Assembly: GCA_029881805.1 (NCBI GenBank)
Contig: JAOULW010000009.1
Span: 1-64,000, forward strand
Source: Candidatus Bathyarchaeota archaeon
Lineage (GTDB): Archaea > Thermoproteota > Bathyarchaeia > Bathyarchaeales > Bathycorpusculaceae
Length of the DNA stretch: 64,000 nt
Direction of reading: 5' to 3'
Under the pieces are notes generated by a model. The model made no database searches. It had not been told where the DNA came from and saw only the letters and a list, made by a program, of their open reading frames with translations. Position 1 is the first letter of the stretch; every line of letters starts with the position of its first letter. Shown here in pieces: positions 1-64,000 of this stretch. The translations under genes and the position numbers were made by a program.

Positions 1-564
1 TTCTTGCAAGCGTTTTTCGCCAATCCTGAGAGTGTTTAGTGTTCGCTGTGCCTCCGAATCAAAAAGGTGATTTATGCCCTTGGCGACTGTGAGACATGCA
101 CTATACACCGCTTGAGGGTTTGCCTTCCAATCTCTTTTGTCTTTCTCATCTTCTTTGAAAATCTCAAGCCCGACAGTATGGCAACAGGGAAAACCTAGTT
201 TTTCTTCATTCAAACCCTCATATACTCCACGCATGACAAATCCTCTCTTGAGAAAGCCTCCCTTGGTTGAAGTCAGGTTGTGGGTCTGTATCACAAATTT
301 CTGCGTCTCGGCAGTAGATGGTTCTTGCCTAAAGAAAGCCCAGCGCTTTCGCTTCGGGTCTGATCGCTTGCATTCTACTGCTACAATATGCAAAGCTGTT
401 TCAAACAGAACTAAGGTTGCTTTTATGTCGAATGATTCATCTTTGGATATTGGGTACTCTTCAGTCTCGACACTCCAACCAGATTCCTTTATCTTTTCGG
501 CACAATACTTCTGGAAAAAGAATCCTTCTCTATTCAAAGCTTCGGTGAGGTCACTTTGTTCCAT
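1..564 (-). CDS. PD-(D/E)XK nuclease-like protein, C-terminus cut by window edge
   Basis: This frame reads on the minus strand from an ATG at 564 and stays open to base 1, giving 188 codons without a stop; its 3' end lies outside the window. Residues about 44-66 contain FDIKAT followed by a hydrophobic strand and then VAVECKR, so D46, E64 and K66 match the D-x(n)-E-x-K pattern of PD-(D/E)XK restriction-endonuclease-like enzymes. A DNA-cleaving role is inferred from this motif only. The neighbours, a second broken nuclease-like gene and a RelA/SpoT gene, suggest an accessory or defence region. A VRR-Nuc or Mrr-like relative is possible; I cannot place the family. Confidence 0.55.
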   Translation of the reverse strand, partial: MEQSDLTEALNREGFFFQKYCAEKIKESGWSVETEEYPISKDESFDIKATLVLFETALHIVAVECKRSDPKRKRWAFFRQEPSTAETQKFVIQTHNLTSTKGGFLKRGFVMRGVYEGLNEEKLGFPCCHTVGLEIFKEDEKDKRDWKANPQAVYSACLTVAKGINHLFDSEAQRTLNTLRIGEKRLQE

Positions 565-675
565 TTGCTGTCTATATTACTAATAGGTGCAATCTCTCTT
601 TAGTATTCCTATCTCTCCAAAATGATAGTAAGCGATACAAACAACTGCTATTGGAGTGCTTTGTCTACTAAATCC

Positions 676-1180
676 TACGCGTTCAGGAATTGAGTGTAGT
701 CCGTAAGAGGATTATCCAGCGTCGTCGTTACCCTTTCATCCCAAACATTCTTGTCTTGGAAATGGAAACAGAATGAATATATCGACCTTTTTCCTGCATC
801 TTTAATACTCATGCGTTTCTCAAGTTCAGAAGAAGGCACAATAAGAAACTTATAGCCGAAAGAACTTACCTTGTGTTAGCTTGAATGGGCAGATAGGTCA
901 AGAAGACGTAGAAATCGACCTTACCTTTGTTTCCATCGAATTTGACTTTCTTGATTTGTTGCCAACTATGGCCCACATGCCCACTTTTCCAAGTCCTGCC
1001 AATATAATATCTTGATTCTTTCACCTGGATTCCTACGTGTTTCTTTCCTTTGACAACCAGAAGGTCAACGCCGACATCATGAACTGGAAAGAACACTTCC
1101 AAGTCTTTCAGTTTATCAAATATCTCCTCTGCTACGATGCACTCGCCAGGTTCCAGGCTCCAGAGGTTACGGATGGGCAA
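676..1180 (-). pseudogene. Frameshifted PD-(D/E)XK-like endonuclease gene
   Basis: An intact frame begins at a TTG (1180), directly after a stop, and encodes 104 residues ending at 866. It carries HDVGVDLLVV and then HVGIQVKESRYY, the D...Q-x-K core of a PD-(D/E)XK-like domain. In a neighbouring frame the sequence continues without a stop from about 880 down to a TAG at 676-678, reading KVSSFGYKFLIVPSSELEKR and onward. The two pieces join as one protein if one base is gained or lost near 870-880. That makes this either a true pseudogene or an assembly error. No product can be predicted beyond a nuclease-like fold. Confidence 0.5.
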
Positions 1181-1317
1181 GGCGATTCACTATTGAAGCT
1201 GACAATGAAATATTTATGATTTCTCACTGTGGCGGCCGTTTGGCTTTCTGCCAAGCTCCCGCCGATGCGAGCACGGCTGTTTGCTAAGCCATAAACTCAG
1301 AAAACCAGTCTGCGCAA

Positions 1318-2457
1318 TCAGAAGTGCACGTGTGACAGTCTCTGCCGGTATTTTTCAACTATGGCAACATGACCTTTAGACCAGTGTTTCCGCCGAATTT
1401 CCCAATGTGCATCATCCATTAAGTCAAGAACATGTCTAATAACTCCGACATCATTCAAGCGGATACCGCTACTTAACTTCATTTCCTTGATATCGTGAGC
1501 TGAAATCTCATTCTCATATTCATCAAACATATGCAAAGCAGCATCAACTTTGCTATCTAGCTGAACTAGGGTGTTATATCCGAATTTTCTAAGTACTGAA
1601 ATAAGCATAGAATACCCGCTGCTACCGCACTCCTCGCGCTCTGGGAGCTTGTATCTAAGGTACGCTATCAGACTGTCAAGGTTAATCGCTTGGTTAACAT
1701 CGAATTTGCCCTTTCGAGCTTTTTCGACAAGTCCTGCTCGTGCTACTTCCACTCCTTTTTTGAAAAACTCGAAATGAGTGTCTGCTATGTAAAAAAGTCC
1801 AGCAAGTGCATTGAAGTCAATTATTGTCTCTGATGGGATGTCAAGCTCCTGTTTATAATCCAAGTGATGGGATACTGACGCCCATGCATCCATTAATATT
1901 GTACGAACTTGAATCTCACATGGAATATTTCTGATGTCATCATATCTAACTCCTTTACATTCTTCTGGAATTTTGACGATGTAATGGTCACTTGAATACC
2001 CAAATGGTGTTTCAGTTCGAGTTCGGGACGTATCCGACCTGACAATGCCGAAGTTAGCTGAGATAATTTTACCGATTCTCTTGAGGTCAGAACGGTAAAG
2101 ACAGATTATCCGAACGGCGGCAATATCAGTAATTATCTCAAATTGTTTTTCTCTGACTTGATTCCTTTTCACTTTTTCGTAGAAACTGTCGAAAGTCTTG
2201 ATTTTAGTTTTTCTGCAAGTCAGACTATGATATTTTATTTGGCTCTTCTCTAATGCTTCGCTTAGAATGTAGAGCACTTCGTCAACAAGCTTCTCGTAGG
2301 GTTTCTTTGACTGAAGATATTCCCGCTCCAGTTTCTGTTTGAAATCCTGTGTTGAAATATAATCTTCAGTCACACCGCAACACTGATTTACCTTATTGTG
2401 GTCGGCATATAAAACTTGGCAAATCTCATAAAGCTCCGCAAGAAGATGTGGTTGCAC
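1318..2457 (-). CDS. RelA/SpoT-domain (p)ppGpp synthetase-like protein
   Basis: The 379-residue protein has the RelA/SpoT synthetase signatures in order: a basic segment CRKTKIKTFDSF (about 81-92), DIAAVRIICLY (about 111-121, Asp of the ATP/Mg site), GYSSDHYIVKI (about 153-163, substrate-stacking Tyr) and CEIQVRTILMDAWASVSHH (about 180-198, catalytic Glu in ExQxR). No HD hydrolase or TGS domain is visible, so it resembles a single-domain small alarmone synthetase with an unassigned C-terminal 150 residues. It would transfer pyrophosphate from ATP to GTP/GDP, or to another acceptor as in toxic SAS proteins. The start is a GTG; an ATG ten bases upstream is out of frame. Such genes are sparse in archaea, so transfer is likely. 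It lies beside nuclease genes. Confidence 0.8.
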   Translation of the reverse strand: MQPHLLAELYEICQVLYADHNKVNQCCGVTEDYISTQDFKQKLEREYLQSKKPYEKLVDEVLYILSEALEKSQIKYHSLTCRKTKIKTFDSFYEKVKRNQVREKQFEIITDIAAVRIICLYRSDLKRIGKIISANFGIVRSDTSRTRTETPFGYSSDHYIVKIPEECKGVRYDDIRNIPCEIQVRTILMDAWASVSHHLDYKQELDIPSETIIDFNALAGLFYIADTHFEFFKKGVEVARAGLVEKARKGKFDVNQAINLDSLIAYLRYKLPEREECGSSGYSMLISVLRKFGYNTLVQLDSKVDAALHMFDEYENEISAHDIKEMKLSSGIRLNDVGVIRHVLDLMDDAHWEIRRKHWSKGHVAIVEKYRQRLSHVHF

Positions 2458-2520
2458 AGAAAATCATTCGGCTTTCTATGTGTTCTTTGACATATTAGGT
2501 ATGTCAAATACTTTGAAAAG

Positions 2521-2706
2521 CTAGCTAATAGTTTGGACTTCGGGAGATAGCCCCACTATCGCGCCAATTTTATATGAAGCAACTTCACAATTATTTTCAT
2601 TGACTCGGAAATGGGAACGGGTGTCAGCGACGTCTTTGTCGTTCATGTTTGTATCCCCAAAGATGACGGCATTGTTTCGTTGCTTCCGTTTCCTCCGAAA
2701 AGACAT
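2521..2706 (-). CDS. Possible small hypothetical protein (61 aa)
   Basis: An ATG-started frame of 61 residues lies between the RelA/SpoT gene and the ribosomal operon. It begins with a basic stretch (MSFRRKRKQR) and has no recognisable domain. It has the same orientation as the accessory genes upstream. It may be a chance frame. Confidence 0.2.
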   Translation of the reverse strand: MSFRRKRKQRNNAVIFGDTNMNDKDVADTRSHFRVNENNCEVASYKIGAIVGLSPEVQTIS

Positions 2707-2810
2707 TTGATTTTTAAATGAACTTCAGAAACCTATTTTCAACATCAGAAAACCGATATTTAATCCTATGTCAGGATTACAAGAGCATTGAACAATAATG
2801 AACCAGTAAG

Positions 2811-2820
2811 GTTTAAATAA
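2811..2820 (+). promoter_or_regulatory. TATA box of the S13 ribosomal/RNA polymerase operon
   Basis: GTTTAAATAA lies about 55 bases before the S13 start. Transcription would begin near 2843-2846, giving a leader of about 28 bases. It fits the archaeal TATA consensus and is the only strong promoter-like site upstream of the long operon. Confidence 0.6.
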
Positions 2821-2871
2821 AAAATGGTTTATTTCGTAGTTAGCTTCAAACAACCCACGGAAGACAAATAA

Positions 2872-3339
2872 ATGTCACAGGAATTCCGCCACATACTTCG
2901 AATAATAGACACAGACGTAGACGGTACTCTGAAAGCGTCTTACGCGCTAACCAAAATTAGGGGAATAAGCCTAAACCTCGCAAACGCTATACTAAAAAAA
3001 GCCGAAGTGAATCCAGAAGTAAGATCAGGATTTTTAACTGAAACAGAAATTGAAAGAATAGAAGGAATAATTAGTGAACCAACGAAGCATGGACTACCCA
3101 GCTGGCTCCTAAACAGAAGAAAGGATCTTGAAACAGGAAAGGACATGCATTTGATAACCGCGGATCTCGTTTTAAGATCAAAGATGGATATAGACCAAAT
3201 GAAAGAGATGAAATCATGGCGCGGATACCGCCACGCCTACGGATTAAAAGTACGCGGACAAAGAACCAAGACCACAGGAAGAAAAGGAAAAGCTCTCGGA
3301 GTCAAAAAGAAAGAATTTGTAAGACCAGGAGCCACGTAA
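2872..3339 (+). CDS. rps13: Small ribosomal subunit protein uS13
   Basis: This 155-residue protein matches archaeal uS13. It has the N-terminal FRHILRIIDTDVDG segment, the helix-hairpin ALTKIRGISLNLA (about residues 25-37) and the basic C-terminal RGYRHAYGLKVRGQRTKTTG region that contacts 16S rRNA and tRNA. It acts in the head of the 30S subunit. It opens the operon S13-S4-S11-RpoD and is followed two bases later by S4, so the genes are probably co-transcribed and translationally coupled. Confidence 0.97.
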   Translation: MSQEFRHILRIIDTDVDGTLKASYALTKIRGISLNLANAILKKAEVNPEVRSGFLTETEIERIEGIISEPTKHGLPSWLLNRRKDLETGKDMHLITADLVLRSKMDIDQMKEMKSWRGYRHAYGLKVRGQRTKTTGRKGKALGVKKKEFVRPGAT

Positions 3340-3341
3340 TT

Positions 3342-3911
3342 ATGGGTGACCCCAAAAAACAAAGAAAAAAATATACGACCCCACGCTTTCCATGGCGAAC
3401 CGACGCCTTACGAGAAGAACTCAAACTTATAGGTCAATATGGTTTACGGAACAAACATGAAATCTGGCGGCACGAAACAGCACTGTCAAAATTTAGAGGG
3501 ATAGCACGCTCACTCATAGGCAAAACACCTGAAGAACGCAAGACAATGGAAGATGAGCTTCTAATCCGCTTAAAAAAACTTGGTGTTCTCACTGAAACAG
3601 CAGCTCTAGACAACGTTCTAGACCTTACGATCGAGGACATTCTTGAACGCAGACTCCAAACAATTATTTTCCGAAAAGGTTTGGCCAAGTCAATTCACCA
3701 AGCCCGACAACTCATTACGCATGGGCACATAATGATAGAAAACCAAAGAGTGACAGTGCCAAGCTACATTGTGAGGAGAGAAGAAGAAAGCAAAATAGCA
3801 TATTCACCTCGAAGCCCACTTGTAAATGCAAATCATCCTCTACGCCAGACAATTGCAGTTGCTCCTTCAGCGAAAGCAGGTTCAGGAGACGCTCAGATTG
3901 AGGGAGAATAA
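3342..3911 (+). CDS. rps4: Small ribosomal subunit protein uS4
   Basis: The protein (189 residues) starts with [18 protein letters not shown], typical of archaeal uS4. It carries an S4 RNA-binding domain around residues 105-155 ([20 protein letters not shown], then RQLITHGHI). It is a primary 16S rRNA-binding protein that nucleates assembly of the 30S body. I chose ATG 3342, three bases after the S13 stop, because upstream in-frame sequence overlaps S13 and is shadow. Its TAA overlaps the S11 start by one base. Confidence 0.96.
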
Positions 3912-4315
3912 TGAGTAGTTCCAGCAGAAAAGTTGACAAATGGGCTGTCATTCACATCTACAGCTCCTATAACAACACTCTAGTCCACGTAACAGACATT
4001 TCAGGTGCGGAGACTATAGCCAGAGCATCGGGCGGAATGTTTGTAAAGGCAGACAGAATGGAATCTTCACCCTACGCAGCCATGCGCGCAGCTTCAGCAG
4101 CCGCAGAAGTGGCTAAAGACAAAGGAATAACAGCCATCCACATAAAAGTGAGAGCCCAAGGAGGCGCAGGACCAAGAACACCAGGCTCAGGCGCACAAGC
4201 AGCAATAAGAGCCTTAGCCAGAGCAGGGTTCCGCATTGGACGCATCGAAGAAGTCACCCCTATCCCACACGATGGAACACGCAGAGCAGGCGGAAGAAGA
4301 GGGAGAAGAGTCTAG
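3911..4315 (+). CDS. rps11: Small ribosomal subunit protein uS11
   Basis: A 134-residue uS11 with the conserved [20 protein letters not shown] opening, the glycine-rich [12 protein letters not shown] turn and the basic tail [13 protein letters not shown]. It forms part of the 30S platform near the Shine-Dalgarno helix. Its ATG overlaps the stop of S4 (TAATG), indicating tight coupling. A 92-base gap follows before rpoD, the largest break within this part of the operon. Confidence 0.97.
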
Positions 4316-4407
4316 CAAACACGTGTTATTCTTTTCCTAATAGAAAAATTGAAATAATGCACTAGTATTCTATTGAACGGCACAGTGTTATTATGGACTA
4401 GCACGGA

Positions 4408-5244
4408 GTGTCGAAATTAGTGGAAATAGAAGTGCTCGAAAAAGATGACAAAAACATGCGTTTGCTCATTCGGGGAGTGGACGTTCCGTACATGAATGCC
4501 TTAAGAAGAACAGTGATTGCTGAAGTTCCATGTATGGCTATTGATGAAATTGTAGTAATTGAGAATTCCTCCACATTCCAAGATGAAGTCATAGCCCACA
4601 GATTAGGGCTTATCCCACTTAAGACTGATTTAGAAGGCTACAACTTACCTGAAGAATGCCCCTGTAAAAGCGAATTTGGATGCAACCTTTGCCGAGTCAC
4701 GCTCGCATTAGATGTAGAATCAAAAGAAAAAACAAGAACAGTATATTCAGGTGAATTAGAATCAGAAAACCCAAGCATAATACCAGTAAGCGACACAATC
4801 CCCATAATAAAACTAGCAAAAGAGCAGAAACTAAAGCTTGAGGCTTATGCAAGACTTGGAAAAGGAAAAAATCATGCGAAATGGCAGCCAGTTTCAATGT
4901 GCACACACAAATATTTCCCAAAAATAGAAATCTCGTGCAAAAAATGCGATGGTTGCGGAAAATGTGTGGAAATTTGTCCCAGAAAAGTTCTAGCCAAGAC
5001 TGGAAACAGAATAGAAATTCGGGATTTAATGGCATGCACGCTCTGTCAAGACTGCGTTGAGACTTGTCCACAGAATCCTCCAGCTGTAAAGATCACCTGG
5101 GAAGAAAACGCCTTCATATTCGCTCTAGAATCTACGTGTGTGCTTTCTCCGGAAAAAATCATGACAGAAGCAATCAAAATTTTGGATGGACAGCTAAAAG
5201 ATTTGGAGCGCCAAATCAAGGTGAAAAAGAGTGAGAAAGACTAA
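4408..5244 (+). CDS. rpoD: RNA polymerase subunit Rpo3/RpoD with ferredoxin-like insertion
   Basis: This is the archaeal counterpart of the alpha subunit, which nucleates polymerase assembly with RpoL, RpoN and RpoP. The dimerisation domain (DVPYMNALRRTVIAEVPCMA) is at residues 25-44. Domain 3 holds two cysteine clusters: CKKCDGCGKCVEICP (about 177-191) and CTLCQDCVETCP (about 210-221). Both look able to bind a 4Fe-4S cluster, so it belongs to the two-cluster RpoD type. Such clusters are thought to stabilise the subunit. The start is GTG. The C-terminus overlaps L18e by 14 bases. Confidence 0.96.
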   Translation: MSKLVEIEVLEKDDKNMRLLIRGVDVPYMNALRRTVIAEVPCMAIDEIVVIENSSTFQDEVIAHRLGLIPLKTDLEGYNLPEECPCKSEFGCNLCRVTLALDVESKEKTRTVYSGELESENPSIIPVSDTIPIIKLAKEQKLKLEAYARLGKGKNHAKWQPVSMCTHKYFPKIEISCKKCDGCGKCVEICPRKVLAKTGNRIEIRDLMACTLCQDCVETCPQNPPAVKITWEENAFIFALESTCVLSPEKIMTEAIKILDGQLKDLERQIKVKKSEKD

Positions 5245-5593
5245 AACGACGAATCCAGAGCTTATAGAACTTATTCGCTTCCTACGAAAGCAAAGCAGAG
5301 AAAACAAGGTTAATATTTGGCGTGACGTCGCTGAACGCTTGGCCAAACCGAACAGGAGACGGGTAGCTGTGAACTTGAGCCGTTTGAACAGATATACGCA
5401 AAAAAACGAAGCAGTTGTGGTTCCGGGCAAAGTGCTGGGAACAGGCCAAATAAACCATCCAATAACTGTGACAGCCTTTGCTTTTTCAGAAAAAGCAAGA
5501 CAGAAAATAAAAACAAAAAGGGGTAAATGCATATCCTTTCTTGACTTAATTAAGAAGAATCCGAAAGGCTCTCACGTAAAAATAATTGGGTGA
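5231..5593 (+). CDS. rpl18e: Large ribosomal subunit protein eL18
   Basis: This 120-residue protein matches archaeal L18e, with the segment NRRRVAVNLSRLNRYTQ and the core VVVPGKVLGTGQINHPITVT. It binds 23S rRNA on the 50S surface. It starts at a GTG inside the end of rpoD, an overlap of 14 bases that implies translational coupling. L13 follows five bases later, as in other archaeal operons of this type. Confidence 0.95.
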   Translation: MRKTKTTNPELIELIRFLRKQSRENKVNIWRDVAERLAKPNRRRVAVNLSRLNRYTQKNEAVVVPGKVLGTGQINHPITVTAFAFSEKARQKIKTKRGKCISFLDLIKKNPKGSHVKIIG

Positions 5594-5598
5594 AATAA

Positions 5599-6042
5599 AT
5601 GCAGACAATGAGCAAATCAGTCACCATAATAAACGCGGACGGTCTTATCCTTGGCAGAATGGCAAGCGTAATTGCTAAACGGCTACTAAGTGATGAGGAA
5701 ATAATAGTTGTAAACGCTGAAAAAGCCGTACTTTCAGGAAAAAAGAAAAGCAAAGTAATAGAGGCCAAAAGGTTCCTGGAAGTGGGACATTTAGAGACGG
5801 GTCCAGTCCATTACAGAAGGCCGGACAGAATACTCAGAAGAACCGTAAGAGGTATGTTACCGTACAAGAAAGCAAAAGGTAAGAAAGCTTACAAGCGGCT
5901 TAAGGTTTTTATCGGGGTCCCAGATAAGCTTAAAGACCAAAAAATGGAAACTTTGTTCGGTGTCCAAGCCAAAAAACTGACATGCTCCTACTTCACACTA
6001 GGTGAATTTGCGAAAGAGATAGGTTGGAGTTCAGGTGAATAG
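5599..6042 (+). CDS. rpl13: Large ribosomal subunit protein uL13
   Basis: A 147-residue uL13 with [14 protein letters not shown] near the N-terminus, [18 protein letters not shown] in the middle and a basic helix ([18 protein letters not shown]). It is an early-assembling 50S protein. A ribosome-binding GGGTGA lies five bases before the ATG at 5599; an alternative ATG three codons later would begin MSKSVTII. S9 follows two bases after the stop, preserving the L13-S9 pair. Confidence 0.95.
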
Positions 6043-6044
6043 TC

Positions 6045-6455
6045 ATGCCCGCGAAGAAGATTTTGGTTGTTAGTGGAAAAAGAAAAACAGCGATAGCACG
6101 GGCTGTTGTTAAACCTGGAAATGGAAGAGTGCGCGTAAACAGAATTCCCATAGAGGTTTTTGAACCTAAAATTGCACGTGAAAAAATTATGGAGCCGCTC
6201 TTTCAAGCTGGAGATGAGATTTGGAAGCAACTGGACATAGACATAAAAGTCTCAGGCGGAGGCTACATGGGACAAGCAGAAGCATCAAGGATGGCTGTTG
6301 CAAACGCTCTATTAAAATGGACCAAAAGCGCACATTTACGCACAGTTTTTGCCAACTATGACAGAACAATGATTGTGGGAGACTCTAGAAGAAAAGAACC
6401 TAAGAAATTTGGAGGTCCAGGAGCGCGAGCCAGAGACCAGAAAAGCTACAGATAA
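6045..6455 (+). CDS. rps9: Small ribosomal subunit protein uS9
   Basis: A 136-residue uS9 with [20 protein letters not shown] at the start, [20 protein letters not shown] in the centre and the invariant C-terminal tail ending RDQKSYR, whose last residues reach the P-site tRNA. It sits in its usual order, L13-S9-RpoN. Confidence 0.97.
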
Positions 6456-6471
6456 GAAGGAGATGAATCAA

Positions 6472-6699
6472 ATGATTATACCGGTAAGATGTTTCACGTG
6501 CGGAAAACTAATCGGAGACAAATGGGAAGAATTTGCCAACAGGGTCAAGGCAGGAGAAAAGGCAGGTGACGTTCTCGATAACTTAGGAATTAAGCGGTAT
6601 TGTTGTAGACGCATGCTGTTGTCGCATGTAGAAATCATAGACGAAATCTTGCGCTTTTATGAAGAGGCTGAAAAACGAAAAGAGGCAAGACCTTATTAG
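6472..6699 (+). CDS. rpoN: RNA polymerase subunit Rpo10/RpoN
   Basis: The 75-residue product opens [12 protein letters not shown] and later has [16 protein letters not shown]. The CxxC and CC pairs bind the single zinc of archaeal RpoN, a small assembly subunit contacting RpoD and RpoL. ATG 6472 is preferred because AAGGAG at 6457-6462 is well spaced from it; the in-frame ATG at 6463 touches that site. It is followed by enolase. Confidence 0.95.
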
Positions 6700-6721
6700 A
6701 GAAGTAAAAAAGGAGAAAGAA

Positions 6722-7975
6722 ATGTCAACAGTCATTGAAGACATAATTGCGAGGAAGGTTTTCAATAATCGTGGAGAAGAAACAATAGAAATTGATATTA
6801 TAACAACCTCTGGCTTTGGAAGAGTCTCTGCTCCCGCGGGGCAAAGCCGTGGAAAAGCTGAGGTAGTCTATTATCCGCAAAACGGGATAGATCAAGCACT
6901 AAAAAAAGTTGAAGAACTCATAGCGTCAGAAATTATCGGGTTAGATGCGGATTTCCAAGCAGAGATTGACAGGACTTTACATGAAATTGACGGTTCAAAA
7001 GACTTCAGAATAATAGGTGGAAACACTGCCTTTGCCATTTCCTTGGCCACTGCAGAGGCCGCTGCAAACTCTTATGGTCTTCTTCTTTTCCAATATTTAG
7101 GCGGGCATGTCGCTCACGAGCTTCCATATCCTCTTGGAAACGTGATAAGCGGTGGAAATCATACACAGGGGAAGTCTCCTGACGTGCAAGAGTTTCTTGC
7201 CTTGCCACACGGCGCTGAATCATTCTTAGAAGCCGCTACGGCTAATGCCCAAATTCATGGAAGAGTTGGCGCTATCCTCAAGAAGAGAGACAAGCTTTTC
7301 AACGGCGGAAGAAGTGATGAAGGGGCATGGGTTGCCAACATTGGAAATTCGGAGGCGCTTGAATCTCTAACTGAAGCATGTGAAGAAGTCAGCAACGAGT
7401 TGGGTTTTGGATGCCACCTAGGAATAGACGTTGCGGCGTCTTCAATGTGGAATGGCAAAAGAAAAGCCTACGTTTACCAAAGGGAAGGAAAAGAGCGAGA
7501 CGCTGGAGAACAGCTAGAATTTGTTTTGGGAATCATAAGGAAATATAATTTAGTCTACGTTGAGGACCCATTTAACGAAGAAGACTATGAAAGTTTTGCA
7601 GAGTTAACTAGAAAAACTAAAAATTGTCTGGTTTGCGGCGACGATCTGTTCACTACTAACAGTGAACGGTTGAGCCGTGGAATAAAAACGTGTGCAGCCA
7701 ACGCGGTGATAATAAAGGTGAATCAGGTTGGCACACTTACGGATGCTTGGGAAACAGTCGAAATGGCTAAAAGAAATGGATATCTGCCAGTAATGTCGCA
7801 TCGCTCAGGCGATACTTGTGACTGGCACATAGCTCATTTTTCTGTGGCCTTCAAGTGTCCCATAATAAAGACTGGAGTTGTTGAAGGAGCAAGGATTGCC
7901 AAAATTAACGAATTGATAAGGATAGAGGAGTTTTTGGGAGATAGAGCCAAAATGGCAAATCTCAAGATGCTTTAG
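6722..7975 (+). CDS. eno: Enolase (phosphopyruvate hydratase)
   Basis: This glycolytic/gluconeogenic enzyme interconverts 2-phosphoglycerate and phosphoenolpyruvate. The 417-residue length matches archaeal enolases. It shows the N-terminal ARKVFNNRGEETIEIDI, the metal-binding segments VYVEDPFNEED and LVCGDDLFTTN, the catalytic KVNQVGTLTDAWETV and the C-terminal MSHRSGDTCD. ATG 6722 follows the ribosome-binding AAAAGGAGAAAG. Further upstream in-frame sequence overlaps rpoN and is not needed. Its place between rpoN and rps2 is a standard archaeal arrangement. Confidence 0.97.
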   Translation: MSTVIEDIIARKVFNNRGEETIEIDIITTSGFGRVSAPAGQSRGKAEVVYYPQNGIDQALKKVEELIASEIIGLDADFQAEIDRTLHEIDGSKDFRIIGGNTAFAISLATAEAAANSYGLLLFQYLGGHVAHELPYPLGNVISGGNHTQGKSPDVQEFLALPHGAESFLEAATANAQIHGRVGAILKKRDKLFNGGRSDEGAWVANIGNSEALESLTEACEEVSNELGFGCHLGIDVAASSMWNGKRKAYVYQREGKERDAGEQLEFVLGIIRKYNLVYVEDPFNEEDYESFAELTRKTKNCLVCGDDLFTTNSERLSRGIKTCAANAVIIKVNQVGTLTDAWETVEMAKRNGYLPVMSHRSGDTCDWHIAHFSVAFKCPIIKTGVVEGARIAKINELIRIEEFLGDRAKMANLKML

Positions 7976-7987
7976 GAGGGTAAAAGC

Positions 7988-8686
7988 TTGCCAGAAGATG
8001 AAGAAATTGAGGAAATCACCGAAGAGGAAAAACCCCTAGAGGAGCCTGAAACAGCACCGACCGCTATGGAGGAAGAGCTACTAATGCCACAAGACACACT
8101 ATTGTCTGCTGGAATACACATTGGAACTAGAATGAAAACAGGAGACATGGAACAATTCATCTATCGCGTAAGACCAGATGGATTATTCGTCTTAGACGTT
8201 AAAAAAACGGATGAACGCATAAGAGTTGCCGCAAAATTTCTAGCACGTTTTGACGCATCGAAAATCGCCGCTGCTGCGGCGAGACTCTACGCACAGGAAC
8301 CTGTTAGAAAATTCTGTGAGATAACTGGCGCTACACAAGTAGTTGGACGGTTCATTCCAGGACTTCTATCAAATCCGTCGTATCCAAACCGAATAGAACC
8401 AGAAGTGCTTGTAGTTTCTGATCCAAGGGCAGATTTTCAAGCAGTTAAAGAGTCCTCATCAGTTGGCATACCAGTAGTGGCCTTGTGTAGCACAGACAAT
8501 GAATTCTCTGGAGTCGACCTAGTCATTCCCACAAACAACAAGGGCAGGAGAGCCTTGGCTGTAATCTATTGGCTCTTGGCACGACAGATACTTAGGGAGA
8601 GAGGAGAATTACCAGTTGATAAGAATCTGCCTTTGACAATTGAGGATTTTGAGGCCAAAATCTCAAGGGAAGAGGGGGAAACCTAG
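7988..8686 (+). CDS. rps2: Small ribosomal subunit protein uS2
   Basis: The product has 232 residues. An acidic N-terminal extension of about 30 residues (EDEEIEEITEEEKPLEE) precedes the conserved LLSAGIHIGTRMKTGDMEQF core, followed by YRVRPDGLFVLDV and a central segment ending VLVVSDPRADFQAV. It starts at a TTG preceded by GGAGGG with good spacing. uS2 binds late to the 30S subunit. Confidence 0.95.
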   Translation: MPEDEEIEEITEEEKPLEEPETAPTAMEEELLMPQDTLLSAGIHIGTRMKTGDMEQFIYRVRPDGLFVLDVKKTDERIRVAAKFLARFDASKIAAAAARLYAQEPVRKFCEITGATQVVGRFIPGLLSNPSYPNRIEPEVLVVSDPRADFQAVKESSSVGIPVVALCSTDNEFSGVDLVIPTNNKGRRALAVIYWLLARQILRERGELPVDKNLPLTIEDFEAKISREEGET

Positions 8687-8690
8687 AAGA

Positions 8691-9542
8691 ATGGCGAAGG
8701 TTCGGCGTCCAACACAAGCCGGGACCTTCTACCAAGGAAACACTGAATCACTAAGGAGACAGATAGAGAATTGCTTTCTCCACGAGTTTGGGCCTGGAAA
8801 AATTCCAAAAGTCACAAAAGCTGGCCCGAGACAGGTTATAGGTTTAGTGTGTCCGCATGCAGGATACATGTTTTCTGGACCAGTGGCAGCCCATGCCTAT
8901 TACAAACTTGCTGTAGACGGTAAGCCAAATGTTGTAGTCATTCTCGGTCCGAATCATATGGGTTACGGTAGCGCGTTAGCCGTTATGACTGAAGGTCTTT
9001 GGCGCACTCCTTTAGGCGATGTTGAGGTGGACGGTGAAATAGCCAACAGGATTGTGCATGAATCGCGCATCGTCGATGTGGACGAAACTGCCCATCGCTT
9101 TGAACACTCAATTGAGGTCCAGCTTCCGTTTCTTCAGTATCTTTTTGGCTCGCAATTCAGGATTGTTCCCCTCTGCTTTTTGATGCAAGACTTGTCCTCA
9201 GCTAAAGAGGTTGGACAAGCCGTAGCCAAAGTATTAGCTGGAAAAGACGCTGTTATTATTGCTTCTTCAGACATGACCCATTATGAACCGCAAGAGAGCG
9301 CGGCGAGGAAGGATAGGTTGGCTCTTGAAGCCGTTGAAGCTATGGATGAAGCGAAATTTTTTTTAACAGTAGAGGAGCACCAAATTAGCGCTTGCGGATA
9401 CGGTCCAATAGCTACATTAGTCTCTGCGGCGAAGTTTCTGAACGCGAAAGAGGCAAAACTATTATGTTATAAGACTAGTGGAAATATAACTGGCGACTAC
9501 TCAAGTGTTGTTGGGTATGCTGCCGTGTGTTTCACAAAATAG
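8691..9542 (+). CDS. MEMO1-family protein (AmmeMemoRadiSam system protein B)
   Basis: The 283-residue protein begins VRRPTQAGTFYQG and contains GLVCPHAGYMFSGPVAAHAY, VVILGPNHMGYG, HSIEVQLPFLQ and IIASSDMTHY. These are the conserved His/Asp segments of the MEMO fold, related to class III extradiol dioxygenases. The biochemical role of the archaeal family is unsettled, and it often sits next to mevalonate kinase as here. ATG 8691 has an upstream GAGGGGG. Confidence 0.9.
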   Translation: MAKVRRPTQAGTFYQGNTESLRRQIENCFLHEFGPGKIPKVTKAGPRQVIGLVCPHAGYMFSGPVAAHAYYKLAVDGKPNVVVILGPNHMGYGSALAVMTEGLWRTPLGDVEVDGEIANRIVHESRIVDVDETAHRFEHSIEVQLPFLQYLFGSQFRIVPLCFLMQDLSSAKEVGQAVAKVLAGKDAVIIASSDMTHYEPQESAARKDRLALEAVEAMDEAKFFLTVEEHQISACGYGPIATLVSAAKFLNAKEAKLLCYKTSGNITGDYSSVVGYAAVCFTK

Positions 9543-9551
9543 TGGTGTAGA

Positions 9552-10535
9552 ATGGGGGTCGTTGCCTCAGCTCCCGCCAAGGTAATACTCTTCGGAGAAC
9601 ACTTCGTGGTTTATGGTGAACCAGCTATAGTCTTGGCCATAGATACAAGGGCATATGCGAAAATAGAAAACCGCGACGACGAACGTCTGTGTCTACATTC
9701 ATCAAATCTCAATCTTTCTGCATATTTCGAAGATGGAACCTTCAAGGTTGAACAGGGAAATACTAGGGAAGCAAGAATGAAGTTTGAGCCAATAAGACTG
9801 GCCGCTGAAAGAGTTTTGGAGATGTACGGAAAACATGTCGGTTTGAATATTGAGATTAACTCCACCGTTCCTGTCGCTGCAGGTCTAGGATCATCGGCAG
9901 CCGTGGTAGCGGCCGTGACAGCAGCAGCGGCTACTCTTTTGAGTGTGAAAATTTCGAAACAAGATATTTTCCAAATAACCTTCGAAGCGGAAAAAATAGT
10001 GCATGGAACCCCCTCGGGAATAGACCCGGCGATATCAACTTTTGGGGGGGCACTTCTTTTTCAGATGGACACAGGATTCAAACCTTTAGACGTCAAAATG
10101 GACATTCCACTAGTTATCGGAGATACTGGCGTAGAAAGGCTGACCCGCGTTCAAGTTGAAAAAGTGCGGCAAGTGAGAGAAAAATATCCACAGGTTGTTG
10201 AACCGATGATGTTTGCGGCTCGAGAGATTGTTTTGAGAGCCATAGATGCAATTAAGAAAAATGATATGAATACGCTTGGAGATTTGATGAATATTAACCA
10301 CGCGCTACTTTACGGGTTAGGGGTTTCTGACGAATCCCTAGAATGGCTTATTAATGCTGCACGAAAAGCAGGAGCCTTCGGCGCAAAACTGACTGGTGCG
10401 GGCGGCGGTGGATGCATGATCGCTTTAGCAAATGACGAAAGGCTTGAGCAGGTGTTGGAAGCCATGAAGAGGGCTGGTGGAAGAACGTTCACAGCTAGAA
10501 AAACTGATGAAGGTGTCAGAATTGAAGGAGCCTAA
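9552..10535 (+). CDS. mvk: Mevalonate kinase
   Basis: A GHMP kinase of 327 residues that phosphorylates mevalonate for isoprenoid lipid synthesis. It has SAPAKVILFGEHFVVYGEPA at the N-terminus, the ATP-binding VPVAAGLGSSAAVVAAV (about residues 105-121), GTPSGIDPAISTFGG, and the C-terminal LTGAGGGGCMIAL. It overlaps the next gene, isopentenyl phosphate kinase, by 29 bases. With IPK and type 2 isomerase it marks the archaeal mevalonate route that goes through isopentenyl phosphate. Confidence 0.96.
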   Translation: MGVVASAPAKVILFGEHFVVYGEPAIVLAIDTRAYAKIENRDDERLCLHSSNLNLSAYFEDGTFKVEQGNTREARMKFEPIRLAAERVLEMYGKHVGLNIEINSTVPVAAGLGSSAAVVAAVTAAAATLLSVKISKQDIFQITFEAEKIVHGTPSGIDPAISTFGGALLFQMDTGFKPLDVKMDIPLVIGDTGVERLTRVQVEKVRQVREKYPQVVEPMMFAAREIVLRAIDAIKKNDMNTLGDLMNINHALLYGLGVSDESLEWLINAARKAGAFGAKLTGAGGGGCMIALANDERLEQVLEAMKRAGGRTFTARKTDEGVRIEGA

Positions 10536-11322
10536 ACCTACAATCTTGAAAGTTGGCGGTTCTGTAATAACCGACAAGAATAAGGAGCTTGATGCAAAAA
10601 CGCAAGTCATGAACCGACTGGCAGAGGAGATTCAACAAGCAAAAATTGAAAACTTGGTAGTAGTTCATGGCGGCGGAGGCTTTGGACACCCAACGGCGCA
10701 AAAATATAACATTAAGGCTGGATTGAAAGAAGAAAATCAGAAAGTTGGTTTTGCGGAAACGCACCACATTATGACTATGCTTAACGGTTTGTTTATGGAT
10801 GCTTTTATGTGGCACAAGATCCCTGCAGTAAGCGTCACGCCATCATCATGTATAATAACAGAAAACGGCAGAATCCAATACTTCGAATACACGCTTATGA
10901 AAATGCTACTACAAATGGATTTTTTACCAGTGCTCTACGGAGACGCTGTGTTAGACACGAAGTTAGGCTTCACAATACTCTCTGGAGACCAGTTAATTTC
11001 AAGACTTGCAGTCGGGCTCAACGCAGAACGCATTATAGTTGGGGTGGATGTTGATGGGTTATACAATTGTGACCCTAAAGCGGAAAAAAACGCGAAATTG
11101 TTCGCGCATCTAACATTAGAGGAGCTTAAAAAACTCCAAAAAAAGACTGTCAAGCCTACAGCTTGTGACGTTACAGGCGGCATGTTCGGCAAAATAGCCG
11201 AACTTATACCCGCAATAGAACATGGAATTTCTGCAAAGATCGTTAATGCAACGAAGCCAAACCATATCTACAAAGTCCTTAAAGGAGAAGATGTACAAGG
11301 CACCTTAATAGAGAAGGAATAA
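10507..11322 (+). CDS. ipk: Isopentenyl phosphate kinase
   Basis: An amino-acid-kinase-fold enzyme of about 271 residues that phosphorylates isopentenyl phosphate to IPP. Diagnostic segments are ILKVGGSVITDKNKE, the VVHGGGGFGHPTAQKY loop whose His is conserved in IPK, and VTGGMFGKIAELIPAIEHG. I place the start at ATG 10507, inside the end of mvk; GTG 10513 or TTG 10522 are alternatives. It sits between mvk and fni. Confidence 0.93.
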   Translation: MKVSELKEPKPTILKVGGSVITDKNKELDAKTQVMNRLAEEIQQAKIENLVVVHGGGGFGHPTAQKYNIKAGLKEENQKVGFAETHHIMTMLNGLFMDAFMWHKIPAVSVTPSSCIITENGRIQYFEYTLMKMLLQMDFLPVLYGDAVLDTKLGFTILSGDQLISRLAVGLNAERIIVGVDVDGLYNCDPKAEKNAKLFAHLTLEELKKLQKKTVKPTACDVTGGMFGKIAELIPAIEHGISAKIVNATKPNHIYKVLKGEDVQGTLIEKE

Positions 11323-11324
11323 AG

Positions 11325-12428
11325 TTGGCGAAGGAAACGAGAAAACGCAAAGCAGACCACATAAAAATCTCTCTCAACCGGAAAGTTCAAGCCAGAACAG
11401 CAACAACAGGATTTGAAGACATATATTTCATCCATAAAACCTTGCCTGAGATTAACAAGCAAGAAATCGATTTGTCTACGACCTTTTTAGGTCACAAGTT
11501 TTCTGCACCTATAATCGCAGGCGCAATAACTGGTGGAACACTGGGAGCCACAAAAATCAATGCAACAATAGCTGAAGTCATAGAAAAGCTAGGCCTAGGG
11601 ATGGGTGTCGGAAGTCAACGAGCCGCTCTGGAAGAGGAGAAACTCGAAAAAACATTTGCAATAACTAGGAAAAAAGCTCCAACAGTCTTCTTAATCGCAA
11701 ATATTGGTGGTGCGCAACTCGTCAACGGATATGGCATAAAAGAAGTTAGAAAAGCCGTAGAAATGATTGACGCGGATGCCATTGCAATACACTTAAACCC
11801 GCTACAAGAAGCTTCGCAACCAGAAGGACAAACAAACTTCAAAGGAGTACTTGAGAAAATCGCGGAACTTGCAAAAGAGCTAGACAAACCAATTATCGTC
11901 AAGGAAACTGGTGCCGGCATTGCAGCAGAAGAGGCAAAGAAGCTTGAGTCTGCTGGCGTCAGAGCCATAGACATAAGTGGAGTGGGAGGCACAAGCTTTG
12001 CAGCGGTTGAATATTATCGCGCAAAAAAGCAGAAAGACAATTATCAACATAGATTGGGCGAAGTTTTTTGGGATTGGGGCATCCCAACAGCCATAAGCAT
12101 CGCTGAGGTTTCTGAGACAGTCAATATTCCCGTTATAGCCTCTGGTGGAATCCGCGACGGCGTAGACGTGGCTAAAGCTTTGGCCTTGGGTGCAAGCCTA
12201 ACAAGCCTTTCTCATCCAATACTTCAAGCAGCAGTTACAGGCGTAAAAGCAACAGAAAGCATGTTCTCCCTTTTAATAGAAGAGTTAAGAAATGCAATGT
12301 TTCTTGTGGGAGCAGCGTCTGTGGAACACCTGCGAAAAGCCCCACTTGTGGTGATGGGCAAAACATTGGAATGGTTAAGGAATAGAGGTTTCAATTTCGA
12401 AAAATTTGCTACAAGAGGGAGGAGTTAG
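11325..12428 (+). CDS. fni: Type 2 isopentenyl-diphosphate delta-isomerase
   Basis: The 367-residue flavoprotein interconverts IPP and DMAPP, using FMN and NAD(P)H. It opens with [17 protein letters not shown] and has the TIM-barrel segments [65 protein letters not shown] and [20 protein letters not shown]. The start is TTG, just after the IPK stop with GAGAAGGA as ribosome-binding site. Confidence 0.96.
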
Positions 12429-12431
12429 CTA

Positions 12432-13502
12432 ATGGATATTGAAAAGTTTCTCGAGGATAGAGCTAATCTGATAGATAAGGCAATTGCGAAATACATTCCG
12501 AGAATCTTCTCAAGAAAGGCAATTTTCTTCAAAAATAACCTACCGAGATATTCTTACAACCTAGAAACCCTAAACAAAGCAGTCGCTGAGCCTATCTGGG
12601 AGTTTCTTGATAGAGGCGGAAAAAGATGGCGCCCATCCCTTTTTCTGCTAATCTGTGAAGCCCTAGGCAAAAATCCTAAGGATTTCGCTGATTTCGCCAT
12701 AATCCCAGAAGTGATTCATAATGGAACATTAATGATAGATGACATAGAGGATGCGTCTGAATTCCGAAGGGGAAAACCATGCACATACAAGATCTATGGC
12801 TTAGACATAGCAATAAACGCTGGAAATGCTATGTATTACCTGCCGCTTCTGCCACTAATAGAAAACAGAGAAAAAGTCTCCATAGAGAAGCTCTGCAAGA
12901 TCTATGAAATCTATGTACAAGAGATGACCAACCTGAGCTTTGGACAAGCCATGGACATCGCGTGGCATAGAGGCTTAGCAAACGCTGATGAAATAAATGA
13001 AAAGGACTATTTGCAAATGTGCGCTTACAAGACCGGAACCCTAGCAAGGATGGCTGCCGAGATTTCTGCCGTCTTGGCTGACGCAAACGAAGAACTTGTG
13101 GAAAAACTTGGGCACTTCGCCGAAAGTATAGGGATAGCTTTCCAAATGCAAGATGACATCCTTGATTTGACAGGTAGAGATTTTGCAGAAAAGAAGGGTG
13201 GACGCGGAAAAGACATAACTGAAGGAAAGAGAAGCTTGATAGTTGTTCACACACTTAAGGTCGCAAATGCCAAGGACAGAGAAAGGCTTACTGGAATCCT
13301 CAACACACACACATCAGATCAGAAACTCATAGACGAAGCTATTAGAATAATGGAAAAATATGATTCCTTAGATTATGTGAAGAACCTCGCAAGGAAAATT
13401 GTGGAGAAAAGCTGGAAAAACGCTGAAAGGCTTTTGCCCGCTTCAAATGCAAAGGAAAGACTAGACGCCTTTGCAAAATTTTTAATTGAAAGAAAAATCT
13501 AA
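12432..13502 (+). CDS. idsA: Polyprenyl (geranylgeranyl/farnesyl) diphosphate synthase
   Basis: A trans-prenyltransferase of 356 residues. It shows GGKRWRPSLFLLICEALG, the first Asp-rich motif MIDDIEDASEFRRGKP and the second motif AFQMQDDILDLTG. It condenses IPP with allylic diphosphates to make lipid side chains. Chain length cannot be read from the sequence alone. It starts three bases after fni and overlaps gltX. Confidence 0.93.
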   Translation: MDIEKFLEDRANLIDKAIAKYIPRIFSRKAIFFKNNLPRYSYNLETLNKAVAEPIWEFLDRGGKRWRPSLFLLICEALGKNPKDFADFAIIPEVIHNGTLMIDDIEDASEFRRGKPCTYKIYGLDIAINAGNAMYYLPLLPLIENREKVSIEKLCKIYEIYVQEMTNLSFGQAMDIAWHRGLANADEINEKDYLQMCAYKTGTLARMAAEISAVLADANEELVEKLGHFAESIGIAFQMQDDILDLTGRDFAEKKGGRGKDITEGKRSLIVVHTLKVANAKDRERLTGILNTHTSDQKLIDEAIRIMEKYDSLDYVKNLARKIVEKSWKNAERLLPASNAKERLDAFAKFLIERKI

Positions 13503-15273
13503 GCCAAACAGAGTGAAACAATTGACCTGTAGAGATGCTGAGCTCAGAGAAAATATTAGAAAAATCGCTCTACTAAACGCCGTGAAACATGACGGCAAGG
13601 CACAAACAGGACCAGTTATTGGAAAGATACTCGGTGAAAAACCAGAGTTTAGAACTAAAACCAAAGAATTGTCTGCCTTAGTCAACGATGTTATTCGAGA
13701 AATCAACAATCTTTCACTAAATGAGCAAAAGGACATAATTGAAGAAAAATGGCCAGAATCCCTCAAAAAGGAAAAGGTTGAAGAGGAGAAGCGTCTTCCA
13801 CCCTTGCCAAATGTGGAAAAGTATGCTCAAGTCATAACTCGGTTTTCACCGAATCCAGATTGCGTTCTGCATTTGGGCTCGGCGAGAGCTATAATATTAT
13901 GCCATGAATATGCACGTATGTACAATGGAAAATTCCTTCTGCGCTTTGAGGACACGGACCCAAAATTAAAGAAACCTGTTCCGGAGTTTTACGACCGTAT
14001 TAGAGAAGACTTGATCTGGCTTGGATGTAAGACAGATGAAGAGTACATACAAAGCGACAGAGTCCCCCTCTACTACGAGTATGCTGAAAAATTATTGAAG
14101 GAGGGCAATGCCTACGTTTGCACGTGTCAGCCTGAAAAATTTAGGAAGAAGACACTAGCCAACAAGCCATGTGACTGCCGTAATCTGCCACCAGAAAAAC
14201 ATCTGGCAATGTGGCAAAAAATGCTTGAAGGCAAGTGTGGAGAAGGAGAAGCAGTAGTCCGCATTAAAACTGATTTAAACCATCCTAACCCAGCGGTTCG
14301 AGACTGGCCTGCCATTAGAGTCATAGACGCCGAAAAGTACCCACACCCACGAGTTGGACGCAGATACCACGCGTGGCCTCTATACAATCTGGCGTGCGGC
14401 GTGGACGACCATCTTATGGGCGTAACCCACATAATCCGAGGAAAAGAACACTTGACAAACATGGTCAGACAAGAATACATGTACAAGCACTTAGGCTGGC
14501 GATATCCAGAAGCTATACATTACGGCAGACTAAAAATAACAGGAGCTTCTCTTAGTAAGTCGAAAATCGTTCAAGGAATAAGGGAAGGACTTTTCAAAGA
14601 TTGGGATGACCCACGTTTGGCAACTTTTGCGGCTTTGAGAAGGCGGGGAATAACATCTGAAGCTATTAAGAAGATGATAATTGATGTTGGTCCAAAAACT
14701 TCAGATGTCATTTTAAGCTGGGAAAATCTGTATGCTTACAACCGCAAAATTTTAGATCCAAATTCAAACAGGTACTTCTTTGTGCACAACCCAATAGAAT
14801 TGAAAACAACCCATATTCCAAGGTTGTTTGTCGCAAGGCTTCATTTGCATCCTGACAAGCCCGAAAGAGGAAGCCGAGAGTATACAATAAAGCCTAATTT
14901 AGATGATAAATCTGCATCATTCTGGGTCCCTAAGAAAGATGTAAACGCCTCAAAGGTTGAAAGTACAATTCGTCTCATGGAGTTGTTCAACGTGAAAATC
15001 GAAAAAGTAGACGCATGTTCCGCTGAAGCATCCTTCGCTGGCGAATCTTACGAAGATGCTAGAAAGGTCAAGGCGCAACTGATTCACTGGATACCTGTTG
15101 GAGAGGGCATGCCCTGCGAAGTCGTCATGCCAGATGCAACGCTAGCTGAAGGAATTGCAGAAAGTGAATGTAAACGGTTAAAGCCAAATACCACAATACA
15201 GTTTGAGAGGTTCGGTTTCGTCAGAATCGACAAAGTTGATGCGAAATTAACGGCCTATTATACACACAGATGA
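13486..15273 (+). CDS. gltX: Glutamyl-tRNA synthetase, archaeal type
   Basis: A class I synthetase of up to 595 residues. After an N-terminal helical region, RFSPNPDCVLHLGSARAI holds the HIGH-like motif (HLGS) and ITGASLSKSKIVQG holds the KMSKS-like motif. The C-terminal half is the beta-barrel anticodon-binding type of archaeal GluRS/eukaryotic GlnRS. Archaeal enzymes of this type usually also charge tRNA-Gln with Glu. TTG 13486 overlaps idsA by 17 bases; GTG 13513 is a possible later start. Confidence 0.95.
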   Translation: MKEKSKPNRVKQLTCRDAELRENIRKIALLNAVKHDGKAQTGPVIGKILGEKPEFRTKTKELSALVNDVIREINNLSLNEQKDIIEEKWPESLKKEKVEEEKRLPPLPNVEKYAQVITRFSPNPDCVLHLGSARAIILCHEYARMYNGKFLLRFEDTDPKLKKPVPEFYDRIREDLIWLGCKTDEEYIQSDRVPLYYEYAEKLLKEGNAYVCTCQPEKFRKKTLANKPCDCRNLPPEKHLAMWQKMLEGKCGEGEAVVRIKTDLNHPNPAVRDWPAIRVIDAEKYPHPRVGRRYHAWPLYNLACGVDDHLMGVTHIIRGKEHLTNMVRQEYMYKHLGWRYPEAIHYGRLKITGASLSKSKIVQGIREGLFKDWDDPRLATFAALRRRGITSEAIKKMIIDVGPKTSDVILSWENLYAYNRKILDPNSNRYFFVHNPIELKTTHIPRLFVARLHLHPDKPERGSREYTIKPNLDDKSASFWVPKKDVNASKVESTIRLMELFNVKIEKVDACSAEASFAGESYEDARKVKAQLIHWIPVGEGMPCEVVMPDATLAEGIAESECKRLKPNTTIQFERFGFVRIDKVDAKLTAYYTHR

Positions 15274-15290
15274 TGATAGGAGAATAAGAA

Positions 15291-15590
15291 ATGCGTAAAC
15301 AAGATAAAATAATCATATGGCCAACCTACTTCGATTCGACTAAAGCATGGAAAAACGGTAGGCGAGTCTCTAAGGGTTTGGCTGTGCCTTCTCCAAGAAT
15401 CTTAGAGTTAAAGGAAGCTGCTGAAAAACTTGGCTTGGAGAATGAGGTTGTCCAAGATGCTGGTTATCCGAAGACCCCATGGATAAAAACAGGTATGCTA
15501 CTTGTGAAAAAGAATGAAGCAAAAGACCAGATAATTGAAAGGATTGCAAAGCAGCTGATAAAGATCCGCAGTTCAAGTTCGACAAAATAG
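15291..15590 (+). CDS. srp19: Signal recognition particle protein SRP19
   Basis: A 99-residue protein with KIIIWPTYFDSTKAWKNGRR at the N-terminus, AVPSPRILELKEAAEKLGL and a C-terminal GYPKTPWIKTGMLLVKK. It binds 7S RNA and promotes SRP54 loading for protein targeting. AGGAGAATAAGAA precedes its ATG. It ends the plus-strand block and faces rps8e eight bases away. Confidence 0.95.
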   Translation: MRKQDKIIIWPTYFDSTKAWKNGRRVSKGLAVPSPRILELKEAAEKLGLENEVVQDAGYPKTPWIKTGMLLVKKNEAKDQIIERIAKQLIKIRSSSSTK

Positions 15591-15597
15591 TTTGCGA

Positions 15598-15996
15598 TTA
15601 ACTTTTTTCTTCTTCGCCAATTAAAACAGCGTTTATTATCCCGTCTTGTCCCGGGCGGGAAGTGACACGTGCTAAACCCAAAGATGTCTCTATGGTTGCG
15701 CCTTTTGTTATTACACCTCTGCGGTCGTAGTCAATGTTTGAAGGATTCTTGACAACGCGGACAATTTCGACCTTTTCTGTTTTTCCGCTCTTTGGTTCTG
15801 TTACACATGCGTATTTGTCGCGTAAGACCTTAATCTTCAAGTTTCCGCCTCTTCCTCTGGCGATTTTAGGTTTCGTTTCGCCCAGTAGGGATTCTGCTGG
15901 AAAAGAGCCTTTTTCAAATTTTCTTTTCCCTCTGTAAGGTCTTTTTCTGCCCCCAGAAGGCTTCTTCTTGTGCAAGCTGCCGTGCAAAACCGACAT
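15598..15996 (-). CDS. rps8e: Small ribosomal subunit protein eS8
   Basis: The 132-residue protein starts with GSLHKKKPSGGRKRPYRGKR and contains KIARGRGGNLKIKVLRDKYA and KNPSNIDYDRRGVITKGATI, the archaeal/eukaryotic S8e core. It is a 30S protein without a bacterial equivalent. It has its own TATA box just upstream, so it is probably monocistronic. Confidence 0.95.
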   Translation of the reverse strand: MSVLHGSLHKKKPSGGRKRPYRGKRKFEKGSFPAESLLGETKPKIARGRGGNLKIKVLRDKYACVTEPKSGKTEKVEIVRVVKNPSNIDYDRRGVITKGATIETSLGLARVTSRPGQDGIINAVLIGEEEKS

Positions 15997-16048
15997 TTTA
16001 TTTCCCTTTGGTTTCTAAAGCTAGGCGTTCACTATCACCCTTGTTTTG

Positions 16049-16056
16049 CATATAAA
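16049..16056 (-). promoter_or_regulatory. TATA box of rps8e
   Basis: On the minus strand this reads TTTATATG, close to the archaeal consensus, about 53 bases before the rps8e start. Transcription would begin near 16025. Confidence 0.6.
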
Positions 16057-16072
16057 CCTATCCATTTCGAGT

Positions 16073-16669
16073 TCAAGGTTTTTCTTGCTTCGAAAAGTCT
16101 TCAAAAACGTGTTTTAATTCTTTCTTCATAGTTGCTTTGTCATGGCTCAAAGCGAAGTAGTCTGCGAAATATTCAGTTGTTCTAAGAACTGATGAACGTC
16201 CACTTCTTTCGCTAGCAACCAGACTCATTTCTTTAAGCATTTTAATGTGACCGTAGACGTGGTGTCCGCGTACTTCAACGACTCTCTTTTGCGATACCGG
16301 TTGCCTGTAGGCTATGTATGAAAGAGTTTTCAGTGGACCAGTAGAAAGCAGCGGTCTTTTGACGAGTTTTCTGACGTGAGGAGTAAAATCAGTCTTTAGC
16401 TGCAAAACATATCTTTCGTCTTTCAACTCCAAAATCTCAAGGGCTGTTTTCCTACCTGAATATCCTTGCATGAGCATTTTCGCAAGTTTTTTTGCTTTCT
16501 TCTTTGAACGGGTCTTCAAAACTGAGCATAATTCGTTCAAGCCTAAGGGGCGACCAGCAACGTATAATGCAGCTTCTACAAGCGCTAAGTCGTGCTGCAT
16601 TTTTTCCGTAGTTCGCGCCTGCTGAAGAGCTGCTTCCACGTCAAACGCTTGCTTTTCCGCCTTCTGCAA
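16073..16669 (-). CDS. scpB: Segregation and condensation protein ScpB
   Basis: The 198-residue protein has the ScpB winged-helix pattern: LVEAALYVAGRPLGLNELCS, LQLKTDFTPHVRKLVKRPLL, LKTLSYIAYRQPVSQKRVVE and VRGHHVYGHIKMLKEMSLV. ScpB dimers bind the ScpA kleisin in SMC complexes that organise chromosomes. TTG 16669 overlaps the end of scpA by 29 bases; ATG 16600 (MQHDLALVEAAL) is an alternative start. The order smc-scpA-scpB is a single transcription unit. Confidence 0.88.
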   Translation of the reverse strand: MQKAEKQAFDVEAALQQARTTEKMQHDLALVEAALYVAGRPLGLNELCSVLKTRSKKKAKKLAKMLMQGYSGRKTALEILELKDERYVLQLKTDFTPHVRKLVKRPLLSTGPLKTLSYIAYRQPVSQKRVVEVRGHHVYGHIKMLKEMSLVASERSGRSSVLRTTEYFADYFALSHDKATMKKELKHVFEDFSKQEKP

Positions 16670-17339
16670 TATTTAAATCTCCAACAGTTATGAATATTTC
16701 CTCAGATTCTTCATTCTGCCATAAGCCTACCTTTCCTTCCTGTGCCAGAAATAATAGGAGGATAAACGTGCGAATCGCTTCAAAGCGTCCCATAGTCTTT
16801 ATGAAAGTTGAAAACTCCACTATTCCAGACCCCTTCACCGTGTGCGAAAGAGATGCGTAAAGCTTCTCCATTTGCAGTTCAATTTCCATTAGATAAATAT
16901 CCAACTGTGGCAGGATTTCTGAGGGTGTTGGGAGAATAGGTTCTTCAACTGCTCTTTCAAAACGGACCAGTTTCTCCCCTTTCAAAACGTCGTCTAGGAC
17001 TTCCAGCAGATTCTTTATGGTTGTTGAAGTCAATTCATGCCTTAAAGGTAGAAATAAGGGAGGAGGCAGAAAATCTTGTGGAGGCTTCGGGGGTGGCGGC
17101 GCTTCTTCCAGCTTAAGCAGAAGCCTCGACTTCATTAGGTATATGAGGGCTGAAGAATCGAGGGCTACGCCTGACGCCCTAAAGTCTATTTTTCCAGTTT
17201 TTTCCATTTCTTCAAGGAAAGATGTGAGCAAGTATGCAACATTGATGTTCCAAGGTGTGAGTTTTTCGAGTTTGTGAAACTCGAATAGGATGTTCCATGG
17301 TGGTCGCAGGTAAAAGGGCTTCTTGAGTGTGGCAGCCAT
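16641..17339 (-). CDS. scpA: Segregation and condensation protein ScpA (kleisin)
   Basis: This 232-residue kleisin bridges the SMC heads. The N-terminal domain (about residues 10-70) has PPWNILFEFHKLEKLTPWNI and DFRASGVALDSSALIYLMKS. A proline-rich linker (EEAPPPPKPPQDFLPPP) follows, and a C-terminal winged-helix region starts near 160 (RFEAIRTFILLLFLAQEGKV). Its ATG overlaps the smc stop by one base, which couples the two. Confidence 0.9.
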   Translation of the reverse strand: MAATLKKPFYLRPPWNILFEFHKLEKLTPWNINVAYLLTSFLEEMEKTGKIDFRASGVALDSSALIYLMKSRLLLKLEEAPPPPKPPQDFLPPPLFLPLRHELTSTTIKNLLEVLDDVLKGEKLVRFERAVEEPILPTPSEILPQLDIYLMEIELQMEKLYASLSHTVKGSGIVEFSTFIKTMGRFEAIRTFILLLFLAQEGKVGLWQNEESEEIFITVGDLNIAEGGKASV

Positions 17340-20300
17340 TAACTTGGCACCTCTAGGAACTTTGCTGAAATGACATTTGAAACTCCGTTGCGTTCGTACA
17401 CTCCATAGACTTTCTGTGCTTTGTTCACCATCTCTGGCTTTAGTGTGATAACTGTGAACTGGGTTTTTTCCGACTCTTCCAAGAGAAGGTCGGCTAGTTT
17501 TGACACGTGAAAAGCGTCCAAATGGGCGTCTATCTCGTCTAGGACGTAGAATGATGCAGGTGTAAATTCCTTAAGAGCGAATATAAAAGCGACCGCCGCG
17601 ACTGAACGTTCTCCGCCGCTAGCTCCACTTACAACTATTGAAGGTTTATCAGGAAACTGAACAATCATATCGATACCACCAGAGAACGGTTCCTCGAGGT
17701 TTTCAATCTTCAATGTTGCATTTCCGCCTCCTGTGAGTTTTGAGAAGTAACTTTGCAAGTTTAGGTTGATTTTTTCGAAGGCTCCCATGAAGACCCTACG
17801 TTTTTTCTGTTCAATTTCGTCCATGAACTGTACTATAGCTTGTTTTTCTCTTTCAAGTTCGTTCAGCCTTAACGAGAGTTCTTTGTAGCGTGAAATCTGT
17901 TCAGCATAATGCGATAGGGCTAGTTGGTTCACTGCGCCTATTCTTTCGAGCTCAAACTGCATCATCTTCATTGAAGCTTCGGCTTCTTCAACCTGTTTTG
18001 TCGACACGTCTAATGGTTGCTCATAGCCAAACTGTCGAAGCTGGTTTTTATGTTGTTCAAACTGTAGCATGGATGTTTGAATATTCAGCTGAAGCTGATT
18101 CAGCAAACGATCAGTTTGTTCATATTCCGAGTCGATGGTGCGAAGCTCCTTGTCTATGTCATCTATTTGAGAAGTGAATTTCTTAGCTTCCTCTCTTGCC
18201 GACAAAACAGTTTTAGAAAGTTCAACGCGGCTTTTTTCCAGTTCTGCGAGCGCTTGTTTCAATGACCCTCGCTCTTGCAACGCGATTTCTACGTCCTTCT
18301 CAACTCTTCTCAGTTGCTGTTCAACCTTTGCAAGCTGGATTTTCGCGTTTTTATATCCAACCCTCAAGACGTTATCAAATTGGGATTGAAGCGTCGATAT
18401 TTCTGTTTGAATTGTGCCGAGCTTTTGTCTTGAAGTTATTATTTCCTCCGCAAGTTTCTCCCTTTTGACCTCCATTTCTTGTATGTTCGAAGGATCCGTA
18501 TTACGCCTCAGTGTTGCTAGCTCATTCTGGAGTTTCCGCATTTTCCTCTGAATGGAGCTTCTCTCGGCTTTGTGCAGCCACATCTGTGTTTTCTCGTTTT
18601 CAACTTCCTTTTCAAACCGTACGATGTTATAGTTGAGTCTTTTGACATTAGATTTCGTCCTTCTAACACTTCGTTTAACTCGGACTATTTCCCTGTCAAG
18701 TGTTGTTATAGACTCTGACAAGCGAGCGATTTCAACGCGCGTTTTATCAATGTCATCCTCAAAGGAGACCATGTCGCTGCCTCTTCTTGAGAGATGCTTT
18801 TGGAGGGCGTTGACGGCTTCGTCTAAGCTTTTGATGGCTGCTTCGCTTGGTATGATTGTGGAAAAATCTATTGGAGCCCTGTAGTAACCGCTTTCAAAGG
18901 CGCAGCCTGCCTCATAAAGGTCTCCATTGACTGTGACTGCGCGATAGCCTTCACCAGAAAGCGCAAAAGCAGTTTTGTCGTCAGAGACAATTAACGTGTC
19001 GCCGAAAACGAAGTGGACAGCCGGCTCGTAATGCCTGTCATATTTTAGGAAGAAAGAGGCTGCGCCGCTTATGCCTTCCTTTTTAGGAATTTTTAACGTT
19101 TGAGTATTTAATGTTCCCTGAAGCAGAATTATCTTTATTCTCCCTAATTTCATTCTCCTCAATGTTTCTGTGCATGTGAAGGCCGCGTCAAAATCTTTTA
19201 CGACTATCGCATCCAGCCATCCTGTCGACGCCGCCTCTATTGCATGTAAATAGTTTTTGTCAATTTTAACTAGATTGCGTAATCGACCATGAACGCCTGG
19301 AATGACGCCTAACTCCCCCAGTTCTTCTATGCTTCTTAGGGCTTTCTCTTCTGCAGCCACGGTTTCTGCAAGTTCTCTTTGAGTAACAAACTCTATGACT
19401 GCCTCGCGGGCCGAATCAGCTATTTTCCCGGCCTCAGCGATTTCTCTTTCGGTAGCTTCTTTTTGTGCGATTCTCCGCTCAAGCATCCGCTCCAGATTTC
19501 TGAGCTGAGTTTTCTGTTCCTTCTGCACCTTTTCAAGCTCACCCCATGATTTTTCAAGCTCACTGAGTGTTACGGCGAATCTTTCCCTGCGTTCATTTAA
19601 ATCCTTAATTCTCCTTGCACGAAGTCTGATGGCCGTGTGACCTTTTACTTGCTCAGACCTCAGGTACGTAAGTCTCTTGTAATCGTCGTCAAGCTTCAGC
19701 TCGATTTCTCGGATTTTCTTGCTGTTTTCTCCAAGATTTTCCCAAAGTTGAGCCGCTTCTTGTGCTAGGGCATCATGTTCAGTCTGTTTTGCGGTTATCT
19801 GATTAGAGGTTGATTCATGCTTATGTCTTAGCCGCTTAATTTTTTGGCGGTTTTCGCGAATTTCCTTGCGAATAGATTCATACTGTTGACGGTTATTTTC
19901 TCCAATTCGCCTTAAACCTTCAAGACTCGTTTTTCCCGAATTTATTCTAGTTGTTAATTCGGTTAATTTTGATCTCAGCTCGCCTATTCTTATCTGAACC
20001 TTTAATACTTGAGAGCCGCCTTCTTCAACTATTTCTGAGCTCAGTCTTCGCCATTCACCTTCAATACCTCTTCTCTTTGACCTATGCTTCTCGCGTATCT
20101 GCCTTAATTTTTCAAATGTGTTCCGAACCTTATCCGCTTGAGATTTGTTTTGCTCTATTTTCTTTTGTATCTGCATCATCTCGTGCGAGATTTTGACTGT
20201 CTCAAAGTTCTTTATCTCACCTTGGATGAAGTTGGATCTCAAGAGTTCGTTGCGTTCTCTTTCTAGGTCGTCTACTCTTCTTTGTACTTCGTCTATTCTG

Positions 20301-20890
20301 CCCATAGCCGTGCGTATTGAAACGTCAGCTACTCTCAGCTTTTCCTCTGCCTCCGATTTCTCAGCATTGTATTGGGCTATCCCAACTAGATCCTCGATAA
20401 TTTTCCTGCGTTCCATTGGAGAAACTTCTGTTAGGCGGGTTATTGTGCCCTGTAAAATTATGTTCTGGCTGGTGGAGCTCACTCCAGCCATAGAAAGAAT
20501 TTCCAAAATGTGTGTTCTCGAGATTCTTCTTCCATTTAGCCTGTATACGCTTTGGCCGTTTCTATAAACCTCCCGGGAGACTGTAACAGTGGTTGTGTCA
20601 ACTGGCAAGCGTCCATCTGTGTTGTCAAATTGAAGTATTACTTTCGCCACTTTTGCCCTTTCCAATCCTGCCTTTTCAGAGCCATGAAAAATCAGTTTAG
20701 CCGCACTTTCCGCGCGGAGCCTTCTGGTGCTTAATTCACCTAAGGAGAATAAGGCTGCGTCAACAATGTTCGTTTTCCCGCTTCCGTTTGGACCTGTTAT
20801 TGCAGTGAAGCCCTTATCTAGGACTACTTTAACGGTTTGCGGTCCGAAAGATTTGAAGCCCTTGAGCTCAACTTTTTTAATGTAGGGCAT
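17339..20890 (-). CDS. smc: Chromosome segregation ATPase SMC
   Basis: A full-length SMC of 1,183 residues. The Walker A GPNGSGKTN is at about 32-40. Long coiled coils flank a hinge around 500-680 (ELGVIPGVHGRLRNLV and following). The ABC signature SGASGGERSVAAVA lies near 1,090 and the Walker B FYVLDEIDAHLD near 1,115. It forms ring-shaped dimers that compact and segregate DNA with ScpA and ScpB encoded just downstream. It starts at ATG 20890 and is preceded by a TATA box and an inverted repeat. Confidence 0.97.
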   Translation of the reverse strand: MPYIKKVELKGFKSFGPQTVKVVLDKGFTAITGPNGSGKTNIVDAALFSLGELSTRRLRAESAAKLIFHGSEKAGLERAKVAKVILQFDNTDGRLPVDTTTVTVSREVYRNGQSVYRLNGRRISRTHILEILSMAGVSSTSQNIILQGTITRLTEVSPMERRKIIEDLVGIAQYNAEKSEAEEKLRVADVSIRTAMGRIDEVQRRVDDLERERNELLRSNFIQGEIKNFETVKISHEMMQIQKKIEQNKSQADKVRNTFEKLRQIREKHRSKRRGIEGEWRRLSSEIVEEGGSQVLKVQIRIGELRSKLTELTTRINSGKTSLEGLRRIGENNRQQYESIRKEIRENRQKIKRLRHKHESTSNQITAKQTEHDALAQEAAQLWENLGENSKKIREIELKLDDDYKRLTYLRSEQVKGHTAIRLRARRIKDLNERRERFAVTLSELEKSWGELEKVQKEQKTQLRNLERMLERRIAQKEATEREIAEAGKIADSAREAVIEFVTQRELAETVAAEEKALRSIEELGELGVIPGVHGRLRNLVKIDKNYLHAIEAASTGWLDAIVVKDFDAAFTCTETLRRMKLGRIKIILLQGTLNTQTLKIPKKEGISGAASFFLKYDRHYEPAVHFVFGDTLIVSDDKTAFALSGEGYRAVTVNGDLYEAGCAFESGYYRAPIDFSTIIPSEAAIKSLDEAVNALQKHLSRRGSDMVSFEDDIDKTRVEIARLSESITTLDREIVRVKRSVRRTKSNVKRLNYNIVRFEKEVENEKTQMWLHKAERSSIQRKMRKLQNELATLRRNTDPSNIQEMEVKREKLAEEIITSRQKLGTIQTEISTLQSQFDNVLRVGYKNAKIQLAKVEQQLRRVEKDVEIALQERGSLKQALAELEKSRVELSKTVLSAREEAKKFTSQIDDIDKELRTIDSEYEQTDRLLNQLQLNIQTSMLQFEQHKNQLRQFGYEQPLDVSTKQVEEAEASMKMMQFELERIGAVNQLALSHYAEQISRYKELSLRLNELEREKQAIVQFMDEIEQKKRRVFMGAFEKINLNLQSYFSKLTGGGNATLKIENLEEPFSGGIDMIVQFPDKPSIVVSGASGGERSVAAVAFIFALKEFTPASFYVLDEIDAHLDAFHVSKLADLLLEESEKTQFTVITLKPEMVNKAQKVYGVYERNGVSNVISAKFLEVPS

Positions 20891-20931
20891 TCAGTATGCG
20901 TCCTCTCATTCTGGAAACATAGGCTATGCTG

Positions 20932-20949
20932 TTACAGACAATTCTGTAA
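20932..20949. promoter_or_regulatory. Inverted repeat at the presumed smc transcription start
   Basis: TTACAG and CTGTAA are separated by six bases (ACAATT). The repeat lies just downstream of the smc TATA box, where transcription should begin, so a repressor bound here could block initiation. No regulator is known. Confidence 0.35.
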
Positions 20950-20956
20950 GATTTCT

Positions 20957-20965
20957 CTATAAAAA
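20957..20965 (-). promoter_or_regulatory. TATA box of smc-scpA-scpB
   Basis: On the minus strand this reads TTTTTATAG, about 70 bases before the smc start. Transcription would begin near 20935. Confidence 0.5.
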
Positions 20966-21007
20966 TTATTGCATCGTCAAGTTTTAACGATTATGTACTT
21001 TTTAACG

Positions 21008-21526
21008 CTATTTTCTTGTTTCCGCCTCATACTTTGTAGCCATTTTCCTGACAAATTCTTTGATGCGCTCGTCTTCGCCGTAGACAAGCAAATAACCATC
21101 ATTTTGGACCTTGCAAGAAAGTTTTGATTTTTTAGCCAACGCTTTTAGCTTCTCAGGAGGCAACTCTGTTGAAGGTTTAACGCGAATCCACTTGTGTTCG
21201 CGCGGAATCCCAGGAACAAATCGTCTCTCTTCTTTCTCTTCGTCAAAGGGTTTTCTGCTTGCTTCGTCTAGTCTTTTAAGCCATTTATCAACATATTCGG
21301 TTCCGAGCTTTTTCTGCCCTTCAGAAATAAGGTAAGATTCCACACTTCCTAGGTGTTCCTCAATCTTCTGGATAGTTTCTCCACGACTTGTGTCTGCCTT
21401 TAATATGGTAATCATTGTTTTGGCGGACTTCAAATTGTTCATGACTTCTGCTGGAATGGTTATTCCTCTCCTTCGAAAATCAGCAATCATTTCTTCCAGA
21501 GTTTTCCAAACAGCTGAATATCTCAT
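21008..21526 (-). CDS. Uncharacterised archaeal protein, DUF2096-like
   Basis: This 172-residue protein has an N-terminal helical region (WKTLEEMIADFRRRGITIPA, then NNLKSAKTMITILKAD) and a charged C-terminal half. It resembles the archaeal DUF2096 family by recall of the W-x-x-L-E-E and L-x-S-A-K-T patterns; this is not a database match. No enzyme motif, signal peptide or membrane segment is visible. ATG 21526 is preferred over the in-frame TTG at 21547 because GGGGAG precedes it at normal spacing. Its own promoter suggests independent expression from smc. Confidence 0.6.
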   Translation of the reverse strand: MRYSAVWKTLEEMIADFRRRGITIPAEVMNNLKSAKTMITILKADTSRGETIQKIEEHLGSVESYLISEGQKKLGTEYVDKWLKRLDEASRKPFDEEKEERRFVPGIPREHKWIRVKPSTELPPEKLKALAKKSKLSCKVQNDGYLLVYGEDERIKEFVRKMATKYEAETRK

Positions 21527-21567
21527 ACTAATGTCTCCCCATTCCAAAATTGTCTAGGCAGTCGGCA

Positions 21568-21591
21568 TTATAAAGAGGTTGCCTCCGGCAA
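21568..21591 (-). promoter_or_regulatory. TATA box and adjacent inverted repeat for the DUF2096-like gene
   Basis: The TATA box (CTTTATAA on the minus strand, 21568-21575) is about 45 bases before the start codon. Immediately upstream is TTGCC-TCC-GGCAA (21579-21591), a short inverted repeat overlapping the position of the TFB recognition element. It could be a regulator site. Confidence 0.4.
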
Positions 21592-21621
21592 TGAGAAATG
21601 ATTTTCTTGATGAACGAGCAA

Positions 21622-22020
21622 TTATTTGCGCTTTAACGAATCGGTAGTCGTGCACAGCTCGCACTTGCTGAAATCAATCGCTGGGTCAAAGACTCTATGC
21701 ATCTGACAGAGCAATCCTTTTGCTCGCACAGTTCTGCAGATTTGACAGAACATTGAGATGAAGTCTTTATGTGATATTGCGCCTTTCGCCACAGAAGCCG
21801 CTAGGTTTTCTATTAGCTTAATGATGTCGGGGTCTTTTTCCAAGTCAATCGCATTTCCACGGATTTTTCGATAGTAAAGGCTTATGGCGGGTTGGCTTAC
21901 TCCGAGAAGTTTCGCGGCTTCCGTTTGTTTTAGATTATATTTGGTAGTGAGCTCTTTTGCCATAATGGCGCGTACTGGGGGTAGTAAGCACTTTACTGCA
22001 ACTTCACAAGGGACTAGCAT
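21622..22020 (-). CDS. HTH transcriptional regulator with C-terminal cysteine cluster
   Basis: The protein (about 132 residues from ATG 22020; ATG 22035 is an alternative) starts MLVPCEVAVKCLLPPVRAIM. It has a helix-turn-helix at about residues 35-60 (LKQTEAAKLLGVSQPAISLY). The C-terminal region holds FCQICRTVRAKGLLC and then CELC, so five cysteines could bind a metal or an Fe-S cluster. It resembles a predicted archaeal regulator family (COG2522-like), by recall. It is divergent from the flavodiiron gene across a 16-bp palindrome, so control of that gene and of itself in response to oxygen, NO or metal is a reasonable inference. Confidence 0.75.
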   Translation of the reverse strand: MLVPCEVAVKCLLPPVRAIMAKELTTKYNLKQTEAAKLLGVSQPAISLYYRKIRGNAIDLEKDPDIIKLIENLAASVAKGAISHKDFISMFCQICRTVRAKGLLCQMHRVFDPAIDFSKCELCTTTDSLKRK

Positions 22021-22053
22021 TGATGTACCTTCCATCGTATATTGTGCAGTAAA

Positions 22054-22082
22054 CATAAATATACTTTATTACAATTGTAATA
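22054..22082. promoter_or_regulatory. Divergent promoter with 16-bp palindromic operator
   Basis: CATAAATATAC (22054-22064) can serve as TATA box for the flavodiiron gene, and its reverse complement can do so for the regulator. Directly beside it, TATTACAATTGTAATA (22067-22082) is a perfect palindrome lying between the plus-strand TATA box and its expected start site. The placement fits a repressor operator for the adjacent HTH protein. Confidence 0.55.
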
Positions 22083-22100
22083 TTAAATTTGGTGTCGCGA

Positions 22101-23288
22101 ATGAGTTGGCGAAACATAGCACAAATCTCAGAAGACGTGTACTGGGTAGGCATTAGAGACTGGAACCGCAGACTATTCGACGCTTTGATACCCCTTCCAA
22201 AAGGAACGACTTACAATGCATACCTAATAATCGGCGAAAACAAAAAGGCGCTAGTTGACACTGTAAACCCAGGCTTTGAGAAAGAGGTAGAAGAGAAAAT
22301 ATGTCAGATTGCTGATCACAGCGAAATCGATTATGTAATCATGAATCATGCTGAACCTGATCATGCTGGCACCATTCCGTAAATAATGTCAAAAAACAAC
22401 ACAGCCAGTCTAATAGCGACAAGTAGAGGCGCAAAGATGGCACAGACATATTACATGGTACCAGCAGAGCGAATACAAATTGCTAATGACCAGGAAACCA
22501 TCAGTCTCGGGGGCAAAACACTGCGTTTTGTTGAAGCGCCCATGCTTCACTGGCCAGAGACGATGTTCACTTACCTTCAAGAGAACAGAACCCTGTTTCC
22601 ATGTGACTTCTTCGGCTCGCACGTGGCTAAAGGATTATATGATGACGAAGTTGAGGATTTACTTGTTCACGCCCAAAGATACTGGGGCGAGATCATGATG
22701 CCTTTTAGAACAATGGCTCAAAAGGCGCTCGAAAAAATAAAAAAGCTGGAAATTGACATCATAGCCCCAAGCCACGGACCAATACATAGAAACACTGAAC
22801 GCATCTTGGAAGCCTATGAAAAGTGGGCAAAAGGAGAAACTAAACAAAAGGCCACAATAGTCTACGCGACGATGTGGAACAATACAGAAAAAATGATTCA
22901 CCCAATTGCCGAAACGTTAGCGTCTGAAGGCATAGAAACCGCATTGTACAATTTAGCTTTTGCTGACATAGGCGACTTGACAAAAGACCTAGTGGATTCA
23001 AGAGCCATAGTTTTAGGCGCACCCACAGTCCTAGGTGGTGCGCATCCATTAGCCGTCTATGCTACGTATCTCGTGAAAGCTTTACGTCCACCACTAAAAT
23101 TCGGAGTAGTTCTCAGCTCATACGGATGGGGCGGAGGCGCCCTAAAACATGTTCAAGAAATACTGGGGTCATCAAAAATCGAAGTTGTTGGAGCAATGGA
23201 AATAAATGGTCCGCCAACAGAGGGTAATATCAAACAAATAGTAGAGTTTGGCAAGATGCTTGCAAGAAAGATTAAGGAGCAAGTGTGA
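22101..23288 (+). pseudogene. Flavodiiron protein (FprA-type) with in-frame TAA
   Basis: The reading frame encodes a metallo-beta-lactamase diiron domain followed by a flavodoxin domain, the layout of oxygen- or NO-reducing flavodiiron proteins. Diiron ligands are visible: NHAEPDH (H83, E85, D87, H88), then MLHWPETMFTY, FPCDFFGSH and APSHGPIHR. The flavodoxin FMN loop is YATMWNNTEKM. Codon 94 (22380-22382) is TAA, and the same frame resumes at once with ATA ATG. The full frame is 396 codons, normal for the family. The stop sits where relatives usually have a Glu (LPEIL-like). It may be a nonsense mutation, an assembly error or readthrough. The gene is divergent from a cysteine-rich regulator. 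Confidence 0.85.
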
Positions 23289-23526
23289 GAGACACATGAA
23301 TGAATACCCAAAGAAAAGAAGTGATTAGTCCATTGGGCGAGACTTTTCTTCCCGCATTATTGGTTGATAATAAAACAAAGCGAAAAGTCGAGTATATTCG
23401 GAAAGTGGCTTAGGCTTTTCCAGTTTCCATACTCGGGATGACTAGTCAGATTTGATTCAGCGAAAGGAGATTTCTCCTGCCTTGTTTCCTCTTTTTCTTG
23501 AGTACTACTTTGTTTCTGAAAAGATG

Positions 23527-24039
23527 TTATTGGCTACTGATACGGTTCTCGATTGCGCTTGCAATCGTACCTGCTGTAAGCAAAATAGGTTTGAACCCCA
23601 AACTCTCCCAGAATCCTTCACCTTCGGTGTTTCCCAGCACGTATCTCACATAGATATGCTCCGCTTTCTTCGCTGAAAAAAATCTGCACGCCTCTCTAAC
23701 TAGTCTGCTTCCAATACCCCGTCTTCTGTAGTTCTCATGTACATAAATTGACGACAGGCTTCCAATAATTCTAGGTATATAGTCTGTTCTAGAACTAACT
23801 GTTGCTAGCAAGAAGCCCGCGATCTTGGCTCTAACTTCTGCTACAAGAACAAGGCTGTTCTCTTCCGCAAGTCGTTCAGTATACTGTTGCTTCAGCAATC
23901 GTTTTCTTTCCTTGGTGTATTTCCATATTGAAGAATTGCTATTTTCGAGATGTTCCTGCAAGGACAGGTGCATCTTGGCGATTTCAGCCAGTTCAGTGGC
24001 TTCTGCCTTCCTGATTATCACACTTTCCACGTACGGCAC
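23527..24039 (-). CDS. GNAT-family N-acetyltransferase
   Basis: A 170-residue protein with the acetyl-CoA-binding loop YRRRGIGSRLVREAC (about residues 108-122), preceded by the strand SLSSIYVHENY and followed by YVRYVLGNTEGEGFWESLGF, the GNAT motif B. The acetyl acceptor cannot be told from sequence. It begins at a GTG. It is isolated, between the flavodiiron gene and an integrase remnant. Confidence 0.85.
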   Translation of the reverse strand: MPYVESVIIRKAEATELAEIAKMHLSLQEHLENSNSSIWKYTKERKRLLKQQYTERLAEENSLVLVAEVRAKIAGFLLATVSSRTDYIPRIIGSLSSIYVHENYRRRGIGSRLVREACRFFSAKKAEHIYVRYVLGNTEGEGFWESLGFKPILLTAGTIASAIENRISSQ

Positions 24040-24107
24040 AACACACTCTGTTACATACTCAATCTTTGTGTGCGATCAATATCATATTACTATCGTTGGT
24101 TGGCGAG

Positions 24108-24165
24108 TAGAATTTGAACCCGTTCTCAGATGGTGATATCTCCCGCAAACCCCTCTTTTTCTGTT
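24108..24165 (-). other. tRNA T-arm-like sequence next to the integrase remnant
   Basis: Read on the minus strand, GGGTTCAAATTC (24110-24121) resembles a tRNA T-arm and is followed by CTCGCCAACCA, like an acceptor end. The stem does not pair properly and no complete tRNA can be folded. The adjoining stretch 24131-24163 is similar (about 25 of 30 bases) to 62088-62120. Archaeal integrases commonly use tRNA 3' ends as attachment sites, so this may be an attachment-site remnant. Confidence 0.35.
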
Positions 24166-24288
24166 GTGCATGTATGTGCATGCTACTAGTGGTTTTGTTC
24201 GTCCCTCAGAGTAGTAGCCATATCCCTAGGGCAATTTCATACAGTATCATTGGGATGAAACCGATTGTAGAGACGAATGAGAGGTTAG

Positions 24289-24522
24289 GGTGCGCGCCCG
24301 CATATTCTCCACGTGATGCAAATACTTGGACACAGAAACATCCGCAACACTCTCATATACATCACCGTAGAAAAAGGACTTTTTCAAGAAACAACCGACG
24401 ACCAATACCATGTAAAAGTCGCCAAAAACACCGAAGAATCCATCAAACTCATAGAAGTAGGCTTCGAATACGTTACCGGCGAATACAACGACGGAGGCAA
24501 AATCTTCCGAAAGCGCAAATAG
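24289..24522 (+). pseudogene. C-terminal fragment of a tyrosine recombinase (integrase)
   Basis: The open frame after a TAG at 24286 encodes about 77 residues: HILHVMQILGHRNIRNTLIY, then DDQYHVKVAKNTEESIKLIE and a basic end KIFRKRK. The LGH motif and the Tyr in NTLIY match the catalytic His box and nucleophile region of archaeal integrases. The N-terminal two-thirds, including the first Arg of the active site, are absent, so this is a remnant. A T-arm-like sequence lies about 130 bases upstream. Confidence 0.7.
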
Positions 24523-24621
24523 TAGACTTAAACTAAAAGCAGGAATTAATAGGAAAAGGTTTTTAGTTTAGTTATCATATGAAAGTCTGCAAATAGTTAA
24601 TTAACACTGTGAGGATGAAAA

Positions 24622-25350
24622 ATGTCTATGTTTGCAGCACCAGGAGCATATGACCGTGCCATAACCGTTTTTTCACCAGACGGCCGGCTGTTTCAAGTCG
24701 AGTACGCTATGGAACTGGTTAATCGTGGAGCAACGATTTTGGGATTACGTTGCTCAGAAGGAGTGATTTTGGGAGCAGAGGAGAACGCTGAGCCTCTTGA
24801 AGAAGCAGAATATTCATGGAAAATTTTCAAAGTTGATGAGCATGTTGGCGCAGCTATAGTAGGTTTAAGCTCAGATGCGCGCATCCTTATAGATCAAGCG
24901 AGGATACATGCTCAAAGTAACAGATTAACCTATGATGAGCCGATAGACACGGAAATCGTTACAAAAAGGATATGCGATATAAAGCAGCTCTACACGCAAC
25001 ATGCTGGCGTAAGACCTTTTGGAGTGTCAATAATTTTTGGCGGAGTAGATAAGACAGGAGGCCGCATTTTCTACACGCATCCCAGCGGAACCTACAGGGG
25101 CTATAAGGCGACTGCCGTCGGTGCAGGGAGAGAAACGGTACTTGGAATATTGAAAGAGGAATATCGGGAAGAAATAGGACTTGAAGAGGCCACGAAACTC
25201 GCAGTAAAATGTTTGGTGAAGGCCTTAGAAGCAAGACAATTGCCGCCTCGAATAAAAATAGTAGTTATTCCTTCTGAAACCAAAAAGATGGAAATGTTAA
25301 GCGACGACAAAGTTGAAGGTTATATGAAAGAGCTAGGCTTGGGCAAGTGA
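24622..25350 (+). CDS. psmA: Proteasome subunit alpha
   Basis: The 242-residue protein starts AAPGAYDRAITVFSPDGRLF and continues QVEYAMELVNRGATILGLRC, the alpha-subunit signature that closes the 20S gate. It lacks the propeptide and catalytic Thr of beta subunits. The outer rings admit unfolded proteins with the PAN ATPase. GAGGATGA precedes the ATG. It starts the block psmA-SBDS-rrp4-rrp41-rrp42-rpl37ae, which links protein and RNA turnover. Confidence 0.96.
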   Translation: MSMFAAPGAYDRAITVFSPDGRLFQVEYAMELVNRGATILGLRCSEGVILGAEENAEPLEEAEYSWKIFKVDEHVGAAIVGLSSDARILIDQARIHAQSNRLTYDEPIDTEIVTKRICDIKQLYTQHAGVRPFGVSIIFGGVDKTGGRIFYTHPSGTYRGYKATAVGAGRETVLGILKEEYREEIGLEEATKLAVKCLVKALEARQLPPRIKIVVIPSETKKMEMLSDDKVEGYMKELGLGK

Positions 25351-25357
25351 AATTCTG

Positions 25358-26047
25358 ATGAGTGAGAAATTCACCGTTGCGCGCATGACAAAGGACAATG
25401 AGCACTTCGAAGTCCTTGTAAAACCACAAGAAGCATTAGACTACCGCATGGGAAAAATTGCATCGATAACCGAGGTTCTAGTTACCGAGACCATATTTTC
25501 AGATGCAAACAAAGGCACGAGAGTCGCAGAAGAAAGCTTACGCAAAGCTTTTGGAACAACCGATTCCCTGAAAGTGGCTGAAACATTACTGAAAAAAGGA
25601 GTGTTACAGCTGACAACAGAGCAACGAAGAAAGATGATTGATGACAAACGAAAACAAATAGTAGACTTCATATCAAGACAATGCGTCGACCCAAAAACAA
25701 ACCTTCCTCATCCGCCTCTCCGCATAGAGAACGCCATGGAAAAAGTACACTATGCGATAGACCCCTTCAAGTCGATAGAAGAAGAAGCAAGAGAAATACT
25801 GAAGTTACTAAGACCGATATTGCCACTAAAAATGGAGCAAATATCCGTGGGCGTCCACATACCCGCACAGTACTCAGCAAAAGCATATGGAACAATCAAA
25901 GCTTTTGGAACAATGAAAAGAGAAGAATGGCGTTCAGATGGGTCATGGTACGGGGTCTTAGAAATGCCCGCAGGTCTATACGCTCCCTTCCTAGAAAAAC
26001 TCGGAGACATAACAAAAGGAAGCGGAGAAGCAAAAAAGATTTCCTGA
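25358..26047 (+). CDS. sdo1: SBDS/Sdo1 ribosome maturation protein
   Basis: A 229-residue SBDS orthologue with three domains: FEVLVKPQEALDYRMGK and FSDANKGTRVAEESLRKAFG in the N-terminal domain, RRKMIDDKRKQIVDFISRQC in the helical middle, and GVHIPAQYSAKAYGTIKAFG in the ferredoxin-like C-terminal domain. In eukaryotes it helps release eIF6 from the large subunit; the archaeal role is presumably related. It lies seven bases after psmA and precedes the exosome genes. Confidence 0.95.
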   Translation: MSEKFTVARMTKDNEHFEVLVKPQEALDYRMGKIASITEVLVTETIFSDANKGTRVAEESLRKAFGTTDSLKVAETLLKKGVLQLTTEQRRKMIDDKRKQIVDFISRQCVDPKTNLPHPPLRIENAMEKVHYAIDPFKSIEEEAREILKLLRPILPLKMEQISVGVHIPAQYSAKAYGTIKAFGTMKREEWRSDGSWYGVLEMPAGLYAPFLEKLGDITKGSGEAKKIS

Positions 26048-26081
26048 TAAAACGTTCATCATGGATGGTTAGGTGTAAAAC

Positions 26082-26789
26082 ATGTCAACATTTGTTGAAA
26101 GCAGACAACCTGTAACACCGGGAGATCTAATCGCAGAGGGCGAATACATAACCGGTGAGAACACATACAAAGAAGATAGCAAAATCTACGCTTCAAGAAT
26201 TGGATTAGTAGAATATGAAAACAAAAGAGTGAGTGTCGTAGCATTAAGAGCCTTTTACATCCCAAGAATAGGAGACAAAGTCATAGGGACAATTGTTGAA
26301 GTGGGTTTCAGTGGGTGGACTGTGGACATAAACGCGCCCTACCAAGCCTTATTACGGGCCTCAGATGTTTTAAGCAGACCATTTAGACCACAAAAAGACG
26401 AGCTATCCCAAGTTTTAGACATGGGAGACTTGGTTGTTGCAAAAATAGTTGCTTACGACAGAGCGCATGACCCGCAACTGACAGTAGGCGAACCAGAGCT
26501 AGGAAAAATAACCCGAGGACAGATAGTAAAGATTACCCCAACCAAAATCCCTCGACTAATTGGCAGAAAAGGCTCAATGATATCCATGATCCAACAAGAG
26601 ACAGGTTGCCATATAATTCTTGGGCTTAACGGAGTTGTGTTGATCACAGGTAAAACACTCGAAGATGAACAGTTGGCGATGATGGCTATCCATAGAATCG
26701 AAGATGAATCCCACACAAGCGGTTTAACAGATCGCATAACCAAAATGCTCAAGGAGGAAAAAATGAAAAAGGAGGAAAATACGAAATGA
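26082..26789 (+). CDS. rrp4: Exosome RNA-binding subunit Rrp4
   Basis: A 235-residue cap subunit with an S1 domain ([20 protein letters not shown], about residues 63-82) and a KH domain ([20 protein letters not shown], about 153-172). It feeds RNA into the Rrp41/Rrp42 ring. The C-terminus is a lysine/glutamate-rich tail. Its TGA overlaps the rrp41 ATG (ATGA). Confidence 0.96.
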
Positions 26790-27520
26790 GCCGGAAACCT
26801 GAAAAATTAATCGATAAAAAAGGGTTAAGATTAGATGGGAGAAAACCAGACGAGTTAAGACCGATAAAAATTGAAGCAGGCGCGTTGTCAAACGCAGATG
26901 GTTCAGCGTATATTGAACAAGGAAAAAACAAAATTCTAGCAGCCGTTTATGGGCCAAAAGAAGTGCATCCGAAACACTTAGCTCTTCAGGACCGAATGGT
27001 GATAAGATGCCGCTATCACATGGCACCTTTCTCTGTTCAGGAACGCAAATCACCGGCACCTTCAAGAAGAGAGATAGAACTTTCGAAGGTTATCAGAGAA
27101 TCTCTTGAACCATCAATCTTTCTCGAATATTATCCTCGAACAATCATAGACGTTTTCATCGAAGTCTTGCAAGCCGACGGGGGAACACGATGCGCAAGCA
27201 TAACGGCAGCATCCATAGCGTTGGCAGACGCAGGCATCCCGATGCGGGATTTAGTGGTTGCATGTGCAGCCGGAAAAGTGGACGACACCATAGTGTTGGA
27301 TTTGATGGACACTGAGGACAAGATGGGAACAGCAGACGTTCCCTTGGCTTTAATGCCAAATCTCAAAGCCTTGACATTGTTGCAGATGGACGGAATTTTA
27401 ACCTCTAAGGAGTTTGAAAGCGCTGTAAACCTAGCACTTGAAGGCTGCAAGAAGATTTACACGTTGCAGAAAGAGGCGCTACGAACGAAATACGTGAACA
27501 TGAAGGAGGTTGAAGAGTAA
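26786..27520 (+). CDS. rrp41: Exosome catalytic subunit Rrp41
   Basis: The 244-residue RNase PH-fold protein has [40 protein letters not shown], the substrate-binding arginines in [17 protein letters not shown] and the catalytic segment [20 protein letters not shown]. It phosphorolytically shortens RNA from the 3' end and, in the hexameric ring with Rrp42, is the active subunit. Overlaps of four bases with rrp4 and one base with rrp42 show tight coupling. Confidence 0.97.
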
Positions 27521-28311
27521 TGTCCTCTGTGATTACTCGCGTAAAACAGAAGCAGATTGCACAGTTGGTCGCAAAAGGAAAACGCTTGGATGGCAGAGGT
27601 CTGATGGATTACCGTGAAATAAAAGTTGAACAAGGAGTGATCGAAAGAGCAGAAGGTTCAGCAAGAGTGCTTCTTGGAAGAACAGAAGTCGTGGCGGGAA
27701 TAAAAATCGAAACAGGCGAACCGTTCTCCGACACCCCCAACGCAGGAGTTTTGACAGTAAATGCCGAACTTGTGCCTTTGGCTTCGCCGGTTTTCGAACC
27801 AGGGCCTCCCGACGAAAATTCAATAGAGTTGGCAAGAATTGTTGACAGGGGAATAAGGGAGTCAAAAGCAATTGATGTAGAAAAACTGTGCATAGAGCCA
27901 GGAAAGAAAGTGTTCATCATTTTTATTGATGTCTACGTGCTTAATCATGATGGAAATCTGATAGACGCTTCGGCTCTGGCTGCTATGGCTGCTTTGCTCA
28001 ATACAAAAATGTTCAATTATGAAATTGAAGAGGGCGAAATGAAAATCAAGTCAGGCTACACTCCGCTTCCAATAAAAAGGCGTCCAATAACAGTCACTTT
28101 TGCTAAAATAAATGACGTGCTTGTTGTTGACCCATGGTTAGAAGAAGAACAGGTAATGGACGCTAGACTCTCTCTTGCAATTGATGATGAGGGTGACATA
28201 TGCGCGGCACAGAAAGGGGGTGGCGGGTACTTCACACCGGAACAAGTACTAGAAGCTGTCAAAATAGCTAAAGAGAAAGCTGGAGAAAGACGTAAAAACT
28301 TGGACTGGTGA
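27520..28311 (+). CDS. rrp42: Exosome subunit Rrp42
   Basis: The 263-residue partner of Rrp41, with GKRLDGRGLMDYREIKVEQG, ARVLLGRTEVVAGIKIETG and VFIIFIDVYVLNHDGNLIDA. It is the catalytically inactive RNase PH-like subunit that shapes the ring and the active-site interface. It overlaps the next gene, rpl37ae, by four bases. Confidence 0.96.
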   Translation: MSSVITRVKQKQIAQLVAKGKRLDGRGLMDYREIKVEQGVIERAEGSARVLLGRTEVVAGIKIETGEPFSDTPNAGVLTVNAELVPLASPVFEPGPPDENSIELARIVDRGIRESKAIDVEKLCIEPGKKVFIIFIDVYVLNHDGNLIDASALAAMAALLNTKMFNYEIEEGEMKIKSGYTPLPIKRRPITVTFAKINDVLVVDPWLEEEQVMDARLSLAIDDEGDICAAQKGGGGYFTPEQVLEAVKIAKEKAGERRKNLDW

Positions 28312-28613
28312 GAAAAGTGGGGAAAAGAACAAAAAAGGTAGGACCAACAAGAGGGTTAGGGGCTCGCTACGGTTCCAGTGTTAGAAAGCGTTACATTAAA
28401 GTAGTTACAGAAATGAAGAAGCCCCACCGATGCCCTCAATGTGGATTTCCGCGAGTTAAAAGAGCATCTGTCGGCGTTTGGGAGTGTAAAAAATGCGGTT
28501 TCACATTCACCGGAGGAGCCTATGTTCCAACAACAAAGCTTGGAATAGTGGCAAAGCGCTTAGCGAAAGGAACACCTTTGGAAGAAACCATAAATACGGA
28601 AGAAATTGAGTAG
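28308..28613 (+). CDS. rpl37ae: Large ribosomal subunit protein eL43 (L37Ae)
   Basis: A 101-residue zinc-ribbon protein: RCPQCGFPRVKRASVGVWEC followed by KKCGF gives a C4 zinc site, and the N-terminus has TRGLGARYGSSVRKRY. It binds 23S rRNA. The GTG start overlaps the rrp42 stop. The rpoP gene that follows L37Ae in many archaea is not seen here. Confidence 0.94.
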   Translation: MRKVGKRTKKVGPTRGLGARYGSSVRKRYIKVVTEMKKPHRCPQCGFPRVKRASVGVWECKKCGFTFTGGAYVPTTKLGIVAKRLAKGTPLEETINTEEIE

Positions 28614-28811
28614 CACTTCTCAGTTTATGAATTGTGTTCTGTGTCAGCCAAAAAGGCGTGTTTGATAACGAACTCGTGAATCGACCAAATGAATATTCTT
28701 GTAATGATATCTCTCCATTTTAAATTTATTACATAAACAAACCGATACAAAATGTAGCGTGAACGTAGAGCTTTTAAAGTAAAACCATGCAATTAACAAA
28801 TTGGGTTGCGT

Positions 28812-29231
28812 ATGAGAGAAATACCTAGAAGAGTAAATCTTCAGAAACCCATAAACGTTGACAAAATCAACATAAACAAGGATTACTATTTCACAGACGC
28901 TTACATGATAGATCTTCCTTTAGATTCTACGCCAGGTCATATCTGGCAGAGCATTTTTGAAAGAGAATGGAAGTCTAGTAGGCACTTGTGGGATAGAAAA
29001 CTCTTTGTTGTAGGTGATAGACTCCGGCTTGTGACAACGGTAGATAATATCGAAGGCAAAGTAAACTGGGTTAGAAAAGTTGTGGAGCGAACAAATAAGA
29101 GCATTGATGAGTATCGATTAGAGGCAGAAGCTCGTATAGGTCAAATAGAACAGGAACTGAAGAGACAAATGCTCGAGGAAGAAGAGCTTATTGAAAAGGT
29201 CAGGAATAGACTTAGAAAACTGACTATGTAG
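28812..29231 (+). CDS. Conserved-looking hypothetical protein with C-terminal coiled coil
   Basis: A 139-residue soluble protein that I do not recognise. Residues about 20-95 look globular (DYYFTDAYMIDLPLDSTPGH, then RKLFVVGDRLRLVTTVDN). Residues about 96-139 form a charged helix likely to be a coiled coil (IEQELKRQMLEEEELIEKVR). It has its own promoter-like CTTTTAAAG at 28771-28779. Its place between L37Ae and pcc1 hints at a translation-related role, but this is position only. Confidence 0.65.
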   Translation: MREIPRRVNLQKPINVDKININKDYYFTDAYMIDLPLDSTPGHIWQSIFEREWKSSRHLWDRKLFVVGDRLRLVTTVDNIEGKVNWVRKVVERTNKSIDEYRLEAEARIGQIEQELKRQMLEEEELIEKVRNRLRKLTM

Positions 29232-29337
29232 CAGTTTCAAACAATTCCCACAAACTTTGCTTTCCACACCTACATCTGCTAAAATGCCACTTCAACTTTT
29301 TTCTATGTTCATCTCAAACCAGTGTAATATCACAAAC

Positions 29338-29347
29338 AATTTATTTG
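29338..29347 (+). promoter_or_regulatory. TATA box of pcc1
   Basis: AATTTATTTG is centred about 28 bases before ATG 29370, so the transcript would be leaderless or nearly so, as is common in archaea. Confidence 0.45.
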
Positions 29348-29369
29348 GTAAATCTTATTCTTCCACATT

Positions 29370-29624
29370 ATGGTCATGTCTGCCAAATGCAAAATTTTGT
29401 TTCCAGATAGACGCTATTTGGAAATAGTTTCTAGAGCCCTTAAACCAGAAGTTGATAAGCTCACAACGATGCGTTCCAAAACAAGTTTAGAGAAGAAGGG
29501 CAATTCTCTTGTTTTAAAGATTGAAGCTAGAGACACCGTTGCATTGCGTGCGGCATTAAACTCTTACCTAAGATGGATAAACTCAATTATGAATGCTTTA
29601 AAAGTCTTGGAAAGTTTATCATAG
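29370..29624 (+). CDS. pcc1: KEOPS complex subunit Pcc1
   Basis: The 84-residue protein ends in the Pcc1 signature LVLKIEARDTVALRAALNSY followed by LRWI, and has an N-terminal strand and RALKPEVDKL. Pcc1 dimerises and binds Kae1 in the KEOPS complex that makes t6A37 in tRNA. ATG 29370 or ATG 29376 could be the start. Kae1, Bud32 and Cgi121 are not in the window. Confidence 0.88.
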   Translation: MVMSAKCKILFPDRRYLEIVSRALKPEVDKLTTMRSKTSLEKKGNSLVLKIEARDTVALRAALNSYLRWINSIMNALKVLESLS

Positions 29625-29879
29625 ACCTACATGATTTGCACATCAATAACTTGCGCTGAGTAACTTAATTAATACTTACAATCTAAGTCGCTTTTGAGAG
29701 TTTAACTATACGATGTGCCAGAGGCTCCGAAGACAGTTTTCGCCCCTATAGATGGATTGAACTTCTGGTACTTGGATATCATTGAAGCTTTCAGACTATT
29801 CTTTTATGGTAGTGGGCCATTTTAGAAAATGCTTAATTAATTGCTGCGCTTATTGCTGTGCATAATGGAAGGATACAAG

Positions 29880-30251
29880 GTGAGTGACGAAATTTCGAAG
29901 CTTCCGCCTCAAGTTCAAGAGCGCTTGCTTAGGCTTCAGCAGTTTCAGCAAACACTCACGACGGTCCTTGCGCAGAAACAGCAAGTAGAGTTTGAACTGA
30001 CCGAAACTGAGCAAGCCCTAAGCGAACTGCAGAAACTGGCCGATGATGCGGTCATATACAAGGCAACAGGTTCCCTCATGATAAAATCGGAAAAAAACCG
30101 AATAATTATCGATTTGAATGAGCGAAAAGAACTGCTTAATACGAGAACCACGGTCTTGGGAAGACAGGAAGAGCGACTTCGTAGTCAAATGAAGGACTTG
30201 CAAACTAAGCTTCAACAGGACTTGAGTTCAGTTTCTAAACCTTTACCGTAG
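29880..30251 (+). CDS. pfdB: Prefoldin subunit beta
   Basis: A 123-residue two-helix coiled-coil protein with a central beta hairpin (KLADDAVIYKATGSLMIKS). The opening KLPPQVQERLLRLQQFQQTL is typical of archaeal prefoldin beta. Hexameric prefoldin holds unfolded proteins for the thermosome. GGAAGG stands six bases before GTG 29880; ATG 29865 is the alternative. It is followed by its usual neighbours DUF3194 and DHH. Confidence 0.93.
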   Translation: MSDEISKLPPQVQERLLRLQQFQQTLTTVLAQKQQVEFELTETEQALSELQKLADDAVIYKATGSLMIKSEKNRIIIDLNERKELLNTRTTVLGRQEERLRSQMKDLQTKLQQDLSSVSKPLP

Positions 30252-30261
30252 CATGTTTTAG

Positions 30262-30573
30262 GTGAAACTTGTGGAAGAGCTGGATATACCGGAGTTAACT
30301 AGCGAACAAAATGAACAGTTGTGCATGCTTATGGAAGAAGTTGCTAGAGAATATGTTCTGTCACAAGTTTCTCGAAAAGGAATAGAAACCCTAAACGCAA
30401 GCGTGGAGGTCGAAGGCACAAAACCAGTGACGCTTACAGTCGATATGGAGGTTGGTCTGTCGTCATCCATAAAAGGAGTCAAAATCCAAAAACTTGTTGA
30501 AGAGGCTGTAGAAGTAGCTTTCAAATCGGCTGAAAGATATTTGAGGGAACAAAAGTGTCATTTACAGAAATAG
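30262..30573 (+). CDS. DUF3194-family archaeal protein
   Basis: A 103-residue protein matching, by recall, the DUF3194 family commonly encoded between prefoldin beta and a DHH phosphoesterase. It has an N-terminal helix (LTSEQNEQLCMLMEEVAREY), strands around VTLTVDMEVGLS and a C-terminal helix. Function unknown. It starts at GTG 30262 or 30271 and overlaps the DHH gene by 19 bases. Confidence 0.75.
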   Translation: MKLVEELDIPELTSEQNEQLCMLMEEVAREYVLSQVSRKGIETLNASVEVEGTKPVTLTVDMEVGLSSSIKGVKIQKLVEEAVEVAFKSAERYLREQKCHLQK

Positions 30574-31550
30574 ACAAAATCCTAGACGAACTAAACGCTA
30601 AACAAGTTGTTTTATTGTGTCATCATAACGCAGATCCAGATGCAATCTGCTCAGCCTATGCCTTCGCAGGTATACTAAGATGTTTGCGACAAGATCTTAA
30701 GGTTGAAATTGGAGTAGCTCAAGGGATAAGCCGATTGTCAAAACATCTCCTCAAATACCTGCCGATAGATGTGAAAACACAGCCAGACGTGGAAAAAGCA
30801 GACTTCATAGTATTACTTGACACCAATACGATTCAACAATTAAATGATCTAGCTGAGAAAGTAAAAACCTCAAAAGCACCAATAATAGTCATCGATCATC
30901 ACGCAACCCATCCTGAGACTGAACGGATGGCAAAAATATGTATAACCAAAGAGGATGCATCATCAACATGCGAAATCGTATATGATTTCTTTAAACAGAA
31001 AGAAATCAAACCTGGCGAAAATGAGGCCAAAGCACTGTTTTTGGGCATAGCCTTTGATACGCGTCATTTTATCCTAGCCAATTCATCCACATTAAAGACT
31101 GTTGCAGAACTCATCGATGTCGGCGTGAACGCACAAGAAACATTATCAATGCTTTCGTTGCCCATGGACTTTTCTGAACGAGTAGCACGATTAAAGGCCT
31201 GTAGAAGAGCCAAACTCTTGAAAATTGGAGAATGGATAATTGCGCTTTCTCATGTCAGCGCATACCAAGCTTCTGCCGCAAGAGCCATAATCGACCTAGG
31301 GGCTCATGTGGCAGTTGTAGCAGGTCAAAAGAATAGAATCATAGAAATCAGCCTACGGTGCACAAGAGAATTCCATCAGAGAACTGGCATACATTTAGGT
31401 AAAGACATTGCCAAGCCTTTAGGTGGACATCTTAATGGCATGGGAGGCGGACACGCTACAGCCGCAGGAGTCAACGGTCTAGGCGACATCGAAACTGGGC
31501 TTAAGCGTTGTCTGCGACTCTTGAAAAAAAGGTTAACTAACCACAATTAG
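30555..31550 (+). CDS. DHH/DHHA1 phosphoesterase (RecJ/NrnA-like)
   Basis: The 331-residue enzyme shows motif I VVLLCHHNADPDAICSAYA (about residues 18-36), motif II FIVLLDTNT, the DHH motif VIDHHATHP and the C-terminal DHHA1 motif GMGGGHATAAG. It needs two metal ions and hydrolyses phosphodiesters, probably in short oligonucleotides or single-stranded nucleic acid. Exact substrate is unclear. The GTG start overlaps the DUF3194 gene. Confidence 0.92.
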   Translation: MSFTEIDKILDELNAKQVVLLCHHNADPDAICSAYAFAGILRCLRQDLKVEIGVAQGISRLSKHLLKYLPIDVKTQPDVEKADFIVLLDTNTIQQLNDLAEKVKTSKAPIIVIDHHATHPETERMAKICITKEDASSTCEIVYDFFKQKEIKPGENEAKALFLGIAFDTRHFILANSSTLKTVAELIDVGVNAQETLSMLSLPMDFSERVARLKACRRAKLLKIGEWIIALSHVSAYQASAARAIIDLGAHVAVVAGQKNRIIEISLRCTREFHQRTGIHLGKDIAKPLGGHLNGMGGGHATAAGVNGLGDIETGLKRCLRLLKKRLTNHN

Positions 31551-31606
31551 GTAGCTACTCTTAAATGAGACAAGAACCCGCTTAAATCAAGGCAGGCACT
31601 ACGAGC

Positions 31607-32458
31607 ATGGCGATAATCGAAACAAAAAACCTTACTTACACGTATCCAAGTGTGACAAAACCATCAATTATCGATGTCTCTATAAAGATAGAAAAAGGCG
31701 AATTCACGCTTATAACGGGCCCAAGTGGATGTGGAAAGACAACTCTCTGTCGTTGCTTTAACGGATTAATTCCTCACTTTTATCAAGGCGAACTGAAAGG
31801 TGAAATAGTTGTCGCAGAAATTAACCCTATCGAACACCCGATTTATGAACTTGCAACACACGTCGGGCTTGTTTTTCAGAATCCAGATAACCAGCTTTTT
31901 GCGCTATCTGTTGAGAAAGATGTAGCCTTTGGACTTGAAAATCTTGGCGTTCCAAGAGAGAAAATGCGGGAGAGAGTGGATTCTGCGCTAAATCTGACTG
32001 GCATTTTTGATTTGAGAGAAAGAGCGCCCCATGAACTCTCAGGTGGTCAACAACAACGTGTCGCAATAGCATCTGTCTTAGCCATGCAACCGGAACTGAT
32101 AATCCTCGATGAGCCGACTTCTTTTCTTGACCCCTTAAGTGCTAAAAACATATTTGAAGTCATTTACGAACTGAACAGAAAACTTGGAATAACTGTTGTG
32201 CTTGTCGAACACAGGCTGGATCTAATAGCCAGATACGCTGATCACATCATTATAATGGATGAAGGAAAGGTTGTTTTAAATGGGGAAACCCGAGAAATAT
32301 TGCGTTCCGAAGAGGCTCGCCTTATTGGAGTTGGGGTCCCTAAGGCGACACATCTTTATCAAATACTTAGGAAAGACGGAGTAAAACTTGCAGACACAAT
32401 TCCTTTGACTTCGGATGAGATGGCAAAATTGTTGAGGGAGGCTCTCAAAGCTCAATGA
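31607..32458 (+). CDS. ecfA1: ECF transporter ATP-binding protein (EcfA)
   Basis: An ABC ATPase of 283 residues with Walker A GPSGCGKTT (about 39-47), the Q-loop FQNPDNQLFA, signature LSGGQQQRVAIAS and Walker B LIILDEPTSFLDP. The NPDNQ Q-loop is typical of EcfA subunits that drive vitamin or metal uptake. It overlaps the second ATPase by four bases. No substrate-binding S component is encoded nearby. Confidence 0.93.
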   Translation: MAIIETKNLTYTYPSVTKPSIIDVSIKIEKGEFTLITGPSGCGKTTLCRCFNGLIPHFYQGELKGEIVVAEINPIEHPIYELATHVGLVFQNPDNQLFALSVEKDVAFGLENLGVPREKMRERVDSALNLTGIFDLRERAPHELSGGQQQRVAIASVLAMQPELIILDEPTSFLDPLSAKNIFEVIYELNRKLGITVVLVEHRLDLIARYADHIIIMDEGKVVLNGETREILRSEEARLIGVGVPKATHLYQILRKDGVKLADTIPLTSDEMAKLLREALKAQ

Positions 32459-33279
32459 TTGTGGTTGAGGATGTTTACTTCACATACCCAAACAGCGTGG
32501 AAGCATTAAAGGGCGTATCCCTGACTATCCGAAATGGCGAATTCGTTGCCATAATGGGACAAAACGGCGCCGGAAAAACGACGTTAGTCAAACATTTTAA
32601 TGGACTGCTTAAGCCAACCAAAGGAAAAGTGCTTGTTGACGAGGTCGAAACAACAAAAGTCAGCGTAGCAACTCTTTCCAGAAACGTAGGATTCGTCTTT
32701 CAAAATCCAGACCACCAACTTTTCAGTGAAACAGTTGAAGATGAAATTGCCTTTGCGTTAAGAAATTTCAGATTCAAAGAAAGTATCATAAAAAGGCGAG
32801 TGACATGGGCTCTTAACCTTTTGGGCTTGACTCAATACAGAAAAACCTCTCCATTCATGTTAAGTGGTGGAGAAAGAAAACGTGTAGCTCTAGCCTCTGT
32901 TTTGGCATGGAACCCAAAAATACTGATACTGGATGAGCCGACGATAGGACAAGATTATCAACAGAAGGAAAAACTTAGACAATTTATCCTACAAATGAAA
33001 ACTCAGAAGAAAACGACAATAATCGTTACACACGACGTGGAATTTGTGGCTGAATGTAGCCCAAGAGTATTATTAATGCAAAACGGAAGGATTATTGCTG
33101 ATGGGGAAGCGAGAAAAATCCTCACGGAACCGGAAATTTTGAGGCAAGCATCCATTGTACCGCCCCAAGTAGCCCAAATTTTTCTGCAACTAGCTGACTT
33201 AGAAATTCCGAGAAATGTAATTGACGTTTACGAGGCTCGAGAAAAATTACTTAATATGTTGGAGAGAAGGGGTAAATGA
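32455..33279 (+). CDS. ecfA2: ECF transporter ATP-binding protein (EcfA')
   Basis: The second ABC ATPase, 274 residues, has Walker A GQNGAGKTTL, Q-loop FQNPDHQLFS, signature LSGGERKRVALAS and Walker B LILDEPTIGQD. It pairs with the upstream ATPase as the motor of an energy-coupling-factor importer. Four-base overlaps on both sides indicate one operon ending with ecfT. Confidence 0.93.
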   Translation: MIVVEDVYFTYPNSVEALKGVSLTIRNGEFVAIMGQNGAGKTTLVKHFNGLLKPTKGKVLVDEVETTKVSVATLSRNVGFVFQNPDHQLFSETVEDEIAFALRNFRFKESIIKRRVTWALNLLGLTQYRKTSPFMLSGGERKRVALASVLAWNPKILILDEPTIGQDYQQKEKLRQFILQMKTQKKTTIIVTHDVEFVAECSPRVLLMQNGRIIADGEARKILTEPEILRQASIVPPQVAQIFLQLADLEIPRNVIDVYEAREKLLNMLERRGK

Positions 33280-34070
33280 GCGTTTTTGATGGACTTAAGT
33301 TCCGCAAGGTTTACTCTCCCATTCATAACTTAGATCCTAGGATAAAGTTTGTTTATGTCTGCGCAATTTTTGTAGTAGCAATAATTTTCTGGGAACTCTT
33401 ACCTCTAATAATCCTTTTCGTGATACAGATTCCTTTTGTTCTCTTAGCTGGTGTTAAGCGACAGTGGCTTCGCTCGATGCGAGGAGCGGCTCTCCTTGCC
33501 ACAATAATCTTCTTGACAAATTTCATAGCTACATTCATTGGAGCCGGCTACACAGTAACCGCGAGAAATCTAGAGAATGCTATCGCTATGACTCTGCGTT
33601 TCATCGTGCTTGTTGAATCCTTCTCCATCTTTTTCTTAACAACATCTCCAGATCATCTAGGCTTAGCCTTAGAACAGACGCACATACCTTACGAGTTCTG
33701 TTTTGCTTTCACAACTGCTGTGCGCTTTGTTCCAGTACTAGCTGAAGAAGCACAAACAATTATGGACGCCCAAAAAGCAAGGGGTCTAGAACTTGAACGC
33801 GGAAACTTTCTAAAAAGAATCAGAAATTACATTCCAATCCTCATACCTTTAATCGTCAGCGCCATTCGCCGAAGTCTCGAATTGGCTGAGGCTATGGAAT
33901 CCCGTGCGTGGGGAGCCACCAAAAAACGCACAAACCTCTATGTACTAAAAATGCACCGAGGTGATTCCGTGTTAGTGGCCATAACCATTGGAATTTTGGC
34001 AACTGCAATTTATGTCTACCTTTTCTTCAAGGTTCCATCTTTAAATGAGCTCATAGGAAGCTTATTTTAG
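33276..34070 (+). CDS. ecfT: ECF transporter transmembrane protein EcfT
   Basis: A 264-residue membrane protein with several hydrophobic segments (about residues 24-55, 63-85, 97-120 and 230-255). It has the cytoplasmic coupling segment ALRFVPVLAEEAQTIMDAQKARG-type region; the visible core is VPVLAEEAQTIMDAQKARGL followed by SLELAEAMESRAWG. These Ala-Arg-Gly motifs contact the two ATPases. It completes the EcfAA'T module; S components must be encoded elsewhere. Confidence 0.92.
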   Translation: MSVFDGLKFRKVYSPIHNLDPRIKFVYVCAIFVVAIIFWELLPLIILFVIQIPFVLLAGVKRQWLRSMRGAALLATIIFLTNFIATFIGAGYTVTARNLENAIAMTLRFIVLVESFSIFFLTTSPDHLGLALEQTHIPYEFCFAFTTAVRFVPVLAEEAQTIMDAQKARGLELERGNFLKRIRNYIPILIPLIVSAIRRSLELAEAMESRAWGATKKRTNLYVLKMHRGDSVLVAITIGILATAIYVYLFFKVPSLNELIGSLF

Positions 34071-34128
34071 ACCGCAAGACTTTTAATACTGGCGTCAGTG
34101 TAATGGATTTTTCGGGAGAAAGAAAAAG

Positions 34129-34728
34129 TTGAAGTGGTTTGAAGCGGCGGCAGAAGAAATCATCGCAGGCATTAAAAGTTCAATTGAAGAACTTAACATA
34201 AAGGAAGTTGAGCGACTTATAGACCTCCTGCTTGAAGCAAAGGAGAAAAAGATATTCATAGTTGGCATGGGAAGAAGCGGATTTGTCGCTAGAGCATTTG
34301 CTCTACGCTTGATGAATTTAGGCTTTAGTGTCTATTTCTTAGGCGAGACCATCACACCTGCTGCAGAAAAAGGAGATCTACTAATCGCTATTTCAGGCAC
34401 CGGCTCAACAAAAATGGTTTTGACCGCAAGCACAGCCGCCAAAGAAATAGGCGCAACCGTCATAGCCATAACGTCATTTCCAGAGTCTCAATTAGGCCAA
34501 GCAGCAGATCACATTATAACGATTAAGGGAAGGACAAAGATGGGTTGGCCGAGAGAAGAGGATTACTTGGCTAGACAAATTGTTGGCGAGCGTGAACCGT
34601 TAACTCCCCTTGGAAGCGTTTTTGAGAATAATTGCATGGTTTTTCTTGACAGTCTAGTTGTGGAACTGATGCATCGACTGGGGCGGACTGAAGAGGATTT
34701 GAAGCGTAGGCATGCAACAATAGAATGA
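34129..34728 (+). CDS. hxlB: SIS-domain sugar isomerase, 6-phospho-3-hexuloisomerase-like
   Basis: A 199-residue single SIS-domain protein with IFIVGMGRSGFVARAFALRL, LLIAISGTGSTKMVLTASTA and GSVFENNCMVFLDSLVVELM. These match 6-phospho-3-hexuloisomerase, which in archaea works in the ribulose monophosphate route that makes ribulose-5-phosphate from fructose-6-phosphate. The partner synthase is not in the window. TTG 34129 follows GGGAGAAAG. Its stop overlaps the start of the eL41 gene. Confidence 0.85.
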   Translation: MKWFEAAAEEIIAGIKSSIEELNIKEVERLIDLLLEAKEKKIFIVGMGRSGFVARAFALRLMNLGFSVYFLGETITPAAEKGDLLIAISGTGSTKMVLTASTAAKEIGATVIAITSFPESQLGQAADHIITIKGRTKMGWPREEDYLARQIVGEREPLTPLGSVFENNCMVFLDSLVVELMHRLGRTEEDLKRRHATIE

Positions 34729-34826
34729 CAGTTTGGAGCGTGCGAACCATACGCGCTAAGTGGAAAAAGAAAAAAATGCGCAAACAGAAAAAGAAACGGA
34801 AAAAAAGACGAGCAAGATACAAGTAA
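34725..34826 (+). CDS. rpl41e: Large ribosomal subunit protein eL41 (33 aa)
   Basis: A very short, extremely basic frame encodes TIRAKWKKKKMRKQKKKRKK followed by RRARYK, which matches the eL41 pattern RAKWxKKRxRxxKRKRRKxR. eL41 lies at the subunit interface of archaeal and eukaryotic ribosomes and is often missed by gene finders. ATG 34725 overlaps the hxlB stop (ATGA), implying coupling; GTG 34740 would give a 28-residue protein starting VRTIRAKW. No other coding explanation fits the lysine/arginine run. Confidence 0.8.
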   Translation: MTVWSVRTIRAKWKKKKMRKQKKKRKKRRARYK

Positions 34827-35142
34827 AACCGTCCCTTAATGATTCTACTAGTGCACCTTGTCTAACCTTTCCCGTTAGTTTACCATTTCACGGAACAACA
34901 ATAATTGAAGATTTTTATGCATGCGTTACCTGCCCATTTATCAACTAGAAAATTCAGCGAAACACAAAGTGAAAGCCTACAGAAATCATGCAGACCATAC
35001 ACGTTGCGCTCATAACATAGTAGTAAATATCGACGAAAAATCGACATTGCGAATGTATTAAGATCATGCAAAGTTATGGTTATGGATAAGGTCTCTTTTT
35101 CAATTTTATTGATTACTGTTAAGCATGCTAAAGATTAGGCGT
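34827..35142. other. Intergenic stretch without a supported gene
   Basis: About 316 AT-rich bases between eL41 and the promoter of the pilus operon. I see no frame with a recognisable protein, no tRNA and no clear hairpin. It may carry the eL41 terminator and regulatory sequence for the operon downstream. Confidence 0.4.
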
Positions 35143-35151
35143 GCATATAAC
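35143..35151 (+). promoter_or_regulatory. TATA box of the pilus operon
   Basis: GCATATAAC lies about 75 bases before the ribosome-binding site of the secretion ATPase gene. Transcription would begin near 35175. No other strong promoter is seen before the convergent gene at 40.9 kb. Confidence 0.5.
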
Positions 35152-35210
35152 TTATTAAGACTCACTACACACTATATTAACTGAAAAGCTCCACGCTACA
35201 CCATAAACTA

Positions 35211-35217
35211 AGGAGGT
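35211..35217 (+). promoter_or_regulatory. Strong ribosome-binding site before a non-ATG start
   Basis: AGGAGGT is a near-perfect Shine-Dalgarno sequence. In the coding frame it is preceded by TAA (35209-35211) and followed by ACG ACG CCA ACG, with no ATG, GTG or TTG until 35368. It therefore locates initiation to about 35218-35229. Confidence 0.6.
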
Positions 35218-35220
35218 ACG

Positions 35221-36789
35221 ACGCCAACGACTAGAAAATCAACGCTAAGAGCTTCCAAAGTCCGAGAGGAAGCAGAAGTAGGCATAATAATAAAGGGAGA
35301 AAGCAAAAAAACAACAGTTTTCAGAGAGGTCTATCCAATACAAGAGCCATATGTCTACGCTGCGATAGTGCAAGATCCTGAAATACAAAAGATACGTTAT
35401 GAAGTTTTGGAACCTACCCTCCAGGAAGAAGAGGAGAACTGGCTTCATGAAATAAAAGCTTTCTTAATGGAGGAAGTAGATGTAAATCTAAAAGAAATAG
35501 AAACAAAGGAGAAAGCAGAAAACTATCTAAGAGAGAAAACAAGGGAAATAATAAAAAAATACCATGTAAAAATACCGGCGGAAGCAGTTGACAAACTTGT
35601 ATACTACGTTATACGAGACTTCATAGGCTATGGAAAAATAGACTCTTTAATGAAGGATCGGTTAATCGAAGATGTGTCTGCAGACGGCGTAAACATACCG
35701 ATCTATGTTTGGCACAGAATTTATGAGTCGTTGCCAACAAACATCAAATTTAAGGATGAGACAGAGCTGAATTCCTTCGTAATTCGGCTGGCTTATTTAT
35801 CTGGAAAAAATATCTCAATAGCGTCTCCAATCTTAGATTCATCGCTTCCAGATGGCAGCCGCATACAATTAACTTATGGTAACGAGGTCACAAGAAGAGG
35901 CTCAACATTCACTATTCGGCGCTTCAGAGTGGATCCACTCACAGTCTCAGATTTGGTTGCTCTAAAGACTATTTCTTCGGAAATGGCAGCATACCTATGG
36001 TATGTCATAGAGAACAGAGCTTCAGTATTAGTAGCCGGCGGTGTTGCATCTGGAAAAACAACAATGTTGAACTGTCTATCAATGTTCATTAAGCCTGAAA
36101 TGAAAATTGTAAGCGTAGAAGATACGCAGGAGCTCAATCTTCCTCATGAAAACTGGGTACCCTCAGTTGTAAGATTAGGATTTGGTCATGAAGAAAAGAG
36201 AGGCACGATAAACCTATTTGACTTGCTGAAGGCAGCTGTTAGGCAGAGACCCGACTATATCATCGTTGGCGAGGTCCGTGGAGAAGAAGCCTACACACTA
36301 TTCCAAGCCATGGCAACCGGTCACTTAGGAATGAGCACAATACACGCAGAATCAGTTGAAGCCGTCATAAACCGACTAGAATCTGAGCCGATGAATATTC
36401 CCAAATCGCTTCTAGCAATGACAGACGTTATAATGATCATGGCGAGAACGGAAATTGATGGGAAACCAGCAAGAAGAGTAAACACAACAACAGAGATTGT
36501 GGGACTCGACTCAAAGAAAGAGAATATAGTAACCAAGGAGGTTTTCTACTGGAACCAAAAAGAAGACAGATTTACATTTTCTGGCAATAGCTCCATTCTA
36601 CAAGAGCACATGGAAAAATTAGGTCTCAACGAGATTGACATCAGCCGTGAATTACATTGTAGAAAGATCGTGTTGGAGTGGATGGTGCACAAAGGAATAC
36701 GACGCTGTACAGACGTTGCAAATGTGATTCGAGAATACTATGCGAACCCAAATCGTGTTTTTCAAAAGGCCAGAGTTGGATCAAAATGA
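35221..36789 (+). CDS. Type II/IV secretion system ATPase (TadA/FlaI/PilB family), apparent ACG start
   Basis: The ATPase powers assembly of an archaeal type IV pilus-like machine. The C-terminal half has Walker A VAGGVASGKTTMLNCL, the Asp box VEDTQELNLP, Walker B RPDYIIVGEVRGEEAY and the His box MSTIHAESVEAV. The first canonical start in frame is GTG 35368, but the 49 codons before it (VYPIQEPYVYAAIVQDP and upstream) match the usual N-terminal domain of the family, so coding begins close after AGGAGGT at an ACG (35218, 35221 or 35227). About 522 residues from 35221. It overlaps the next gene by four bases. Confidence 0.9.
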   Translation, partial: TPTTRKSTLRASKVREEAEVGIIIKGESKKTTVFREVYPIQEPYVYAAIVQDPEIQKIRYEVLEPTLQEEEENWLHEIKAFLMEEVDVNLKEIETKEKAENYLREKTREIIKKYHVKIPAEAVDKLVYYVIRDFIGYGKIDSLMKDRLIEDVSADGVNIPIYVWHRIYESLPTNIKFKDETELNSFVIRLAYLSGKNISIASPILDSSLPDGSRIQLTYGNEVTRRGSTFTIRRFRVDPLTVSDLVALKTISSEMAAYLWYVIENRASVLVAGGVASGKTTMLNCLSMFIKPEMKIVSVEDTQELNLPHENWVPSVVRLGFGHEEKRGTINLFDLLKAAVRQRPDYIIVGEVRGEEAYTLFQAMATGHLGMSTIHAESVEAVINRLESEPMNIPKSLLAMTDVIMIMARTEIDGKPARRVNTTTEIVGLDSKKENIVTKEVFYWNQKEDRFTFSGNSSILQEHMEKLGLNEIDISRELHCRKIVLEWMVHKGIRRCTDVANVIREYYANPNRVFQKARVGSK

Positions 36790-37790
36790 GAAACAACAAA
36801 GCCTTGGTAAAGCTTAAGACAATCCATAACCGACTTATGAGGATGCTTAGACTGACTTCTATCAAACTTTTGAAATCCAGTCTAAATGGGCCTCGAAAAA
36901 GCCTTAAGCCAGAGTTTGGAAGAGCGTATTCAATGGTTTACCAACTTTTTGGCGAAAGAACCGGACGAATTTTGCCTCTTTTCAAAGATTTAGATCAACA
37001 TTTGCAGAAATCCGGATTGAAAGTAAATTTCAAAGCCTATGTGAGCTTGACAATTTTCGCCACAATCTTAGTCACTTTCATAACATTTGTGCTCATTCCA
37101 GTTTTGCTGATTTTTGCTTTCAATACACCACTTTTTTCGGCTTTTTTGTTCGGTGTCGGGGGATGTCTGTTTGCATCAGTCTTCTCAGTTATTGGATTCT
37201 ACATTTATCCAGTTTATCGTGCGGACATGCACAGAAGAGAGCTAGATGATGAGCTACCGTTCACAACGGGTTATATGGCAATTCTTAGCAGTGCTGGGGT
37301 TTCTCCAGAAAAGATTTTCTTTTCACTCTCAAATCTTGATGTACCTCTAGCAGCTTCTTATGAGGCAAAAAATGTTTTTAGGAATGTGAATCTTTTTGGT
37401 TTGGACATAATCTCGGCCTTAGAGAAGGCGTCAAGCCAGACCCCTTCTGAAAGATTCAGCGAAATGTTAGAAGGACTAATTTCTACGGTGCATTCTGGTA
37501 GCAATCTCGCTGCTTATCTTCGAGAAAAATCCAGACAATCCATGAAACTGAAGCGGATAAATCTAAAAAAGTTCTCAGACACTCTCTCAATGCTATCAGA
37601 ATTTTACGTAGCTCTGCTTTTGACTGGACCTTTGCTTCTTGTGATAATGCTTACTGTCACGGCAATGCTTGGAGGAGGTTCAGGTATACTGAGCCCAGAT
37701 CTTCTACTCAGCTTACTTACCTATCTAGGAATTCCGATCGGCGCCATAGTATTCCTAATAATTCTGGATGCTACATCGCCTAAGTGGTGA
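36786..37790 (+). CDS. Type II secretion system F-domain membrane protein (TadB/FlaJ-like), first copy
   Basis: The 334-residue protein is the membrane platform of the pilus machine. It has a basic N-terminal region, then two adjacent membrane helices (about residues 80-140: AYVSLTIFATILVTFITFVL and FLFGVGGCLFASVFSVIGFY), the T2SSF domain with ELDDELPFTTGYMAILSSAG, and further helices at the C-terminus. ATG 36786 overlaps the ATPase stop. It pairs with the second F-domain protein downstream. Confidence 0.88.
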   Translation: MRNNKALVKLKTIHNRLMRMLRLTSIKLLKSSLNGPRKSLKPEFGRAYSMVYQLFGERTGRILPLFKDLDQHLQKSGLKVNFKAYVSLTIFATILVTFITFVLIPVLLIFAFNTPLFSAFLFGVGGCLFASVFSVIGFYIYPVYRADMHRRELDDELPFTTGYMAILSSAGVSPEKIFFSLSNLDVPLAASYEAKNVFRNVNLFGLDIISALEKASSQTPSERFSEMLEGLISTVHSGSNLAAYLREKSRQSMKLKRINLKKFSDTLSMLSEFYVALLLTGPLLLVIMLTVTAMLGGGSGILSPDLLLSLLTYLGIPIGAIVFLIILDATSPKW

Positions 37791-38611
37791 TGAAAATGCC
37801 GAAAATAGAAAAACGCGCAAAAGAAATCGCATGGGCTGCTGCAGTTTCAATAGCTATCACTATAATTCTATTCGCATACCTTATGTTTTTTGGAACAGCA
37901 ATGTTTGATGAGTTTGTTTTCTTCGCGCTTATAGTCGCCGTTTTTCCTCCTGGTGTTTTGAGTTACGTTGATTATAGGTGGAGAAAAGCCGTAGACGGAC
38001 ACTTGCCAGACCTTTTCAGAAGCATCGTTCAAGCCCAAGATACGGGTATGACTCTCACTCAATCGTTGGAGGAAGCCTCAAAGAGAGACTATGGTCCACT
38101 TACTGCAGAGTTGAAAAAGATAACCGCGCAAATTTCATGGGGGATGAGTTTTGAAGAGGCCCTTTTGGCTTTGGGAAGACGCGTTAACACTACGTTGGTG
38201 CAAAGAACAGTTCCAATGATGATTGAGACTAGCCGTTCAGGAGGGCACGTGGAAAGGGTTTTTGACCCGATGGGCAAGTTCATACAGACTACACTTCTAC
38301 TCGAGAAGGAGCGACGAGCCCAGACAAGACCGTACATTGCAATAATTTATGTAGCATTTTTCGTGTTCTTATTCACGATCATACTGTTGTTCAAATCGTT
38401 CTTCGTGAGCGTGGAAGGTTTGCCGATACTTGGAGAGGCTGCAATGACTCCTCAAGAAATACAGCGAATGTTTTTCCACATGACGGCAATTCAAGCTTTC
38501 TTTGATGGGATCGTTGCAGGAAAAATGGGAGAGGGAACGATAAGCGCTGGGCTTAAGCACAGCTTGATTATGATGATTTGCGGCTACCTCTCCCTAAAAC
38601 TTTTCTTGTGA
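37790..38611 (+). CDS. Type II secretion system F-domain membrane protein (TadC/FlaJ-like), second copy
   Basis: A 273-residue platform protein with two N-terminal helices, the T2SSF core (GHLPDLFRSIVQAQDTGMTL and FEEALLALGRRVNTTLVQRT), a helix near residues 183-203 and a C-terminal one. The segment MIETSRSGGHVERVFDPMGK is typical of this family. ATG 37790 overlaps the stop of the first copy; ATG 37796 is an alternative. Confidence 0.88.
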   Translation: MKMPKIEKRAKEIAWAAAVSIAITIILFAYLMFFGTAMFDEFVFFALIVAVFPPGVLSYVDYRWRKAVDGHLPDLFRSIVQAQDTGMTLTQSLEEASKRDYGPLTAELKKITAQISWGMSFEEALLALGRRVNTTLVQRTVPMMIETSRSGGHVERVFDPMGKFIQTTLLLEKERRAQTRPYIAIIYVAFFVFLFTIILLFKSFFVSVEGLPILGEAAMTPQEIQRMFFHMTAIQAFFDGIVAGKMGEGTISAGLKHSLIMMICGYLSLKLFL

Positions 38612-38619
38612 GGTGAAAA

Positions 38620-39036
38620 ACGATAGTCAAACCCAGATTTTTAAGAGATGAGCGCGCCATAACTCCGGTTTTGAGCAACCTTTTGCTCATGGTTGTGGCT
38701 GTGGCTGCAATGGCACTTGCCACAACAGCAACATATGTTATAACGACTAATCTTCGGGAAAATATGAGTGAACGCGTTATCGTGGAGGATTTATGGTTCA
38801 ACAATTCAACTGGCAACATAAACGTTTATCTTCGCAATATTGGAAAAGTTGCCATTCACGTTTCTGGAGTCTACATCAATCACACTTCTCAATCTTTCAA
38901 TTCGCCCTTCAATTTGGAGATGGGGGCACACGATTGGCTTAACGTTTCATATAACTGGGTTTCAGGCAGCCTATATTACGTGGACATTGTCACAAATAGG
39001 GGGACTCACGTTGAAGGTTATTACAAGACGCCTTAA
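38620..39036 (+). CDS. Archaeal type IV pilin-like protein, apparent ACG start
   Basis: The frame opens after a TGA at 38614 and reads RFLRDERAITPVLSNLLLMV followed by a hydrophobic helix ending TYVITTN. This is a class III signal peptide: basic residues, a short RDERAI stretch for the prepilin peptidase, then a helix that packs in the filament core. The remaining 80 residues have several N-x-S/T sites. The first canonical start (TTG 38671) would fall inside the helix, so initiation must be at ACG 38620 or ATA 38623. GAGGTGA at 38610-38616 fits ACG 38620. About 138 residues. Confidence 0.8.
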   Translation, partial: TIVKPRFLRDERAITPVLSNLLLMVVAVAAMALATTATYVITTNLRENMSERVIVEDLWFNNSTGNINVYLRNIGKVAIHVSGVYINHTSQSFNSPFNLEMGAHDWLNVSYNWVSGSLYYVDIVTNRGTHVEGYYKTP

Positions 39037-40912
39037 GCGCGATAAGCGTGCCTTAAGTAACGTAATAGTTGTCATGTTAAGCCTAGTTCTGATAGTAATT
39101 GTCGTTGGTAATGTGGTGCTCTGGAGTTACCAAATGAACCAGCTAGATTTAGAAAGAATACAAGAGAACCTGAAAGTTTTAAATGCGACACAGATTACAA
39201 GGTCTTCGTGGTTTACCGCAGAAAACGAATTTGCAGTCACCTCAGGTAGCAGAATAAGCGGCAATTACCAAGACACGAAAGCTTTAGAGGGAACCTATGA
39301 GACATTCATAGAGCTGAATGAGACAACACAACTCTTCCAACCATCCGCTTACAATACTATTTACGACACAACATACCTTTCTGGAGCATTAGCGGACTTG
39401 CGAACTGACAACGGCGTTTACATGACTTTTCGAAGCTATGATAGTCTGACTTCGCCTCAAATAATTTACGCTCATCAGGAAACAACTGCTGTAGCTGGCA
39501 CTAATTATTACCTGTTGAACCTTATCAATGCAGATGCCGAAGGCACAACATTATCTATAAGCGCTACAACGACTGGCAGAAAATTATTCGGAAAATGGGT
39601 TTATCCATTAACAGGCGTTTCTTCCATTCCTGCTTCCACCTGGACCATCTACTATAGAGCAAGTTTAAGTTCCCCTGCTGTAAATGCTTACTGCAATGTT
39701 GATATTTTAATAAGAAAAAACGATGGGACGATTAGAACGACGATAACTACACAAGCTGCGTCATCTCCTAATTTGAGCACAGAGTTCAGTACAGTTTCAG
39801 GGACTTACCCGTGGGCAAACTACACCGTTATAGATCAAGCGGACTATTTGGAAATAGATTTCTATGCTGAAGTTACCAAAGAATCACCGGGCAAATATTC
39901 TTACTTAAGAGTAGATGACGGCACTCTGGCTCTTTCGGAACAAACCCGCATGACAAACGTTTACCTTCCAAGTGAATACACTTGTGAAGTAGAGTTTACA
40001 GGTAAATCTGACACACAAAGCTGGAACCGACTTACATGGACTGCTGACAGCGCTTTGACAAAAGGCAGCGCGAATGTAACTTTACAGCTTTATGACTACA
40101 CCCTTAGTAGTTATCCTACGATTGGAGAAGGCTACATTTTTTACACTTCAAGTGCTACAGCCAGCACAGATGAAACACACAACCAAACGATAACCACAAA
40201 CCCGACAGATTTCCGAGATGCAACAGGTACATGGAGAATTAAAGTCAAATGTGTAAAGGCAACCCCCGAACATTTTGATCTTAAGCTCGATTTGATTGCA
40301 TTCGAAACAACAACGTCCAATATATACAGACTCTGTATTGAGAATAGTTTTTCCATCGACTTATCACAATACCCACTAGCTTATGTTCATGGACTCGAAA
40401 TACTAATCCGGTATAATGCGACTCAAAATACGGAAAAATGGTTTCTAAAAGCGTATAATTGGACAGATGCGAATTTTGGTGATTCGGAATTCAATAACAC
40501 GCAAGGAAGCCAGCCGATTGTAAATGAGTGGAACGAGTATGCAGTTAGCATTAGAGATGGATGGAAAGACTATGTGTGGAACAATGGCACATTACTCATA
40601 GAATTTCTGGACGAAGGACTGAACGCGACTCAAGCAACTTTGGAGATAGATTTCTTGGGTGTCAGGGCGATAATTGATGGCACTCGCCTAGATCTAATAA
40701 ATTCTAGCCCAATGACGACCCGCATTGTAGCCATATGGATAGTCAACTTAACAAACCATCAACGTTACAACGCCAACTTATTCCTAAATTCTGGAGAAGA
40801 GACAACTTACATTCGAGCAGACATAATCCTACCTAAAAGCAAGTTCATAACCAGAGTTGTCACAGAAAGAGGTAACACAGCCGTCTTTGCAGGAAATGAA
40901 CCCACTACTTGA
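39011..40912 (+). CDS. Large pilin-like surface protein (633 aa)
   Basis: The protein starts at TTG 39011 (an ACG precedes it directly) with RRLKRDKRALSNVIVVMLSL, a class III signal peptide and membrane helix like the upstream pilin. About 580 residues of Ser/Thr/Asn-rich, beta-rich sequence with many N-x-S/T sequons follow, including two similar modules (about 230-320 and 395-560) and no C-terminal anchor. It is probably exported and assembled or tethered by the upstream machine, as an adhesin or minor pilin. It overlaps the pilin gene by 26 bases. Confidence 0.75.
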   Translation: MKVITRRLKRDKRALSNVIVVMLSLVLIVIVVGNVVLWSYQMNQLDLERIQENLKVLNATQITRSSWFTAENEFAVTSGSRISGNYQDTKALEGTYETFIELNETTQLFQPSAYNTIYDTTYLSGALADLRTDNGVYMTFRSYDSLTSPQIIYAHQETTAVAGTNYYLLNLINADAEGTTLSISATTTGRKLFGKWVYPLTGVSSIPASTWTIYYRASLSSPAVNAYCNVDILIRKNDGTIRTTITTQAASSPNLSTEFSTVSGTYPWANYTVIDQADYLEIDFYAEVTKESPGKYSYLRVDDGTLALSEQTRMTNVYLPSEYTCEVEFTGKSDTQSWNRLTWTADSALTKGSANVTLQLYDYTLSSYPTIGEGYIFYTSSATASTDETHNQTITTNPTDFRDATGTWRIKVKCVKATPEHFDLKLDLIAFETTTSNIYRLCIENSFSIDLSQYPLAYVHGLEILIRYNATQNTEKWFLKAYNWTDANFGDSEFNNTQGSQPIVNEWNEYAVSIRDGWKDYVWNNGTLLIEFLDEGLNATQATLEIDFLGVRAIIDGTRLDLINSSPMTTRIVAIWIVNLTNHQRYNANLFLNSGEETTYIRADIILPKSKFITRVVTERGNTAVFAGNEPTT

Positions 40913-41882
40913 TTTTGTCTTTTAATGCCCTTATTGCCTCTTCTTGGCTCTTCGCTTCTATTATTCGGATATTGTATAATTCCGCCATTTTCTTTCCGTT
41001 TTCACTGATTCTTGGAATTACAACTAAAAAGGCGTTGTCCGGCGAAACGTCGAATATTTTGGCGAACAGAGCAATTACTGGCTGCTCTGGCACAACGTCT
41101 TCTGTAGATGATGCAAAATCAATAACTGTTATTTTACGCGCAGTTTCTCCTTTGTAGGCGACGATGTCGAACATGTGGTTTGCTCCAGATTTGCCCTTGA
41201 GAAACGCTGGGCTTTCAACGTGAAATCCTTCCTCCAAAAGAAAATCCCTTATGGGACCAACTAGAATCCAGCCAATAGCAATTTCTTTTTTCGCTTCTTC
41301 TCTTAGAGTATAGGAATAAACATCTTTGATTATAATGTCTTCAAATGTGAAGTTTTCGTGACAATTCCTGCAGAAATGCGCCGGAACAGGGATGTCAAAG
41401 CTTTTGCTGCAATCCTTGCACGTGCACCATATTCCGGCCTTTCTATAATCAACATCGATTTTTTTCAATTCTTCATTGCATTTTGGACAGACGAGTCTGT
41501 TTCGTTTTCGGAAGTTTTCCTCCACGTCCATATATCCACATTTAACATGTTCAATCAACGAGCTCTTTTGGATATCAAAAGATTTGCAGTATGGACAACT
41601 GTAATGAATGGAAATATTTGCGGAACGGCACTTTGGACAATAAATGACTTTGTCATATAGGTTTCTTTTCAGTATTCCAGCCTCGTAAAGCTCGTTCAGG
41701 AAGACCTCGGCTTCTAAGGCTTCGCCAACAATCGCTTCAACAATTGGATATCGATAACCAATTTTGTGATCATAAACAGGTTCAAGCTTGCTGATTTCAC
41801 CGCTTAAAAACTTACTTAGGAAAACTTGTGTATTACGATCCTTGTAGAGCTCTCCTCGCTCTATTTTGTCTGACTTCAGCAT
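40905..41882 (-). CDS. Multi-zinc-ribbon protein with C-terminal nuclease-like or sensor-output domain
   Basis: The 325-residue protein has four CxxC-type ribbons in residues about 80-175: CPKCRSANISIHYSCPYC, VKCGY, CPKCNEELKKIDVDY and CTCKDCSKSF, then CRNCHENFTF. The C-terminal 110 residues (HMFDIVAYKGETARKITVID, then VPEQPVIALFAKIFDVSPDN) resemble a degenerate restriction-endonuclease-like or TackOD1-type output domain; this is recall, not a search. It overlaps the end of the pilin-like gene by eight bases, tail to tail. Regulation of the pilus operon is possible but not shown. Confidence 0.6.
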   Translation of the reverse strand: MLKSDKIERGELYKDRNTQVFLSKFLSGEISKLEPVYDHKIGYRYPIVEAIVGEALEAEVFLNELYEAGILKRNLYDKVIYCPKCRSANISIHYSCPYCKSFDIQKSSLIEHVKCGYMDVEENFRKRNRLVCPKCNEELKKIDVDYRKAGIWCTCKDCSKSFDIPVPAHFCRNCHENFTFEDIIIKDVYSYTLREEAKKEIAIGWILVGPIRDFLLEEGFHVESPAFLKGKSGANHMFDIVAYKGETARKITVIDFASSTEDVVPEQPVIALFAKIFDVSPDNAFLVVIPRISENGKKMAELYNIRIIEAKSQEEAIRALKDKIK

Positions 41883-42065
41883 CTCATCCCCGAGCTAATC
41901 CTGTAACATGACCGATTCCTATGTTTTTAAATCACAGATTTAACTTCTTTTTAGATTTATTTGCTTTTATACTTTCTGCATTTATTTTTTTAAGCATTTC
42001 GAGAAAAGTTTTTAAAATCTCAGTAAAGTTTGATCCATAAGAAGTAAACTATGGTGAGTTTGTAA

Positions 42066-42212
42066 TTGAAGCGTTTAGTGAAATGTCCAAAATGCGGTTT
42101 TGCTTTCGACATAACGTACGGTAGAGCATTCGCTTGTTCTGGTTGTCCTTCTTCTTTCCAGTGCAGAATGGCTAAATGCCCGCGATGCGAGCATGAATTT
42201 CCATTGTCATAG
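42066..42212 (+). CDS. Small cysteine-rich zinc-ribbon protein (48 aa)
   Basis: A 48-residue frame starting at TTG 42066, seven bases after GGTGAG, encodes KCPKCGFAFDITYGRAFACS, then GCPSSFQCRMAKCPRCEHEF. Seven cysteines form CxxC...CxxC...C...CxxC, enough for two metal sites. A TATA-like TTTTTAAAAT lies near 42008-42017. Function unknown; small proteins of this type occur in many archaea. Confidence 0.65.
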   Translation: MKRLVKCPKCGFAFDITYGRAFACSGCPSSFQCRMAKCPRCEHEFPLS

Positions 42213-42239
42213 TATTAAGAACAAACTTCGTCACGCTTA

Positions 42240-42575
42240 CTAAGTTTCTGACTCAATCTCAAACTCGCATATCGCGTCTCCCATGGTCGCGTATTTTAAT
42301 TCAACAGCATCCATGGGTTTGCCAATAACTCCACTTGAAAATCTGCAAAGAAACCTCTTGCCCAATGTCAGATTTCCACTCAGGCCTTCAAGGATAAAGA
42401 GCGCGGATGCGTCAACGTCGGCTTTTGCGCCTGAAAATGCTTTTACTGTGGCTGCTACAGCCTTACAAACATTTCTTAGAGTTACGCAGACTTCATAGAT
42501 TTTGTCGCCTGGATTAGTCTCAGCTAATGTAAAAACCTTCTTAGGGATAGAATTTTCTGTGACGCTATGCACCAT
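42240..42575 (-). CDS. Hypothetical protein (111 aa)
   Basis: A soluble 111-residue protein starting ATG GTG, which I do not recognise. It has alternating strands and one helix (KIYEVCVTLRNVCKAVAATV), ending in acidic residues. It is convergent with the small zinc-ribbon gene. No catalytic motif is visible. Confidence 0.55.
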   Translation of the reverse strand: MVHSVTENSIPKKVFTLAETNPGDKIYEVCVTLRNVCKAVAATVKAFSGAKADVDASALFILEGLSGNLTLGKRFLCRFSSGVIGKPMDAVELKYATMGDAICEFEIESET

Positions 42576-42738
42576 ATCAATTGAAAAGATATTGACCTAA
42601 AACAAGGAAGTTAAGGATCACCAAGTAATAGTCAAAATGGACACTCAGCGTTCACAGTCATGTTTTTTAATAGGATTACTCATATTGCAAGTCAATCTGG
42701 CGCAAAAGAAAAGCGCTGAAGCTTTACTGGTGAACTGA

Positions 42739-43575
42739 ATGTCGAGTCAGAAACGTTTGGTTATCCGCTGGACAACGCTGAAGGGATTGGCAGCAATAAT
42801 TTTGTTTCTAGTGATTGTTATACTGGTTGAATACGTTGTTGTTCTTTACGCCATAAACCTAGGCGTCAAGGATGAAACCCAATTTCGATGGAGTCTTACA
42901 TTTCCCGGAACCGAATGGAGTCTTGTCATAGCTATTAGCCCTCTCTTTCATTTAGTTCCAGTAGCCGTCATAGTTTCCCTTGTTTTCAGTTGGACGTGCT
43001 TAACAAAATATGCTGCTGTGAAGCGTGTTGAAACACAAAAAGAAAAACCATACATTGGCAAACGCAGGCAGGAGCAACCATCGAAGGCGTTGAAGAAGTT
43101 TTTTGACAGAATCAAGTATGGATTATTAAAAGTTAAAGGCATAGCTTATGTGTGGCAAAAAATACACTTCGCAAGAGCCACTATAAAAAGCGCTTTAACC
43201 GTTTTGCTTGTCTTTTCGTTGTTCATAGTTGTAGCGTCTCTTCTAGCGCATCCTAGTCTGATTTACAAAACTATTACAGGCGCCTACAGAAATAATCAAT
43301 CGCTGCTCGACTTTGTTAAAGGTGCTGGACATTTCTTTGCGCCCATTGGCGGGTTTTTCTCAGCCGTAAATGATGCATTACTTGGTGCTGCACCAAGCTT
43401 CAGAGACTTTGCTCTTTCAATTGGGTCAATAATTAGTCCATTGGCTAATCTAGACAATGTTGGAAAATATTTAGCGTTTCAGAACATTGCTGCTTGGATA
43501 TCTGCCTTATCAACCCTGATTTATGTGGAGTATAGAAAGAAAGTCTACAGATACAAGAAAACTAGAAAGGGCTAA
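42739..43575 (+). CDS. Uncharacterised membrane protein (278 aa)
   Basis: Hydrophobic segments lie at about residues 13-38, 60-86 and 150-172. A basic cytoplasmic-type loop (about 90-145) separates the second and third. The C-terminus ends YRKKVYRYKKTRKG. I recognise no family. TTTTTTAATAG near 42663 may be its promoter. It is 12 bases before the endonuclease IV-like gene, so the two may be co-transcribed. Confidence 0.6.
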   Translation: MSSQKRLVIRWTTLKGLAAIILFLVIVILVEYVVVLYAINLGVKDETQFRWSLTFPGTEWSLVIAISPLFHLVPVAVIVSLVFSWTCLTKYAAVKRVETQKEKPYIGKRRQEQPSKALKKFFDRIKYGLLKVKGIAYVWQKIHFARATIKSALTVLLVFSLFIVVASLLAHPSLIYKTITGAYRNNQSLLDFVKGAGHFFAPIGGFFSAVNDALLGAAPSFRDFALSIGSIISPLANLDNVGKYLAFQNIAAWISALSTLIYVEYRKKVYRYKKTRKG

Positions 43576-43587
43576 AAAGGGAAGTAA

Positions 43588-44451
43588 ATGGCTGACCGCG
43601 CAAGATTTGGCCCTGCAGGTGTTCCTCCAACATTTAGGCTTATGGCGGCGACCTTAGCAGATGTTCCTAAACTTCTGCGAGAGGAGGGGCTTGACGCTTT
43701 TGAGTATCAAGCTGTTCGTTGGGGTGCAAAACCACAAATAAAGAGAGTAGACGCTGAAAAACTCGGTTTGATAGCAAGAGAAAAAGATGTTTTGATTAGT
43801 CTTCACGGTTCCTATTTCATGAATTTTTGCGGCAATGAGGAAATCATGAAAGCGAGTATACAGCGCCTGATTGCGTGTGTAACAGCAGCAGAATGGATGA
43901 AAGCATACATTGTTGTTTTTCACCCCGGTTTCTACGGCGAAAGACCACGAATAGAAATGTTCAGCAACTGCCTAGAAGGCTTGAAAGAGGTCGCTAATAC
44001 CATGGAAATATTTGGAATCAAGAATGTTAAAATTGGACCGGAAACGATGGGCAAGCCTTCGCAGCTTGGTAGTTTAGATGAGATCTTAAGCCTATGCGAG
44101 GAGATCGAACAAGCACAGCCAGCAATCGATTGGGGGCATTTACACGCGAGGAACATGGGTCGTTTCAAAACGGTTGACGATTTTCGCCGAGTTATTCAGG
44201 AGATCGAAAGGCGACTTGGATCAGAGGCAGTCAAAGGTTTGCATTGCCACTTTACTAAGGTTGAATTTACGGATAAGGGTGAAAGGCGTCACCGTATATT
44301 GGGTGATGTAAAACATGGTCCAGAATTTGAAATGCTCGCGAAGGTGATAGCCGAATTCAAGCTTAGGCCCACTATTATAAGTGAAAGCCCAGTTCTAGAT
44401 TTAGATGCGCTGAAGATGCGCGACATTCTCCAGAAAGAACTTTCAAGTTAG
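43588..44451 (+). CDS. nfo: Endonuclease IV-like AP endonuclease (TIM barrel)
   Basis: A 287-residue xylose-isomerase-like TIM barrel with the endonuclease IV metal-site segments: SLHGSYFMNF, VVFHPGFYGE, IGPETMGKPSQLGSLDEIL, AIDWGHLHARNMG, LHCHFTKVEF and a final ISESP. It cleaves DNA at abasic sites using three zinc ions. The short variant here lacks some loops of bacterial Nfo but keeps the His/Glu/Asp ligands. Confidence 0.88.
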   Translation: MADRARFGPAGVPPTFRLMAATLADVPKLLREEGLDAFEYQAVRWGAKPQIKRVDAEKLGLIAREKDVLISLHGSYFMNFCGNEEIMKASIQRLIACVTAAEWMKAYIVVFHPGFYGERPRIEMFSNCLEGLKEVANTMEIFGIKNVKIGPETMGKPSQLGSLDEILSLCEEIEQAQPAIDWGHLHARNMGRFKTVDDFRRVIQEIERRLGSEAVKGLHCHFTKVEFTDKGERRHRILGDVKHGPEFEMLAKVIAEFKLRPTIISESPVLDLDALKMRDILQKELSS

Positions 44452-44479
44452 TTTATCGCGTGCGATTCTCAGTCTCGTA

Positions 44480-44911
44480 TCATAGCTTAAGTTTTCTTGT
44501 TTTAGTCTCGTTGGGTTTCAGATATTCAATTTCATTCATTTCTAGTTCTAGCAATGTGTAACTTGGGTCGTCGGGGTTCTCCCAAAATTCATTAAAAAAG
44601 TCACAATACTTCGCGACTTTAATCTTTGTTTCCTTCTCTGCAACAATTTTGGCATACCCAACACCTCTTATGTAACCACGTTTTTCTCCTTCCTCAAGTA
44701 ATAGGCAAAATTCTATCTTTGGATTCTTCATTATTTGCTTCACCTTAGCATTTTCTGTTCCCGTTAGAACCCAAAATTTTTCATCAAAATTGACGAGAGT
44801 CACGGGTCTAACCCTAGGCTGACCGTTTTCTGTGGTGGCCAAAAATACATGTTGGAAATCTTTCAAGTGTCTCCATATTTCTGCCCTGAAGTGCTTGGAT
44901 TTCCCATTCAT
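44480..44911 (-). CDS. Pyridoxamine 5'-phosphate oxidase-like flavin-binding protein
   Basis: A 143-residue split-barrel protein: HVFLATTENGQPRVRPVTLV, FWVLTGTENAKVKQIMKNPK and RGVGYAKIVAEKETKIKV match the PNPOx-like fold that binds FMN or F420. The substrate is unknown. It stands alone, convergent with the nfo gene. Confidence 0.8.
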   Translation of the reverse strand: MNGKSKHFRAEIWRHLKDFQHVFLATTENGQPRVRPVTLVNFDEKFWVLTGTENAKVKQIMKNPKIEFCLLLEEGEKRGYIRGVGYAKIVAEKETKIKVAKYCDFFNEFWENPDDPSYTLLELEMNEIEYLKPNETKTRKLKL

Positions 44912-45033
44912 TTGATTATGTTCCTTGTGTGATTTGGCAATAATTAATCATCTAGTGTTTTAAAGCTTTAAGTGACTTTGATGCGATACCTTTTTTTATG
45001 TATTTTGCAGTGCTGTTTATGGGTGCGTATTTT

Positions 45034-46284
45034 TTGGTACGGCTCAAAGGATTCCAAAAACTCACATCAATTGAAGGTGCATTGCACTTGTTTTTTGACA
45101 AGCTAGATGTTGAACAGACAAGAGTGGTTACTGTTTCTTTGCATGAGGCTCTAAACCGTATTCTAGCAGAAGACATGATTGCAGAAGAGGATCTACCGAG
45201 ATTTGACAGATCAGCTGTTGATGGATACGCAGTTAAAGCAGAGAACACTTCCGGTGCGTCGCAGTTTAGGCAAAAAACCCTTCAAATCACTGACAAAAGA
45301 ATAGTAAATGACAATCAAGCAAAACAAGTTTGGACCGGAAATTGCATTCCTGGAGGCGCAGATGCTGTTGTAATGTTGGAAAATATCAAGCGAATCGGCA
45401 GTAAAATCGAGGTTTGGGCGACCTTAACGCCTGGCGAGAATATCTCCAAAAAAGGTGAAGACATTCAAAAGGGAAAGGTTGCTGTAAAGGCTAAAACACA
45501 CTTAAAACCTCATCATTTGGGGTTGATTGCTGCTCTAGGAATCGACAAGGTCAGAGTTTTTGAAAAGCCTAAAATCGCTATTTTAGCCACAGGAAACGAA
45601 CTAGTAGAATTGGGTATTAAGCCATTGAAGAATCAAATTTTTGAAGTTAACAGACTCGTTCTCTCTACTTTGTGTGACGAACTGGGCGTTGAGTCCTTAG
45701 ATTTAGGAATTGCAAAGGATGACGTAAACGACATCGCTGGCAAAATAAAGTTTGGACTTGAAAAAGCAGACGCAATAATAACGACTGGAGGAACGAGCGT
45801 CGGGGCAGCAGATCTTGTTCCGGAAGCCGTTAACAAGATTGGAAAACCAGGTGTAATTGTCCACGGCATTGCTATGCGTCCAGCCATGCCAACGGCTCTT
45901 GCAGTGGTGGAGGGAAAGCCAATAATAATCCTTTCAGGCAACCCGGTATCAGCTATGATAGGTTTTGAAGTTTTTGCTAGACCATTACTTCAGAGAATGC
46001 TGGGATCGAAGCAAAAGAAGCTTAGGTCAGCTGTTAAAGCCAAGATAACGAGGAGAGTGACAACCGCCCTTGGGAGAAAAACCTTCGTTCGTTTTCACGT
46101 TCACCAACACAATGGAGAGTTTATTGCAGAACCAATAAGTGCTCGGGGTTCCAGCGTAATCTCATCCATGACGAAAGCTAATGGCTACGCTGTTGTGCCA
46201 GAAAACCGGGAAGGCTTAGAAGAAGGAGAATGTGTCTCCGTTTTCTTGTTTGATGATTTGGAAGTGACTGATGAAGATGTTTAG
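45034..46284 (+). CDS. moeA: Molybdopterin molybdenumtransferase MoeA, first copy
   Basis: This MoeA inserts molybdate or tungstate into adenylylated molybdopterin. It has LPRFDRSAVDGYAVKAENTS, TGNCIPGGADAVVMLEN, the MoCF-binding core ITTGGTSVGAADLVPEAV, GIAMRPAMPTALAVV and LSGNPVSAMIGFEVFARPLL. TTG 45034 (LVRLKGFQKLTSIEGAL) is my preferred start because GGGTG precedes it. In-frame ATGs at 45019 and 44998 would add a hydrophobic stretch, and TTTTTTTATG at 44991 looks like the TATA box. It overlaps the second moeA by 14 bases. Confidence 0.92.
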   Translation: MVRLKGFQKLTSIEGALHLFFDKLDVEQTRVVTVSLHEALNRILAEDMIAEEDLPRFDRSAVDGYAVKAENTSGASQFRQKTLQITDKRIVNDNQAKQVWTGNCIPGGADAVVMLENIKRIGSKIEVWATLTPGENISKKGEDIQKGKVAVKAKTHLKPHHLGLIAALGIDKVRVFEKPKIAILATGNELVELGIKPLKNQIFEVNRLVLSTLCDELGVESLDLGIAKDDVNDIAGKIKFGLEKADAIITTGGTSVGAADLVPEAVNKIGKPGVIVHGIAMRPAMPTALAVVEGKPIIILSGNPVSAMIGFEVFARPLLQRMLGSKQKKLRSAVKAKITRRVTTALGRKTFVRFHVHQHNGEFIAEPISARGSSVISSMTKANGYAVVPENREGLEEGECVSVFLFDDLEVTDEDV

Positions 46285-47512
46285 AAAATTATCCACTTTG
46301 GATGAGACGAAGCAAGTTATTCAACAGAATTTTAGACCTAAACCATTAGGCGTGGAGGAGACTCCTCTTTTAGAAGCCTATAACCGTGTTCTCGCAGAGA
46401 ATGTGACCGCAATTTTGGATATTCCGCCTTTCGGTCGGTCAACTGTCGATGGATATGCAGTGAGGGCAGAGGACACTTTTGGAGCAGAGGAAAACAAACC
46501 TGTGAGGCTGAAAATTTGCGGAATGGCAAACGCTGGGAAATTGCCAAAGATGTCTGTAGCTCACGGTGAAGCAGCTGAAATTGTCACTGGGGCACCGATA
46601 CCAGATGGGGCAGACGCTGCAGTCATGATTGAGTATACAATGCGAAAGGACGACGTGATCTACGTTTACAGTGCTGTGGCCAAGGATGAAAATGTCATGA
46701 AGGCTGGAGCAGACATTAAGAAAGGTGAAGTTATCTTGACAAGCGGTCAGTTGTTAGGCTCACGGGAAGTCGGTCTTCTGGCTGCACTGGGCATAGCGAG
46801 GACAAAAGTTTATTCTACCCCACGCGTGGCTGTTCTTTCGACAGGCGCAGAAATCATAGAGCCAGGCAGAAAGTTGCCTCCCGGAAAAATCTATGACATA
46901 AACGCTTATAGCCTAAGCACAGCAGTACGGGAGAGCGGAGGAAAACCAGTTTACTTAGGCGTTTTTCCAGACGAAAAGGCAGTACTTCAAAGAGCCCTGA
47001 AACAGGCTTTGGCGTCTGCTGATATCGTAACTACTTCAGGAGGGGTCTCTGTTGGTCCAAAAGACGTCATGCCCCAAACATTAAATTTGCTTGGAAAACC
47101 AGGCGTGATAGTCTGCGGAGTCGCCATTAAACCTGGAAAGCCAACCACTGTGGCCTTAATTGACGGAAAAATGGTTTTCTCGCTTCCTGGTCACCCGACG
47201 TCTGCATTGCTTGCTTTTCATCTGCTTGCTCGTCCTATTATCAAATCCATGGCTGGAATGCAGTTAGAGAAAGCTCCGGAAGTCAGGGCTTTGGCTTCAA
47301 TGAGGATGTTTCCAGCGAAAGGTAGACGAACGTTCATCATGGTGAAACTGAAACGTGACAAATCGCAGCGATTGGTGGCTGAGCCAGTCTCAACTGGACT
47401 TTCAGGGGCTATAACGACCCTTGCAAGAGCCAACGGATTTGTGGAGATAGCCGAGAATCAACAGTTTATTGATGTTAGTGAAGAGGTCATAGTGCAACTC
47501 TTAAAGGATTAG
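46271..47512 (+). CDS. moeA: Molybdopterin molybdenumtransferase MoeA, second copy
   Basis: A 413-residue paralogue of the preceding gene with IPPFGRSTVDGYAVRAEDTF, TGAPIPDGADAAVMIEYT, VTTSGGVSVGPKDVMPQTL, GVAIKPGKPTTVALI and FSLPGHPTSALLAFHLLARP. Tandem MoeA pairs are common in archaea, where one copy may prefer tungsten. The glycine/proline-rich MPT-binding loops are intact. ATG 46271 or 46277 could be the start. Confidence 0.93.
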   Translation: MKMFRKLSTLDETKQVIQQNFRPKPLGVEETPLLEAYNRVLAENVTAILDIPPFGRSTVDGYAVRAEDTFGAEENKPVRLKICGMANAGKLPKMSVAHGEAAEIVTGAPIPDGADAAVMIEYTMRKDDVIYVYSAVAKDENVMKAGADIKKGEVILTSGQLLGSREVGLLAALGIARTKVYSTPRVAVLSTGAEIIEPGRKLPPGKIYDINAYSLSTAVRESGGKPVYLGVFPDEKAVLQRALKQALASADIVTTSGGVSVGPKDVMPQTLNLLGKPGVIVCGVAIKPGKPTTVALIDGKMVFSLPGHPTSALLAFHLLARPIIKSMAGMQLEKAPEVRALASMRMFPAKGRRTFIMVKLKRDKSQRLVAEPVSTGLSGAITTLARANGFVEIAENQQFIDVSEEVIVQLLKD

Positions 47513-47538
47513 GAACATTAATGGATTTAGTCCGTTGC

Positions 47539-47895
47539 TCAGCTTTCTAGGGTTTTCCTTTTCGCTATTGTATAAACTGTGAAAATCCATGTCAAAATGA
47601 GATATACAACGAGGCTTATGCTTAGGATTAGGTCGCTTCCAAAACGGTAGTAGAGCATGACTGTTGAAAATGTTGTGATTACAAACAATAACACTGTGAC
47701 AAGCCAGATTGCCCAAATCCGCTTCTTGAACAGTCCGTAGGCCGTTATCAAGTTTAGTATGCCGATTATGCCAACGTGGGGTGGAAAATTGGCGAATGGC
47801 AAAATGGCAAAGCATATTATTCCAACAACCACATAAAAAGCGAGAGTTGTGAATGTTCCGATGTTTTCGATTTTGAGCTTGGACTTGAGTGACAT
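47539..47895 (-). CDS. Small membrane protein with four predicted helices
   Basis: A 118-residue hydrophobic protein with membrane segments at about 15-35, 42-56, 60-80 and 88-110. The motif AYGLFKKRIWAIWLVTV resembles bacterial/archaeal small integral membrane proteins of unknown role. It is transcribed toward the second moeA and separated from it by 26 bases. Confidence 0.6.
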   Translation of the reverse strand: MSLKSKLKIENIGTFTTLAFYVVVGIICFAILPFANFPPHVGIIGILNLITAYGLFKKRIWAIWLVTVLLFVITTFSTVMLYYRFGSDLILSISLVVYLILTWIFTVYTIAKRKTLES

Positions 47896-47944
47896 CTGAG
47901 AGCCGCCTTTAAACGTTAATGCATTGACAGCAACGTTAATAAAT

Positions 47945-48327
47945 TTAATGTTTAGAAGACTTTGGCATTACGTATCTGTAAATCCTGAAACTAAGTTTCT
48001 CATAGTCTTATTGCAGCCGTTTTTTTGTGAGAACAGTAAGATTCGTAGTTTTTACTCCTTTCATTTCTATTTTCTTTGTGCATTCCACCACAAGTCTCTC
48101 ATCTGTGCCCTTACCGCGAAATTCGGGGAATACGTAAACGTCATTTATAGAGTTCATGCTTTCAGTAACTCCAAATGGATAGTTCCGAAAGATACTCGCA
48201 TAGGCAAATCCTAAAACTCACTTTTATTCTTAGAAACTAGAAAGCTTCTTCCACTAGATATGCTGTCACGAACAAATTTTATCCTTTCATCACTATTAAA
48301 CTGCAAATCTATCAGTTTTACAGTTTA
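47945..48327 (-). pseudogene. Decayed GNAT acetyltransferase gene
   Basis: On the minus strand the sequence reads DLQFNSDERIKFVRDSISSG and RSFLVSKNKSEF, then, after a frameshift near 48214, GFAYASIFRNYPFGVTESMN and INDVYVFPEFRGKGTDERLV. A TAA at 48010-48008 interrupts motif B, after which DYEKLSFRIYRYV resumes in the same frame. The order of strands, the FRGKG acetyl-CoA loop and the LYEKLGF-like segment identify a GNAT acetyltransferase. It has one frameshift and one nonsense codon, so it is a pseudogene. Confidence 0.7.
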
Positions 48328-48360
48328 ACCTTCATTATAGGCATAATCGTATACGTCTGC

Positions 48361-48371
48361 AAAATTATAAA
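48361..48371 (+). promoter_or_regulatory. TATA box of the agmatinase gene
   Basis: AAAATTATAAA lies about 75 bases before the start codon. Transcription would begin near 48392, and AAGAAGGA at 48424-48431 is the likely ribosome-binding site. Confidence 0.5.
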
Positions 48372-48438
48372 AGGAAGCAAGAACGAAAAAGCTTAGAAAT
48401 CTGCGATAGAAAATAGCGGATTAAAGAAGGAAAAACAG

Positions 48439-49356
48439 ATGGGCCATCCTGAACTTTTTGTTTCCCAGTCAAATGTTTTCAGCGGCTTCCAAAAACCTTT
48501 CGAAGAGGCAGACTACATAATCTTTGGTGTTCCGTTTGACGCTACAAGCACGTATCGCACTGGCGCCAGATTCGGACCAAACGCGATTAGACAAGCGTCA
48601 CTTAACATCGAAACCTACAGTTTTCGCACCGATATGGATGTCGAAGACTTGAAACTGCATGATTTAGGCGATTTGCATGTGTCCGCAGACACGAAGAAAA
48701 CGTTGGAAAGAATCGCGCTCGTCGTTAAAGACATTTTGGAGGCAGGAAAAAGGCCTGTAGCAATCGGTGGAGAGCATACAATCACACTGGGCATTATGAA
48801 AGGCTTAGCCGCTAAAGCCTCCGAGACAGCGATAGTTAGTTTTGATGCACACCTAGACCTGCGTAACGAGTTTATGGGACTTAAACTTTCGCACACAACT
48901 TTCATGCGTAGAATAAATGAAGAGATAAAACCCGCAAAAATCATTCAGGTAGGCACAAGAGCAGTCTGTAAAGAGGAATTAGTCTATGCAGGAAAGGCCA
49001 AAATAGAATTTTTGCCCGCTCATCGGATCAGAAGAGAAGGAAGTGTTCGAATTGCAAGACAACTGAATGAAAAATTGGCGAGATATGAAAAGATTTACTT
49101 GTCCATTGACGTTGATGTTCTTGACCCAGCTTATGCCCCTGCAGTACAGAATCCAGAACCAGAAGGCATAGAAACACACACTCTAATTGGAATTTTAGGC
49201 AACATTTGCGACAACCGAGTCATGGGCTTCGACGTTTTGGAAGTCGCGCCAGATTATGACCGAGGAGTGTCAGCGGTTCAAACAGCCAAAATAATTTTTG
49301 AAATTCTATGCTGCTTAGAAAAATCTCGAAAAGGGCGAAAAAAGCGAAAGAAGTAG
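48439..49356 (+). CDS. speB: Agmatinase/arginase-family ureohydrolase
   Basis: A 305-residue member of the ureohydrolase family with FGVPFDATSTYRTGARFGPN, the manganese ligands in GGEHTITLG, SFDAHLDLR and SIDVDVLDPAYAPAV, and GFDVLEVAPDYD. Agmatinase converts agmatine to putrescine and urea in polyamine synthesis. The N-terminal TSTYRTG pattern favours agmatinase over arginase. It ends in a lysine-rich tail (KSRKGRKKRKK). Confidence 0.92.
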   Translation: MGHPELFVSQSNVFSGFQKPFEEADYIIFGVPFDATSTYRTGARFGPNAIRQASLNIETYSFRTDMDVEDLKLHDLGDLHVSADTKKTLERIALVVKDILEAGKRPVAIGGEHTITLGIMKGLAAKASETAIVSFDAHLDLRNEFMGLKLSHTTFMRRINEEIKPAKIIQVGTRAVCKEELVYAGKAKIEFLPAHRIRREGSVRIARQLNEKLARYEKIYLSIDVDVLDPAYAPAVQNPEPEGIETHTLIGILGNICDNRVMGFDVLEVAPDYDRGVSAVQTAKIIFEILCCLEKSRKGRKKRKK

Positions 49357-49406
49357 AGTCTTATTAAAACAAAAAAGCCAAAAGTAATGAAGGGGCCTTT
49401 GATACC

Positions 49407-49616
49407 TTGTACTACAAGATCTTCGACACAATCACTTGGAAATATATAGAACCACACGTTCCAACAAACCCTAACGCCTTAGTTCTGGACGCAGGAGGTG
49501 GAACTGGCCGGTGGACGGCTCGGATGACAAAGAAGGGTTGCAGAGTAGTCCTGATAGATGCTCAGATTGAATGCCTAATGTTGCCTCTAGCATTAGCGGA
49601 TCATTTACAAGCATAG
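49407..49616 (+). pseudogene. N-terminal fragment of a SAM-dependent methyltransferase
   Basis: A TTG-started frame of 69 residues reads YYKIFDTITWKYIEPHVPTN and LVLDAGGGTGRWTARMTKKG, the SAM-binding motif I of class I methyltransferases. It ends soon after the acidic residue of motif II (VVLIDAQ) and lacks motifs III-VI, so the rest of the enzyme is missing. A hairpin follows the stop. It is probably a truncated gene. Confidence 0.65.
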
Positions 49617-49642
49617 CCCGCAAGAAATAAGAACTTTGCGGG
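49617..49642. terminator. Hairpin between convergent genes
   Basis: CCCGCAA (49617-49623) and TTGCGGG (49636-49642) form a perfect 7-bp stem with a 12-base loop. It lies between the methyltransferase fragment and the end of the m5C methyltransferase gene. It could terminate or protect both transcripts. No T-run follows on the plus strand. Confidence 0.4.
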
Positions 49643-49650
49643 TGATTAGG

Positions 49651-50997
49651 TTATCCTTTCAGTAATTTTGCGATAAAGGAGCCATTGCATTGATGAGTGT
49701 GCGGATAAAGTCTCTGGCAACTACTCAGTCCTCTTAAGCCTGAAGTGCCTATTTTCGGCGTTATTTCAACGAGCGAAAATTCGGGATGCCACTTTAGAAA
49801 TCGTTCAATAAGCATTTCGTTTTCTTCAACTGTTATGCTACATGTCGAATAGATCAAGGTGCCTCCAAGCTTGACATTCTCCGCGCAGTTGTTTATCATC
49901 TGCCATTGAATTTCAGCCATCTTATCAATAGAGCGTCTTGTAAGTCTCCATTTGGCTGAGGGCAATTTCCTGAAAGTGCCAGTGCTTGTGCACGGTGGAT
50001 CTAAGACAACTAGATCTGCCTCTATGATTGGTGCTAGTGGATTGCATGCGTCAGCGATTATTGGCAAACCAATTCCAACTCCCATGCGAGCAATCTCCCT
50101 CTTCCATATGTCCATCCTACGTTTTGAATAGTCAACAGAGTAGATGACCCCACGGTTTCGCATCAACTGAGCTAAATAAGTGGATTTGGCTCCGGGCGCT
50201 GCACAAACATCCAAAACGGTCATTTCAGGTCTCGGGTTTGCCACTTCAGCTGCAAAGCAGCTTGCTTTGTCTTGAATGTAGAATAGACCTTTTCGGAAAC
50301 TGTCCGTGCGGGTTAGAGGCTGATTTGTGTCTAAAACCTTATAGGCATACCTTAACTCCTCAATCTTTTCGAGTGTAACGCCTTCCTTTACAAGCCTCTC
50401 TAGAATCTCTATTTCCATAGTTTTGAGCGTGTTCAGTCTTATGTAGGTTGGCGGCGATTGTGCATCTACTTCTAGCATTGCTATGGCTTCTCTTCTCCCT
50501 AAAAGCTTGAAGCAATATTTTACGAACCATGTGGGATGAAAAGTGAGAAGTCCGGCTCTTTCTTCATCGTTTAAATCTTCCAGGATAGATGCTGGATGCT
50601 GCGTCAGCAAAAAGCCAAAGATAGATTCAACTTTTTTGAGAGTTTTCCATCCCAGTATGGAACGAGCTAGCTTGGCTATGTTTTCTGCCTCTTTGATATC
50701 GAGTTTGGACCAGTTTTTAGCTATTCGAGTTTGGTAAACATAGAGCCGCAAAAACGCTTGAGTACCAAGGTTGAATTCGTTCAGGGATTTCGGTTTTAAA
50801 ACATTATTTATGAAGGAATCTATGAAGTTTCTCCGTCTAACAGTTTCGCACACAAGCATATGCGCGAGCCGCGTGGCATTAGCGTCACTTATACCTAGTT
50901 GCTTGACTGTCTTTTCCAAGGCAAGACGTTCGCTTAGCCTTCGCATTTCTATCCAGCTTAGAGTTTCAATAGCAAGCGTCCAGGCTTCCTTACGCAA
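49651..50997 (-). CDS. NOL1/NOP2/Sun-family RNA cytosine-5 methyltransferase
   Basis: A 448-residue m5C RNA methyltransferase. Residues about 15-165 form a NusB-like RNA-binding domain, as in RsmB. The catalytic domain has FYIQDKASCFAAEVANPRP, SAM motif I VLDVCAAPGAKSTYLAQLM, motif IV VLDPPCTSTGTFRK with the release cysteine and motif VI LIYSTCSITVEENE with the nucleophilic cysteine. It modifies rRNA or tRNA; the site is not predictable. The start is TTG 50997 with a TATA box close upstream. Confidence 0.93.
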   Translation of the reverse strand: MRKEAWTLAIETLSWIEMRRLSERLALEKTVKQLGISDANATRLAHMLVCETVRRRNFIDSFINNVLKPKSLNEFNLGTQAFLRLYVYQTRIAKNWSKLDIKEAENIAKLARSILGWKTLKKVESIFGFLLTQHPASILEDLNDEERAGLLTFHPTWFVKYCFKLLGRREAIAMLEVDAQSPPTYIRLNTLKTMEIEILERLVKEGVTLEKIEELRYAYKVLDTNQPLTRTDSFRKGLFYIQDKASCFAAEVANPRPEMTVLDVCAAPGAKSTYLAQLMRNRGVIYSVDYSKRRMDIWKREIARMGVGIGLPIIADACNPLAPIIEADLVVLDPPCTSTGTFRKLPSAKWRLTRRSIDKMAEIQWQMINNCAENVKLGGTLIYSTCSITVEENEMLIERFLKWHPEFSLVEITPKIGTSGLRGLSSCQRLYPHTHQCNGSFIAKLLKG

Positions 50998-51030
50998 TTT
51001 TTCTCACAAGCCTAAGACAAATGCGAAGTT

Positions 51031-51057
51031 GTAAATAAAAGTAGAGACGGTTCTCTA
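51031..51057 (-). promoter_or_regulatory. TATA box and inverted repeat for the RNA methyltransferase gene
   Basis: TTTTATTTAC on the minus strand (51031-51040) would give a start near 51008, only a few bases before the coding region. TAGAGA-CGGT-TCTCTA (51042-51057) is a perfect inverted repeat adjoining it on the upstream side. Confidence 0.35.
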
Positions 51058-51215
51058 GAAGTAAAGACAGCACTGAGCATGTCCTGTTTTATTAATATTT
51101 TGACTACATAGAAAACAATCACGCTTAATTAAGCGATGTTTCTTTTCCTGTATTGCGTCTTGCTTCACCGTTTAGGTTTCTTATAGATTTTCTGATGGGC
51201 GAAAAATGGGCAAAC

Positions 51216-51224
51216 ACTTAAAAG
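51216..51224 (+). promoter_or_regulatory. TATA box of the thiolase-HMGCS operon
   Basis: ACTTAAAAG stands about 50 bases before the first start codon (51272). Transcription would begin near 51247. Confidence 0.45.
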
Positions 51225-51271
51225 TAATTGTGAACGGGATATTTGCTAATTGATGGAAATGGTGTAAGAGA

Positions 51272-52468
51272 ATGCAAATTCGCCCAGCCATAGTCGCGGT
51301 TGGAAGAACAAAATTCGGGGAACATTACGAGAAAGAACCTGAAAAGCTGATTGAAGAGGCTTGGCTTAAGGCTTCGCAAGAAGCAGACATAGAACGCAGA
51401 GACTTAGAAGCCTGCTACCTATCAGACTATTTTCTTCCGATCACAAACAAGTTTGGATTGGAAGAGGGATTCCTATCAGAACTTACTGAGCTTCATGTTC
51501 CAATGGAAGTAACTCGCTCCTTCAGCTCAGCATTGTCAAACGCTTGCAACGCTATACAAGCTGGAAGATATGGCATGGTTCTAGTTGGTGGAATAGAAAA
51601 GATGACAGACCGCTGGGACAAAATACGTGACGACCTCATGTTGCTTGAAGATCCATGGAGCTATTATGCGGGATGCACGCCAGAAGCAAACCATGAACTA
51701 ATGCTTCGGGCATACATCAGAAAATATGGCATAAAGGGCGAGAACATTGAAAAGCTAAACATTGCTCTGGCTCAAGTTTCATTTAAAAATCATTTACATG
51801 CTACAAAAAATGAGTATGCACAATACCAGAGAAAAATAACAGTTGAACAAGTTTTGAGCGCCAGAAAGGAGGCGAGGAAGCCTCTTGGACTTTACGACTT
51901 TGCACCAATTTCTGATGGTGCGACAGCTTTGATCCTCGCGAACGAAGATGTTGCCAGAAAACTCACCAGTAAGCCTGTCTACGTTCTAGGTTCTTCTTCT
52001 GCAACGGATTATCTAACCTTTCCTGCTCGAGATGAACTGACACATTTCCTTGTAAGCGAGATGGCAATGAAAAACGCTCTGAAAATGGCTGAAATAAGCT
52101 TGTGGGACATACAAATTCTTGAGCTTTACGATCAGTCGACAGTCATGGAGATGATTTCGCTTGAGGATTTGGGGTTCTGTAAGCGAGGGAAATCTTGGGT
52201 AACCATACATGAAAACTGCAAAGATTACAAAGGCTATTACGAAATTGATGGAAAGAGACTTTTTGTGAACATGAACGGTGGATTAAAAGCGGATGGAAAT
52301 CCATTAGGTGCTACCGGAGGGGCTCAAATTTTCGAAGTTTTCAAGCAGTTAAGAGGTGAGGCTGGAGAACGCCAGGCTAAGAGTGATGAAGAACCAATGT
52401 ATGGATGTATATTAGAGCTTGAGGGATTCGGAACTAAAGGTTATGTTTACATTTTTGGGAGAGACTAG
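51272..52468 (+). CDS. Thiolase-fold protein lacking the usual catalytic Cys and His
   Basis: A 398-residue protein with the overall SCP-x-type thiolase pattern: AVGRTKFGEHYEKEPEKLIE, AIQAGRYGMVLVGGIEKMTD, FAPISDGATALILANED, IQILELYDQSTVMEMISLED and NGGLKADGNPLGATGG. At the nucleophile position, where thiolases have CxSG, it reads RSFSSALSN (Phe near residue 84). The GHPxGATG histidine is Asn (GNPLGATGG). Condensation activity is therefore doubtful. It sits two bases before the DUF35-HMGCS fusion, so it may be a structural partner or use another chemistry. Aligning by eye could misplace the cysteine; C92 lies close by. Confidence 0.8.
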   Translation: MQIRPAIVAVGRTKFGEHYEKEPEKLIEEAWLKASQEADIERRDLEACYLSDYFLPITNKFGLEEGFLSELTELHVPMEVTRSFSSALSNACNAIQAGRYGMVLVGGIEKMTDRWDKIRDDLMLLEDPWSYYAGCTPEANHELMLRAYIRKYGIKGENIEKLNIALAQVSFKNHLHATKNEYAQYQRKITVEQVLSARKEARKPLGLYDFAPISDGATALILANEDVARKLTSKPVYVLGSSSATDYLTFPARDELTHFLVSEMAMKNALKMAEISLWDIQILELYDQSTVMEMISLEDLGFCKRGKSWVTIHENCKDYKGYYEIDGKRLFVNMNGGLKADGNPLGATGGAQIFEVFKQLRGEAGERQAKSDEEPMYGCILELEGFGTKGYVYIFGRD

Positions 52469-52470
52469 GA

Positions 52471-53979
52471 ATGAGTAGTGAACCAATTGAAAGAAGGGTT
52501 TCGTTTCTCGGCGATAGATTGAAAGGAAGGCGCTGTCAATTCTGTGGGAAAGAATATTTTGAAGTAAGGGACTACTGCGGAGCCTGTGGTAGAAAAAGTT
52601 TCGGAAAAATGGTTGACATGGATCTGTTCTACGAGAAAGGCAAGCTTGAAGTATGCACTTTTACAAGTGAACCGACAAACAAGTTTACAAAATTAGGCAG
52701 CTACATTTACGGTATAGTTTCCTTTCATGACGGAAAAATCCGTGTCCCTGGGAGACTTACTGACAGGATAGTGCGATGTAACGAGGAAATCGACTTTTCA
52801 GCTCTTGAAGGAAGAGAAGTTACTCCGAGGTTTAGAAGACGCTATTCTGTAGATAAAAGTGATGTCATTCCAACAATCTCTTTAACGTTCACTTTTGTTG
52901 ATGAATATTACCCCCACCAAGAATATACCATTGTTAAACCGAATAAAGAATATGAGGCTGCTGGAATCGTTGGCTATGGAGTATACACTTCAAGGTTTAG
53001 AATAAAGGAAGGCAGCATAGAACGTTCAGTTCCATTCGTCGATGAAGATGCGATAACGGCAGCTGTTGAGGCTGGAAAACTTGCACTGATTCACTCTGGA
53101 ATAGACAGCTCATTAATTGGCAAAATCTATGCTGGCTCAGAATCAAACCCGTATGCTGTTAAACCAATAGCTTCAAAAGTTGCACAGGTTCTGAAGCTCG
53201 GTGAGGAGTGTGAAGATGTGCAGGGAGTTGATGCAGTAGACACTGAATTTGCATGCAAGGCGGCTACAAGTATGTTTAAAGATGCAGCGTCATTAGTTAG
53301 TTATCCGAAATCGAACATTAATTGTGCCATGGTAATAGGGACAGATAATTCTCAAGCAGCTCCTAGAGACTGTCCAGGCGGAGAGCTGGACCTATTTGTT
53401 GGATACGGCGGATGCGCCTACATTTTCGGAAAGCAGGACGTTATCGCTGAAATTGAGGGCTGGTATTCCTGCACTTCAGACACGCCAGACTTTTGGCGAA
53501 GAGACGGCGAAACCTATCCAATGCACGGTGGACGATTTACCGGAGACCCAGCATACTTCAAACATATACGAAATGCAACGGAAAAGTTGATGGAGCGACT
53601 CAATCTATCCGTAGACGACGTCAAATATTTTGTTGCACACCAACCCAATGTTCAGTTTCCAGTAAGAATTGCAAAGGAATTGGGGTTCAAAGAAGAACAA
53701 TATCTGCCTTCGCTCCAAGTAGCAAAATTTGGAAACACATACTCGGCCAGTTCACCAGTAGGCTTAGCGGCTGTCTTAGACATAGCAAAGCCTGAAGAAC
53801 GCATTTTAATCGTCAGCTATGGTTCTGGAGCAGGAAGCGACGCTTATTCAATCATTACTACAAACCAGATACTGGATAAGCGACAACGCCAAAAACTAAC
53901 GGTTGGATATCAAGCAGAAAATCCTTTTCTAGAGTATGTGGATTACACAACTTATAGACGACTAAAACTTGGAATGTAG
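52471..53979 (+). CDS. DUF35 (zinc ribbon + OB fold)-HMG-CoA synthase fusion
   Basis: The 502-residue protein joins two proteins that are separate in most archaea. Residues about 1-145 are DUF35: a rubredoxin-like ribbon with C22, C25, C36, C39 and an OB-fold (FTSEPTNKFTKLGSYIYGIV). Residues about 160-480 are HMG-CoA synthase with the catalytic Glu in AGSESNPYAVKP (E224), Cys in VDTEFACKAAT (C262) and His in FVAHQPN (H390), plus DTPDFWRRDGETYPMHGGRF. It would condense acetyl-CoA with acetoacetyl-CoA to HMG-CoA. In methanogens DUF35 is known to scaffold the thiolase and HMGCS into one complex. Confidence 0.9.
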   Translation: MSSEPIERRVSFLGDRLKGRRCQFCGKEYFEVRDYCGACGRKSFGKMVDMDLFYEKGKLEVCTFTSEPTNKFTKLGSYIYGIVSFHDGKIRVPGRLTDRIVRCNEEIDFSALEGREVTPRFRRRYSVDKSDVIPTISLTFTFVDEYYPHQEYTIVKPNKEYEAAGIVGYGVYTSRFRIKEGSIERSVPFVDEDAITAAVEAGKLALIHSGIDSSLIGKIYAGSESNPYAVKPIASKVAQVLKLGEECEDVQGVDAVDTEFACKAATSMFKDAASLVSYPKSNINCAMVIGTDNSQAAPRDCPGGELDLFVGYGGCAYIFGKQDVIAEIEGWYSCTSDTPDFWRRDGETYPMHGGRFTGDPAYFKHIRNATEKLMERLNLSVDDVKYFVAHQPNVQFPVRIAKELGFKEEQYLPSLQVAKFGNTYSASSPVGLAAVLDIAKPEERILIVSYGSGAGSDAYSIITTNQILDKRQRQKLTVGYQAENPFLEYVDYTTYRRLKLGM

Positions 53980-54038
53980 CAAACCTTTAATAACTTTAAT
54001 AAATTAGCAACAACCATTTACGAACGGAGCATAAACCA

Positions 54039-55205
54039 TTGTTCGCTTACGGAATACTCAAACTCATATACGCACCTCACAAGGCATTCAAAGAAATGAT
54101 CCAAAACCCAAAGTACCATGGGCCAATTCTAATAATGATTCTTTTTGCAGCAGCATATACTGGATTTGAGTACGTTGCTGCATCAAAGGTGTATGATGAA
54201 CAAACCATTCCTACACTTTTAAGTGGAGATGAGTGGACAGAAAACCACACTTTATGGTCGTCTAACACTAGCATAACAATTACCACAAGTAATGACAGTC
54301 TAAGCGGAGGCTACTATGGAAACAAAAGTATAGAATACTCTCTTGTCAATGATAAACAAATCTGGGCTCAGCTAAATTTCACGGAACCTATAAATTGCTC
54401 TGGTTTAGAAGGCTACAAGAACGTGTCCTTCAGAATTAAGCCAGATTATCCAAACACAACCCAGCCCGTCAACGCAGACTTCTATCTGTTCTTCGATCAA
54501 ACAGACTATTTTTATTATAATCTAACAGAAGATTTTGTTTCATTCACAGAACCTTTATGGTATAATTTGACAATAGCGGTAGGACCTGAAAGCGGATGGA
54601 CAGAAAGCAGCACCAGTGCTGATTGGAGTAACATTAACATTCTAGGGTTTAGATTTGACTGGTCTGAAAATTCAAATATAACGATACGCATCGATGGACT
54701 GGTTTTTCGAGGTGTTTTCAAGCCAATTATTGAAAACGTTGGTTCATCAGTCTTCAACTATTCAATGGGTGCATTTATGCAATTTGTCATCAAATGGGTT
54801 TTTCTAAGCGGTTTACTTTACATTATGATTAGGGGTCTGGGAGGCAAAATCGTCTGGAAGCCTTTGCTAGTTTTAGTTGGATCAGTCCTCATAACCATAT
54901 TTATTCAGGCAATGGTAAATGCTGCTTTGTTTTCAACTTTGCCTACTATCTACCGTCCGCTTGAATTATTTAGTGGTGTTGAAGGGGAATTTAATGTCGC
55001 CGCCATAAAGATTATGAATGATATATTGCTCGTCAACAATATCTATGGATATGTTCAAATGGCTGTGTTCGTCTGGACTATAACGCTGTGCGCGCTTGCC
55101 ACGCGCGAAGTAGCAGAGTTTTCTTTGACTAAGAGTTTTCTCGTTGGCTCAGTGGCTTATTTCATTAGTATGATAGCTGCAGGCTTCATTGGATTTTCAA
55201 TTTAA
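54039..55205 (+). CDS. Yip1-like membrane protein with large glycosylatable ectodomain
   Basis: A 388-residue protein: an amphipathic N-terminus (LKLIYAPHKAFKEMIQNPKY, typical of Yip1-like archaeal proteins), a membrane helix at about 29-48, about 180 extracytoplasmic residues with many N-x-S/T sites, and four C-terminal helices (from about 245). The ectodomain is a beta-rich carbohydrate-binding-like segment inserted between helices. Start is TTG 54039 after GGAG. It precedes an ABC exporter, perhaps as a functional partner. Confidence 0.7.
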   Translation: MFAYGILKLIYAPHKAFKEMIQNPKYHGPILIMILFAAAYTGFEYVAASKVYDEQTIPTLLSGDEWTENHTLWSSNTSITITTSNDSLSGGYYGNKSIEYSLVNDKQIWAQLNFTEPINCSGLEGYKNVSFRIKPDYPNTTQPVNADFYLFFDQTDYFYYNLTEDFVSFTEPLWYNLTIAVGPESGWTESSTSADWSNINILGFRFDWSENSNITIRIDGLVFRGVFKPIIENVGSSVFNYSMGAFMQFVIKWVFLSGLLYIMIRGLGGKIVWKPLLVLVGSVLITIFIQAMVNAALFSTLPTIYRPLELFSGVEGEFNVAAIKIMNDILLVNNIYGYVQMAVFVWTITLCALATREVAEFSLTKSFLVGSVAYFISMIAAGFIGFSI

Positions 55206-55264
55206 TAGCAGAGTTAAGAAAAGAAAATATGCAATGACTTTGTTTTCTTTGGAGGGATTATTAA

Positions 55265-55969
55265 ATGACAGCTATTCTTGGAGTCAGAAAAGTCAGAAAG
55301 AGTTATCGCATGGGTAAAGTAATCATTCCCGCATTGCGCGGAGTAAGTTTCGATCTGGAAGAAAGCGAATTCTTAGCGATTTTCGGGCCGTCAGGCAGTG
55401 GGAAATCAACTTTGCTGCATCTGATGGGCGGTTTAGACCGCCCAGATGAAGGAGAAATTCTGATCGACGGCTCTAACATTCTCGAATTAGACGATGATAG
55501 ATTGGCTGAGCTTCGTCTAACGAGAATAGGATTTGTCTTCCAATTTTTCAATTTGCTGCCAAAACTAACTGCGTTGAGAAATGTGGAATTGCCATTAACA
55601 ATTGCTGGCATATCAGAAAAGGAAACATTGCAGAAGTCTAGAGAGATCTTGAAGCTGGTGGGTCTTGAAGAGCGCATAAATCATAAACCTTCTGAGCTTA
55701 GCGGTGGAGAACAGCAACGTGTGGCAATAGCAAGGGCGTTGATAAATAATCCAAAAATTGTCTTGGCTGACGAGCCAACAGGCAATCTTGACACGAAGAC
55801 AGGTTGGGAAATAGTTCAATTAATGAGAAAGTTGAATGAGAAGAAGGACCAAACCTTTATAGTTGTTACCCACGACCCCAACATTGCAGAAGCAGCTGAC
55901 CGTATAATTCACTTGAAAGACGGCGTGATCGAAGGAATAAAAGAAACGCCAAGGAGGAAAAAACAATGA
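55265..55969 (+). CDS. ABC transporter ATP-binding protein, MacB/LolD type
   Basis: The 234-residue ATPase has Walker [11 protein letters not shown] (about 40-49), Q-loop [18 protein letters not shown], signature [15 protein letters not shown] and Walker [12 protein letters not shown]. The F-x-L-L-P segment is typical of the MacB/LolD/FtsE-like exporters that couple ATP to a FtsX-type permease. It overlaps the permease gene by four bases (ATGA). Confidence 0.94.
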
Positions 55970-57258
55970 AGCCAAGCAAGATTTTGATCATTGCCTGGGA
56001 AAATATGACTCAACGGAAACTGCGAACGTCACTGACAACTTTAGGAGTCGTAATAGGCATAACAGCAATAATTGGCTTGGCGTCTTTAGGGTAAGGGTTC
56101 AGACTAGAAATAAGAGAACGAATGCAGCAAGGATTTGAATTAGACAGCTTGACAGTCATACCCGGAACCTTATTTGCAGGTTTGTCGAGAGATCGTTTCT
56201 ATGATTATGATGTAGAAAACATCTCAAAAATATCAGGAGTCAAAGCTGCAACGCAGGTCATGCAAATTGGCAATGTGACATTGTATAATAGCAGAAACAA
56301 CAAAACAGTAAAGGCTTTTGTTGCGACCGCAGTTAATTTTACAGATTTTGTTGAAATGTTCTCAGACAGATTCGTTTTTGAAAATGATGTACATCCAACA
56401 GAATATGAGAATGACACAATAGTCATTGGACATAAAGTCAATTACCCAACAGAAGATGATATAATACCATTCGCAGTTGCAAATGACACAATAATCCTGA
56501 CCCTAGGTGTATTTAACCAAACACACTTTCCACCTTATTACGAATTGAATTACAGCTTTACAGTTGGCGGAACTTTGCAGAAGAAAGGTACACCTGGAAT
56601 TACAAACTTTGATTATTGGATTTTTTTACCACTAGAAACGGTAAGGGATATTTATGACACTTTAGAGTCTGATCTGATTTTTGTAGAAGTCTCCGACTCG
56701 GAAGAATCAGAGAGAGTTGCTGAGGAAATTGAGGGGCTATTTCCTCCGTACAAAGTTACAATTCTAGTTCCATTGACGTTTATTAAGCAGGTTGATCGCA
56801 TACTCACTATTGTGCAGATTTTTCTGATGTCGGTAGCTTCAATTTCGCTCCTCGTCGCTGGAATAGGTATAATGAACATTATGACCGTTTCTGTTGTGGA
56901 GCGAACAAGAGAAATCGGAATACTGAAGGCCATCGGAGCTAAAAGCAGCACTGTTCTGGCAATGTTTCTTACAGAAGCAATGCTAATTGGCGTCATAGGC
57001 GGATTAATCGGTATATCTACTGGATATGGGCTTTCCTATGCACTAGCTTATATGCTCTCAAGCTTCATGCAACCACAACATCAAGGCACAGCTTTTCAAA
57101 CTCCAGAGACCCAAAAAATGACCATAACCCCTGTCTTTTCACCCGAATGGACAGCACTAGCCATAATTTTTGCCATAATAGTCTGCATAATCTTTGGTTT
57201 ATATCCTGCGAGAAAAGCCGCAAAACTCGATCCCATTGAAGCCTTACGTTATGAGTGA
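55966..57258 (+). pseudogene. MacB-type ABC permease with in-frame TAA
   Basis: The frame of 431 codons encodes an FtsX/MacB permease: an N-terminal region and first helix (RTSLTTLGVVIGITAIIGLA), an extracytoplasmic MacB-PCD domain (about 50-270), and a C-terminal FtsX domain with SVVERTREIGILKAIGAKSS and three helices. Codon 43 (56092-56094) is TAA between ASLG and GFRLEI, where relatives usually read GEG. An internal ATG at 56122 cannot supply the first helix. Nonsense mutation, assembly error and readthrough are all possible. Confidence 0.85.
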
Positions 57259-57270
57259 AATGTCTAGCAA

Positions 57271-57280
57271 AATTTATATG
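57271..57280 (+). promoter_or_regulatory. TATA box of the TRAM-OB-TRAM cluster
   Basis: AATTTATATG lies within 15 bases after the permease stop. Transcription would start near 57303, about 90 bases before the TRAM start at 57394. Confidence 0.5.
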
Positions 57281-57393
57281 GTGGAGTGGCTTTTCTGCAT
57301 GTAACTAGCCTTGACCAAAAGCTACTGTGTCAAGACATGGCACATGGGTTTTTGGTGGGAAGGCTGTTTCCGCGACAAGGACGAAAGCACAAT

Positions 57394-57675
57394 ATGCCAA
57401 GACGGCTGCCAGAAAAAACAAGAAATGTCCAAAGAAGACTGAGACGTTATGGAAGCAAACGAAGGTTCCGCCCAAGCAGACCGTTTTTGCAAACCCCTGT
57501 AAAGGAGAATGAGGAATTAGAAGTAGTTATTGATGATGTTGGAAGCAGAGGAGACGGAATAGCTAAGATGCAAGGTTTTATGATATTTGTTCCTCATAGC
57601 AAAATAGGCGAACGAGTTAAAGTCAGAATTTTGTCCGTAGGCGGAAAATTTGCTGTCGCGGAAAAAATAGCTTGA
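57394..57675 (+). CDS. TRAM-domain protein, first copy
   Basis: A 93-residue protein with a basic N-terminal tail (YGSKRRFRPSRPFLQTPVKE) and a TRAM domain (VIDDVGSRGDGIAKMQGFMI, then GERVKVRILSVGGKFAVAEK). Archaeal single-TRAM proteins bind RNA and act as chaperones, likened to cold-shock proteins. ATG 57394 is the best canonical start; the frame stays open further upstream, and other frames in 57327-57512 are also open. It is followed by an OB-fold gene 15 bases later. Confidence 0.8.
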   Translation: MPRRLPEKTRNVQRRLRRYGSKRRFRPSRPFLQTPVKENEELEVVIDDVGSRGDGIAKMQGFMIFVPHSKIGERVKVRILSVGGKFAVAEKIA

Positions 57676-57690
57676 AATAGGTGGAAAAAA

Positions 57691-57981
57691 TTGAAAATAA
57701 AAGACTTACGAAATGGAATGAAACGTGTAAGTGTTGAAGCCAAAGTCGTAGAAAAATCCGACCCACGTGAGGTCATGGCCCGGTTCAAAGACGAAACATA
57801 CAAGGTGGCAACAGCAATAGTCGCTGATGAAACAGGCACAATAAAACTAACACTATGGAATGAACAAATCAATAAAGTCAATGTCGACGACACAGTCAAA
57901 GTGGAAAACGGCTACATAACAAGCTTCAGAGGCGAAATCCAGTTGAATGTGGGGAGATATGGGACGCTGACAGTTGAGTAA
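57691..57981 (+). CDS. OB-fold single-stranded DNA-binding protein (RPA-like)
   Basis: A 96-residue OB-fold: KIKDLRNGMKRVSVEAKVVE, TAIVADETGTIKLTLWNEQI and VENGYITSFRGEIQLNVGRY match archaeal RPA/SSB-type domains that bind single-stranded DNA. It starts at a TTG preceded by AGGTGG. It is sandwiched between two TRAM genes, suggesting joint handling of nucleic acids. Confidence 0.88.
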   Translation: MKIKDLRNGMKRVSVEAKVVEKSDPREVMARFKDETYKVATAIVADETGTIKLTLWNEQINKVNVDDTVKVENGYITSFRGEIQLNVGRYGTLTVE

Positions 57982-58019
57982 ACCGTGAAGTATGTCCATT
58001 ACAAAAAGAGGTGAAACGA

Positions 58020-58307
58020 ATGGAAGGAGAAAGAAGAAGCTTCGGCCCAAGAAGAGGATTCAGAGGCAGAGGAAGCAGATTTCCGCCAAAACCTGTTGAG
58101 ATGGGACAAGAATATGAAGTCGATGTCTCGGAAACAAGCCGCAGAGGAGAAGGCATCGCTAGAATACAAGGTCTAGTGACTTTCATACCTGACACCAAAC
58201 CAGGAGACCATGTCAAGATAAGGATAACAAGGATAAGCGGAAGATTCGCAGAAGCCGAAGTTGTTGGAAAAGGAGAAGCTAAAGAGGAAGAAGAGACTGA
58301 AGAATAA
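58020..58307 (+). CDS. TRAM-domain protein, second copy
   Basis: A 95-residue paralogue of the TRAM protein upstream. It has a Gly/Arg-rich tail (GPRRGFRGRGSRFPPKPVEM), a TRAM domain (VSETSRRGEGIARIQGLVTF, then GDHVKIRITRISGRFAEAEV) and an acidic end. GAGGTGA at 58008-58014 favours ATG 58020. The RGG-like tail is suited to RNA binding. Confidence 0.9.
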   Translation: MEGERRSFGPRRGFRGRGSRFPPKPVEMGQEYEVDVSETSRRGEGIARIQGLVTFIPDTKPGDHVKIRITRISGRFAEAEVVGKGEAKEEEETEE

Positions 58308-58354
58308 TTGCAGAGCAAACCAAACAACATTCATTTTGACTAATTTTTGCAGTG

Positions 58355-58795
58355 TCACTTCTTTTTGAAGAATAGCCAATTTTTCTTATCTTTGAATCTT
58401 AAAAGCACATAAGTACCTTTTAATTTGTTGCCGTCAATTTCCAATATAAGTTTGTCTTCTTTTCGGTCTATTGATCTATATGTGCCCTTGTCCCAGATTT
58501 TCACGGTGCCCGCACCGTATTCGCCTTCCGGAATTGTGCCCTCAAAATTCGCATATTCAACTGGGTGATCTTCCACCTGCACTGCCAACCTTTTGACTCC
58601 AGCTGAAGTTGGTGGTTCCTTAGGGATCGCCCAACTTTTTAGCGCGCCATCCATCTCCAAACGCAAGTCATAATGTAGATGCGTGGCAGCATGCCTCTGT
58701 ATTACGTAGATATTTCCTTCAACCATCTTCAATCCACCTTTCGGCTCGGTTGTCTTTGCAAAGTTTCGCTTTTTCCAGTATTCTCTTAGATTCAA
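58355..58795 (-). CDS. Stand-alone LigD-type 3'-phosphoesterase
   Basis: A 146-residue protein equal to the phosphoesterase domain of bacterial Lig[53 protein letters not shown] and [13 protein letters not shown]. The His/Asp/His set in HLHYDLR and in EDHP is present. It removes 3'-phosphate and 3'-ribonucleotide ends during DNA end repair. Ku and ligase/polymerase domains are not nearby. The start is TTG 58795. Confidence 0.9.
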
Positions 58796-58997
58796 TTTTC
58801 AGGCTCTGTCCTCGAATTCTGATTTGCGCTTTCTATTAATTATATGGGCGAACAACAAATTTAGACTTCTACAATGTGGGATAGGCTTAGTTCTAATATA
58901 AGCGGTTAAGTCTGCGTGACTAGCTCTCATGATTGGCTCATCTGACTATAGGGGTAAAAAATGGAGAGAGGGAGTAGAGGGAAGATTATGTTCTTTT

Positions 58998-59420
58998 TCA
59001 TTTCAAGTCTTCAAGCAATGTTGTGAAAGTGTCGTGATGTTCTTCTTCGTCTTTCAAAATATTCATGAATAGTATTTCTGTGGTTTGGTCTTTCTCTTTT
59101 CGCACTTGCTCTATTATTCCCTTATACAGAGTTATCGCGTTTTCTTCATCTTTTATGTCGCGCTTTACCATTTCTTTGAGCGTTTTACCTACAACTATTT
59201 CCGTGGGCTTTGTCGTTGGGATGCCACCCAGATAGAAGAGTCTTTCAGCTATGGCTTCTGCGTGTTTCATTTCTGCTATGGCTATTTTCTCCAACTCGTC
59301 TTGTACTGCGAAGCCTTTGACTCCGCTCCATTGAACATGCTGCCACATATACTGTATTGAAACTTGAAGTTCTCTGGCAATGGCTTTGTTTAGCATTCCC
59401 AATAATTCTTTTGATGCCAT
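58998..59420 (-). CDS. Ferritin-like (bacterioferritin/Dps-related) protein
   Basis: A 140-residue four-helix bundle with diiron ligands: LNKAIARELQVSIQYMWQHV (Glu), KIAIAEMKHAEAIAERLFYL (E-x-x-H) and KDEENAITLYKG then LKDEEEHHDTF (E-x-x-H). It probably stores iron or detoxifies peroxide. GAGGTAAAAGA precedes the ATG. Confidence 0.88.
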   Translation of the reverse strand: MASKELLGMLNKAIARELQVSIQYMWQHVQWSGVKGFAVQDELEKIAIAEMKHAEAIAERLFYLGGIPTTKPTEIVVGKTLKEMVKRDIKDEENAITLYKGIIEQVRKEKDQTTEILFMNILKDEEEHHDTFTTLLEDLK

Positions 59421-59563
59421 ATTCTTTTACCTCATAATTTACCTTGTTACAACCATGCATTACTTTTTTCTTGTATTAAAATTTATTGTAGAAGTGTAAA
59501 ATTGCTCCAAAACAGCTCAGACTGTGGGTAAGTGAAGATTTATTCTTAAATAGTAAGAATTTA

Positions 59564-60028
59564 TTGTTTGCTGTCAGGTTGGCGCTTGAGATTTTGGGCT
59601 TCGAGTATCCTAAAAACGTTCGTTTCAAATGTTTAAGATGTGCCTTGTGCTGCGGCGACGTCAAAGATAAGGGGAGATTAATTCTTCTTTTGACTGTTGA
59701 AGCTGAGCACATATCAAAGAAGACTTTGAAAAGGGTTGACGAGTTTGCCGAAGAAATCAAGGGGTTTGAACCTTATGCTTTTCGGATGAAGAAAACTGAA
59801 GACGGGAAATGTATGTTTCTTAAGGTGAATTCATGCACAATCTATCAGATAAGACCGCTTATCTGCAAGTTCTATCCCTTCGAACTTAAGGAGACTAGGA
59901 GCAACAGATACACTTTTGCCCATACTAGCGAATGTCCAGCCATCGGAAAGGGTCCCTTGCTTAAACGGAATTACTTTGTAAGACTTTTCAAGAAATTTGC
60001 GAAAGCAATGACCGCTACAAGAAAATAA
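59564..60028 (+). CDS. YkgJ-family cysteine-cluster protein (UPF0153-like)
   Basis: A protein of up to 154 residues with KCLRCALCCGDV, TIYQIRPLICKFYPFELK and a final Cys in HTSECPAIG, the cysteine pattern of the YkgJ family, thought to bind zinc or iron. The start is uncertain: TTG 59564 or TTG 59579. A TATA-like CTTAAATA at 59545-59552 would make the transcript nearly leaderless. It is divergent from the ferritin-like gene, which may hint at iron. Confidence 0.8.
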   Translation: MFAVRLALEILGFEYPKNVRFKCLRCALCCGDVKDKGRLILLLTVEAEHISKKTLKRVDEFAEEIKGFEPYAFRMKKTEDGKCMFLKVNSCTIYQIRPLICKFYPFELKETRSNRYTFAHTSECPAIGKGPLLKRNYFVRLFKKFAKAMTATRK

Positions 60029-60090
60029 GCAAGCGATAACACTCTAGTGAGAAACGCAAGATAATTGAAAGTTTTCATTATTTAACTCAC

Positions 60091-60759
60091 TCATATGCTG
60101 ACCAGTTCCTTTAAAATCCATGCGATGAGGGCTTGAGGTAATATAACTGGCTTTCCAGTTAAGCGCACAAATAATTCTTTAGCCTTCAGATCAAATCCTA
60201 TGCAATCAAGGATTATTAAATCAACATTCTCTCTAGCTAAAAATGTGGCTGCTTCTTCTAAAGCCTTAAGTTCGCCATAGGGATTTGCGGCTGTCATTAC
60301 GATAGGAACTTTTCTATTTTTCCACTTTCTTCTTAATGTGGGAATTTGTTCCTTTTCTGGAACAACAACCCCAAGTTTTCCATGAGTTAGAATTGTCCAA
60401 ACTATGTTGGAAATCAGTTTGTCTGGGGTTATCAAAAGTTTTCTTGCTTTTATATTGGAAAATTCCCCAGTGCACAGAAGTAGTGTCAAATCAACATTCA
60501 TTTCTTCAAGCTCTTCTACACATTTCTGGATTCTTGGGAATATACACCTTTTTGCAACCTTAACAGACGTGCCGTCTTTTAGTCTTGTAACTAATAGGTA
60601 GTCTCGAGCGGCAGGGGCGAACTTTTCGATTTCCCCTTTTGTTAAATCGTCTAGAGCTCCTTTTTCGATGAGCTCAACTTCAGGGCCAAGCATTTCTTTC
60701 ATAGCCAGGGTCACATCTGTTCTAGGTGACTGCCCTATTGTGACTAATCCTATTTTCAA
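60091..60759 (-). CDS. AroM-family protein
   Basis: A 222-residue protein matching AroM: KIGLVTIGQSPRTDVTLAMK, IEKGALDDLTKGEIEKFAP, LLLCTGEF, VVVPEKEQIPTLRRKWKN and ILDCIGFDLKAKELFVRLTG. It is a periplasmic-binding-like or racemase-like fold of unknown function. The start is TTG 60759 after GAGGAGAAAG. Confidence 0.88.
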   Translation of the reverse strand: MKIGLVTIGQSPRTDVTLAMKEMLGPEVELIEKGALDDLTKGEIEKFAPAARDYLLVTRLKDGTSVKVAKRCIFPRIQKCVEELEEMNVDLTLLLCTGEFSNIKARKLLITPDKLISNIVWTILTHGKLGVVVPEKEQIPTLRRKWKNRKVPIVMTAANPYGELKALEEAATFLARENVDLIILDCIGFDLKAKELFVRLTGKPVILPQALIAWILKELVSI

Positions 60760-60846
60760 CTTTCTCTTTCTCCTCTAGCCTAACCTCCAAAGAAAGACAC
60801 TACAGTGAACAAATCTCAAGAACAGTATGTTAATAACCAGAACTGA

Positions 60847-60993
60847 TTAATCTTTGCGCGATTTGTTTTTTCTGGAAACTGCCTTTAGAAGTATTTCTGA
60901 TTGACTTGCAACAGAAACGCTGAGTTCTCGCTCTTTCTGGCGTCGTTTTTTCTCTTCCGCAATCTTTTCGAATCGTCTCATATCGTAGCACAT
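60847..60993 (-). CDS. Possible small charged protein (48 aa)
   Basis: An ATG-started frame (GTG directly before it) encodes MCYDMRRFEKIAEEKKRRQK, then a Ser-rich stretch and a basic end NKSRKD. It looks like a helical, nucleic-acid- or protein-binding peptide. No family is recognised, and it is only moderately supported. Confidence 0.35.
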   Translation of the reverse strand: MCYDMRRFEKIAEEKKRRQKERELSVSVASQSEILLKAVSRKNKSRKD

Positions 60994-61152
60994 CACGTAG
61001 TCCCCTCGTCACTATGTGTGGTTCGATTGATTAGAACAGCTAATATGGGGAAGTGCGTGTTGCGGTGCTACGCTCAACTGCGCATTTAGTATGTCGCCAG
61101 AAAAGATTGCCTAGAACATAAAACTAACGAAATTAAACCTCTAGGTTTTGTG

Positions 61153-61190
61153 GTGGGGTCGTATAGGTTGGAGCCCACGTTTGAACCCTC
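61153..61190 (+). repeat. Direct repeat copy 1 with hairpin and T-arm-like motif
   Basis: This 38-base element matches 62530-62567 at 33 of 38 positions. It contains GTGGG and CCCAC arms and ends GTTTGAACCCTC, whose complement GAGGGTTCAAAC resembles a tRNA T-arm. Read on the minus strand its start becomes CGACCCCAC, followed by CA outside the repeat, like a tRNA 3' end with CCA. No complete tRNA can be folded. Confidence 0.5.
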
Positions 61191-61272
61191 GTTTGAGGTA
61201 TCCTGCCTGGTTGACAGAAGCCTACGGGACCAGCTGGCAAAAGCCTATGAGACCAATGAATACTTCACAGAT

Positions 61273-61818
61273 TCAAGAACTGACTTCTCTTTCTTCCTTT
61301 GATCGCTTTTGATAGTAGGATTTAAATAGATTGTATCTCTGCAGGCGTGGCCAACCAGTCTTTGCATAGATTAGCTTTTCCGGGTTTTTCTGTAGCCAGC
61401 TCATCATGTGGAAGAAGCTCTTTGCCTTTTTTTCATCTCTCTCTTCTACTGGCTCATAACCCAAGTTTCTGATTTCGTCAAGGTATGCTATCTCCGTAAG
61501 CCTCTGTGGTTCCCCGGTGACCGTGATTCTATCAACCTGATTGTCGCCATACATCTCTTTCAAACCGTTTACAGCTTCGTCGAAGATATACCCTCTGCAG
61601 ACTTGAATCTGTTCATCTTTCTTAAGTTCAAGTTTACCCAGTAGTTGAAACACGACTTTCGAAGCCTGTCTCAGATACTCTTTTGATTGGAATCGCGGGT
61701 ATCTGAAATATTTGACATCCAAGATATCGTATCTGAATTCCTGAGTCTCACAGCGGAAGGCACCTATGACCACTCCAAAAAGTAGGTCACCTACGCCGGC
61801 ATCATCAACAATTATCGT
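61273..61818 (-). CDS. Unknown conserved-looking protein with DDAGVGD motif, apparent ACG start
   Basis: A protein of about 181 residues, not recognised. The N-terminus IIVDDAGVGDLLFGVVIGAF is a buried strand with two acidic residues followed by a glycine turn. Later come FRYDILDVKYF, QVCRGYIFDEAV, ITVTGEPQRLTEIAYLDEIR and SFFHMMSWLQKNP. Conserved-looking Asp/Glu/Arg/His positions suggest an enzyme or nucleotide-binding fold. The first canonical start (GTG 61773) would drop the first 15 residues; the frame opens after TAA with CTG ACG ATA. It lies between two 38-base direct repeats. Confidence 0.65.
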   Translation of the reverse strand, partial: TIIVDDAGVGDLLFGVVIGAFRCETQEFRYDILDVKYFRYPRFQSKEYLRQASKVVFQLLGKLELKKDEQIQVCRGYIFDEAVNGLKEMYGDNQVDRITVTGEPQRLTEIAYLDEIRNLGYEPVEERDEKKAKSFFHMMSWLQKNPEKLIYAKTGWPRLQRYNLFKSYYQKRSKEEREVSS

Positions 61819-61900
61819 CAGTTAAAGTCATCCCCTTTTGTAAGAGATAAAGGAACCACACACGCGCTTATAAAAACGCCTCATATGTGTCTTATATTGT

Positions 61901-62086
61901 TTATTTCTCGAATCTCTTATTCTGCTGGATTTTTGAAGGAGTCAAAAATTCTTTCATTTCATTGTAGAGGTATTCGAAGGAGTCAAATGCATCTCGAATA
62001 TACTTTTGTCTCATATATAAGACCCGAGGCTTCATCTTTTCCAAGATGCCAGTGATAAAGATAAGGTCGTAGACCAGATGGGACAA
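61901..62086 (-). CDS. Possible small hypothetical protein (61 aa)
   Basis: A TTG-started frame of 61 residues (LEKMKPRVLYMRQKYIRDAF and a basic end) directly after an in-frame TGA. It is helical and charged with no recognised domain. It lies between the two 38-base repeats and may be chance or a remnant. Confidence 0.25.
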   Translation of the reverse strand: MSHLVYDLIFITGILEKMKPRVLYMRQKYIRDAFDSFEYLYNEMKEFLTPSKIQQNKRFEK

Positions 62087-62087
62087 A

Positions 62088-62120
62088 TGGAGACATCACC
62101 CGCAAATCCCTATTTTTTCT
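62088..62120. repeat. Sequence similar to the stretch beside the integrase remnant
   Basis: This segment matches 24131-24163 at about 25 of 30 positions, sharing CCCGCAAA and a following T-run. Both contain the 10-mer ATCNCCCGCA, which also occurs at 62617 and 63918. Confidence 0.4.
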
Positions 62121-62527
62121 ATTTCATGGGCCTAAATTGGTGAAAAGTCTTTTAAGACTTTCAAAGTGTAATATTATCAATAACAACTATTGCTTCGTGG
62201 AGATTAGTGTATGCCCTCATTGAAGAAAAAGAATATTCAAAAGAAGAAAAAACATTCGGAAAAAATTGGGAAATAACACAGATTTCATATTTTGTGTCCA
62301 TGCTGGTTTTCGTCGTTCATCTGCTACACCGTCAACGGGGTTAACCTATTCAGAAAACGGAAGATAGCAAACGCAGACTTAGACATGATGCTGATGACCC
62401 GGAAGGACTTAAACCTAAATAAGAGTGGGCGAGCATGCTCTCACTGGGCGAAAGCAAAAACTAGCTAAATCGCCACTATTTCAACAAATACTCGTCGAAA
62501 CAATCTTTATTTCACGAAATAGGCTAC
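62121..62527. other. Intergenic stretch with a short near-palindrome
   Basis: No supported gene lies here. AAAGTCTT-TT-AAGACTTT (62144-62161) is an 8-bp inverted repeat around two bases, a possible regulator site or hairpin. A lysine-rich chance frame (62211-62276) and GAGCATGCTC near 62430 were noted but carry no clear meaning. Confidence 0.4.
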
Positions 62528-62629
62528 TAGTGGGATCATATAGGTCAGTGCCCACGTTTGAACCCTCACAGAACCAGCCAAACCCGTGACCTTAGGACGA
62601 CAGGGGTTCAAACCCCATCCCCCGCACTA
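62528..62629 (+). repeat. Structured element: direct repeat copy 2 nested in paired arms
   Basis: The 38-base repeat copy occupies 62530-62567. TAGTGGGAT (62528-62536) can pair with ATCCC and CACTA at 62617-62629, bulging CCG. Inside, GTTTGAACCC (62556-62565) pairs perfectly with GGGTTCAAAC (62604-62613). The result is a two-tier fold of about 102 bases. The right arm resembles a tRNA T-arm and acceptor end, but no full tRNA forms. Confidence 0.45.
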
Positions 62630-62816
62630 CGGTCAAAGATTTTCTTTTTGGCGGCTTTTTGACGCTATTTTGGTGTTTGTGCCTGCTGGTTATTGCTCAG
62701 ATGCCATCGACTTTGAAGAACACGTTTATGGAACCTTAGCAACCGCTGATTTCAGTAGTCTGCTTATAAGCAAAAGTGCCGCACTATTGTCTTGGGTGAG
62801 AGTTGTGAGCAGAGAG

Positions 62817-63827
62817 ATGTCTCCAACTTCTGAACCAAAAACTATCAAGAAGCTCGCAACGGCAGTTTATCCATCCTTTGCGATGCTCGCAGGGATGCAG
62901 CTCGATGTGTTTACGCCGCTTAAAAATGGACCAATGAGCGCCGAACAGATTGCGGACGCAATCGGTGTCAAACCTTCTAAACTAAAGCCGCTTCTTTATG
63001 CCCTTGTAGCCGCTGAGTTACTGACTGTGGAAGGGAACCGTTTCTCCAACACAGATGAAGCCAACCTTTTTTTGGTCCGAGACAACCCGTCATACGTGGG
63101 GGACCATGTACACCTCAATCCTTTTCTAAACCTCTGGATCTGGAGGGCCACACTCAAGACTGCGGAGTCAATTCGAACGGGAATACCGCAAGAGAAGTTT
63201 GATGAATCTGAAAAGTCGGAAGAAGAATTGGAATCTCTCTTTCGTGGCACACGTCCCATTGCAGTTAGAGCAGGTCGCGAACTTGTGGCAAGGTATAACT
63301 TCTCTTCTTACCGTACGCTCTTGGATGTTGGCGGTGGCTCAGGCGGACTCGCCGTCGCTATAATTGAGGCTTGTCCTTATATTCAAGCCACTGTGGTAGA
63401 CCTCCCATCGGTTACGCCTATCACGCGACGCCTGATAGCAGAAGCCGGTGCCGCAGACCGAATTCAGATAATGCCCGCCGATGTGGTTCGCGGCCCCTTG
63501 ACAGGCGCTTTTGACGTCGCAGTCTTGAGGGCGTTTATCCAAGTGCTCTGGCCCAATGATGCACGTGACGCACTCAAAAACGTCAGCGCAGTCATCAATC
63601 CAGGTGGCGCAATATACATTCTCGGTCACATTCTGGACAACTCACGAATCTCACCCCTCGAAGAGGTGGGGCATAATTTAGCCTCTGTAAACGCCTATGA
63701 AAGAGTCCCTGCAGATTACACGGAGCAAGAGCAGAAGGACTGGCTGACTGAGGCTGGCTTTGAGCAGATTGAACGCACTACGCTACCGAATGGGGACGGC
63801 GTTATGACCGCCAAAAAGCCTATGTAG
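62817..63827 (+). CDS. O-methyltransferase, acetylserotonin/hydroxyneurosporene-type
   Basis: A 336-residue class I methyltransferase with an N-terminal winged-helix dimerisation domain (MLAGMQLDVFTPLKNGPMSA and IADAIGVKPSKLKPLLYALV) and a SAM-binding core: LLDVGGGSGGLAVAIIEACP, TVVDLPSVTP, VLRAFIQVLWPNDARDALKN and IYILGHILDN. It methylates a small-molecule hydroxyl; the substrate is unknown. ATG 62817 fits the usual family length; GTG 62805 is possible and the frame runs further upstream. GC-ending codons are more frequent than in neighbouring genes, which suggests recent transfer. T-arm-like hairpins bracket it. Confidence 0.88.
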   Translation: MSPTSEPKTIKKLATAVYPSFAMLAGMQLDVFTPLKNGPMSAEQIADAIGVKPSKLKPLLYALVAAELLTVEGNRFSNTDEANLFLVRDNPSYVGDHVHLNPFLNLWIWRATLKTAESIRTGIPQEKFDESEKSEEELESLFRGTRPIAVRAGRELVARYNFSSYRTLLDVGGGSGGLAVAIIEACPYIQATVVDLPSVTPITRRLIAEAGAADRIQIMPADVVRGPLTGAFDVAVLRAFIQVLWPNDARDALKNVSAVINPGGAIYILGHILDNSRISPLEEVGHNLASVNAYERVPADYTEQEQKDWLTEAGFEQIERTTLPNGDGVMTAKKPM

Positions 63828-63901
63828 CGCATGGTATTGGAGCAAGTATTAGAAACTCACAAATGCGTAAGATTAATGCTCTCTTCGATAAGGTTCAGAT
63901 T

Positions 63902-63959
63902 CCGAGATTTGAACCTAATCCCCCGCACTGAAAGTCGAGATTAGGGTTTAAATTCTCGG
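63902..63959. repeat. Long imperfect inverted repeat with T-arm-like arms
   Basis: CCGAGATTTGAACCTAATC (63902-63920) pairs with 63939-63959 over 18 of 19 positions, allowing two single-base bulges, with an 18-base loop. Both arms contain T-arm-like sequence. The left arm and loop share ATCCCCCGCACT with the element at 62617-62628, upstream of the methyltransferase. Confidence 0.5.
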
Positions 63960-64000
63960 CTTTAGCTCACAGTTTGAAAAGCGTATCTGACAGCTCTTTC

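Follow-up and report, generated by a model that had tools for sequence, protein, structure and literature searches.

The DNA analysed here (the window, 64,000 nucleotides of contig 5 of this genome) carries near its end an O-methyltransferase gene that sits inside an array at 61-66 kb, between two plus-strand ends of tRNA-Leu type. ARAGORN reported no intact tRNA in the 64-kb window, and an Rfam scan of 60.8-64.0 kb at E up to 10 returned only three chance matches. The features considered are as follows, those of the window first.

61153..61190, minus strand: 38-nt tRNA-Pro-like 3′ fragment, copy 1, ending in CGACCCCACCA (pattern search; loose tRNA-Pro alignment)
61273..61773, minus strand: 166-aa ORF between the fragment copies, without a Pfam match
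62081..62124, minus strand: constant block, the tRNA part after it decayed (match to covariance model R1 at 62081-62119, E=1.1e-6)
62211..62276, plus strand: putative very basic ORF of 21 codons, MPSLKKKNIQKKKKHSEKIGK, with a promoter-like stretch in front (read from the alignment with genome G082)
62396..62413, minus strand: decayed tRNA-Asn-like 3′ fragment (alignment; blastn homology with G082 ends at 62413)
62530..62567, minus strand: 38-nt tRNA-Pro-like 3′ fragment, copy 2 (pattern search)
62604..62630, plus strand: tRNA-Leu(TAG) 3′ fragment, upstream flank of the methyltransferase (27/27 identity)
62817..63827, plus strand: O-methyltransferase ORF with Dimerisation and Methyltransf_2 domains (Pfam; likely start ATG at 62817, by eye)
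63902..63959, plus strand: hairpin enclosing a TTTAAATTCTCGG stretch and, at 63912-63929, the decayed 3′ end of a tRNA-Leu-like sequence; flanks the methyltransferase on its downstream side (repeat, folding)
G000:C22:75580-76242, C35:12182-12646 and C5:70250-70957 (G000 being this genome): recombinase ORFs beside tRNA genes, on their 5′ side

The sequence-only reading of this DNA had credited the methyltransferase with a codon bias unlike that of its neighbours, and our measurements agree: the gene is the most deviant of 67 contig ORFs (codon deviation z -2.9, GC3 z 2.7), and its GC content is 51.3% vs 42.3% for the contig. Searches with query sequences spanning 62586- or 62808-63824 place it in 2 of the 162 genomes of the order at E<=1e-40, its own included, and the sole relative, at 75% identity, lies in G048, a member of another family.

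The same reading had placed T-arm-like hairpins on both sides of the gene. The direct repeat that links them (62611-62628 and 63912-63929) is present at 16/18 positions, a level of agreement reached in 0 of 300 dinucleotide shuffles of both flanks, and ATCCCCCGCACT, with up to one mismatch allowed, occurs twice in the window vs 0.21 expected. For the upstream piece the term T-arm-like proved apt, as 62604-62630 matches G000:C24:12499-12525 at 27/27 bases, spanning the 3′ end of a tRNA-Leu(TAG) gene (ARAGORN, G000:C24:12437-12521) and a few bases after it; 63912-63929 is a decayed relative (16/18) of this tRNA-Leu-type end. The 3′ ends of tRNA-Leu genes are targets of casposons, so a casposon target was among the readings considered. 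Downstream, the proposed inverted repeat at 63902-63959 folds beyond chance (z -2.69, with 1 of 200 shuffles equally good). The two-tier structure claimed upstream (62528-62629) does not hold up as a fold, scoring no better than shuffles (z -0.87, 28 of 200 equally good). It consists of the minus-strand 38-nt copy at 62530-62567 facing the plus-strand tRNA-Leu end at 62604-62630, and the complementarity arises because these two tRNA-like pieces stand in opposite orientation. Stretches of the CCGAGAATTTAAA / TTTAAATTCTCGG type are found at 63902-63959 and, past the window end, at 65832-66196 of contig 5, and recur near tRNA-Leu on C24 and in G020 along with AAACCTAACCCCCCGCACT; they are perhaps a promoter-like motif linked to tRNA-Leu ends.

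Bracketing of a single compositionally foreign gene by two ends in direct orientation, within a region made of similar units, is not what would be expected if the methyltransferase had arrived by ordinary horizontal transfer and the flanking tRNA-Leu-like ends were unrelated scars in a hypervariable region. We nevertheless regard such a transfer as quite possible, though not probable, given that neither end carries the constant block and that the two ends, which share 16/18, yet seem to be of different age (27/27 vs decayed). In addition, homology with G048 is restricted to the coding sequence (62831-63805). The G048 homologue lacks the exact hairpins; upstream of it there are a copy of the constant block and the 3′ end of a different kind of tRNA, and nothing similar was seen on the downstream side. 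The check set by the sequence-only reading, whether other genomes with this methyltransferase keep related hairpins, thus comes out mixed.

The 38-nt element occurs three times in the genome, at contig positions 61153, 62530 and about 65998, the last past the window end. All three copies fall within 5 kb in a single orientation, and a reversed-pattern control gave 0. Read in its sense orientation (the minus strand here), the element ends in CGACCCCACCA as tRNA-Pro does, the alignment to tRNA-Pro being loose. At up to three mismatches it is found in 9 of the 162 genomes of the order, exact matches occur in Candidatus Bathyarchaeota PFL10 and Bathyarchaeia Yes46-05, and GCGGGAGATATCTCCATTTGTC or a near variant stands ahead of it in G082 and G034. 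A viral or plasmid sequence was ruled out as its identity, as there were 0 exact matches in viral_contigs and no match in plasmids. As for an IS end or a remnant of a TnpB guide RNA, no transposase was recognised by eye among the ORFs beside the 38-nt copies.

Comparison with G082, which belongs to another genus, indicates how this part of the region is composed. In the orientation of its tRNA-Asn, G082 carries a tRNA-Asn gene, a block with a tRNA-Asn end, a segment with the small ORF, and a block with the 38-nt end. Window positions 62081-62413 are homologous to the small-ORF segment at 82%, up to the decayed tRNA-Asn piece, so that the cassette proposed at 61.2-62.5 kb has a counterpart elsewhere. 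The 21-codon ORF and the region upstream of it are kept at about 82% DNA identity, the block at 62081..62124 is orthologous to G082 C266:233-292, and the tRNA-Asn end corresponding to 62396..62413 is still recognisable there. Upstream of the minus-strand fragments at 61-66 kb stands a tRNA-Pro (contig 70097-70213, minus), and on its far side lies a recombinase ORF (70250-70960) assigned to PF00589 by Pfam.

The constant block AAAAAAGGGGGTTTGCGGGTGATATCTCCACT has one copy in the methyltransferase region and elsewhere usually precedes the T-arm and 3′ end of various tRNAs. A T-arm motif scan of 471 kb of the genome gave 26 sites vs 0-6 in ten shuffled sets, a count in which some sites lie inside tRNA genes and for which the tRNA table is incomplete (for example, the tRNA-Pro at contig 70108). 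Several T-arm sites outside tRNA genes are preceded by one common block of 22 bases. A profile built from 16 copies (A1) recovered 28 block-bearing copies in 861.5 kb of genome under a permissive cut-off (E up to 0.7), while a profile built from 25 copies (A2) gave 23 matches in the 861.5-kb sample at E<=0.01, all outside tRNA genes, and 0 in three shuffled sets. With R1, a covariance model based on sequence only, the whole genome contains at least 46 copies of block plus tRNA end, which is a lower bound because 150 of 470 candidates were scored. R1 matches are present in 165 of 250 Bathyarchaeia genomes and, at a stricter cut-off, in 45 of 300 genomes of the phylum, 12 of the 45 being labelled outside the class. 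A recognisable tRNA 3′ fragment accompanies 92 distinct copies. In the sample, tRNA 3′ fragments outnumber 5′ fragments 6 vs 2 (with 5 or fewer mismatches allowed in 28, and 0 in the reversed control), counts too small to carry much weight.

The block has the form (A)6GGGGGTTTGCGGGTGATATCTCCACT. Its consensus over 120 distinct copies runs from an A-rich and a G-rich stretch through TTT to GCGGG(T/A)GATATCTCCACT, with the commonest base at 61-98% per position, and is followed on the 3′ side by about 7-8 variable bases, a T-arm and the acceptor strands of many tRNA types. A same-strand stop codon stands no more than 100 bases ahead of many copies, and a few copies pair well, such as TGTGGAG with CTCCACA at C24:176937, as might be expected if block and tRNA end formed a tRNA-like RNA or an mRNA 3′ element, acting after genes as a processing signal or terminator. 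We consider this highly improbable. No covariation links the 5′ block to the acceptor strand in a set of 70 copies, in which 3.77 of 7 positions pair vs 3.91 when strands are shuffled among copies. An mRNA 3′ element is rejected because gene orientation relative to the element varies, being opposite in G085:C94 and G025:C43 and the same in G017:C69. A mini-tRNA (tRNA-like minihelix) was ruled out as well, since acceptor pairing is not maintained by covariation (n=70). That the hairpins flanking the methyltransferase are functional RNA structures is supported neither by the upstream folding nor by the general element, in which block and acceptor do not covary.

Most copies of the element fall between genes (24 of 28, in sequence of which ORFs of at least 90 aa cover 85%), and they tend to lie in co-oriented series. 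Among the 294 matches listed, neighbours within 10 kb share an orientation in 48 cases vs 3 opposed (3/51 breaks). Three one-contig genomes, with 86 matches, contain 40 neighbour pairs vs 12.3 expected, co-oriented in 32 cases vs 8 (8/40 breaks). G085 and G025 together have five stretches with 4-6 copies each, all in one direction within a stretch, and often a single gene separates successive copies in G085:C94, G025:C43 and G017:C69. A tRNA-derived transposable repeat of MITE or SINE type, scattering on its own, would fit the high copy number, the sporadic loss and decay and the several subfamilies. Independent hops would not be expected to leave neighbours co-oriented, to change the tRNA part with the local tRNA, or to leave different cargo between tRNA and element at an orthologous site, and we think this origin very unlikely.

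The link between arrays and local tRNAs is visible in individual cases. In G017, copies run downstream from a tRNA-Leu(TAG) and three fragments look Leu-like, this tRNA ranking 1, 5 and 4 of 71 tRNA ends for them; in the Ala-array of G085 the local tRNA-Ala ranks 6th and 2nd for its two copies. The best match of a fragment among the 71 tRNA ends is the same-strand upstream tRNA (within 20 kb, in the sequence examined) in 4 of 11 cases, and this tRNA is in the top 3 in 5 of 11; control tRNAs gave 0 of 8. In a sample from the genome studied here, only 2 of 6 cases had their nearest upstream tRNA as top match. For 14 of the 86 matches, vs 7.5 expected, a same-strand tRNA lies upstream within 10 kb (P 0.046), an excess that is no longer significant at a distance of 5 or 15 kb, and most arrays have no tRNA nearby. 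An anchoring of every array at a tRNA is supported only weakly. Recombinases of PF00589, among them by Pfam the contig-5 ORF and one in G029, adjoin tRNAs or fragments; most units have none. Three of the five ORFs related to the contig-5 recombinase directly adjoin tRNA genes, at the 5′ side.

Cargo differs among relatives at one orthologous locus, compared in three genomes. G085, G086 and G025, labelled as one genus (g26), share an orthologous tRNA-Ala(TGC) beside an IlvD-like gene (by eye). G025 ceases to be homologous to the other two at the tRNA-Ala 3′ end. Between G085 and G086 the homology breaks off about 115-125 bases beyond that end, after covering the final bases of the recombinase ORF of G085. 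The cargo that follows is a 112-aa ORF in G025, an SDR-like gene in G086, and a recombinase with a 165-aa ORF in G085 (names by eye), this recombinase being a Phage_integrase-like ORF that we take, by eye, for a tyrosine recombinase. In each genome a block copy comes after the cargo, and beyond it G085 and G086 have a 216-aa ORF in common.

Taken together, these observations argue that the repeats are attachment-site scars left by small elements that inserted serially at the 3′ ends of tRNAs, a reading to which we assign a probability of about 70%. Small integrative elements would use the T-arm/acceptor portion at the 3′ end of a tRNA gene as their place of recombination; integration would rebuild the tRNA and leave the displaced 3′ fragment at the far end of the element, where the adjoining constant block may represent either the terminus of the element itself or an arm site for the integrase. 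Successive rounds would build co-oriented arrays in which most units have one or few genes and lack a recombinase. The 61-66 kb region would then be an old array starting from the tRNA-Pro at contig 70097-70213 (minus), with the methyltransferase as one of its units between tRNA-Leu-type ends. The family occurs across the class, and in it a constant DNA tag fused to a tRNA end seems to mark successive insertions of small foreign genes. The sequence identities, the family, its co-orientation and the differing cargo at one orthologous tRNA are observed, while the recombination, the role of the block, the enzyme and the route of the methyltransferase are inferred; neither circular forms nor an excised site nor recombinase activity was observed.

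For the methyltransferase, its composition, its presence in 2/162 genomes, the direct tRNA-Leu-type ends on both sides and the similar units across the class lead us to read it as a foreign unit. It is probably one unit of the tRNA-scar family, and may have moved by that route; because its flanks lack the block, its own mobility is the least certain step, and no intact tRNA-Leu adjoins them. The second cassette of the sequence-only reading is thus supported as a foreign unit between tRNA-derived repeats, beside the unit at 61.2-62.5 kb.

A more specific version, which we hold tentatively and consider rather unlikely, is an integron-like cassette system in Bathyarchaeia, in which a trans-acting tyrosine recombinase would read the constant block and the T-arm common to all tRNAs, and single-gene cassettes would be stored behind many tRNA genes and exchanged between lineages. 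Integron attC and attI sites have the form RYYYAAC ... GTTRRRY, a pattern not seen by eye in the 120-copy consensus.

As far as the available parts of these papers go, integration at tRNA 3′ ends, tandem accretion and integrase-less units are already known (PMC3146451, PMC6563490, PMC4383910), as are integrons in archaea (PMC9668308) and archaeal tyrosine recombinases (PMC8371274), and the comparisons below carry the same limit. The tRNA/tmRNA genomic islands of the Islander definition (PMC4383910) likewise have a regenerated tRNA at one end and a displaced fragment at the other, whereas here there are dozens of fragments per genome, many of them away from tRNAs, and a constant block common to tRNA types and genera. 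In Dehalococcoides, the ssrA islands (PMC3146451), which show accretion and include cis-mobilizable units, resemble our arrays in their tandem units between direct repeats of an RNA-gene 3′ end, many without an integration module; they use one target gene, a serine recombinase and a 20-bp repeat, in contrast to the several tRNAs, nearby tyrosine recombinases and mostly small units seen here. Integrated elements of Thaumarchaeota (PMC6563490) share archaeal tRNA 3′-end integration (39/68 elements), and neither a constant block nor arrays of single-gene units were found described in the accessible portion of that source. Archaeal integrons (PMC9668308) are alike in that their gene units stand in co-oriented arrays separated by repeated sites, the recombinase usually being absent, but they have attC and IntI, where the present arrays have tRNA 3′ ends and no attC-type site. 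Tycheposons (via PMC10872708) are similarly tRNA-bordered cargo elements linked to a tyrosine recombinase; they are bacterial and 4-200 kb long, unlike the kilobase units with a common short block described here. Within the partly accessible open literature (preprints and most subscription papers lying outside this scope), we found no description of a class-wide constant block with single-gene units and several tRNA types per genome, nor any account of this block or these arrays in Bathyarchaeia.

If the attachment-scar reading is correct, the entry points of foreign genes in a large class of uncultured archaea are marked to the base by a short DNA tag, and part of the variable gene content of Bathyarchaeia would be explained. 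Cassette genes could be listed automatically and the recombination site would be directly testable; T-arm fragments in Bathyarchaeia genomes would, as a caution, not be tRNA genes.

Two further observations concern 5′ portions of tRNAs. At G000:C35:10536-10606, a plus-strand tRNA-Glu 5′ fragment continues into a constant-block copy in reverse orientation, and an intact tRNA-Glu lies 2.2 kb past it with a recombinase ORF between; this is possibly an integration at the 5′ side of a tRNA. At G000:C24:11331, outside the tRNA list, the opening 28 bases of the tRNA at C24:169-242 recur without a mismatch.
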